This document shows positions 1 to 36,304 of a stretch of DNA of 36,304 nt, one piece after another. The stretch covers positions 1 through 36,304 of the forward strand of contig JAHJOQ010000094.1 in the NCBI GenBank assembly GCA_018820315.1. The letters run 5' to 3'. This DNA comes from Candidatus Zixiibacteriota bacterium. Lineage in GTDB: Bacteria > Zixibacteria > MSB-5A5 > JAABVY01 > JAHJOQ01. Positions within the stretch are counted from its first letter, which is position 1, and the number at the start of each line of letters is the position of its first letter. The position numbers and the translations under genes are program-made. The notes below the pieces were generated by a model. It was not told where the DNA came from. It saw nothing but the letters and a program-made list of their open reading frames with translations, and did no database searches.

Positions 1-678
1 AATATCCAGCTCTGCGCTGGCCCACGTTGATAGGCAGTTGCCAATAAACTCAGTTGAATCTATTATTAATTGAGAATTGTCAGAGCAATGAATCGCACCA
101 CCATTCCATCTGTTATGGTCGAATAAGCAGGAAGATATCTGCAATGATGAAGACTTGCAGTAGATACCGCCACCTGCACCTACATTGTCTGCATCATTAT
201 CCAAGAACTGACAATTGATCAGAATCAAACCTGATGAGTCACAGTAGATACCTGCGCCATCCCAAGCGTAATTATCGTAGAAAATACAATTTGTAATTTT
301 GGGTGATGCCGAATGAGCGTAGACTCCTCCGCCGCCGGGCCAGACAGTACCCTGACCCCGCGTAATGGTGAATCCACTCAATTCGGAAGTTGAATCCTCG
401 TTCGATAGGAACACGAAGCCTCGGCTGCTACTTTCGCAGTCTATAATCGTTGCCTCCGGCCCATTCTCCGATGTTACGAGAATCGACTTGCCATTAAAGC
501 TGATGTTCACATTGCCTGTACCGATGTACGTGCCATCGGCGACGAGGACGGTGTCGCCATCCACGGCTGCATCAATGCCAGCCTGAATCGTCGGCTGTTC
601 AGATGGTACGTGGATCACAGTACCGTAACTCAACTGTGATCCCGCGAACAACCACAATACTAGTATTGCCCTTTTCAT
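1..678 (-). CDS. Secreted right-handed beta-helix protein (C-terminus cut by window edge)
   Basis: 226 codons are visible and the frame is still open at position 1. The ATG at 678 follows a good ribosome binding site (GGGAGGA, about 5 nt upstream). The first ~20 residues form a signal peptide (MKRAILVLWLFAGSQLSYG). Next comes 'IHVPSEQPTIQAGIDAAVDG', the usual entry to a DUF1565/pectate-lyase-like parallel beta-helix, then repeated turns of the type 'ITNCIFYDNYAWDGAGIYC' rich in Gly, Asn and Cys. The family is typically exported, often cell-surface or outer-membrane associated, and often carries a C-terminal sorting or dockerin-like tail, which would lie outside the window. No catalytic residues can be assigned. 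It shares strand and secretion style with the gene at 879-2558 but is separated from it by a terminator-like hairpin, so it probably has its own promoter in 679-805. Confidence 0.8.
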   Translation of the reverse strand, partial: MKRAILVLWLFAGSQLSYGTVIHVPSEQPTIQAGIDAAVDGDTVLVADGTYIGTGNVNISFNGKSILVTSENGPEATIIDCESSSRGFVFLSNEDSTSELSGFTITRGQGTVWPGGGGVYAHSASPKITNCIFYDNYAWDGAGIYCDSSGLILINCQFLDNDADNVGAGGGIYCKSSSLQISSCLFDHNRWNGGAIHCSDNSQLIIDSTEFIGNCLSTWASAELDI

Positions 679-805
679 CGCTTCCTCCCGTACGGATACA
701 GATACATAGAATCTCGATTGTCAGCATTGCGTTACATAGACTTCAGGATACCCTATTAATATAGCTGGTAGACTCCCCTGTGCAAGAGAAATCACGAATA
801 CAGAA

Positions 806-831
806 GCGGGAGCCGCTCTCACGACTCCCGC
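806..831 (-). terminator. Rho-independent terminator-like hairpin after the selenoprotein gene
   Basis: A perfect 7-bp stem (gcgggag 806-812 with ctcccgc 825-831) lies 48 bp past the stop at 879 on the minus strand and is followed by a modest T-rich stretch (ttctgtatt). It separates the gene at 879-2558 from the one starting at 678. Confidence 0.55.
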
Positions 832-878
832 TCTTCTATTCTATTCGCATTCGATGCGAAGTTGTGTGCAGATCGAAT

Positions 879-2558
879 CTACGTGCCGCAGTCGAAAACG
901 CCGTTGTCATCGGGATCGCATGGATCGGGACCAGTTGCGAAGATGTATGTTATCAAATAAACGACGTCGTCGATATCGACCCCGCCTGAGCAATCCGCGT
1001 CGCCGGCTTCCACAGGATCGGGAGGAGGACCACCCGCAAAGATGTACGCGATAGTGTAAACGACATCATCAATGTCAACAGCTTCCGTTCCGTCGGTATC
1101 TCCGCAGATATAGAGCACCGGCGGCGGGTCATCCACTACCATCGTAATCCACTGCGTGTCTCTCGCTCCCTGCTGGTCATCAACAAAGAGCTGGAACGTC
1201 GCCGTGGATTTGTAGGTGGGGGTGCCGGAAATAATACCATTCGAGTTGAGAGTCAACCCATACGGCAACTGACCCATATTTTTCTGGAACGTGTATGGCG
1301 GTGTCCCACCGATAGCCCAGAATTGATACGTATATGGAATCATGTAGTACGGCGGGATCATGTCTTCACAACACTGCAGATAGAGCTTGGACTCATCGCA
1401 TGCATCCCCGATTCCATCACCATCTTCATCATACTGATAGTGGTTTTGCACATACTTGCAATTGTCGCAGTCATCTCCGACATCATCGCCGTCGGCGTCA
1501 GCTTGACTGACATTGTAAAGGTATGGGCAGTTATCACTCGCGTTGAGATACCCATCTCCATCCATGTCAGGATCGCAGAGATCGCCGATGCCATCATTGT
1601 CCAAATCTGCCTGCTCCCAATCATAGACATCCGGACAATTGTCCTCGGGGCAGTCATTGTCTGGATAACCGGGATCACCGAAACCGTCACCATCGGAGTC
1701 AACGCATGAGTACATGTGTTTCAGCTTTAGATTAATCCCGACAGTCTCGCTGCCGAGCCATTCATTCGACACTTCGAGGTATAGCGGTTCGACAGGAATC
1801 ACTCCCGCCGCTTCTATGGATGATCTATAGGCTGACTCGCTTGCTGCCCCAACAAAAACATCGTACCCACCAGCAACATAAGTGGTAGGAACATAGTACA
1901 TATTGTAGGTTGTGCCAGCATAGGAGTTCGCTGCAGAGCTAACGTCGGTGACAATAGAAACCTGATTCATCGGGTAATCGCCCGAGTTCTCAATACTTAG
2001 CAGCCGCCTGGCCGCGTCAGGGCAGTATGGTCACCAAGTTGTCGAGCCTTCCTCGACGAAAGCAGAGTGCGTGAAGCCGGAGGCCGCAATGTTGTAGCCA
2101 GACCTGCCGCACTTGGCTTCGGCCGAGGCATCAACCTCATGCACTGTAAATGGGTATCCGTTCGGAGGAACAGAGTAGCCTTGATATCCGTACGAATTGT
2201 ATACTGCTGCTACGACTGTTGTGTGCTCCTCCGTGAGGCCGTAATAGCTGAATTCCAGATCCCACATGAGAGAATCGTTGTCATTCAGAGTGAAATTCTG
2301 CTGCAAAGGGAGGCCAACGAAAGCGTTGTGGATCCGGTCCCCATCGTTGTCATCCCATCGATCGCTGTCGGTCACGAAGACGCGGATGATGCCTGTGTAC
2401 GTCGCCGCGCTATTCACGTCCGCCACCGGCTCCTGGACGGTTATCTCCGGATTCGGAGCCCTGTCGAGGCTGCTGGCTTCGATGCCGAAGACCGCGGAGC
2501 AGAAGAGAAGAGCGATCGCTGTGGCTGCAACACACATGATGCAGTAGTGTCGTCTCAT
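879..2558 (-). CDS. Predicted secreted selenoprotein: thioredoxin-like (UxxC), TSP3 repeats, Ig-like and dockerin-like tail
   Basis: 559 codons read through one in-frame UGA at 2033-2031 (codon 176). Both halves are in the same frame, so this is not a frameshift. The start is the ATG at 2558 behind AGGAAGGAG; it gives a signal peptide ([19 protein letters not shown]). Order: N-terminal domain ~35-165; thioredoxin-like domain ~168-285 with '[19 protein letters not shown]', so the UGA sits at the first Cys of CxxC (resolving Cys179), and a 'VPTTYV' cis-Pro loop at ~Pro224, 48 residues on, as in thioredoxins; calcium-type thrombospondin 3 repeats ~286-390; an Ig-like (He_PIG) module ~405-478; a dockerin-like pair ~485-550. 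The overall plan resembles Omp28-type secreted thioredoxin proteins. UGA ends many other genes here, so it is not globally reassigned. Alternative: a Cys codon mutated or misread to TGA. Sec is favoured because of its exact position and the hairpin just downstream. Confidence 0.8.
2000..2015 (-). promoter_or_regulatory. Candidate bacterial SECIS hairpin downstream of UGA176
   Basis: On the minus strand, nt 16-31 after the UGA read gcggccaggcggctgc. This folds as a 5-bp stem GCGGC/GCUGC (one G-U pair) with the six-base loop CAGGCG. The loop starts 21 nt after the UGA and contains GG. Known bacterial SECIS elements are short stem-loops inside the coding region whose apical loop lies roughly 16-37 nt after the UGA and contains a guanine. 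A competing CCUG/CAGG stem is possible. Folded by eye only. Confidence 0.5.
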
Positions 2559-3229
2559 GAGACGCTCCTTCCTGTAAAGATTATTTTGTGCTTGCTCAAT
2601 ATACAAATGACAAGAATCATTTTGAGTCAGTCCCGAGATGTTGTGCGGTCTGTCAAAATGAGATCAGTATAATCTCAAAATAACCCCAAACGCCCATCTG
2701 TCAAGTTAAAACCGCAACTGAGTAATCACTCGTATCTCTTTGAGAATCGGCAGCGTATGTCGAATAATGGGGCATCATAGCCCACGTATGAAGAGTAGGC
2801 CAAATGGGGGGAAATGTCCCACCGAGTCAATATTCCCCAGCTGGGCGACAGTATCGCAGGGCACATACCACGAGATGCGGCATCTGAAGCACGGCTGTCT
2901 GCCGCACCACAAGTTTGTGATTTCGTTCACATTCAATAAGATAGACTCAGATGCGAAGATGCTCTCACACAATTCAGCTATCTTCTTACGCGATATGCTA
3001 TTTCCGGCACAGCAATTGCAATAATGCCCTACAGCATAGTATTCAGTTGTCGGTCAGTTATCGAAATGACCGACACAGCAATAAGTTTGGGAGGGACATA
3101 TCACGGTTCGGAAGCACACTCCTTCTACAATGGGTCTGTATGAACTATGTGTGATTTGATTTTGGTATGTCCTTCCTTCTTTTCTTGAACTACGGCTGAT
3201 CGTGAACAAGACCGCCGGAGGAGGTGGCC
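2559..3229. other. Intergenic region between divergent genes, no recognised gene
   Basis: About 670 bp separate the minus-strand selenoprotein from the plus-strand redox operon. Short open frames on both strands lack ribosome binding sites and protein-like composition. It presumably contains divergent promoters, which I could not place with confidence. The only clear structure is the inverted repeat at 3048-3075. Confidence 0.6.
3048..3075. promoter_or_regulatory. Perfect 9-bp inverted repeat upstream of the redox operon
   Basis: TGTCGGTCA (3048-3056) and TGACCGACA (3067-3075) are exact reverse complements separated by 10 nt. The arms lie ~155 bp upstream of the first gene of the operon. The symmetry and spacing suit an operator for a dimeric regulator, or a hairpin. 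There is no T-tract, so it is not an obvious terminator. Confidence 0.35.
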
Positions 3230-3523
3230 ATGAACAGTGTCACTCGAATTGAGTCCAACGGCCTTTGCAGAACATGCAACAACGAGTCGATCTGCGTCTA
3301 TCGCCTAAAGCGAGGATATGATGCGCTTTACTGTGACATGTTCGACGACTACGTGAAGCCCGGTAGTAACGGTAACGGACATCACGACAGTGATGCAGTA
3401 GTCGCAGCGGAACCAGCACAACTATCAGAACTCAAAGGACTGTGCGCTAATTGTGATCACAAAGACCGCTGCACTCTTCCGAAGCCGGAAGGCGGCGTCT
3501 GGCACTGCGAGGAATACTGTTAG
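3230..3523 (+). CDS. Small duplicated Cys-rich protein heading the NuoEF-GltD-GltB operon
   Basis: 97 residues. The ATG at 3230 is preferred over the in-frame GTG at 3224 because the ribosome binding site GGAGGAGG overlaps the GTG. Two similar halves are seen: 'GLCRTCNNESICVYR...YCDMFDDY' (~11-40) and 'GLCANCDHKDRCTLPK...HCEEYC' (~71-97), each with C-x2-C-x5/6-C and a later C, joined by a His/Gly/Asn-rich linker. Each half could bind one metal ion or Fe-S cluster. The gene is 43 bp upstream of the NuoE gene, so it is probably co-transcribed and may be an accessory or regulatory subunit. I do not recognise the family and assign no function. Confidence 0.75.
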   Translation: MNSVTRIESNGLCRTCNNESICVYRLKRGYDALYCDMFDDYVKPGSNGNGHHDSDAVVAAEPAQLSELKGLCANCDHKDRCTLPKPEGGVWHCEEYC

Positions 3524-3566
3524 TAAGGCGGATTACGCCTACCAACATCAAATAGGATGAATCAGC

Positions 3567-4418
3567 ATGAATTCCCCAGAAGTTGAATCTGCGTTAAGCA
3601 GGACCAAAGATAGCCACGGAGGATTGATAGCGATTCTGGAAGAGGTCCAGGCGAAGTATGGATATCTTCCCGAGGAAATCTTGCGTGAGATTTCTCATGA
3701 GACCGGGCGATCGATGGTCGACATCTACGGAGTCGCGACATTTTATCGAGCATTCAGTCTCGAGCCGCGCGGCAAACATCTAATCTCAGCCTGCCTCGGC
3801 ACGGCATGCCATGTCAGGGGCGGTCCGGCGATTGCGGAAGAAATCGAACGTCAGCTGAGAATCAAGGCGGGAGAGACCACTGCCGACAAGGAGTTCACAT
3901 TTGAGACTGTGAATTGCCTCGGCGCCTGTGCCCTTGGCCCCGTAATCGTTGTTGATGGCCACTACTTCCCCAAGGCTAGGGTCTCCCAGGTCGCGGAGAT
4001 TCTTCGAAAAGCCAGCGAGGGCATTGACACAATTGAGATTGAAACCGATCAGCGGGTCTTCCCGCTTGAGGTTAGCTGTGCTCGGTGCAACCACAGTCTA
4101 ATGGACCCTAAATCCTCAATAGATGGCCACCCACCCATTCGAGTTACGGCATCGTTCGGAAACAAGCATGGCAAAATGATGCTTTCGAGCCTGTACGGTA
4201 GCTACCGCGTGGATTGCGAATACGAAATACCTCCAGGTACTTTGGTTCACGTTTTTTGTCCTCACTGTCATGCAGAGTTGATCGGTGGCGGTAAATGCCC
4301 CGAATGCGCAGCTCCAATGATTCCTATGATTGTTCGCACAGGCGGCGTCGTTCAGATTTGCAGCCGAAAGGGATGCAAAGGTCATATCCTGGATCTGGGC
4401 GGAGCATCAATTGACTGA
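3567..4418 (+). CDS. NuoE/HydC-like [2Fe-2S] subunit with C-terminal zinc-ribbon extension
   Basis: 283 residues. Residues 1-155 are the thioredoxin-fold [2Fe-2S] domain of the 24-kDa complex I family (NuoE, HydC), with the N-terminal helical bundle ('LIAILEEVQAKYGYLPEEIL') and all four ligands: Cys76, Cys81, Cys117 and Cys121 (CLGTAC, CLGAC). Normal NuoE is about 160-180 residues. Here ~110 further residues carry paired cysteines at 171/174, 231/234, 244/247 and 265/270, as in zinc-ribbon or rubredoxin-like modules. The role is electron transfer between the FMN of the NuoF-like partner and other clusters. It lies 35 bp upstream of the NuoF::GltD fusion. The start at 3567 gives a full-length family N-terminus although the ribosome binding site (AGGAT) is weak. 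Confidence 0.9.
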   Translation: MNSPEVESALSRTKDSHGGLIAILEEVQAKYGYLPEEILREISHETGRSMVDIYGVATFYRAFSLEPRGKHLISACLGTACHVRGGPAIAEEIERQLRIKAGETTADKEFTFETVNCLGACALGPVIVVDGHYFPKARVSQVAEILRKASEGIDTIEIETDQRVFPLEVSCARCNHSLMDPKSSIDGHPPIRVTASFGNKHGKMMLSSLYGSYRVDCEYEIPPGTLVHVFCPHCHAELIGGGKCPECAAPMIPMIVRTGGVVQICSRKGCKGHILDLGGASID

Positions 4419-4453
4419 CCTGTAAGAAGCTTACGAGCAGGAGAGACAGCCCG

Positions 4454-7400
4454 ATGGAAAAATTCACATCAGTTGTGGAGTTCAGCAGCTTTCGTCAACG
4501 TATTCTTAACGAAAGAGACACCGGCTACGATAAGCCTACGCTGGTCGTATGCGCCGGAACCGGCGGACAGGCGAGCGGCTCCAACGATGTCATTCGTGTC
4601 ATCAAACGATATGTCCTCGAAAGAAGCCTGCAGTACAGGGTTCGGCTACGGATCACGGGATGCCAGGGCTTTTGCGAGATGGATCCGTTCATCGTCGTGG
4701 AGCCGGGCAGGCAGCTATATCCGAAACTCAAGATGGAGGACATCCCGAGAGTAATCGAAGCAGCCGTAGGTGGCTACACTATAGACGATTTGATTTACAA
4801 AGACTCTCGCGACAAGAAGTCTTACGAGTGCCAGAATGACATTCCATTTTTCGAGAAACAGACACGGACTATTCTCGGCAGTAATCAGCATCTCGATCCT
4901 ATCAGGATATTCAACTACATCGAGATCAATGGTTATTCTGCGTTCGAGAAAGTCATTTCCAATCCGGATCCGGAATGGATAATCGAAGAAGTCAAGAAGT
5001 CACAGATCAGAGGCCGTGGTGGTGCTGGATTCCCCACCGGGAAGAAGTGGGAGCTTGCGAGAGCATCAAAGAGCCCTGATGGCCAGAAATACCTGGTATG
5101 CAATGCTGACGAGGGCGATCCCGGTGCTTATATGGATAGAAGTCTTCTGGAGGGAAACCCGCATTCGATCATTGAGGGTATGATAGTCGCCGGTATCGCA
5201 ATCGGTGCTACGCAAGGCCTCATATATGTTCGAAGCGAGTATCCCCTCGCAGTCAAGCATACGTTGATAGCTTTGCGCCAGGCCCGTGACATCGGAATAC
5301 TCGGTAAGAATATACTCGGCACCGGCATTGACTTCGATATTGACGTCGTCAGGGGCGCCGGTGCATTTGTCTGCGGCGAGGAAACAGCCTTGATCAAATC
5401 CGTGGAGGGTTTCATAGGCGAACCACGCCAGCGCCCCCCCTATCCGATTGAGAAGGGCATCAAAAACAGGCCGACCTGTATCAACAATGTCGAAACTCTG
5501 GCGAATATCCCGCACATTATCAATGAAGGTGGCGACAATTACGCGAAGATCGGCACGCCGGGAAATACCGGCACGAAGATTTTTTCACTGGTTGGTAAGA
5601 TTCGAAACACCGGACTCGTGGAAGTGCCACTTGGCATGAAGATCAGTGACGTCGTCTATGACATTGGCGGCGGAGCTGCCGGTAATGCCAAAATCAAGGC
5701 CGTGCAAACGGGTGGACCGTCTGGCGGCTGCATTCCCGCCTCAATGTTCGACATGCCGATCGACTACGACAGTCTGGTTCAAGCCGGTTCGATCATGGGC
5801 TCCGGCGGCATGATCGTCATGGACGAAGACACATGCATGGTCGATGTAGCCAAGTACTTCATGAACTTCTTAAAAGATGAGTCGTGTGGCAAATGTTTTA
5901 CCTGCCGCAAAGGAACTCAGCGCATGTATGAGATTCTTGAAGATATATCGAATGGCAAAGCAACACTCACAGACCTGGATCTTCTCGAAGAGCTCGCTCT
6001 TGCCATCAAGGATACAACCATGTGCGGACTCGGGCAATCCGCTCCGAATCCAGTCCTGAGCACTCTGAAGTATTTCCGCGAAGAATATAGAAGACACATA
6101 GAAGACAAGAAATGCGATGCTTTCGTCTGCAAGGAACTCGTCGGAGCGCCCTGCCAGGCCGCGTGCCCTGTCGGAACAGAGGCCTGGCGCTATGTCGCGC
6201 ATATCGCTCGCGGTGAATATGCAGAGGCGTACGGAGTAATCAGAGAAGCCAATCCATTCCCGTCTGTCTGCTCCCGCGTGTGCGATCACAAATGTGAGTT
6301 GAGGTGTCGTTCGGGACAGAGCGGAGGAGATCCGGTGGCAATTCGTGCTCTGAAGCGATTTGTGACCGATCGAATCGACCCTTCGGAGTACAAACCGATC
6401 CGACATCCATGGCCAACCGGTGAGCCCCCAATGGTCGCCATTATTGGATCAGGCCCTGCCGGATTGACAGCGGCTCACATGTTGTCGCTACGTGGATGCA
6501 AAGTCACTGTCTTCGAGTCTGAATGCGAAACCGGTGGAATGCTCAACTGCGCAATCCCCTCGTACCGCCTTCCGCGAAATGTCATCAAGAAAGAGATCGA
6601 ATGTCTGATCGACGAAAACATCACTGTCGAATGCAATACTGCGCTCGGCAAGGATATTTCAGTTGACGGGCTTCTCAATGACGGTTATAAATCAGTCCTG
6701 CTTGCGATGGGAGCACACAAGAGCAAACCGCTACGACTCGAAAACGAAGATGTGGAGGGTGTCTACCCCTCGATTGAATTTCTGAAGGCGTATAATCTCA
6801 AGGGTGAGCAACTCGCCAAGGGCCGCGTAGGCATTATCGGTGGAGGCAACTCTGCAATAGACGCCGCACGAATGGCGCTGCGCCAGAAGGATGTCGAAAG
6901 CGTGAGTATCCTCTATCGAAGAACACGTGACGAGATGCCTGCATTCGCCGAAGAAATCGAAGCTGCGGAACAGGAAGGGATCGATATTCAGACTCTCATC
7001 ACACCGATAAAGGTCCTCATTACGAGCGGTCTCTTCTCCGGCCTGGAATGCGCGAGAAACGAACTCGGCGAAACAGATTCGAGTGGCCGCCGAAGACCGG
7101 TGATGATTGAAGGCACCGAATTCACCATCGAACTCGACACGCTGATTGTCGCAATAAGCGAGGACAGCGGAACAGATTGTATTATTCCTGCAAAGTCCAG
7201 TGGCATCGAGATCACCAATTGGAATACGGTTCAAGTTGACTCCAAGACACTTCAGACCAATCGGCCAGGAGTCTTTGCTGCAGGAGACGTGGTCTCCGGA
7301 CCGAACACCGTCATCGATGCAATCGCAGGTGGCAAGAAGGCCGCCAACATGATTCTGCGATATCTGCAGGGCAAAGAGATGATTGAGCCTGCAGAATTGA

Positions 7401-7639
7401 ATCTACCGACGGTTTATGTTGAGCCAGTCAGCATAGAGAAGATTGATGAGAGTCGGGTCGAGACGCCGCGTGCTTCAGTGGATTGGAGGAAACGAAACTT
7501 CGCTGAGGTAGAAGTCTCGCTCTCTGTCGAGGAGGCTACGCGTGAAGCATGCCGGTGCCTGAGATGCGACCTGGAATTTACCAAGAAGAAAGAAGAAAAG
7601 ACGCATCACACTGAACTTGCAGCCGTCGGAGGTAAGTGA
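4454..7639 (+). CDS. NuoF::GltD fusion: NAD(H)/FMN flavoprotein joined to NAD(P)H/FAD glutamate synthase small-subunit-like domain
   Basis: 1061 residues; ATG behind AGGAGAGA. Order: N-terminal thioredoxin-like [2Fe-2S] domain ~28-110 (Cys33, Cys70, Cys74, but Gly at 38 where the fourth ligand normally is); NuoF/HydB core ~145-550 with the FMN loop 'GRGGAGFPTGKKW' (187-199), nucleotide loop 'GAGAFVCGEETALI' (301-314) and 4Fe-4S ligands Cys478, 481, 484 and 524; a GltD/NfnB-like Fer4_20 domain ~553-640 with two cysteine groups (C-x6-CQAAC and CSRVCDHKCELRC); FAD Rossmann 'IIGSGPAG' (~663-670); a second Rossmann 'VGIIGGGNSAIDAA' for NAD(P)H; an FAD-closing 'GVFAAGDVV'; and a final 'CRCLRC'. NuoF-like and NfnB/GltD-like modules on one chain are reminiscent of Stn-type (Sporomusa) transhydrogenases. 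Likely cytoplasmic, linking the NADH and NADPH pools to the GltB-type partner at 8346. No frameshift or internal stop is seen. Confidence 0.92.
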   Translation: MEKFTSVVEFSSFRQRILNERDTGYDKPTLVVCAGTGGQASGSNDVIRVIKRYVLERSLQYRVRLRITGCQGFCEMDPFIVVEPGRQLYPKLKMEDIPRVIEAAVGGYTIDDLIYKDSRDKKSYECQNDIPFFEKQTRTILGSNQHLDPIRIFNYIEINGYSAFEKVISNPDPEWIIEEVKKSQIRGRGGAGFPTGKKWELARASKSPDGQKYLVCNADEGDPGAYMDRSLLEGNPHSIIEGMIVAGIAIGATQGLIYVRSEYPLAVKHTLIALRQARDIGILGKNILGTGIDFDIDVVRGAGAFVCGEETALIKSVEGFIGEPRQRPPYPIEKGIKNRPTCINNVETLANIPHIINEGGDNYAKIGTPGNTGTKIFSLVGKIRNTGLVEVPLGMKISDVVYDIGGGAAGNAKIKAVQTGGPSGGCIPASMFDMPIDYDSLVQAGSIMGSGGMIVMDEDTCMVDVAKYFMNFLKDESCGKCFTCRKGTQRMYEILEDISNGKATLTDLDLLEELALAIKDTTMCGLGQSAPNPVLSTLKYFREEYRRHIEDKKCDAFVCKELVGAPCQAACPVGTEAWRYVAHIARGEYAEAYGVIREANPFPSVCSRVCDHKCELRCRSGQSGGDPVAIRALKRFVTDRIDPSEYKPIRHPWPTGEPPMVAIIGSGPAGLTAAHMLSLRGCKVTVFESECETGGMLNCAIPSYRLPRNVIKKEIECLIDENITVECNTALGKDISVDGLLNDGYKSVLLAMGAHKSKPLRLENEDVEGVYPSIEFLKAYNLKGEQLAKGRVGIIGGGNSAIDAARMALRQKDVESVSILYRRTRDEMPAFAEEIEAAEQEGIDIQTLITPIKVLITSGLFSGLECARNELGETDSSGRRRPVMIEGTEFTIELDTLIVAISEDSGTDCIIPAKSSGIEITNWNTVQVDSKTLQTNRPGVFAAGDVVSGPNTVIDAIAGGKKAANMILRYLQGKEMIEPAELNLPTVYVEPVSIEKIDESRVETPRASVDWRKRNFAEVEVSLSVEEATREACRCLRCDLEFTKKKEEKTHHTELAAVGGK

Positions 7640-7641
7640 GG

Positions 7642-8349
7642 ATGATCACGTTGAAGATAAATAATCTGCCGGTGACTGTTGAACAGGGTACAACTCTGCT
7701 GGAAGCAGCCAGGTTCCTGGGATTCCCGATACCCACGCTATGCCACATGGAAGGTCTCTCGCCCTATGGCGCGTGCAGGCTCTGTGTCGTAGAGATTGGA
7801 GAAGCTCCCAAATCTCGGCTCGTTTCCTCATGTACGTATCCGGCAGAAGAAGGACTGCTCGTCCGGACTGCATCAAAACGCGTAGTGAAAGCTCGCAGGA
7901 TGATTATCGAGCTGCTGCTGGCATCATGCCCTCAGTCAAAAGTGATTCAGGACATCGCTTCGGAGCATGGCGTCCATCAGCAGCGATTTCGGCAGGAGCA
8001 CGAAGACTGCATACTGTGCGGCCTCTGCGTACGGATGTGCAGTGAGCAGATGGTGGCGAAGGCCATCGGATTTAGAGGGCGCGGACAGAATCGCAGTATC
8101 GGGACTCCATTCGACGTCAAGTCGGAGGAGTGCAGATTGTGCGGGGGTTGCATATATGTCTGCCCAGCCTGTTCACTGAGGTGTACGTTCACCGAACCGG
8201 ACAAGGCCGTCTGTGGGGGATGCGCGAATCTACAGCCCCCCTGCATCGAGAAGGACAAGTTTGATGACATGATGTGCTACATGGAACCTTGTGTGGCATG
8301 TGAGATAGATAAGAAAAAACTGATCTCGCTAACGGAGGATGAGAGATGA
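7642..8349 (+). CDS. NuoG N-terminus/HydA-N-like iron-sulfur protein (2Fe-2S plus two 4Fe-4S motifs)
   Basis: 235 residues. The ATG at 7642 follows GGAGGT at 7628-7633 and is preferred over the GTG at 7636, which overlaps the upstream stop. Residues ~1-80 are a plant-type [2Fe-2S] ferredoxin domain ('TLCHMEGLSPYGACRLCVVE' and a later 'SSC'). Then come 'CILCGLCVRMC' (~130-140) and 'CRLCGGCIYVCPACSLRC' (~165-182), two ferredoxin-type 4Fe-4S motifs, followed by a Cys-rich end (CGGC, CYMEPCVAC). It lacks the His-Cys3 motif and catalytic part of real NuoG or [FeFe] hydrogenase, so it is an electron-wire subunit. Its position between NuoF::GltD and GltB suggests it carries electrons between them. 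The stop overlaps the next start (ATGA). Confidence 0.88.
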   Translation: MITLKINNLPVTVEQGTTLLEAARFLGFPIPTLCHMEGLSPYGACRLCVVEIGEAPKSRLVSSCTYPAEEGLLVRTASKRVVKARRMIIELLLASCPQSKVIQDIASEHGVHQQRFRQEHEDCILCGLCVRMCSEQMVAKAIGFRGRGQNRSIGTPFDVKSEECRLCGGCIYVCPACSLRCTFTEPDKAVCGGCANLQPPCIEKDKFDDMMCYMEPCVACEIDKKKLISLTEDER

Positions 8350-9935
8350 CAGTTACGCTCTCCCGCATAAACGCAACAGCAGCAACTCTTACAAAGAATC
8401 GGACAGAAGGCTCTATTTGCCCGAATTCAGGCATGTGTGTCACATGCGTGGATGGCTGCATAGGAATGTGCGAAATCGGCAAATCCGCCTACAGAGGCCA
8501 CGAAGTGATCTACCCGCAGCCATTCGGAGTGATCACAACTGCGTCCGAGAAGACGTATCCAGTCGATTATTCGCACTTCAACATCATGGGAACTGCTGTT
8601 GGAGCGAAAGGAATCGAGGCAGATAGCAACGTGGCGATTTTCCCGAATGTAAACCTCGAAGTTCGATTCGGTCGGGACAAGGGGCTGAAATTCCACTACC
8701 CGATCATTATTCCTGGCATCGGATCGACTGATATCGCCAAGAACAACTGGGAAGGTCTCGCAATCGGAACCGCACTTGCCGGGACAGGCCTCACCATCGG
8801 TGAGAACGTTGTCGGCATGGACACCGAAGCCGTTCTGAAGAACGGACGCGTGGTCGACACGGTCGATCTCAAGCGACGTGTCAAGCTGTTCAAGGATAAT
8901 CAGAGGGATGGTTACGGCGCAATTATCGTGCAGGCAAACGTCGAAGACACTCGACTCGGCGTGCAGGAATACGCGATTGAGAAACTCGGCGTCGAAGCGG
9001 TCGAACTGAAATGGGGTCAGGGCGCGAAGAACATCGGCGGCGAAGTCAAGATCAAGAATCTCAAGAAAGCTCAGATGCTCTATGAGCGCGGCTACGTTGT
9101 GCTGCCGAACCCGACTGATCCTGACGTAATCAAAGCTTTCGAACGTGGCGCATTCAAGGAATTCGAGAGACATTCCCGCCTTGGTATGGTCGAGGAAGAG
9201 TCATTTGCGAAACGTGTCGAGGAACTGCGCGCGGCAGGCGCGAAGTATGTCTCATTGAAGACCGGCGCGTACACACCGGCAGACCTTGCACGCGCGATCA
9301 AGTTCTCATCGAAGTACGGCATTGACTATCTGACAGTTGATGGCGCAGGCGGCGGCACCGGCATGAGTCCCTGGCGAATGATGAATGAGTGGGGCGTTCC
9401 GCCAGTGGAGCTGCACTCGCTGTTGTATCAGTACGCAAAGCGTCTTGCTGATAAAGGCGAGTACGTGCCGGATCTGATTCCTGCGGGTGGATTTACGTTC
9501 GAGGATCAAATGTTCAAGGGTCTCGCTATAGGCGCTCCATTCTTCAAGCTGATCGGCATGGCTCGCAGTCCGATTGCCGCGGCAATGGTCGGCAAGACTC
9601 TCGGAGCTGCGCTCGAGAACTACCAGTTGCCGGTATATGTCGAGCGCTTCGGCACATCGCGCGACGAAATCTTTGTCACATCGGGAGAACTTCGCAAGGA
9701 GCTCGGTGACAAGGAATTTGAAGCTCTACCGACCGGCGCAATCGGTCTCTACACATACTACGAGAGACTGGCGCAAGGATTGAAGCAGTTGATGTGCGGT
9801 AGCAGGAAATTCGCGCTGGAGCATATCGACCGTAGCGACATTGCATCGCTTACGCACGAGGCTTCCGACATTAGTGGCATTCAGTACATTATGGATGTCG
9901 GCAAATCTGAAGTTGATAGCATATTGAATAGCTGA
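8346..9935 (+). CDS. FMN-binding glutamate synthase (GltB central domain) family protein
   Basis: 529 residues; ATGA overlap with the previous gene and GGAGGATG ribosome site. The core matches the FMN-binding synthase domain of glutamate synthase (Glu_synthase family), a TIM barrel: 'YGAIIVQANVEDTRLGVQEY', 'VELKWGQGAKNIGGEVK', 'YVSLKTGAY', 'DGAGGGTGMSPWRMMNEWG', 'IPAGGFTFEDQMFKGLAIGA'. A Cys cluster near the N-terminus (CPNSGMC-VTC-VDGC-IGMC, ~25-42) suggests an Fe-S site. There is no N-terminal glutamine amidotransferase domain, as in archaeal-type split glutamate synthases, so the amide or ammonia donor must come from elsewhere or the substrate differs. Together with the three upstream subunits it suggests an NAD(P)H-driven, possibly electron-bifurcating, glutamate synthase. 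Confidence 0.88.
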   Translation: MTVTLSRINATAATLTKNRTEGSICPNSGMCVTCVDGCIGMCEIGKSAYRGHEVIYPQPFGVITTASEKTYPVDYSHFNIMGTAVGAKGIEADSNVAIFPNVNLEVRFGRDKGLKFHYPIIIPGIGSTDIAKNNWEGLAIGTALAGTGLTIGENVVGMDTEAVLKNGRVVDTVDLKRRVKLFKDNQRDGYGAIIVQANVEDTRLGVQEYAIEKLGVEAVELKWGQGAKNIGGEVKIKNLKKAQMLYERGYVVLPNPTDPDVIKAFERGAFKEFERHSRLGMVEEESFAKRVEELRAAGAKYVSLKTGAYTPADLARAIKFSSKYGIDYLTVDGAGGGTGMSPWRMMNEWGVPPVELHSLLYQYAKRLADKGEYVPDLIPAGGFTFEDQMFKGLAIGAPFFKLIGMARSPIAAAMVGKTLGAALENYQLPVYVERFGTSRDEIFVTSGELRKELGDKEFEALPTGAIGLYTYYERLAQGLKQLMCGSRKFALEHIDRSDIASLTHEASDISGIQYIMDVGKSEVDSILNS

Positions 9936-9961
9936 TATTGCACATTCAATTAAGCAGCAAG

Positions 9962-9999
9962 CCTCGTCATCGCGAGGAGCGGAGCGACGTGGCGATCTC
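9962..9999. repeat. REP-like imperfect palindrome downstream of the GltB-type gene
   Basis: The 38-bp segment reads 'cctcgtcatcgcgaggagcg' followed by 'gagcgacgtggcgatctc'. It resembles the widespread 'GTCATTGCGAG...GCAATCTC' repeat seen between genes in many environmental bacteria; the ends atcgc/gcgat are complementary. Only one copy is present in the window, so the family assignment rests on general knowledge. Confidence 0.5.
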
Positions 10000-10031
10000 A
10001 ATTATGCGAGTGCACGCAATGTCGAGCACAA

Positions 10032-10478
10032 CTACACGCCGGGTCTGAACACTATCAGCCACAATGCCATGACCAAACCTGCCGTCAGCAGCCAGAATGC
10101 AAATTTGAGCAGCATCTGTTTCTCTCTCAACAGAGCCTCATGCTTGTCGCGAATGTCATCCGGTGAGCGAAGATTGATATCTAGGCGCTTGGTCAGAAGA
10201 ACCTGCAATCCGAGATAGAGCGAGCCCGCCCAGAAGATTAGTGGGATGACAAAGAGGCACTTCTGCGTAAGATCCATATCCTCCGGCACAAACGGAGCTA
10301 ATCCAAGGATGCCGAGATATATGCCATTGAGAAGTCCTGCCGCGGTCATCAGCGACTTAGCAGCATCACGCACCGATCCGATTGAGCCTTTGAGCATGTC
10401 TCTCCCTTGCTCCAGCCAGAGAGTATCGTTCGGCTCTGAAGGCGCACTGTCGTAGATTTGATCGTTATCGTCAGTCAT
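10032..10478 (-). CDS. Small hydrophobic membrane protein, function unknown
   Basis: 148 residues from the ATG at 10478, which overlaps the end of the upstream gene by 8 bp and follows GGAG. An acidic, soluble N-terminus (~1-45) is followed by three hydrophobic segments: 'LLNGIYLGILGLAPFV' (~50-65), 'CLFVIPLIFWAGSLYLGLQV' (~77-97) and 'FAFWLLTAGLVMALWLIVF' (~125-143). A charged loop lies between the second and third (RLDINLRSPDDIRDKHEALL). I do not recognise the family. The overlap shows translation coupled to the gene at 10471-10701. Confidence 0.75.
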   Translation of the reverse strand: MTDDNDQIYDSAPSEPNDTLWLEQGRDMLKGSIGSVRDAAKSLMTAAGLLNGIYLGILGLAPFVPEDMDLTQKCLFVIPLIFWAGSLYLGLQVLLTKRLDINLRSPDDIRDKHEALLREKQMLLKFAFWLLTAGLVMALWLIVFRPGV

Positions 10479-10701
10479 CTTTGCCAGCTCCAAGATTCGC
10501 TTCGATCATATCGCGCGTAATGATGACCTTCCCGACAGCACATTCTCTGCATGGCAGCACTAAGCGCTTCGGAATTGATCGCCCACCTTTGCCCTTCCCA
10601 GTTGATCTTAGAACAACATCTGTTTCGAGCACAGCTTCGACATCGACCGTGTTGACATGCTTCCCCGGCCCATCACATCTCACTTTGATCATCTTCCCCA
10701 T
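10471..10701 (-). CDS. Small protein of unknown function
   Basis: 76 residues if started at the ATG at 10701, which has GAGGTG five nt upstream. An ATG at 10719 and an open frame to 10833 are less likely starts because they lack a ribosome site and run into the divergent promoter region. The sequence ('MIKVRCDGPGKHVNTVDVEA', 'GRSIPKRLVLPCRECAVGKV') has three cysteines, two of them in a CREC motif, and looks like a small beta-rich protein. It overlaps the membrane protein gene by 8 bp and is divergent from the nuclease gene at 10849. Confidence 0.65.
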   Translation of the reverse strand: MGKMIKVRCDGPGKHVNTVDVEAVLETDVVLRSTGKGKGGRSIPKRLVLPCRECAVGKVIITRDMIEANLGAGKDD

Positions 10702-10848
10702 TTTCACCTCATGTTTCATCAGAACTGACGACACAAGATAGCGGCGCGCAGCTGGAAAGTCAACTGCATCGTTATGGCCATGCGAGGAAACAGTTGGAAA
10801 AGATCGAAATGATTCGTAATATACGTCTTCCATGTTACAAGGAGTTTC

Positions 10849-12237
10849 ATGACTACAAGACTGACATTCTACGGGGCGGTTGGCACTACCACCGGATCGC
10901 GATTTCTGCTGGAGACATCAGGGAAGAAGCTGCTGATAGATTGCGGCATGTTTCAGGGTGCGAAAGAGAGTCGACTGCAGAACTGGAAGCGTTTCCCCAT
11001 CCCTCCCGCCGAAATTGATGCCATACTCTTGACACATGCGCACAATGATCACTCAGGGTACATTCCGAGATTGTGCCATGACGGCTTTTCTAAGAATGTG
11101 CATTGCACGCATGCCACGGAGGATCTCTGCAAGATACTGCTCAAGGACTCTGCTAAGCTGCAGGAAGAAGATGCAGCATGGGCAAACAAAAAAGGTTTCA
11201 GTAAGCACAAGCCTGCGCTCCCCCTCTACACTACTGATGATGCCGCAAATGCTCTTGAGTTATTCGCGCCGGTAAACTACGGTCAAGAGCTGCTTATACA
11301 GCAGAACCTCCGCGTCAAATTCAAAGATGCCGGACACATTCTCGGTTCCGCGATGATTGATGTGAAGACGACCAATGGCCGCAAGGTGCTCTTCTCGGGT
11401 GATCTTGGAAGGCCGAATAAGGCGGTGCTGCGCGACCCAGTTCAGGTCTATGATGTTGATTATCTGATACTCGAATCTACGTACGGCGATCGATTGCACG
11501 ATCATGGATCGTATGCAGATGAACTCGTCCGCATAATTAAAGAGAGTCTGGATCGAGGCGGGGTGCTGGTAATTCCTGCCTTCTCTGTGGGGCGAACTCA
11601 GACTCTGCTGTACAACATACGCGAGTTGGAAGAACAGGGACGAATACCTGTGATGCCGATCTTTGTAGATTCGCCCATGGCCATTGATGCCACTCGTGTT
11701 TTCGAGAAACGGATATCCGATCTCGATCTGTCAAGCAGGTTATCGGTTGTGGAAGGAAAAAACATATTCCAGCCTGAGAAGGTGCGCTTCTGCAGAACGA
11801 GGGCACAATCGCAGGAAATTAACGCAATTGACAGTAATGCGATAGTCATTTCGGCAAGCGGTATGGCCACCGGCGGTCGCGTGCTGCATCACCTCGCACA
11901 ACGTCTCCCCGACCCATCCAACACCGTTCTGTTCGTGGGGTATCAGGCACGCGGGACTCGTGGCAGAGCTATTCTCGAAGGGCAGGAGTATGTCAAAGTC
12001 CATGGAAGGCACATTCCGATCAAGGCTCATGTGGAGACAGTCTCCGGCTTCTCCGGCCACGCTGACTACAACGAAATCCTCGCATGGTTGATGGGATTCA
12101 ACAGACCTCCCGAGAAGACATTCATAGTGCATGGCGACCCGGAAGCATCAACCGCGATGGCCGATAGAATCCGTGAACGCTTCGGATGGGATGTTGTCGT
12201 ACCAAAACTCGGCGAAAGCTTCGATCTCGAACTCTGA
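10849..12237 (+). CDS. Metallo-beta-lactamase/beta-CASP RNA-processing nuclease
   Basis: 462 residues; AGGAG just before the ATG. The metallo-beta-lactamase signature 'LLTHAHNDHSGYIPRL' (HxHxDH) appears at ~63-78, with the later metal ligands in 'DAGHILGSAMI' and 'SGDLGRPNK'. The beta-CASP module follows ('LILESTYGDR', 'VLVIPAFSVGRTQ'), then the closing His motifs 'SGFSGHADYNEI' and 'FIVHGDPEAS'. The length and motif order match the CPSF73/YSH1-like (COG1236) branch rather than RNase J. These enzymes cut or trim RNA with two zinc ions in the cytoplasm. It is monocistronic by layout. Confidence 0.92.
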   Translation: MTTRLTFYGAVGTTTGSRFLLETSGKKLLIDCGMFQGAKESRLQNWKRFPIPPAEIDAILLTHAHNDHSGYIPRLCHDGFSKNVHCTHATEDLCKILLKDSAKLQEEDAAWANKKGFSKHKPALPLYTTDDAANALELFAPVNYGQELLIQQNLRVKFKDAGHILGSAMIDVKTTNGRKVLFSGDLGRPNKAVLRDPVQVYDVDYLILESTYGDRLHDHGSYADELVRIIKESLDRGGVLVIPAFSVGRTQTLLYNIRELEEQGRIPVMPIFVDSPMAIDATRVFEKRISDLDLSSRLSVVEGKNIFQPEKVRFCRTRAQSQEINAIDSNAIVISASGMATGGRVLHHLAQRLPDPSNTVLFVGYQARGTRGRAILEGQEYVKVHGRHIPIKAHVETVSGFSGHADYNEILAWLMGFNRPPEKTFIVHGDPEASTAMADRIRERFGWDVVVPKLGESFDLEL

Positions 12238-12250
12238 CCGCCACCAATTG

Positions 12251-12590
12251 CTACACAAACTCAGCTTGTTCCTTCTCCTTGAAGAAAATCGTCCCCAGTA
12301 TGACGCTCGCAATCGGGAACATGATCAGCGATAGGAATGATAGTATGATGGAAACTTCTGCGATGCCGGCTGCTATCCTCTACTTGAAGAGATTCGAGTA
12401 GATGAATCCGCCAGCCAATCAGGACAATTACTTCAGAATCAGTCTTGACAGGAATATCAACTCTGTTATCTTTAACTGTGAGTCCATGAGTATGTTCGTG
12501 GCGGCAAGTAGATAGACAGCGACGAACCGACTCATCAGCCTAATCCCAAAGCTGAAACATCAGCTTGCCCAGACCGCGAACGCTTACACG
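12251..12590 (-). pseudogene. Decayed integral-membrane protein frame (possibly EamA/DMT-like transporter)
   Basis: One minus-strand frame encodes long hydrophobic stretches ('LMSRFVAVYLLAATNILM', 'LAGGFIYSNLF', 'IAEVSIILSFLSLIMF', 'IASVILGTIFFKEKEQAEFV') ending at a TAG (12251-12253). It is broken by in-frame stops at 12380-12382, 12419-12421, 12428-12430 and 12560-12562. The last segment, a helix followed by a charged 'FFKEKE' turn, resembles the end of EamA/DMT-family exporters, but this is a guess from pattern. The decayed 5' part runs into the leader of the gene at 12651. This explains most of the 413-bp gap 12238-12650. Confidence 0.4.
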
Positions 12591-12650
12591 GGGATGCTCC
12601 ATCTGAACGGCGACAGAGTAAATCTGAAAAGCAGGATAGGAGGTAGGAAT

Positions 12651-15255
12651 GCGCTGCTTTCCCAAGTCTCTCTGTTTACCGTGTTTCGTGCTTATAATTC
12701 TTATCGCGTCGCTGATCTCATCTGGCGACACACTGGCCCAGACCGGTCCCTGTCTGAATGTCTGGCCCGACACACTTGATTTCCACAGAAATATGTGCTC
12801 GGATTCATCGAGTTGGCAGGGACTCGATTCTCAAACAGTGATAATCTACAATGACTGCAGTGATACTCTCGTATGGTCAATTACATCGAGTGAAAACTGG
12901 GTCATCACAGAACCATCATCGGGGGGAAATTTCGACTCAGTCCTTGTATTTATCGATCCAGGTTCCCTGCCGGAGCCGATGCCCGCGCCGGGAGATTCTG
13001 TCCTGATAGGCGCATTCCTGACTGTGGAGGCGCCCGGGGCTGATAATTCGCCACAGTACATCGCTGTGAATCTCAGGCTAACGTGTGACACTCCCGGGCA
13101 CTTGTTGCTTGTGCAGCCAACGTCGTTTGATTTTGCAGCGGGTCAGAATCAGACTATCGAAGACTCACTGTATGTGTGGGATGCTCAAGGGGGGGCGATT
13201 CAATTCGAACTGACAAACAGCAGTTCGTGGCTGCTACTCCCGGTGCCGTTTACTCCGTGGACAACGCCGGCATCAATTCCTTTCGGAGTCTACACGGACA
13301 CTCTGCCGTTCGGGACGTATTTCGATACGATTGTCGTGACCCCATTGGATAATCCTGCGGATCCGCCGGTGTATGTGCCGCTAACACTGACCGTCGGCGG
13401 AGGCGGCGGATACGACCTCGCAGCTGCGCCAGACCATTTCAATCTGACTGTCGCGCAGGGTGGCTCGATCTTCAATCTGAGCACGTTTGTTTATGAGCAA
13501 TCGGGAAATGAACTTTACTTCTGGGTAGAGACCAGGCTCGGCAGCAGTTGGCTGGACATACACTTTCCGGATGTTGAATATCCGGGATGGAGCACGCCTG
13601 ATTCAGTAGTGTTTGACATCCTGGCCGGAAGTCTGGCTCCGGGAATATACGCCGATACGATTATCATATTCAACCCAGTCGATGATTCGCTGTGGTATGA
13701 CGAGGTTCTCATTCCCGTGGTACTGACGGTCGAAGACGCCGGTGAGGGACTTGCGACTAACCCAACGAGCTTCAGTTTTGTCCTGAGTGTTGGAGATTCT
13801 ATTATCAGCGAAAGTCTTCTTGTCTTCGATCTCGAAGGTGACTCGGTCGAATTCTGGCCTTACAATTACAGTTCGTGGCTATATGTCGATACGATGTCCT
13901 CCTCTCCCCTAATAACACCGAAGACTATATTCCTCGATGTGAGAACCGATATGCTGACGGAGGGGACCTATGCCGACACAGTGTTCATAATGTCGTATAC
14001 TGACCCGACTATCGCAGTGCCGGTGTTTCTGACAGTTATCGACTCGAGCCAAAGCTACGTGGTTAATGCGCTGCCGTCATCACTCAGTTTTACGATGGCG
14101 CCGGGTGAGACCAGGTATGACTCGCTCCACGTCTATGAAGTCAGCGGTGCCAGTGTGCCGTTCTGGTTCAACTGGTACGCATCGTGGCTTGAGATCGACC
14201 CATTCTTCCCCATGCCACCGTACGCAACTCCGATGACACTCGGCGTTCTTGTCGATGCTTCCTCACTCGCACCGGGATTTTACGTCGATACTGTTGTAAT
14301 CCGGCCCGATACAAGCTCTGGAAATTTGTCCTTCTCGCCCGTAACGGTACCGGTGTACGTGCAGGTAGAAGATTCGGGGCCTGCATTGAGGGTAGCGCCT
14401 GAGTATTTTGAATTCACTGTCAATCCCGGAGATATGTTGGAAGATATTGGCCTCCTGGTGTACGACGAAACCGGCGGATCGCTGCCATTCGCCGCAATGA
14501 CTGTCTCCGGCAGCGGCTGGTTGCAGCTTCAGGACTCAGCAGGGATGCCCCGCTACACTCCGGATTCGCTCTACTTCGACATTGCAGCATCGGGACTTGC
14601 GCCCGGTATCTATGCCGACAGCATAGCGATTTTCAACCCATTCGAAGATTCGATTTGGTTCAACGAAATCTATGTACCTGTCATATTGACGGTGCAAGGT
14701 GAGCCGCAGGAATACGTGGTCGCGACTGCACCAACTTCTTTCGAATTCAGCTTGAATCCCGGCGAGTCTGCATTCGATTCTCTGTTCATATTCGAAATTC
14801 ATGATTACAATGTCGTGTTCCTATACATCAACGGCGGCACATGGCTGACGGTCGACCCGTTCGGGATGCCGCCATACACCACACCGTCTACATTGCTGGT
14901 GCACGTGAGCGCTGATTCGCTGGCCACGGGTCAGTACATCGACTCGATATTGATCTACGCTGCTTGGGGACCGCTCTACTTCCCGACTGTTACAGTTCCG
15001 GTGACACTGACCGTGGGAGCATACTTCATTTGTGGTGACGCCGATGGAAGCGGAGGAATTGACATTGATGACATAGTCTACATCATCAACTATGTATTTA
15101 TGGGCGGAGAAGAGCCGAAGTCGATCTACAAAGGTGATGTGGACTGCGATGGTATTACAGATATTGATGACGCTGTGTATTTGATTGAGCACGTGTTCGT
15201 CGGAGGCCCCGCACCATGTGAGAACTGCATCCGGCTGTTACACACTGGGCGTTAG
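12651..15255 (+). CDS. Large secreted protein with seven Ig-like (BACON-type) repeats and dockerin-like tail
   Basis: About 868 residues. The start codon lies right after AGGAGGTAGGA at ~12640-12648. A signal peptide of about 30 residues (CFVLIILIASLISSG core, cut near AQ) is followed by seven repeats of ~100 residues. Each has the pattern 'P.SF.F.....GD...SL.V....G....F......SWL.........TP......V....L..G.Y.DTI.I........VPV.LTV', close to BACON/Ig-like beta-sandwich modules. The last ~75 residues hold a dockerin-like pair: 'CGDADGSGGIDIDDIVYIIN' and 'GDVDCDGITDIDDAVYLIEH', with Asp-rich calcium-binding loops. It probably acts outside the cell in adhesion or polymer binding. No catalytic domain is visible. 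A strong hairpin terminator follows at 15285. Confidence 0.88.
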
Positions 15256-15284
15256 GTCAAACCCACCTCCAAATCCAGACCGAG

Positions 15285-15311
15285 AACGGGAGCCGAAATC
15301 CGGCTCCCGTT
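15285..15311. terminator. Bidirectional terminator hairpin between convergent genes
   Basis: A perfect 11-bp stem, aacgggagccg (15285-15295) with cggctcccgtt (15301-15311), has a 5-nt loop and is followed by T-rich sequence (ttctatt) on the plus strand. It ends the repeat-protein gene (stop 15255) and faces the cytochrome gene (stop 15341). Confidence 0.8.
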
Positions 15312-15340
15312 TCTATTGGGAATACTATCTTCAATGCGTT

Positions 15341-16573
15341 CTAATGCGATGCTCGCATCTGCTTAGCCATTTCTTTGATATCCGAGAGGTCGCGCACCAT
15401 CTCACTCCATCCGTACCACAATGCGTAATCAGGATTCGCATGGAATGCTCCCTGAAACGCTCTCATTCTGTGCTCCAGATGCATGACGAACAAACTCTGC
15501 TCAATCGGCGTCGGGGCATCGTGAAACGCGAGGAGATCCGGGAATGGATAGGCATAGCTCTCCGGTTTGGTGAGAATACCATCGGCATAGAGTCCGGCGA
15601 TCACACGAATTGCCTCGGCCAGCAGATGATCCGCCTCTCTAATGATGTCGTCACCTTTCTCCAACTCCTGCCTTGCAAAATTATCTGAATGACATTCGCT
15701 GCAGGCTTTCAAAAGCTTATCGCGCTCGCGATCGAAATCCTCTTGCGTCAGACGGGCGACATCGGCCGCCTTTACTACATCCAGGCGTGCGGTTGGATTA
15801 CCTTCCAGATCGAGCACACCGAGCGCCTGCAATATCGTTATCTGATCCGCCTTCCACTGCTCATCCTCAGGCAGCGGCAGGCGCACCGCGAGAAATCCCC
15901 ACGGAGTGCGGACTTCGTGATCTCCCTCCTGCATATGGCATGTCTGACACGTCGGTGCTGCGGCTGTCTCGGACAGCACGCCATTCTGCTTCAGAAGATA
16001 GCGGACACCATGCTTGGATGCCGAGTACATCTCCCACTGCGGATGATCAAATCCCATGTGACAAGTCTGGCATGCTTGCGGCTGCTGAGCTTCCTTCACC
16101 GAGAACATGTGCCGGGTGTGGCACGCATCGCACGATGCATAGCCAAATCCCGATCCGGAAGCCTTCAGCTCCTTGATCTCCTCCTCAGACTTCAGACCGA
16201 CCTTGTGGCAGCCCCCACAGCCCTTCATTCCTTCGATTAACGCCATCGGCTGCATGTGAGTCGTCGGCATTGCAGTCTGAGCCGCCCACGCTAACGCATG
16301 CTTCCCTTTCGAGAACTGCACGACCTGATCTTCGTGACAGTCGCGACAGGTCTCCGCAGTCGGAAGCTGGACGTTCGCTACATCATCAGCGGTCACGTGG
16401 CCTTCCCCGTGGCAAACCGAGCAATCGATGCCGTTCTCGCTGTGCTTGCTCAACTGCCAATCGCTAACAACTTTTGGAGTGATTTCTGTATGACAGTCTG
16501 TGCAGATGCTGCCGTGTGAGACGGCAAAAGTCAGCAGAAGCGCAACTGCCAAGAGTGATCCATTGCGTAACAT
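15341..16573 (-). CDS. Octaheme cytochrome c, hydroxylamine oxidoreductase (HAO)-like family
   Basis: 410 residues; GGGAGGAG ribosome site and signal peptide (LLAVALLLTFAVSHG). Eight CxxCH heme motifs are present: CTDCH, CSVCH, CRDCH, CGGCH, CDACH, CQTCH twice and CSECH. Features shared with the HAO/epsilon-HAO superfamily include the spacing of the first two motifs ('CTDCHTEITPKVVSDWQLSK'), the 'MKGCGGCH' motif, and a helical C-terminus with 'ANPDYALWYGW'. HAO-family enzymes act in the periplasm on small N compounds (hydroxylamine, nitrite or nitric oxide); the reductive branch lacks the Tyr cross-link to heme P460. I could not decide from sequence alone whether a cross-link Tyr is present. 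No NrfH-like quinol partner is adjacent. Confidence 0.87.
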   Translation of the reverse strand: MLRNGSLLAVALLLTFAVSHGSICTDCHTEITPKVVSDWQLSKHSENGIDCSVCHGEGHVTADDVANVQLPTAETCRDCHEDQVVQFSKGKHALAWAAQTAMPTTHMQPMALIEGMKGCGGCHKVGLKSEEEIKELKASGSGFGYASCDACHTRHMFSVKEAQQPQACQTCHMGFDHPQWEMYSASKHGVRYLLKQNGVLSETAAAPTCQTCHMQEGDHEVRTPWGFLAVRLPLPEDEQWKADQITILQALGVLDLEGNPTARLDVVKAADVARLTQEDFDRERDKLLKACSECHSDNFARQELEKGDDIIREADHLLAEAIRVIAGLYADGILTKPESYAYPFPDLLAFHDAPTPIEQSLFVMHLEHRMRAFQGAFHANPDYALWYGWSEMVRDLSDIKEMAKQMRASH

Positions 16574-16719
16574 GACTCCTCCCTCGCGTTTCAGTGTATC
16601 CCTATTCTACTCGCATATTAGACTCTGTGCACCGATAATGTCCAGTGTGCGACTGCGGCAATAAGGAAATTGTCGAGCGATAAGTCAAGTCAAAATGAAA
16701 GTAGATCAAGCGAATTCGA

Positions 16720-18105
16720 TCAGCTGAAGTCTTTGCCAAAGATCACTGCGATTATCACGGCCAGTATCGCCAACGGCGCAATGAATCGTATGAAGAACTG
16801 CCACAGTTTGAAGCTGGCTGTCGGATTGCCTGATGCATCGAGCATTCCGAGTTCCTCAGCGGAGATTCTCTTGCTCACAACCCATCCAACAAAGATCGTG
16901 GTCAGCAATCCACCGATCGGGAGCATCCAGTTTGCCGCAAGATGATCGAGTGTACTTAGAACGCCCGGCTTCGCTGCGAACAATTCGAAATTCGATAAGA
17001 ACCCGACCGCTCCCAGCGAAAGCGCGGAGAAATACATACTGATCAGTACTATGCCGCAGCTAATCATGGTCGCTGTATGGCGCTTGATGCCGACCTTGTC
17101 GATGAAGAATGAGACTATCACTTCAAGCAGAGATATTGTAGAAGTAAGAGCGGCAAACGCCACCAGCACATAGAAGAGCGGACCGATGAGAACGCCGCCC
17201 GACAGCTCAGTGTAGAAAAGACGAGGCAGCGTCACAAAGAGCATACCGACCGTTGACCCTGAGACGGTCTCTTCAAGTCCCGCAACCGAGAAAATGATCG
17301 TATACATAATGACACATGCAAGAAGTGCTATCAGTGTATCGAGAAAAACAACAATCAGCGATGACCTGAAAACAGATTCCGACTTGTGCATATACGAACC
17401 GTATGTAATCATCACTCCCATGCCGAGCGACAGAGTGAAGAACGCATGTCCGAGCGCTTCAAGCACGCCTGCAGGCGGAAGCTCGGAGAAATTCGGCCGG
17501 AAAAGAAAGCTCATCGTCTGGCCAAGACCCGGCAGAAAGAGAACCCTGATCACGAGATATGCCATAATGAGAAGCAAGATAGGCATGAGTATTTTCGCAG
17601 CCTGCTCGATACCTTTGCTGACACCTCGCCAGATGATCACAGCTGTAGACAACAGAAAGATGACAGACAGCAGAAGCTGCATTGGAGCATCAGCGAGGAA
17701 GTCTCCGAATGCAGTGTCTGGTGGCGCGACGTAGCCATTGAAGCTCCATCCGACACATTGCACAAAAGACCGGATCGACCAGCCGGCGATTACGCTGTAG
17801 TAGCCAAGGATCACAAAGCCGGTTAGCACTCCGAGGAATCCTACCGATCCCCACCACTTGTTGCCGAGAATTTGAAACGCCGGCACAGGGCTCTCCTGTG
17901 TGCGTCTGCCCATAAGGATCTCCGACATCATGATCGGCAGCCCGATGGCGGCAACGCACACCAGGTAGATGAGCACAAACGCGCCACCGTTATTGTGCCA
18001 GGTGATGTATGGGAATTTCCAGAGGTTCCCGAGTCCGACCGCACTACCGGCGGCAGCAAAGACAAATCCCAATCTCGATGCCCAGTGATCTCTTATTCGC
18101 GGCAC
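16720..18105 (-). CDS. Sodium:neurotransmitter symporter (NSS/SNF) family transporter
   Basis: 461 residues with about 11-12 hydrophobic helices. The N-terminal signature of the family is clear: 'WASRLGFVFAAAGSAVGLGN' followed by 'LWKFPYITWHNNGGAFVLIY', covering the unwound TM1 region with the Na+ sites and the TM2 start. Family members (LeuT, MhsT) import amino acids with sodium at the inner membrane. The substrate cannot be told here. The gene stands ~150 bp upstream of the cytochrome gene on the same strand. The start at 18105 gives the typical short cytoplasmic N-terminus. Confidence 0.93.
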   Translation of the reverse strand: MPRIRDHWASRLGFVFAAAGSAVGLGNLWKFPYITWHNNGGAFVLIYLVCVAAIGLPIMMSEILMGRRTQESPVPAFQILGNKWWGSVGFLGVLTGFVILGYYSVIAGWSIRSFVQCVGWSFNGYVAPPDTAFGDFLADAPMQLLLSVIFLLSTAVIIWRGVSKGIEQAAKILMPILLLIMAYLVIRVLFLPGLGQTMSFLFRPNFSELPPAGVLEALGHAFFTLSLGMGVMITYGSYMHKSESVFRSSLIVVFLDTLIALLACVIMYTIIFSVAGLEETVSGSTVGMLFVTLPRLFYTELSGGVLIGPLFYVLVAFAALTSTISLLEVIVSFFIDKVGIKRHTATMISCGIVLISMYFSALSLGAVGFLSNFELFAAKPGVLSTLDHLAANWMLPIGGLLTTIFVGWVVSKRISAEELGMLDASGNPTASFKLWQFFIRFIAPLAILAVIIAVIFGKDFS

Positions 18106-18302
18106 TGCGTCTCCTTTGCATGTACGTGCATGTTGAATGTAATTATCTAAAAGAGACGATACAGCTTGTCAACAAAATTCAATTGTATGACATTCTTCTG
18201 ACAGCGTGGCTGAGCCGGGTAGAGTAGTTTGCTTGTGGCGGCTTTTCGACGCGCGAGCAGGAATCCTTTCCTGTCTTACTCGTTCGCTCATTGCTTCATA
18301 AA

Positions 18303-18328
18303 GCTGTCAGGATAGGAATCCTGACAGC
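18303..18328. repeat. Palindromic repeat (copy 1 of the 'gctgtcagg' family)
   Basis: gctgtcaggat (18303-18313) pairs perfectly with atcctgacagc (18318-18328) across a 4-nt loop. The same arm sequence recurs at 33104-33129. A smaller related palindrome (caggaa...ttcctg, 18258-18273) lies just upstream. The context is intergenic, between the NSS transporter start and the stop of the PP-loop gene. Confidence 0.75.
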
Positions 18329-18366
18329 GCGAAGACCTAGTACCGGTCACCATGCAACTACTGAGT

Positions 18367-19377
18367 CTACAACCGGATATTCTCCAGCACATCATCATCT
18401 TCCGGCTCGACATCGAAGACCTTCTCGTGGCCGGGAAATGTGACTGTGACGCGGACGGAGTCTTCTCTCTTCTGGTCGCAGTATCGCGCTGTGGTGCGTG
18501 CGGCGAATTGAACCGATTCCTCAGTGGCACTTCCCTGCAGCAATGTAATCGGGCTGCCGGTCTCTTTGGCTTCGCAGACGATATCGCCCGGATGCTTATA
18601 GCTCTCGATCTTATCGTTGTCCTCTTCATTTCGCCCGACGATGACTTTTGTCTCGGACGAAAATCTGAAATGCCTACCGACACGCAACAGATTGACCATG
18701 TTGAAATCGATCACCGGAGTATGCTCCAGAAGATCCTTGAGCCGACGGGCATAGTTTGGATCGGTCAACAGACAACCAGCCGCAGGTGTTGGATAATCTT
18801 CGAGACCGAACTCCTCGGCAAGCTCCATCTGGCGCTTCCGCGACCTTCCGCTGATATTCTCAAGTCGATTTCTGTCGATCTTCCCCTCCAGTTCAGGGAT
18901 AGTCGGATCGAGAAGCTTAGCTGATAGTGGCCTCAGCAGCCGACCTTCGAGACCGGTCTGCTTCAGGACGAGATTCAGACTCGGCCTGGTCTGAGACATC
19001 GGCCTCTGCCCCATCACTTCACCCGTGATTATCGCCTCCGCGCCGATCTGCTCCATGACATGTTTCGCTTCATTCAGCATCAGGATTCGACAATCGACAC
19101 AGGGATTCATGTTCTTGCCATATCCAAACTTCGGATTCTTGACAATATCGATAAACTTCTGTCCGAGATGGCAAAGCTTGACTTCAAATCCAAATTTCTC
19201 CGCCACCGGATATGGATCCTGTCCGCAGCTCGATCTATCGGAAATTTCGCATCCGAAATGCGTCAGGAAAAAGACCGCGTGGACTTCGATATTCTGCTGC
19301 AGCATAAGCAGGATAGCGAGCGAACTATCCAGTCCTCCCGAAAACAGAGCAACCACCTTCGCTCTATCTTTAGTCAC
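18367..19377 (-). CDS. PP-loop ATPase, MnmA/ThiI-like tRNA thiolation family protein
   Basis: 336 residues starting with GTG at 19377, with GGAG ~12 nt upstream. The PP-loop 'ALFSGGLDSSLA' (~10-21) binds ATP for adenylation of the target nucleotide. 'NPCVDCRILML' (~91-101) and 'AAGCLLTDP' (~200) supply cysteines, possibly the catalytic pair of a sulfur-transfer reaction. 'ITGEVMGQRPMSQ' is typical of this family. The C-terminal ~90 residues ('LRVGRHFRFSSETKVIVGRN') look like a DUF814/NFACT-type RNA-binding module. Most likely it makes 2-thio- or 4-thiouridine in tRNA; the exact nucleotide is not determined. It is divergent from the mla cluster. Confidence 0.85.
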   Translation of the reverse strand: MTKDRAKVVALFSGGLDSSLAILLMLQQNIEVHAVFFLTHFGCEISDRSSCGQDPYPVAEKFGFEVKLCHLGQKFIDIVKNPKFGYGKNMNPCVDCRILMLNEAKHVMEQIGAEAIITGEVMGQRPMSQTRPSLNLVLKQTGLEGRLLRPLSAKLLDPTIPELEGKIDRNRLENISGRSRKRQMELAEEFGLEDYPTPAAGCLLTDPNYARRLKDLLEHTPVIDFNMVNLLRVGRHFRFSSETKVIVGRNEEDNDKIESYKHPGDIVCEAKETGSPITLLQGSATEESVQFAARTTARYCDQKREDSVRVTVTFPGHEKVFDVEPEDDDVLENIRL

Positions 19378-19562
19378 AATTACATTCTCCGGAGTTACGC
19401 ACAGTTACAAAGTCGTCAGAAAATATACCTTATGCGGAAAAAGTCAACATGTTGGTTGAATTCTGCGGCGGCTGGGTGTACTTTTTCTATGGATGCTGGC
19501 TTCGAATGTCATATATTGAGGTTTTCCGGGGCTGCAGCGTTGAAAGGCGATATATTGGTCTG

Positions 19563-20345
19563 ATGTCTCGTAATATATCAGAGTGGCTCAAAGGAATCAT
19601 ACTTGAGCTTCAGGAGATGTTCTTCTTTTCGGCCATAATGGTCGAAAGGATCTTCCGTCGTCCCATCTACTTGTTCGAAACCTTCGAGCAGATGCACTTC
19701 ATCGGAATAGGATCCCTCTATCTCGTCATTCTCACCGGTATGTTTGCCGGGCAGGGTATGGCGATTCAGTTCACCTACGAACTCGCGGATATGGGATCTA
19801 AGAACTACCTCGGCCGCATTATGGCAATCGCAATTATCAGGGAGCTTGGTCCGGTTCGGACCGGGCTGATGATCGCCGCAAGAGTGTCATCCGGTATTAC
19901 GGCAGAGATAGCGGCGATGGTATCGTCGAATCAGGTCGATGCTCTCAGAGCATTCGGCGTAGATCCGATCAGAAAGCTTGCGATTCCGAGACTTATCTCC
20001 CTGATGGTAATGGTGCCGATATTGACAGTAATCGCGGACGCAGTCGCACTGCTCGGTGGCTGGATGATCGCGACATTCATTGCGCATATCTCATCGACTC
20101 TCTATTGGTCAAACGTTCTCGACAGGCTCAGATTCGGTAATATTGCTATTGGATTGATAAAACCAGTAGTCTTTTCGCTCGTTATAGCCTTTATCGCGTG
20201 CTATAAGGGCTTCACCACAACAGGCGGCACCAAAGGAGTTGGGAAATCTACAACTGAAAGCGTAGTGCTCTCCTCGATCACAATTCTTCTGGTGAATTTC
20301 CTGATTACCAAGCTCGTTGTGTCATTGTTCAGAGGCTACTTATGA
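19563..20345 (+). CDS. mlaE: MlaE-like ABC transporter permease
   Basis: 260 residues from the ATG at 19563, chosen because it matches the family length; an ATG at 19449 would add an atypical 38-residue Cys/aromatic leader. The MlaE/YrbE signature is plain: 'EQMHFIGIGSLYLVILTGMF', 'IRELGPVRTGLMIAARVSSG' and 'AEIAAMVSSNQVDALRAFGV'. About five to six transmembrane helices. It forms the inner-membrane channel for phospholipid transport between inner and outer membranes. The stop overlaps the start of the ATPase gene (ATGA), so the two are translationally coupled. Confidence 0.92.
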   Translation: MSRNISEWLKGIILELQEMFFFSAIMVERIFRRPIYLFETFEQMHFIGIGSLYLVILTGMFAGQGMAIQFTYELADMGSKNYLGRIMAIAIIRELGPVRTGLMIAARVSSGITAEIAAMVSSNQVDALRAFGVDPIRKLAIPRLISLMVMVPILTVIADAVALLGGWMIATFIAHISSTLYWSNVLDRLRFGNIAIGLIKPVVFSLVIAFIACYKGFTTTGGTKGVGKSTTESVVLSSITILLVNFLITKLVVSLFRGYL

Positions 20346-21124
20346 TTGTGCTCGATGATGTTCATTTCCACATCGATGATAATCACATCATTCGTGGCGT
20401 GTCGTTGAATATCGATGAGGGTGAAACGGTTGCCGTTATCGGTCAGTCCGGATCCGGGAAGAGCACCATTCTGAAGCTCATTCTCGGTCTCCATCGTCCA
20501 TCAACCGGCAGAGTCATCATCGACGGTATTGATATCACCGACCTCAAAGAGAGGAAACTGCGCGATGTCCGAAAGCGCATGGGAATGGTCTTTCAGGATG
20601 GAGCGCTCTTCGATTCGTTGACCGTTGGCGAGAACGTCGGCTATTACCTGCTGGAACACTCCGGATTGAAGCAAGCAGATATCGAGAAAGAAGTCATCGA
20701 AATGCTTGAGTTTGTCGGTCTTGAATCCAGCATTCGGGATGGGCTCCCAGATGAACTTTCCGGCGGCATGCAGAGGCGTGTGGCTATTGCGAGAGCGCTG
20801 GTATCGACGCGACCGAAAGTGATGCTCTACGACGAACCGACGACCGGTCTCGACCCGCAAATGACATTACGCATTACGAACATTATCATGAAACTCCGCG
20901 AAACGCGAAAAGTGTCACAGATCGTGGTTACTCACCAAATTGCTGATGCGTTCAGGGTCGCTGATAGATTTATCATGATCGAGGAAGGACGAAAAATATT
21001 TGATGGTAGCGGAAAGAAGTTGCTTCGTAGTAATGATGAGAGTATAATCAATTTTCTTCAACCGTTTAACAGCGCCATAGCGAGACAGAACGAGTTGATG
21101 ATGGAGATGAATGACGAGTCATGA
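20342..21124 (+). CDS. mlaF: MlaF-like ABC transporter ATPase
   Basis: 260 residues. Walker A 'GQSGSGKST', Q-loop 'MVFQDGALFDSLTVGENV', signature 'LSGGMQRRVAIARAL', Walker B 'VMLYDEPTTGLDP' and H-loop 'VVTHQ' are all intact. 'FQDGALFDSLTV' is characteristic of the MlaF/Ttg2A group. It powers lipid movement through the MlaE permease. It overlaps mlaE at its 5' end and mlaD at its 3' end by 4 bp each, so a stoichiometric operon is expected. Confidence 0.94.
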   Translation: MIVLDDVHFHIDDNHIIRGVSLNIDEGETVAVIGQSGSGKSTILKLILGLHRPSTGRVIIDGIDITDLKERKLRDVRKRMGMVFQDGALFDSLTVGENVGYYLLEHSGLKQADIEKEVIEMLEFVGLESSIRDGLPDELSGGMQRRVAIARALVSTRPKVMLYDEPTTGLDPQMTLRITNIIMKLRETRKVSQIVVTHQIADAFRVADRFIMIEEGRKIFDGSGKKLLRSNDESIINFLQPFNSAIARQNELMMEMNDES

Positions 21125-22062
21125 AAAGAGCAGGTAAGGTCAAGTGGGGTGAACTGAAGGTCGGTATACTGATCTTCATCGGCATACTGTTTATGCTATA
21201 TGCTTCATTCAGAGGTGGTGGCACATCGATTTTCGAATCGAAGAATGACTATATCAGTTACTTCGAAGATTTGGACGGACTCGCGGTCGGTTCACCCGTC
21301 TGGCTCGCCGGTGTAGAGGTTGGGAATGTAAACAGCATAAAGTTTCTCGAAGAGCAGGTCGAACCCGGCAAGAGTATTCAGGTCAACATTCGAGTTCAAG
21401 GCGCTGTCGCCTATTTGATAACCCCCGGAAGCACAGTACAGATAGCCACGATTGGACTTCTGGGAGACAAATACGTGAGATTACTGCCCGGACCTCCTGC
21501 AGATATTCCCCTGGTGGGAGGCAGTATCATTCCAGCTTCCGGCGCCGCCGGACTGGCTGGCGCGATGGAGGGCTTGCCCGAGACGATCGATCGATTGAAC
21601 AGACTTCTGACGTCAGTCGAGAATCTGGCCGCTACAGTAGACACGGGATCCGGCACGATGGCGATGCTAATAAGAGATCCTGAACTCGCGACGAAGGTCA
21701 CGAATCTGATTGACAGATCGAGCAACCTGATGGCAACTCTCGATCGAAACGCCTCCAGCATGTCGAGGGACTTCGAATCGATCTCCAACGATTTCCATGC
21801 ACTGTCAGAAGAGTTGCTGAATGGTCAGGGTACTATGGCTCAGCTGCTCAAGGACCCGAGACCATTTGATAACATCGTATCCGCAACTGCCCGGCTTGAT
21901 ACCCTGTTGGCGAAGGTCGAATCTGGCGAAGGCACCGCGGGGCAGCTTGTCAACGATCAGGAATTGTACGACAACATCAAAGATCTGATGGCGCGGATGA
22001 ATACTCTCACCAAGGATTTGATGGACAATCCGAAGAAGTACTTCAAGTTCAGTGTATTCTAA
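21121..22062 (+). CDS. mlaD: MlaD-like MCE-domain protein
   Basis: 313 residues. One N-terminal membrane anchor (~12-30, 'KVGILIFIGILFMLYASF') is followed by a single MCE domain ~37-135 ('DLDGLAVGSPVWLAGVEVGN', 'GSTVQIATIGLLGDKYV') and a long helical C-terminal part with repeated 'LLTSVENLAATVD...GSGTMA' and 'VESGEGTAGQLVNDQELYDN' units. This is the periplasmic lipid-binding hexameric ring of the Mla system. The C-terminus is longer than E. coli MlaD (~183 aa), as in many non-proteobacterial MCE proteins that may reach further across the periplasm. Translation is coupled to mlaF (ATGA). Confidence 0.92.
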   Translation: MKRAGKVKWGELKVGILIFIGILFMLYASFRGGGTSIFESKNDYISYFEDLDGLAVGSPVWLAGVEVGNVNSIKFLEEQVEPGKSIQVNIRVQGAVAYLITPGSTVQIATIGLLGDKYVRLLPGPPADIPLVGGSIIPASGAAGLAGAMEGLPETIDRLNRLLTSVENLAATVDTGSGTMAMLIRDPELATKVTNLIDRSSNLMATLDRNASSMSRDFESISNDFHALSEELLNGQGTMAQLLKDPRPFDNIVSATARLDTLLAKVESGEGTAGQLVNDQELYDNIKDLMARMNTLTKDLMDNPKKYFKFSVF

Positions 22063-22063
22063 A

Positions 22064-22435
22064 TCAGTTTCCCGGAGTCCCCAGGGTACTATCTTGATTA
22101 ATGCGATTCGAAGTGAGCGACACACCGACAATCCTTCGAACAAGGTTCAAAGCTGCTTCAAATCCTGTATCAATAGTGAACAGTTTTGGAGAGCGGAACG
22201 TCGCGTAATTGCAACCACATGTGATACAACGCAATACTGTCAAGATGATTTGCGGCTGATGCCCGGCAATCATCGTAATCCTGACATCACTGCGAACACT
22301 CCACCGCAAGACATTCACTATCATGTGGTTACAGTCCGAGCACTTCTGAGGCACAATCAAATGAAACTTTTGTTCTCCTGTAACTGTTAAATATGCAAGG
22401 AGATAGGACGATAGACTCGATATACCGATGACCAT
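22064..22435 (-). CDS. Possible zinc-ribbon protein, weakly supported
   Basis: 123 codons at most, on the strand opposite the flanking genes, filling most of the 443-bp gap 22063-22505. It encodes two paired-Cys knuckles, 'CSDCN' (~32) and 'CITCGC' (~70), separated by a plausible beta-rich stretch, as in a small zinc ribbon. The start is uncertain: the ATG at 22435 lacks a clear ribosome site, and an AGGAG lies inside the frame near 22377, before possible TTG/GTG starts. It could be an unexpressed remnant. Confidence 0.3.
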   Translation of the reverse strand: MVIGISSLSSYLLAYLTVTGEQKFHLIVPQKCSDCNHMIVNVLRWSVRSDVRITMIAGHQPQIILTVLRCITCGCNYATFRSPKLFTIDTGFEAALNLVRRIVGVSLTSNRINQDSTLGTPGN

Positions 22436-22505
22436 CTGGAATTTGACATTGCGAGATTATCTATTACATTAGAAGTGAACTCCGATACTTCGTCGAGGAG
22501 GATAT

Positions 22506-24302
22506 ATGAACGAAGGCCGAAAGACCGGAATCTATGCGCTTATGCTCACGATGACAGCGATTGCACTTGTCTGGCTGGTCGGTTCCGGTCAGGCTGAGCC
22601 GAATTATGCGAGCGGCGAGCTACTCGTTCAGACTCAGAGCATTGATCAGACAGCCGACGACACGACGGAAAATCTCGCGACCCGCGAGAAAACAATCCTC
22701 TACTACACTCGCCTCCTGGTGGATATGGCCTACAATATTCACTCCAGATACATGGAGGACGTCAGCCCTAAGGATCTCGCTTATGCGGGTGTCAAGGGTA
22801 TGCTTGAGGATCTCGACCCGTTTTCAGTCTTGATGGAGAAACAGTCGTACGACCAGTTGATGGAGAACACGCATGGCATGTATCAAGGGCTTGGCATGCA
22901 GATCGGCAAGCGCGGCGACTATATTACGGTAATTGCTCCCATGGAAGGAACACCAGCCTATAAGGTCGGACTAACTGCCGGGGATTTGGTCATCGCCATC
23001 AACGGCGAGGATACTAAAGACATGACGGTCGAGGACGCATCGATCCTTATGAGAGGAACAGCTGGTACCTCGGTTACACTCACAGTAAAACGGCCCGGCT
23101 ATGATGAAGAGCTCGACTATTTGGTAACTCGCGATGAAATACCACTTTACAGTGTGAATTACGCCGGAATCGTGCAGGGCAATATCGGCTATGTGAGACT
23201 CTCCAGATTCGCAGAGACCACCGAAGATGAACTTATTTCGGCGATTGACAGTCTCCAGAAGGAGACCGAACTCGAAGGACTCATCTTTGATCTCCGATCT
23301 AACGGCGGAGGTCTGTTGTCTCAGGCGATTCAGACTGCGAATCTTTTCCTCGACAGGAATAAGCTCGTCGTCTACACGCGGGGACGCCTCCCCTCCTCGG
23401 AAAGAAGGTACTCCTGCGAAGGAGAAGCACTGTATCAGGGCAAGCCACTTGTTGTCCTTGTTGACGGCGGTTCGGCATCTGCCTCCGAAATCGTCGCAGG
23501 CGCAATTCAGGACTGGGATCGAGGGATCATAATCGGAAACACTACATTTGGCAAAGGCCTTGTGCAGCAGATTTTCGGTGGGACCGGCGAATCGGATGTG
23601 GCGCTGAAGCTGACGACCGCCAAGTACTATGTTCCTTCCGGAAGATGCATTCAGAAACCGGAGCGTTCTAAAAAGCATCCCGACGAGATTACAGAATTAG
23701 ATATTGAATCTGATAGCGACGAAATCGATGAGGACCGCGAGATCTTCTACACAAACGGCGGGCGCATTGTTTACGGTGGTGGCGGCATTGTACCCGACAT
23801 CGATGTCGACAGAGAAAAATGGCAGCCGATCGATATGAACCTCGAACGGCAGTCAATGTTCTTCAATTTCGCCGTAGATTACACATCAAGGCATAAGAAC
23901 ATTCCGCGGGATTTCGAAGTCACTGATGAGATATTTAGCGAATTCGTAGCCTTCTGCAAGGAAAGCAAATTTGAATACAGAAGCCAGATGGAATTGAGTC
24001 TTGATGACTTCGAGAATGCCGCGAAAGACGCCGAGAAAGAAGATCTATTCGACAAAGATATCGAGAAGATCAGATCGATCATAGAGGGTGAGAAAGAGAG
24101 TGATTTCCAGGCCTCGAAAGACTATATCGACCGTCGAATCAAGCGAGAGATCGTGCGCAAGGAATTCGGTGAGCGTGGTGTATATGAGGAACTGGTACTG
24201 AAAGCAGATCCTTACGTCCAGAAAGCGCTCGAGATTCTCAGCGAGAAAAAGCGCTACTCTGAACTGCTAAAGGCTGGTCACAGCATAGCAGGTGATAGCT
24301 AA
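22506..24302 (+). CDS. C-terminal processing (tail-specific) protease, S41 family
   Basis: 598 residues; GAGGAGG before the ATG. An N-terminal signal or anchor (~9-28) is followed by an N-terminal helical domain, a PDZ domain ~120-205 ('YITVIAPMEGTPAYKVGLTA', 'MRGTAGTSVTLTV') and the S41 catalytic core ~215-400. The catalytic pair is Ser325 (in GGSASASE) and Lys350 (in TTFGKG), 25 residues apart as in Prc (S430/K455). The C-terminal ~200 residues are an additional charged helical region. The protease cleaves periplasmic proteins near their C-termini. It lies downstream of mlaEFD and is followed by a strong terminator. Confidence 0.93.
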   Translation: MNEGRKTGIYALMLTMTAIALVWLVGSGQAEPNYASGELLVQTQSIDQTADDTTENLATREKTILYYTRLLVDMAYNIHSRYMEDVSPKDLAYAGVKGMLEDLDPFSVLMEKQSYDQLMENTHGMYQGLGMQIGKRGDYITVIAPMEGTPAYKVGLTAGDLVIAINGEDTKDMTVEDASILMRGTAGTSVTLTVKRPGYDEELDYLVTRDEIPLYSVNYAGIVQGNIGYVRLSRFAETTEDELISAIDSLQKETELEGLIFDLRSNGGGLLSQAIQTANLFLDRNKLVVYTRGRLPSSERRYSCEGEALYQGKPLVVLVDGGSASASEIVAGAIQDWDRGIIIGNTTFGKGLVQQIFGGTGESDVALKLTTAKYYVPSGRCIQKPERSKKHPDEITELDIESDSDEIDEDREIFYTNGGRIVYGGGGIVPDIDVDREKWQPIDMNLERQSMFFNFAVDYTSRHKNIPRDFEVTDEIFSEFVAFCKESKFEYRSQMELSLDDFENAAKDAEKEDLFDKDIEKIRSIIEGEKESDFQASKDYIDRRIKREIVRKEFGERGVYEELVLKADPYVQKALEILSEKKRYSELLKAGHSIAGDS

Positions 24303-24327
24303 TTCTGAAATGGGTAAGTCAATTGTT

Positions 24328-24358
24328 GCGGCGGGCTTCAGTCCGCCGCGATTTTTTT
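24328..24358 (+). terminator. Rho-independent terminator of the S41 protease gene
   Basis: gcggcgg (24328-24334) pairs with ccgccgc (24343-24349), and seven T residues follow (24352-24358). This is a textbook intrinsic terminator 26 bp after the protease stop. It also shows that the methyltransferase gene must start downstream at 24393. Confidence 0.92.
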
Positions 24359-24392
24359 GCTCAGGCTTCAGGTATCCGATATTGGCATCAGC

Positions 24393-25118
24393 ATGAATTA
24401 TTCCAAGTTAGCGCCCTATTACGATCTTCTCGGCTGGGCCGATTTCACGTTTCACATATTACCACATATACGAAGCTTCTTCCGCGCAATTGGGTCGCCT
24501 CCTGAGAGATACCTCGATATCGCATGCGGCACCGGCGTGCTTGCGTCAATACTCGCTGACGAGAACATCCGAATTACCGGGATAGACATCAACCCCGAAA
24601 TGATTCGAGAAGCAAAGAAGAGAGAGTACAGCATCAGGCCCAATTTCAGGGTTGCGGACATGTGCAAGTTTGATCTCCGTAGTCAATTCCCCGTGACTGG
24701 CTGCTTCTACGATGCGATCAACCATCTTGCGTCAGAGGAGGACGTGCGGAAAGCATTTAGATGTGCTTTTCTGCACACGGAACCGGGTGGCTACTACATC
24801 TTCGACATCAATACTCCTCTGGGCCTCGAACGGTGGTCGCCCTACTGTTCGCAGCAAAGAAACCGCTTCATAGTCACCCAGGATGGCACCTACGACAAGA
24901 GTACCGGTACGCGCGATATCAAGATCGAAGCATTCGTCAAGGATTCGAATGACGAGGTCCGCTATGTTAACGAAATGATTCGTGAGAAAGCCTATCCACT
25001 CTCATTTATACAGCATGCTCTGGCAGAAGCTGGTTTCAGGAAGTTCGCTTTCGAACCGTTTCGAAATGAGGGGACTGTAAGAGACGCCGAGCGGCTGTTT
25101 ACCGTCTGCCGTAGATAG
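24393..25118 (+). CDS. Class I SAM-dependent methyltransferase
   Basis: 241 residues from the ATG at 24393; an in-frame upstream start at 24357 lies within the terminator and is rejected. SAM-binding motif I is 'YLDIACGTGVLASILA' (~43-58), motif II acidic residue 'ITGIDINPEMI', then 'FRVADMCKF' and motif IV 'FYDAINHLASEEDVRKAF', followed by 'EPGGYYIFDINTP'. The N-terminal 'NYSKLAPYYDLLGWADFT' is common in small-molecule methyltransferases (Methyltransf_25/11 group). The substrate is unknown and there is no biosynthetic neighbour to suggest one. Confidence 0.88.
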   Translation: MNYSKLAPYYDLLGWADFTFHILPHIRSFFRAIGSPPERYLDIACGTGVLASILADENIRITGIDINPEMIREAKKREYSIRPNFRVADMCKFDLRSQFPVTGCFYDAINHLASEEDVRKAFRCAFLHTEPGGYYIFDINTPLGLERWSPYCSQQRNRFIVTQDGTYDKSTGTRDIKIEAFVKDSNDEVRYVNEMIREKAYPLSFIQHALAEAGFRKFAFEPFRNEGTVRDAERLFTVCRR

Positions 25119-25275
25119 TACTTCAATGTGACGGTAGCTGCAGCGATGGCTGACGCAGGCAGATTCTGTTTGTAGAATCGTATAATATTGAATAAGTTGT
25201 GACTAAACAGGGCGCACGAATTACACCAATAACCTGTCGGGCAAACGATCGCAATGCATTTCAGCGCGGAATGAG

Positions 25276-25956
25276 TTGACTGTGAACGAGAAAATAGACA
25301 TCGCATCATACATAGACCAGTCACTGCTCAAAGGTGACGCAACCCCAGCGCACATAGATGAACTCTGCAGTGTCTCGATTCGATATCGATTCAGGACTGT
25401 CTTTGTAAATCCTGTGCATGTGAAGCGTGCCTCAACGAATCTCAGCGGATCACAGATAGGCATCGGAAGCGTTGTAGGTTTTCCCCTCGGAGCCTCAACA
25501 GTACGGGTGAAAGTCTATGAGGCGGAGACAGTCGAGAATGATGGAGCTTCCGAAATTGACATGGTTATGAACGTCGGGGCGGCGAAGGCGGGAGAATTTC
25601 GACTCATAGAGAGAGAAATCCATGCAGTCAAGAGCGCCCTGGGGAGCAGCACTTTGCTGAAGGTGATCCTCGAATGTTCCCTGCTGGACAATGCGGAGAA
25701 GATTGGCTGCGCGCAAATTGCAGCTGACTCCGGCGCAGATTTCGTCAAAACCTCGACTGGCACTGTCGGTAGTGCAACCACCCAGGATGTTGAATTGCTA
25801 TTTAAGACTGTAGGCGGGCAGATTGGCGTCAAAGCGTCGGGTGGAATCCGCGACCTGCGGTCCGCGCTGGCAATGATTGAAGCAGGAGCATCACGTATAG
25901 GAACGTCTTCAGGAGTTCCAATCATTGATGAATATCACGATTCCCCCAGTCGATAA
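25276..25956 (+). CDS. deoC: Deoxyribose-phosphate aldolase
   Basis: 226 residues from a TTG start at 25276 (GTG at 25282 is the alternative). The product cleaves 2-deoxyribose-5-phosphate to glyceraldehyde-3-phosphate and acetaldehyde in deoxynucleoside catabolism. Active-site residues are visible: Asp95 (EIDMVMN), the Schiff-base Lys158 (DFVKTSTG) and Lys186 (GVKASGG). Other landmarks are 'GFPLGAST' and 'ILECSLLD'. The TIM-barrel length is standard. The gene stands alone, without other deo genes. Confidence 0.95.
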   Translation: MTVNEKIDIASYIDQSLLKGDATPAHIDELCSVSIRYRFRTVFVNPVHVKRASTNLSGSQIGIGSVVGFPLGASTVRVKVYEAETVENDGASEIDMVMNVGAAKAGEFRLIEREIHAVKSALGSSTLLKVILECSLLDNAEKIGCAQIAADSGADFVKTSTGTVGSATTQDVELLFKTVGGQIGVKASGGIRDLRSALAMIEAGASRIGTSSGVPIIDEYHDSPSR

Positions 25957-26056
25957 TTGAGTGATAGGTCGATTGGAATGATTGACATAATGCGTGTTAT
26001 TGAATAGATTTGGATGGGTGTGAACAGATTCGACTGACGGGTGGCCACTATTGGAT

Positions 26057-26251
26057 ATGGCAGAGAAGAACGGACAAGGACAGGGACGTGATTTTGTAGG
26101 AATCCATTTCACTTGCTGCAACGTTTATATCCGAGTATATAAGTCGAAGCAGGGTGACAGGTACGTCGGCTTCTGTCCCAAGTGCGGCAAGAAAGTGAAA
26201 CTCGTCGTCGGCTCCGACGGTGTAAACGACAGGTTCTTTACAGCCAGATGA
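26057..26251 (+). CDS. Tiny zinc-ribbon-like protein coupled to the archaemetzincin homologue
   Basis: 64 residues from the ATG at 26057. The core 'IHFTCCNVYIRVYKSKQGDR' followed by 'YVGFCPKCGKKVKL' has a CC pair and a CPKC knuckle, which together could make one zinc site. The stop overlaps the next start (ATGA at 26248-26251), so the two proteins are made together. I do not know its function; a nucleic-acid or protein-binding adaptor is possible. Confidence 0.7.
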   Translation: MAEKNGQGQGRDFVGIHFTCCNVYIRVYKSKQGDRYVGFCPKCGKKVKLVVGSDGVNDRFFTAR

Positions 26252-26790
26252 AAAGACATCGTTCGAAAATAGTTGTCGTACCACTGGGAGAGGTCGATTT
26301 CTTCCAAATTAACAAGCTGACCAGCAGCCTGTCTGCACTCTTCTCACTTCCATCCGATATTCTTCAGGGAATGAAAATCCCTAAGGAAGCTTATAATGTC
26401 ATCAGAAACCAGTATTTCTCTACGGTCATCCTTCAGAAGCTGGAGCTCCTCAAGGCAAGCCAGCGCGAAGTCATCCTGGGGCTTCTCGAAGATGATCTAT
26501 ACAGTGCAAGCACGCCGTTTATTGTCGGTGACAGCGACCGGATCGGAAGTTGCGCAGTAGTCTCGTATTTTCGAATCAGACAGGAGTTCTATGGTCTTCC
26601 AGAGGATGAGAGGCTGGTTTTCAAACGGATTCTGAAGGAATCTTCGAAGCATTTGGGTCGCATACTCGGGCTCACGCTCTGCCGCAATCCCCGCTGCGTG
26701 ATGTACTACTCTGACAACATGTTTGACATCGATCAGAAGAGCGAGAAACTCTGCGACATCTGCCAGCGAACATATTACAAAATACGTTAA
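26248..26790 (+). CDS. Archaemetzincin family protein with the catalytic zinc motif lost
   Basis: 180 residues from the ATG coupled to the previous stop, which matches the usual ~180-aa archaemetzincin length. The C-terminal half keeps the family framework: 'GLTLCRNPRCVMYYSDNMFD' with Cys145, Cys150 and Met152 (the met-turn), then Cys169/Cys172 (CDIC), which together form the structural zinc site. The catalytic HExxHxxGxxH is replaced by KHLGRILGLTL: Lys134 for His, His135 for Glu, Arg138 for His and Leu144 for the third His; only Gly141 remains. The frame is intact and the rest looks constrained, so this is a pseudo-protease rather than a decaying gene. Role unknown; perhaps peptide binding. 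Confidence 0.82.
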   Translation: MKRHRSKIVVVPLGEVDFFQINKLTSSLSALFSLPSDILQGMKIPKEAYNVIRNQYFSTVILQKLELLKASQREVILGLLEDDLYSASTPFIVGDSDRIGSCAVVSYFRIRQEFYGLPEDERLVFKRILKESSKHLGRILGLTLCRNPRCVMYYSDNMFDIDQKSEKLCDICQRTYYKIR

Positions 26791-26810
26791 TCTACTTCTA
26801 CCGTCAACTG

Positions 26811-26834
26811 AGCTTCTCTGTTTTCGGAGAAGCT
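26811..26834 (+). terminator. Hairpin after the archaemetzincin homologue
   Basis: agcttctc (26811-26818) pairs perfectly with gagaagct (26827-26834) over an 8-nt loop containing tttt. It lies 21 bp past the stop at 26790. There is no strong T-tract after it, so it may act together with the next hairpin. Confidence 0.5.
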
Positions 26835-26854
26835 AACAGTGTTCGCACAAATAA

Positions 26855-26882
26855 CAAAGCGCCCCGGGAAAAGGGCGCTTTG
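26855..26882. terminator. Bidirectional terminator hairpin between convergent genes
   Basis: caaagcgccc (26855-26864) and gggcgctttg (26873-26882) form a perfect 10-bp stem. The A/T ends supply short T runs on both strands. It lies between the plus-strand stop at 26790 and the minus-strand stop at 26916. Confidence 0.75.
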
Positions 26883-26915
26883 CATGCTTGCTAAGTAAAG
26901 ATCGTGGGCCGGAAA

Positions 26916-27761
26916 TTACTTCATCAAGACCATTTTCTTGATATCGCTGAAGTCGCCTGATTTGATGCGATAGAAGTACACACCACTGGCAACATCACCG
27001 CCGGAATTGTCGCGACCGTCCCAGTAAGCCGAGTATTTACCGGCATCCTGGTATTCGTTCACAAGCTGACGAACCTGCTGGCCAAGAATATTGTATACAC
27101 TCAGCTCAACTTCACCCGCAGTTTTAATTGAATAAGCGACGGTTGTCGACGGGTTGAATGGGTTCGGATAGTTCTGAGCAAGAGCATAGACAGTCGGAAT
27201 CGTGACCGAGCTGCCAGTCGGGTTCTTGGTCAGAGAAATCGTGTTACCTTCGACTTCAGGGCCGACATTGTCCACTACGGGCTTGCCGCCGCTGTAGTTG
27301 TTGTACACCAAAGAGAGCTTGTGTCCGGGATTGCTGGACTCAAAAGAGTTGATCTCGAACTCTTCAAGAGTAGCATCGTCAACTCTGAAAGTCAACTGCG
27401 CAATCACGCCGTCACCGGGCTCGAGCGCATCCTTGGGACCGTAGACCATGGAAATCAGTCCAATGAGTACTCTGCTGTTCTTTTCGTCGATGTTTGCAAT
27501 CTTCGCATCGAAATAATCAACGCGGGTATCGGCGAACTCAACTTTCGTGAGCGTGACACCCTTCGACCATTCCAACGGAATATCCATTGCTACCAGATTC
27601 TCGTCATGGACGACAGATACTGGGACTGTGATTTCATTATCTGAAATCCACTTTGCGTCTCCAAATCTGAATACATCCCGCTTGCCCATATCAGCCGCAT
27701 TAACAGCTGCCGGCACCACCAGAACGCAAATCAAGATGGCGATTATGCTGAAGCGTTTCAT
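26916..27761 (-). CDS. Secreted cohesin-like domain protein with C-terminal FlgD/T9SS-type sorting tail
   Basis: 281 residues; GGAGGTGG ribosome site and signal peptide (FSIIAILICVLVVPAAVNAA). Residues ~28-180 form a beta-sandwich that looks like a cohesin: 'ITVPVSVVHDENLVAMDIPL' near the start and 'EPGDGVIAQLTFRV' near residue 125, a hallmark phrase of cohesin folds. Residues ~195-281 are an FlgD-like/secretion-tail module, 'YALAQNYPNPFNPSTTVAYS', 'LSVYNILGQQVRQLV' and 'GVYFYRIKSGDFSDIKKMVL', as in type IX secretion substrates and FCB surface proteins. It may be displayed on the surface and receive dockerin-like partners such as those at 879 and 12651. The cohesin call is by eye. Confidence 0.82.
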   Translation of the reverse strand: MKRFSIIAILICVLVVPAAVNAADMGKRDVFRFGDAKWISDNEITVPVSVVHDENLVAMDIPLEWSKGVTLTKVEFADTRVDYFDAKIANIDEKNSRVLIGLISMVYGPKDALEPGDGVIAQLTFRVDDATLEEFEINSFESSNPGHKLSLVYNNYSGGKPVVDNVGPEVEGNTISLTKNPTGSSVTIPTVYALAQNYPNPFNPSTTVAYSIKTAGEVELSVYNILGQQVRQLVNEYQDAGKYSAYWDGRDNSGGDVASGVYFYRIKSGDFSDIKKMVLMK

Positions 27762-27999
27762 TAGGCAACCACCTCCTCAGGGATTAATTGTGTTGGTTTC
27801 TGTAAACAAGCCATAGTTAAATTCCTAACATCAGTGACTCAATATACCGTATGGCGTGCCCGGTATATGATGGATACAAAAGCAAGAGGGGGTGACAGAA
27901 CTTCTCTCTAGTAATAGTATAGTTTTGGGGGCGAGCTTTGTCAAGCCCTATTGTCCACCTCCTTGTGTACACAAGCTTACTTCCAATGATAGTGTTTCG

Positions 28000-28314
28000 T
28001 CATTCACTTTTCAGGAATCCGAGCTTTTTCCTGGCTTCCCTACTCATACACTCCATTGTCCACCTGGGTTCCCAAACAACATCAACTTTTACAGAATCAA
28101 CATCTTCCAAGTCCTCCACCCTCTTTTGCACATCCTGACTAATGGGCGTCGCCATTGGGCATCCCGGTGCTGTCAGAGTCATGTCAATCTCCACTTCCCT
28201 CCCCTTGATCCTGATGTCGTAGATCAATCCGAGTTCTACAACACTGACAGGAATCTCGGGATCGTAACAGCCCTTCAAAGCTTCGCGTACCGATCGACAG
28301 TCGGCATCCGACAC
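28000..28314 (-). CDS. SufT/MIP18-like DUF59 iron-sulfur assembly protein
   Basis: 104 residues from a GTG at 28314; no ATG is available in frame upstream. The DUF59 signature is complete: 'CYDPEIPVSVVELGLIYDIR', 'MTLTAPGCPMATPI' with the conserved Cys, and 'VVWEPRWTMECMSREARKKL'. Family members (SufT, PaaD, MIP18) help mature Fe-S proteins in the cytoplasm. The genome clearly needs many Fe-S centres (see 3230-9935). No other suf genes are adjacent. Confidence 0.88.
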   Translation of the reverse strand: MSDADCRSVREALKGCYDPEIPVSVVELGLIYDIRIKGREVEIDMTLTAPGCPMATPISQDVQKRVEDLEDVDSVKVDVVWEPRWTMECMSREARKKLGFLKSE

Positions 28315-28541
28315 TCCGCGTCCATGCGTAACAAAGTTGATTCAATAAGCGACTTAACGAACGAGAGCAAGTCAAGTTCCTGTTACAATAAAACCAGAAT
28401 ATTCAAACTCTGTCAATATATTTCTGACAACGAGGCGGCGCAGATTGTGCGTCGGGGGGATCATCGGGAGTTTTACCTTGACTCACAACAATGGCCGGGG
28501 TAATATGATTCATTATTCAATAGCACTCGGAAGGAGGACTT

Positions 28542-30524
28542 GTGGCAAAAGAGCAAGTACAGACCGAAGGTGATCTGTATCAACCATTTGTGCCTGCATC
28601 AAAGACGGTTCCGGAGATAACGGTCAGTTCGGTCGTCCTCGGCATAATAATATCGATCGTATTCGGGATGGCGAACGCATATCTGGGCCTGAAACTCGGT
28701 ATGACTATCTCCGCGTCCATTCCGGCAGCAGTCATTTCGATGGCAGTGCTGCGAGCAATTCTCAAGCGCGGCAGTGTTCTTGAAAACAATATGGTCCAGA
28801 CAATCGGATCGGCCGGAGAATCGCTCGTAGCTGGAGTGATATTCACCATTCCGGCATTTTTAATATGGTCCGAGACGATTCCCGGATTTGACGACGTATT
28901 TCAGTTGACTGGTGCTGACATCGTAGCAATGTCCCTGCTCGGCGGTTCCCTTGGTATCTTCATGATGATCCCGTTGCGCAAGTATCTTGTTCACCGGGAG
29001 CACAATAAGCTGAGATTCCCCGAAGGTACCGCCTGTGCCGAAATCATTTTGGCTGGTGACGAGGGCGGATCTAAAGCAGTGACGGTCTTTTCTGGGATCG
29101 GGATCGGTGCATTGTACAAGATCGTAATGTCGGGATGCAGGGGTTGGCTCGAATCGCCCGGTTTTGACTTCAGATCAAAGCCCCTGGATGGCGCGACACT
29201 GGGCATCGACGCCACACCTGCCCTTCTCGGTGTGGGATATATCATAGGCCCTCGTATCGCAGCTCTGATGCTCTCCGGCGCGGTGCTCGGCTACATCGGA
29301 CTCGCTCCGGCGATCAAGTTCCTTGGCGCATATTTCCAGGCCGATTATGTCCCAATGGCGGTTTCAGAGATGAGCTCCGGAGACCTTAGGAACTATTTCA
29401 TAAAATATTTCGGTGTAGGCGCCGTCGCACTCGGTGGATTTGTCAGCTTGATAAAAGCCGCACCCGTGATCTTTCATTCATTCGCAGTCGGCTTCAGACA
29501 ACTCACCAAGCGGGGTGCGGGAGCCAACGAGAAACCGATCCGCACAGACGAAGATATGCCGATGTGGCAGGTGCTGCTCGGTACTCTCCTTGTGGTAATT
29601 GCTATCTGGATCATGCCGGGACTCGACCTGCACCTTCTCAGCATAGCGCTCGTGGTACTGTTCGGGTTCTTCTTCGTGGTGGTTGCCGCGCGAATTGTCG
29701 GTATTGTCGGGTCTTCATCTTCTCCTGTCTCCGGAATGACAATCGCCACACTTCTCGTCACCTGTCTGATCCTGATTTCATTCGGTGTAAGCGGGATGAC
29801 CGGCATGGTAACAGCCATGACTATCGGCGCTATCGTCTGTATCGCTGTCTGCATGTCGGGTGATATTGCGCAGGACCTCAAAACCGGCTGGCTTCTCGGT
29901 GCGACTCCGAAAAAGCAGCAGTGGATGGAATTTGTCGGCCTTGCGGCATCAGCGGTTACAATGGGTGGAGTGGTCTTCCTTCTTGCGAATGCATACGGCT
30001 TCGTACAGTCGCCGGAGCATCCGTCACCACTGTTGGCTCCGCAGGCAAATGTTATGGCTACTGTAGTGCAGGGCATAATGGGGGGACAGCTTCCATGGGA
30101 GTTTATCGTCGGCGGGTGCATGATCGCGGCGGCAGTGGAACTTCTCGGAATAAGCAGTCTGCCATTCGCGATCGGACTGTATCTTCCTCTCTCACTCTCG
30201 ACGCCGATCATGGCTGGCGGACTAATCGCACTTCTGGTGAAGAAAACCTCACCGAAAGATATCTTCAAGCGCAGAGAGCAGAAAGGCATCCTTTTCGGTT
30301 CTGGACTTGTCGCGGGCGACGCGCTTGTCGGAGTGCTGATAGCTTTCGCATTTGCAGGAGCGGACTATGTCAGCATTCTGGACAAATACAAGTCATTCTC
30401 GGAACATTATGAATCAACTTCGATCCTCGGACTGGTGCCCGGAAGTGTCGTGGCACTGTGCGCCTTTGCAGCCCTAATCCTGACATTCTGGCTGTTTACT
30501 AAGGTGAGGAAAGATCGAAGCTGA
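28542..30524 (+). CDS. OPT family oligopeptide/metal-chelate transporter
   Basis: 660 residues starting with GTG at 28542, directly behind AAGGAGGACTT. About 14-16 hydrophobic helices. Typical OPT (PF03169) landmarks are 'GMANAYLGLKLGMTISASIP', 'NNMVQTIGSAGESLVAGVIF', 'RFPEGTACAEIILAGDEGG' and 'FAIGLYLPLSLSTPIMAGGL'. The family imports peptides or metal-chelate complexes at the inner membrane. The substrate is not predictable. A terminator follows at 30550. Confidence 0.94.
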   Translation: MAKEQVQTEGDLYQPFVPASKTVPEITVSSVVLGIIISIVFGMANAYLGLKLGMTISASIPAAVISMAVLRAILKRGSVLENNMVQTIGSAGESLVAGVIFTIPAFLIWSETIPGFDDVFQLTGADIVAMSLLGGSLGIFMMIPLRKYLVHREHNKLRFPEGTACAEIILAGDEGGSKAVTVFSGIGIGALYKIVMSGCRGWLESPGFDFRSKPLDGATLGIDATPALLGVGYIIGPRIAALMLSGAVLGYIGLAPAIKFLGAYFQADYVPMAVSEMSSGDLRNYFIKYFGVGAVALGGFVSLIKAAPVIFHSFAVGFRQLTKRGAGANEKPIRTDEDMPMWQVLLGTLLVVIAIWIMPGLDLHLLSIALVVLFGFFFVVVAARIVGIVGSSSSPVSGMTIATLLVTCLILISFGVSGMTGMVTAMTIGAIVCIAVCMSGDIAQDLKTGWLLGATPKKQQWMEFVGLAASAVTMGGVVFLLANAYGFVQSPEHPSPLLAPQANVMATVVQGIMGGQLPWEFIVGGCMIAAAVELLGISSLPFAIGLYLPLSLSTPIMAGGLIALLVKKTSPKDIFKRREQKGILFGSGLVAGDALVGVLIAFAFAGADYVSILDKYKSFSEHYESTSILGLVPGSVVALCAFAALILTFWLFTKVRKDRS

Positions 30525-30549
30525 TCGATTCTGATCAGTGAGCATTAAG

Positions 30550-30576
30550 AAGCGCAGGGTCATACACCCTGCGCTT
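30550..30576 (+). terminator. Rho-independent terminator of the OPT transporter gene
   Basis: aagcgcagggt (30550-30560) and accctgcgctt (30566-30576) form a perfect 11-bp stem with a 5-nt loop, followed by tctt. It lies 25 bp after the stop. Confidence 0.88.
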
Positions 30577-30623
30577 TCTTGCGTAGGATGGTTCGGAAGT
30601 CCAGCACGGGTAAGCGTGATCAG

Positions 30624-30651
30624 TTGCACATCACTCCAAAACTTGTATATT
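30624..30651 (+). promoter_or_regulatory. Sigma70-like promoter immediately before the TPR glycosyltransferase gene
   Basis: -35 TTGCAC (30624-30629), 16-nt spacer, -10 TATATT (30646-30651). The ATG is at 30660, only 8 nt past the -10, and no ribosome binding site precedes it. Transcription would begin at or next to the start codon, which suggests a leaderless mRNA. Confidence 0.45.
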
Positions 30652-30659
30652 GCTGCAAC

Positions 30660-32816
30660 ATGATATCGAAAGAGAAAAATGCGTCAGAGAGTAGGCTTGT
30701 CTGGCCAGCAGCAGTTTTCATAGCGGCTCTCGTCGTGCGGCTGATCGTACTGCTGGAGTTTCTGGCGAATGACCCGTCCTTCTACTTGCCACAATTAGAT
30801 TCAGACTGGTATCATCTCTGGGCCCTGAGGATCGCCGGTGGTGAACTGCTGCCGACTACGGTCTTCATCGGTGCTCCTCTCTATGCGACAGTACTCGGCC
30901 TGTTCTATGCCGTTTCTGGCGGAAGCCTACTCTTTGCGAAGATCATCTCTATAATTATCGCTTCGTTTTCCTGCGTACTGCTATATAAGATCGCAGAGCG
31001 AATCTTCGGACAATCAATCGCGAGGATCGCCGGGATTATGCTCGCACTCTATGGAACCGTTCTATTCTACGACACACAGATATTGCCGCCGGTGCTTACA
31101 GTATTCCTGATTCTTTGTGCGATCCATCTACTTCTCAAATTCGAAGAGCGCAAGCAACTCATCTATTTGTGTCTTTCGGGACTGGCATTCGGGTTGTCTC
31201 TAATAACTGAACCGATGACCGCTGCGGCGATCCCATTCATCCTGCTGTGGCTTCTGCGCTATGCAAAAATACGCAAGGGTGTCTCGTATCGCGTCACGAG
31301 AGGCGGGCTATTCATAGTGATTTTGTTAATGCCTGTAATCCTGACATCTTATCACAACTATCAGGTAGCAAAGCAAGTCATCCCCGTATCCAACGATTGC
31401 GGGCTGAAGTTCTATCTGGGCAATAATCCAGTAGCCGATGGACTCGCGCGGCGAATGCCTGAGATTCCTGCCGAGAATCAGATGCCGTGGCACGACCTCG
31501 TCTTCGTGACCGATTCGATTGCGAAATTTGAGACAGGTGAGCAACTCAGCCCCGGCGAGATTTCTTCATACTGGAAATCTAAAGCCGTTTCATGGATCAG
31601 CTCCGATGTCGGCGGATTTTTTGCGCTGACAGCGAAGAAATCCTATTACTTCTTGGCTGGATATGAGAGCTCCGACGGGACCGGGATCTACGATTACCGA
31701 TCATATTCGATGCTGTTGTCGGCGCTGGCATTCGATTTCGGGATGAAGATTCCTTTCGGCTTGATAATGCCACTCGCGATTGTCGGAGTGATTGTCACCC
31801 GTAAGAGATGGAAAGAGCTGCTGCCGCTGCATGCAATGATCTGGCCATTCGCGGCGATAGCCATCTTCTTCACAGTCAATGCTTCTGTCAGGCTTCCAGT
31901 GGTGCCGTTCGTGATAATGCTCGCTGCAGCAGCGGTGCATACTATATGGTCGCTATCCAAAGCGCGGAAGTTGAAGACAATTGCTGTACCCTGCTTAGTC
32001 GGCATCGTGCTGCTGATAATACTGAATCTGAATCTCTTCTCGCTGGGCAAGACCAATCCATTCCAGTACCATTTCTCACGGGCGATCGGATTGGAGAGCA
32101 GCGCAGACACCGAAGGGGCGATAGCAGAGTATCGTGAAGCCCTGAAATATTATCCCAGTGATGCTCGCTGCCATACGAGACTTGGGCATCTCTTCTTCTC
32201 CATTGGCAAAATTGATGAAGCCGAGACTCACTTCATCAGCGCCCTGCAGTCCGACCCCTATTCTCCGTCAGCGAACAGCAGCCTCGGCAAAGTCTATCTC
32301 CGCAAAGGCAACCCTGAGATAGCAAGGATCTACATCAACGATGCATTCGTAAAGGGGCGCGAACTGCCGGAAGTTCTCGTCACATGGGCTGAATTGATGG
32401 AGGGAATCGGAGAAGCCGATTCTGCAGAGATGTTCTACAAGCAGGCGCTCGACAAATCGACCTCGATATCATTTCATGCGAATCTTCTCGGCAATTACTA
32501 TGTGAAGACGGATCAGATCGATTCGGCGTACAAGTACTTTGGCATCGCAGTCAGGAACAACGAGGATTATGTGACCGCAAGGGTGAACCTCGCGAACGTG
32601 AAGCTGGCTCTTGGTGACACGACCGCGGCGGTCAATGACTACACATCCATTCTCGAAACGAACCCCGACCTGATTCAGGTCTGCTTCAATCTCGCGGCGG
32701 TGCACTTCATGCAGCGTCGTCCACATGAGGCGCGCAGATACGTCGAGCGCTGCCTCACCATCAATCCGACATATCAACCGGCATTGCAGCTATTGCAGAT
32801 GCTGGATGGGAAGTAG
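30660..32816 (+). CDS. Integral-membrane glycosyltransferase (PMT/ArnT-like) with C-terminal TPR domain
   Basis: 718 residues from the ATG at 30660; the frame is open to 30579 but that stretch overlaps the terminator of the previous gene. Residues ~10-470 contain about ten hydrophobic helices with the GT-C type acidic first-loop motif 'LPQLDSDWYHLWALRIAGGE', as in dolichyl-phosphate-mannose transferases and ArnT. Residues ~480-715 hold about six tetratricopeptide repeats ('AIAEYREALKYYPSDARCHT', 'AETHFISALQSDPYSPSANS'), expected on the periplasmic side. Probably it transfers a lipid-linked sugar to a protein or polysaccharide, the TPRs choosing the partner. Its last 52 bp are duplicated downstream at 33137. 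Confidence 0.85.
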   Translation: MISKEKNASESRLVWPAAVFIAALVVRLIVLLEFLANDPSFYLPQLDSDWYHLWALRIAGGELLPTTVFIGAPLYATVLGLFYAVSGGSLLFAKIISIIIASFSCVLLYKIAERIFGQSIARIAGIMLALYGTVLFYDTQILPPVLTVFLILCAIHLLLKFEERKQLIYLCLSGLAFGLSLITEPMTAAAIPFILLWLLRYAKIRKGVSYRVTRGGLFIVILLMPVILTSYHNYQVAKQVIPVSNDCGLKFYLGNNPVADGLARRMPEIPAENQMPWHDLVFVTDSIAKFETGEQLSPGEISSYWKSKAVSWISSDVGGFFALTAKKSYYFLAGYESSDGTGIYDYRSYSMLLSALAFDFGMKIPFGLIMPLAIVGVIVTRKRWKELLPLHAMIWPFAAIAIFFTVNASVRLPVVPFVIMLAAAAVHTIWSLSKARKLKTIAVPCLVGIVLLIILNLNLFSLGKTNPFQYHFSRAIGLESSADTEGAIAEYREALKYYPSDARCHTRLGHLFFSIGKIDEAETHFISALQSDPYSPSANSSLGKVYLRKGNPEIARIYINDAFVKGRELPEVLVTWAELMEGIGEADSAEMFYKQALDKSTSISFHANLLGNYYVKTDQIDSAYKYFGIAVRNNEDYVTARVNLANVKLALGDTTAAVNDYTSILETNPDLIQVCFNLAAVHFMQRRPHEARRYVERCLTINPTYQPALQLLQMLDGK
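32763..32814 (+). repeat. 52-bp direct repeat, copy 1 (3' end of the TPR gene)
   Basis: This copy encodes the last ~17 residues of the TPR protein up to the stop codon. An identical 52-bp copy lies at 33137-33188, 374 bp downstream. The two copies bracket a palindrome-rich segment. Confidence 0.95.
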
Positions 32817-33136
32817 CGCGCGCCACGGATCGTCATCTTCATCTGAGGTTTGTGTACCCTTCGAAGCTCAGGGACTGTGTCCTCGCGTACCAACGAAGAA
32901 GAACGCGCTGCCGACAATGGTTCTCCGCCTTCGCGGTGATGACAGCGCCTTCGCGCTGTATATGATCTCATGCCGACTCGCAGGGACTCTTCCCATTCAC
33001 GACAGCCCGAAGGGCTGTCATTGCGATGCAAATCGGAATCCAGTTCTGTCTCTTTCTGGATACCGACTTTCGTCGGTAAGACAACGCCTATGGCGTTGTT
33101 GGGGCTGTCAGGAAGGGATTCCTGACAGCGCGTAGA
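32815..33136. mobile_element. Palindrome-rich insertion between 52-bp direct repeats
   Basis: This 322-bp non-coding segment holds five perfect short hairpins: 32942-32959 (acagcgc/gcgctgt), 33002-33018 (acagccc/gggctgt), 33062-33077 (accgac/gtcggt), 33081-33099 (acaacgcc/ggcgttgt) and 33104-33129 (gctgtcaggaa/ttcctgacagc). No protein-like frame is seen. It resembles mosaics of REP/BIME-type elements. The flanking identical 52-bp copies suggest insertion with duplication of the gene end. Confidence 0.6.
33104..33129. repeat. Palindromic repeat (copy 2 of the 'gctgtcagg' family)
   Basis: gctgtcaggaa (33104-33114) and ttcctgacagc (33119-33129) form a perfect 11-bp stem with the loop ggga. The arms and the following gcg match the copy at 18303-18328 almost exactly. 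Confidence 0.8.
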
Positions 33137-33188
33137 AATCCGACATATCAACCGGCATTGCAGCTATTGCAGATGCTGGATGGGAAGT
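33137..33188 (+). repeat. 52-bp direct repeat, copy 2
   Basis: Identical to 32763-32814. Here the codons are followed by TGA (33189-33191 region) instead of TAG, so either copy could end the TPR gene. This copy may be the original 3' end, separated from its gene by the insertion. Confidence 0.95.
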
Positions 33189-33262
33189 GACATCGTGGCT
33201 CTACTCCTGGCACTTGCCGCGGGACCTCAGGAATTATAGGTTTAAGCGAATCGACGTATAAT

Positions 33263-34261
33263 CTAATACTTCCGGCGGCGTTCGATCATGTAGTTGGAGC
33301 CGGCGAGTTTCTTGGTGTAGTTCTTCAGATCGGCGAGCATGTGCGACATCTCCCCCACGTGAGTGAACATCTGGTCGAAATTCACAACAACTGCAATCGA
33401 AATTGTCAGCAACGGAAATAGCTCTTCAACTCCTCGCCGATTCGTCGTCACGATTTTCCCGCGCTCGCGGTCTTCTTTCTTATACTTGTACGGAATGATA
33501 CTATCGAATGTCTTTATAATGTTCGAATTAACTATCTCGACCTTATCGTACGGTACAATGAAAATGAAATCATCACCGCCTACATGCCCCACAAAACCGT
33601 CCGGTACAAGATCATAGACGATGTCCCTGATAATGTGCGCCGTCAGCCGGATCACCTTGTCGCCGTATAGATAGCCGTAATAATCGTTGTAGGCCTTGAA
33701 ATTGTCTATATCAAGATAACAGACCGCAAAAGTGCTGCCTTCCAGAATGTAGTCCTCGATTGCCCTTTCGATCAAGACCGGCCCCGGAAGGCGCGATGTC
33801 GGGTTCACTCCAAGATCGCGTTTGGAGCGCTCATAGAGCATCTGCAGCTTGATTCCAAATATGGCACTATCCCATTCTCCGGTAAACAAGTCGGCGGCGC
33901 CGTGAGCGAAGGCTATCTGATACGTATCGAAAGTCGCATCGGAATGGTACATGATTATTGGAACGCTGGAAAGTGCCGGCGTTTCTCTCGCACTGTCGAT
34001 CACGTCCATCTCAATATCCATATTGCCGGATGCCGCAAGGAGTATGATTTCGAGCTGATACTTCTGATGCAGGCGCAGGAGCTGCTCAATACTGTCGAAA
34101 AGGTGAATCGTGGTATCTACCCATGTGATCGTGTCGGGTAGAAGCCTTGCAATCTCGGTACCGTCTTGACGGACCGCGACATGAAACGAACGCTTCCTCG
34201 TATTTCGTTCAGATTCAGCCAGCTTAAGAATATCGTTCTTGTAATAGACCTGCTCGGTCAT
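33263..34261 (-). CDS. Degenerate receiver-GGDEF domain protein
   Basis: 332 residues from the ATG at 34261 with GAGG five nt upstream; the frame extends to 34363 but that part overlaps the recombinase gene. Residues ~20-150 look like a response-regulator receiver, but the phospho-acceptor position reads 'IILLAASGN' (no Asp) and the conserved Lys is not seen, so it is probably not phosphorylated. Residues ~160-325 are a GGDEF domain: 'CYLDIDNFKAYNDYYGYLYG' has the metal- and GTP-binding residues, and the active loop is GGDDF instead of GGDEF/GGEEF. The RxxD inhibitory site is absent. It may make c-di-GMP or only bind nucleotide. It lies 7 bp after the xer stop, so the two form an operon. Confidence 0.82.
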   Translation of the reverse strand: MTEQVYYKNDILKLAESERNTRKRSFHVAVRQDGTEIARLLPDTITWVDTTIHLFDSIEQLLRLHQKYQLEIILLAASGNMDIEMDVIDSARETPALSSVPIIMYHSDATFDTYQIAFAHGAADLFTGEWDSAIFGIKLQMLYERSKRDLGVNPTSRLPGPVLIERAIEDYILEGSTFAVCYLDIDNFKAYNDYYGYLYGDKVIRLTAHIIRDIVYDLVPDGFVGHVGGDDFIFIVPYDKVEIVNSNIIKTFDSIIPYKYKKEDRERGKIVTTNRRGVEELFPLLTISIAVVVNFDQMFTHVGEMSHMLADLKNYTKKLAGSNYMIERRRKY

Positions 34262-34268
34262 CCCGGCC

Positions 34269-35159
34269 TCATGCCCTGGGGTGAAAACTCTTGTGCACTT
34301 CCTGCAGATATTCCCGATCCAAATGGGTATAAATCTGCGTAGTAGATATATCGGCATGGCCAAGGAATTCCATTACTGTCCTGATATCCGCCCCCGCTTC
34401 GATCATATGGGTGGCGCACGAATGCCGTATTGTGTGGGGAGTTGCGGTGAACCTGAAATTACACTGATCAGCATATTTCTTTAGCATTTTCCAGAGTCCC
34501 ATTCGCGAAAATCCGCCCCCAAGCCGGTTCAGGAACAGCTCGCTCTGCGAGGATGCGCGTACGAGCGCAGGGCGGCCCGTCTCCAAATAGTCCACCACTG
34601 CTTCGTGAGCAAATCGCCCAAACGGAACGAGCCTCTCCTTTCCCCCCTTGCCCATCACCCTGAGCAGCTGAAGCTCAAGTAGCAAATCCGAAATCTGAAC
34701 CTTCTGTACTTCCGAGATACGCAGCCCACAGGCATACCACAGCTCCAGAATTGCTGTATCTCGAAGCCCCAGGTGGGTCGATTTATCCGGCGTGTTGATC
34801 AGTCTCTCCATCTCTTTCTGGTCTAGAATGCGAGGCAGTTTTCGCATCAGACGGGGACCCTCGATAGACACGCACGGATTCTTGTCCGTAATCCCCTCCC
34901 CTACCGCGAACTTATAGAAGTGCTTTAGGGTTGAGAGTCGTCTGGCTATAGTTGCCGGATTGAGCCCCTTGTTTCGCAGTTTCAGCAAATAGTCGTAAAT
35001 CTTCTCTGTGGGCGTTCCCAGCACATTAATATTTGATGACCTGCACCATCTGAGGAAATCGGTCATATCGGAATCATAGCTATCGATCGTATTCTGAGAC
35101 AGATTCAGATCGACCGATAAGTGGGAGCGGAACAGCTCAAGAATCTCATCGTTTTTCAT
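34269..35159 (-). CDS. xerD: Tyrosine recombinase XerC/XerD-like
   Basis: 296 residues, the usual length. The N-terminal SAM-like core-binding domain (~1-85) is followed by the catalytic domain with the complete set: Arg147 (GLRISE), Lys171 (GKGGKE), His242 and Arg245 (HTIRH), His268 (LGH) and the nucleophile Tyr277 (IYTH). Such enzymes resolve chromosome dimers at dif together with FtsK. Because no phage or integron genes are adjacent, a housekeeping Xer role is likely. Distinguishing XerC from XerD is not secure here; the closer match in feel is XerD. Confidence 0.9.
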   Translation of the reverse strand: MKNDEILELFRSHLSVDLNLSQNTIDSYDSDMTDFLRWCRSSNINVLGTPTEKIYDYLLKLRNKGLNPATIARRLSTLKHFYKFAVGEGITDKNPCVSIEGPRLMRKLPRILDQKEMERLINTPDKSTHLGLRDTAILELWYACGLRISEVQKVQISDLLLELQLLRVMGKGGKERLVPFGRFAHEAVVDYLETGRPALVRASSQSELFLNRLGGGFSRMGLWKMLKKYADQCNFRFTATPHTIRHSCATHMIEAGADIRTVMEFLGHADISTTQIYTHLDREYLQEVHKSFHPRA

Positions 35160-35242
35160 TCACCACACCCTGTCTGGATTCGCACACGGGCTTTATATAT
35201 GCCCGTCGCAACGGTTCCAGCAACAAAAAAGCGGGCATAAGC

Positions 35243-35272
35243 GAAACAGCCCGGCAACTGCCGAGCTGTTTC
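35243..35272 (-). terminator. Terminator of the membrane pyrophosphatase gene
   Basis: gaaacagc (35243-35250) pairs with gctgtttc (35265-35272), with an inner cggc/gccg stem. It lies 25 bp past the stop at 35297 on the minus strand. Reading on, gcttttttg follows about 15 nt later. Confidence 0.7.
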
Positions 35273-35296
35273 AAACTAAGAAATCGAACGAATATT

Positions 35297-36304
35297 CTAC
35301 ATGAAGAGAGGTGCAAGAACAAGCGATACCATCGCCATGAGCTTCACCAGAATGTTCATAGAGGGACCGGATGTATCCTTGAACGGATCACCCACAGTGT
35401 CGCCAACAACAGCGGCCTTGTGAGCAAATGATCCCTTGCCGCCATGGGCTCCGCCCTCGATATATTTCTTGGCATTGTCCCATGCACCGCCACCATTAGC
35501 CATCATGAGTGCCAATAGCACACCGGTCAGCGTCGCACCTGCAAGCAGCCCGCCGAGAGCCTCTTTGCCGAGAAAACTGCCGACGAGAATCGGAGCAACA
35601 ATAGCAAGCAGACCTGGGACGATCATTTCCTGCAACGCACTTATAGTGGCGATTTGGACGCAACGGTCTGAGTCAGGCTTCGCTTTGCCTTCCATGAGAC
35701 CCGGAATCTCCTTGAACTGCCTTCTCACTTCATTGACCATCTTGAATGCTGCCTTTCCGACAGCGGTCATAGTCAGGGAAGCAACCACAAACGGCAGGAT
35801 TCCGCCGAGGAACAATCCGACAATCACGCGCACGTTGAGAAGGTTGATCGTGTCAAGCTTCACGGTTGAGGTATAGGCGGAGAAAAGTGCAAGAGCTGTC
35901 AGAGCAGCCGAACCAATGGCAAAACCCTTGCCGATGGCGGCAGTCGTGTTGCCAAGAGAATCGAGCTTGTCTGTGATCTTGCGAACATTCTCTCCAAGTC
36001 CCGCCATTTCGGTGATGCCACCAGCGTTGTCGGCAACAGGACCGTAGGCATCGACCGACATTGTCACACCGATTGTGGCAAGCATACCGACTGCTGCGAT
36101 ACCGATGCCGTAGAGATCAGCAAGCTTGTATCCGACGAAGATTGCAACGCAGATCACTATGACCGGCAGCGCAACCGATTCCATGCCGATCGCAAGGCCG
36201 GAAATGATATTGGTCGCAGGGCCAGTCTCGGATGCCTTCGCGATGACGCGAATCGGTTTGCCTGACGTATAGTATTCGGTCAGGAGTCCAAGCGTAATCC
36301 CGGA
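35297..36304 (-). CDS. hppA: Membrane-bound pyrophosphatase, C-terminal part (N-terminus beyond window)
   Basis: 335 residues are visible and the frame is open to the window end; the first visible part '[20 protein letters not shown]' is internal to the family, so the ATG at 36184 is not the start. Landmarks are '[19 protein letters not shown]' (substrate-binding Asp residues), '[20 protein letters not shown]' and '[20 protein letters not shown]', ending with '[20 protein letters not shown]'. The Ala after GNTT (rather than Lys) is the residue typical of K+-dependent enzymes. It couples pyrophosphate hydrolysis to export of H+ or Na+; which ion cannot be told from this part. Confidence 0.95.

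Follow-up and report, generated by a model that had tools for sequence, protein, structure and literature searches.

The putative zinc-ribbon and pseudo-archaemetzincin gene pair

The window, which is the whole stretch of 36,304 nucleotides analysed here (Candidatus Zixiibacteriota contig JAHJOQ010000094.1), contains a small gene for a putative zinc-ribbon protein, followed by a gene for an archaemetzincin homologue that has lost its active-site motif, hereafter the pseudo-archaemetzincin. The features of the locus are as follows.

25276–25956, + strand: deoC, deoxyribose-phosphate aldolase, upstream neighbour of the pair (NCBIfam deoC, 226 bits; conserved order)
26057–26251, + strand: gene of the 64-aa zinc-ribbon protein, CC-x18-CPxC, first of the pair (ORF, family alignment)
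26248–26251, + strand: ATGA stop/start overlap (sequence)
26248–26790, + strand: pseudo-archaemetzincin, 180 aa, active-site motif lost (Pfam PF07998, AF2 model, purifying selection)
26647–26679, + strand: degenerate zinc/catalytic motif, KHLGRILGLTL for HExxHxxGxxH (alignments)
26680–26763, + strand: kept Cys4 zinc site C145, C150, C169 and C172, with Met-turn M152 (conservation across the lineage)
26854–26883, − strand: hairpin resembling a terminator, between the pair and the gene that converges on it from downstream (consensus scan only, with 2 such hairpins observed against 0.8 expected)

Both reading frames were intact and overlapped in the ATGA, as the first-pass annotation had described, and this overlap probably couples translation of the pseudo-archaemetzincin to that of the ribbon. 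The pair and its ATGA junction recurred in the closest two relatives, with identities of 81% and 79%, whose motifs, KHVGRILGLSL and RHLGKVLGLRS, were equally dead. Because the nearest relatives repeat the pair, the junction and the dead motifs, the arrangement in the window is more than chance.

The archaemetzincin fold is retained without the catalytic motif

The 180-aa protein scored 64.4 bits with Pfam Peptidase_M54 (PF07998), whose cut-off is 24.4. In an alignment to solved archaemetzincins, KHLGRILGLTL-C fell exactly under HE[I/L]GHxxGLxH-C. The alignment agreed with the initial reading of these residues: the three His and the catalytic Glu of HExxHxxGxxH are gone, and the protein still has its four Cys and the Met of the Met-turn, as a CX4CXM...CXXC site (C145, C150, M152, C169, C172). 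An AF2 model of the protein reached a mean pLDDT of 92.6 and a pTM of 0.88. Foldseek matched it to Archaeoglobus fulgidus archaemetzincin (3zvs) with an E value of 7.6e-17 and TM scores of 0.81/0.91, and its query-normalised TM scores to solved archaemetzincins were 0.80–0.84. From this model we are confident that the full archaemetzincin fold is kept. The predicted fold, the Cys4 zinc finger-like site, the Met-turn and the length are thus common to the window's protein and the family M54 archaemetzincins AfAmzA, MkAmzA and AMZ-tk, but the window's protein differs from these in having no HExxHxxGxxH and in scoring 136 bits with the NCBIfam archaemetzincin model NF033823, just below the subfamily cut-off of 145. 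This degenerate copy is the only archaemetzincin of the window's genome (G000). With the canonical active form missing, the genome probably lacks an active protease of family M54 altogether.

Two archaemetzincin lineages in the phylum

We surveyed 132 genomes of Candidatus Zixiibacteriota, the phylum in which its closest relatives place the window's genome. Archaemetzincin homologues were present in 121 of the 132, and the motif was scored in each of the 147 copies found. A tree split them into two lineages, a canonical one (31 rows in the tree, 32 places in all) and that of the window's protein. HExxHxxGxxH was intact in 32/32 canonical copies and in all 36 of the out-of-phylum homologues inspected. 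Degenerate motifs were found in 109 of the 112 scorable copies of the window's lineage, and the three intact members (f6, f12) were basal; HEHNH was scored as intact, since its His and Glu remain. The catalytic Glu was lost in 98/112 members, the third His in 105/112 and all three His in 22/112. The four Cys were kept in every scorable member (112/112), and the Met-turn Met was lost in 72/112, though it is kept in the window's protein. Cleft motifs varied by family (KHRGL, RVASY, LQHEA, DQFDA, KIRGA) with no common set of replacement ligands, and some members had two His and an acidic residue, for example HQxxHxxDxxE. The catalytic motif has degenerated gradually and by several routes across the lineage. 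Copies without HExxH form one lineage over nearly the whole phylum rather than scattered decayed copies, and the close relatives of the window's copy have dead motifs, not the intact HExxH that the first-pass annotation had named as a sign of decay.

The degenerate lineage is under purifying selection

Close pairs across the window's lineage gave dN/dS values of 0.006–0.06 for the pseudo-archaemetzincin, and the ribbon proteins of those pairs were mostly constrained too. In the window's own family, synonymous sites were saturated and non-synonymous differences amounted to 10–14%. The dN/dS values indicate that the pseudo-archaemetzincin lineage is under strong purifying selection. Conservation was lost at cleft positions (F93, G94, E95, A96, R109, H134, E135, H138, G141, H144, M152) and newly gained at P12, P45, E47, K64, E66, K69, E74, E81, D97, N147, D160 and others. 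This move of conservation from the cleft to other positions is what would be expected for a new function.

The putative zinc-ribbon protein

The ribbon protein was conserved, as had been suspected from the single sequence. Homologues in the phylum shared invariant G15, C20, C21, Y24, C40, P41, C43 and G55, with F60 and F61 in at least 90%; the CC and CPxC were invariant in alignments across the phylum, and out-of-phylum relatives had EC for CC. No Pfam or NCBIfam family scored above its cut-off with the 64-aa protein. Its predicted ribbon has the CPxC knuckle and the beta-rich mini-domain in common with Pfam Zn_Ribbon_1 and Zn_ribbon_Nudix, but its score, 16 against 25 bits, was well below their cut-offs, and the first CxxC of that type is replaced by the CC pair. 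The structure model (pLDDT 78.7) was less certain than that of the archaemetzincin, and a fold search with it returned nothing significant (best E value 0.27).

Searches of plasmids, viral contigs and two of the three sampled outside phyla found no ribbon protein. The family occurred in 2 of the 198 genomes of one sampled outside phylum (L277:902–1114, − strand; L278:1483–1689, + strand), where the ribbon gene lies directly upstream of a gene that we judged by eye to be of the calcineurin-like phosphatase type. With a phosphatase-like neighbour outside the phylum, the ribbon is not a dedicated archaemetzincin partner everywhere, and it may be a portable partner module. Planctomycetes may carry a similar ribbon protein, on which nothing here draws. 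In genome G126 the ribbon gene (L029:913–1071) had an in-frame TGA and the archaemetzincin downstream was still open; this is possibly an early ribbon loss or a sequencing error.

Tightness of the pairing

The ribbon protein was found in 94 of the 132 phylum genomes, one of them by a weak match. Among the 93 strong ribbon genes, 91 immediately preceded, in the same orientation, a copy from the window's lineage. The exceptions were G131, in which ribbon and archaemetzincin each lie at the end of a separate contig, and G074, in which the ribbon remains beside deoC and the archaemetzincin is elsewhere. Seen from the archaemetzincin, 104 degenerate copies had 350 nt or more of sequence upstream; the ribbon directly preceded 89 of them and was absent from the other 15. 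It was beside 0/32 canonical copies. The expectation that degenerate copies are always paired thus survives as a very common pairing but fails as a universal rule. Degenerate copies without a ribbon belonged mostly to the early-branching families f4, f5, f13 and f14, with scattered losses in G056, G117, G118, G125, G127 and G091. All 8 paired loci of families f1–f3 had the −4 ATG junction; elsewhere the spacing was usually short.

Families f15/f17, which have the ribbon with HExxHxxGxxN, and f14, which has HQxxHxxGxxH and no ribbon, ruled out that losing catalysis and gaining the ribbon are strictly tied one to one. Judged from these motifs, catalytic loss and pairing are not one step but separable events. 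In distance matrices, co-divergence of ribbon and pseudo-archaemetzincin gave partial r values of 0.19 with deoC controlled and 0.28 with the helicase described below controlled, and the partial correlation of the ribbon with deoC was stronger (0.49). This co-divergence signal is weak and lacks specificity.

Gene neighbourhood

In many relatives, genes for an ECF sigma factor, an anti-sigma factor (zf-HC2), a lipoprotein, deoB, deoC, the ribbon, the pseudo-archaemetzincin and a helicase follow one another on one strand. The helicase is of the YprA/MrfA family with an MZB domain. Examples of the cluster are L041:822–7814 and most loci with 5-kb flanks (L035–L080). It brings deoxyribose catabolism together with an ECF sigma and a helicase of the repair type. 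By its gene order, the window's deoC is best read as a remnant of a conserved deoB-deoC-pair-helicase cluster.

In most families of the window's lineage, the basal intact f6 included, the helicase was the next gene downstream, on the archaemetzincin's strand, and it followed 0/32 canonical archaemetzincins; the flanks of families f12–f17 contained none. It looks the oldest neighbour, since it follows the intact, ribbon-less f6 copy and never follows a canonical archaemetzincin. In the window's genome, which is 100% complete, no YprA/MrfA-type helicase was found, only generic matches of 24% identity. The proposal of the helicase as an obligate partner is weakened accordingly. Because the window's genome has no helicase and, of the cluster, retains deoC and the pair alone, the pair has outlasted its neighbours in the window's family, and the ATGA coupling persists there and in f1–f3 despite changes in the other neighbours.

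An ABC-transporter cluster whose translations resemble mlaEFD lies a few kb upstream of the pair in the window (19449–22062, + strand). In many relatives, homologues of these genes occupy the opposite strand a few kb downstream of the pair (clusters H, J and L).

Comparison with CarG

CarG of Myxococcus xanthus is an inactive archaemetzincin that is translationally coupled to and complexed with CarD; it has lost the catalytic Glu, keeps a Cys4 site that is essential, and shows no protease activity, and the two proteins form one regulatory complex (PMC3427221, PMC8156234). The window's archaemetzincin is like CarG in the loss of the Glu, the retention of the Cys4 site and the coupling to an upstream gene. 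It differs in that CarG, with the motif HQxxHxxExxH, still has its three His and binds two zinc ions, whereas KHLGRILGLTL has lost the His as well; the f14 relatives have HQxxHxxGxxH. The partners are also different, CarD combining an RNA-polymerase-binding domain with an HMGA-like domain, and the window's partner being a 64-aa zinc ribbon. CarG-CarD is confined to myxobacteria, whereas the window's lineage is spread over most of Zixibacteria.

NCBIfam NF033824 (Myxo_non_zincin), a curated model of myxobacterial archaemetzincin-like proteins that are non-proteolytic and presumably the CarG model, gave 98.5 bits with the window's protein against a cut-off of 250, and the intact archaemetzincin L084 scored higher (122.9). 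Its cut-off was passed in 0/198 genomes of one sampled outside phylum. The phylum yielded no stand-alone CarD; PF02559 matched only ORFs of at least 588 aa there, mostly of the size of transcription-repair coupling factors. Its low score with this model, its motif and the lack of CarD ruled out the window's protein as a member of CarG. CarG is the one well-documented non-catalytic bacterial archaemetzincin that we found in the literature, reported only from myxobacteria, and nowhere in the literature searched were Zixibacteria and archaemetzincin named together.

What the pair may do

The first-pass annotation had proposed a retained, non-proteolytic two-gene unit. Motif loss across the lineage, the Cys4 site in 112/112 copies, pairing in 91/93 cases, dN/dS of 0.006–0.06 and the modelled fold all support that proposal. 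The archaemetzincin of the window's lineage is very probably a non-cutting scaffold or regulator and not an enzyme; the absence of proteolysis is read from the lost residues. We consider it fairly probable that the pair is a non-proteolytic unit whose pseudo-enzyme acts by binding rather than by cutting. In such a unit the archaemetzincin fold persists, pinned by the structural Cys4 zinc site; the catalytic cleft is stripped of its metal ligands and Glu, and another set of residues is conserved. Translational coupling would let the zinc-ribbon protein be made in step with the pseudo-archaemetzincin, and by analogy with CarG and CarD the two would most likely form a heteromeric adaptor, probably acting in a regulatory or nucleic-acid context. 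We infer both the physical complex and the nucleic-acid or transcription role; the only links to transcription are the CarG analogy and the ECF sigma/anti-sigma genes that many relatives carry some kb upstream. Against a two-protein unit we counted the 15 of 104 degenerate copies without a ribbon, the weak co-divergence and the ribbon beside a phosphatase-like gene.

Those same ribbon-less copies, together with the G074 ribbon that stayed with deoC and the out-of-phylum ribbons without an adjoining archaemetzincin, would fit two mere operon neighbours, the pseudo-archaemetzincin working alone and the ribbon having a separate job. We regard this as unlikely, since 91 of 93 ribbons adjoin the window's lineage and none a canonical copy, and the ATGA junction persists in f1–f3 despite changed neighbours. 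A little more weight, though still a small chance, goes to the pair as an accessory of a DNA-processing operon, in which it would assist the YprA/MrfA-family helicase (and deoB/deoC) in, for instance, repairing DNA or salvaging deoxynucleotides. On this view the helicase already stood beside f6, an ancestral member that is still active. The helicase follows most families of the lineage and no canonical copy, and the order from ECF sigma to helicase recurs in many loci; but the window's genome keeps the pair without a helicase, and the flanks of f12–f17 have none.

A re-engineered active site, with another metal, ligand set or hydrolytic chemistry, would leave the protein an enzyme. The fold and cleft remain in the model and members of the HQxxHxxDxxE type could still bind metal, but cleft residues differ between families with no shared replacement ligands and the Glu is lost in 98/112, which makes this improbable. 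Loss of every catalytic residue in the window's protein would also suit a decaying pseudogene whose frame is open by chance, an explanation we find scarcely credible: frames are open in more than 100 loci of the lineage, the Cys4 site is invariant, and the selection test and the lineage-specific conserved residues rule out decay.

To return to the non-proteolytic unit, its origin can be sketched only tentatively, and the sketch is plausible rather than probable. Pseudo-archaemetzincin and ribbon might form a regulatory complex that is inherited vertically throughout the phylum Zixibacteria. It would have arisen independently of CarG-CarD, on the same fold with another coupled partner, and its starting point would have been an active protease with a linked YprA/MrfA-type DNA helicase.

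Implications

Zixibacteria are a poorly known bacterial phylum, and over most of it there is a second, very probably non-catalytic, archaemetzincin lineage beside CarG. About 100 of its genes are likely annotated as zinc metalloproteases and, to judge from their motifs, almost certainly are not such. The lineage displays the whole course from an intact motif to one that is completely dead; the structural zinc site stays unchanged throughout, and the two-gene unit arises along that course. Non-cutting roles of the archaemetzincin fold are now directly testable.
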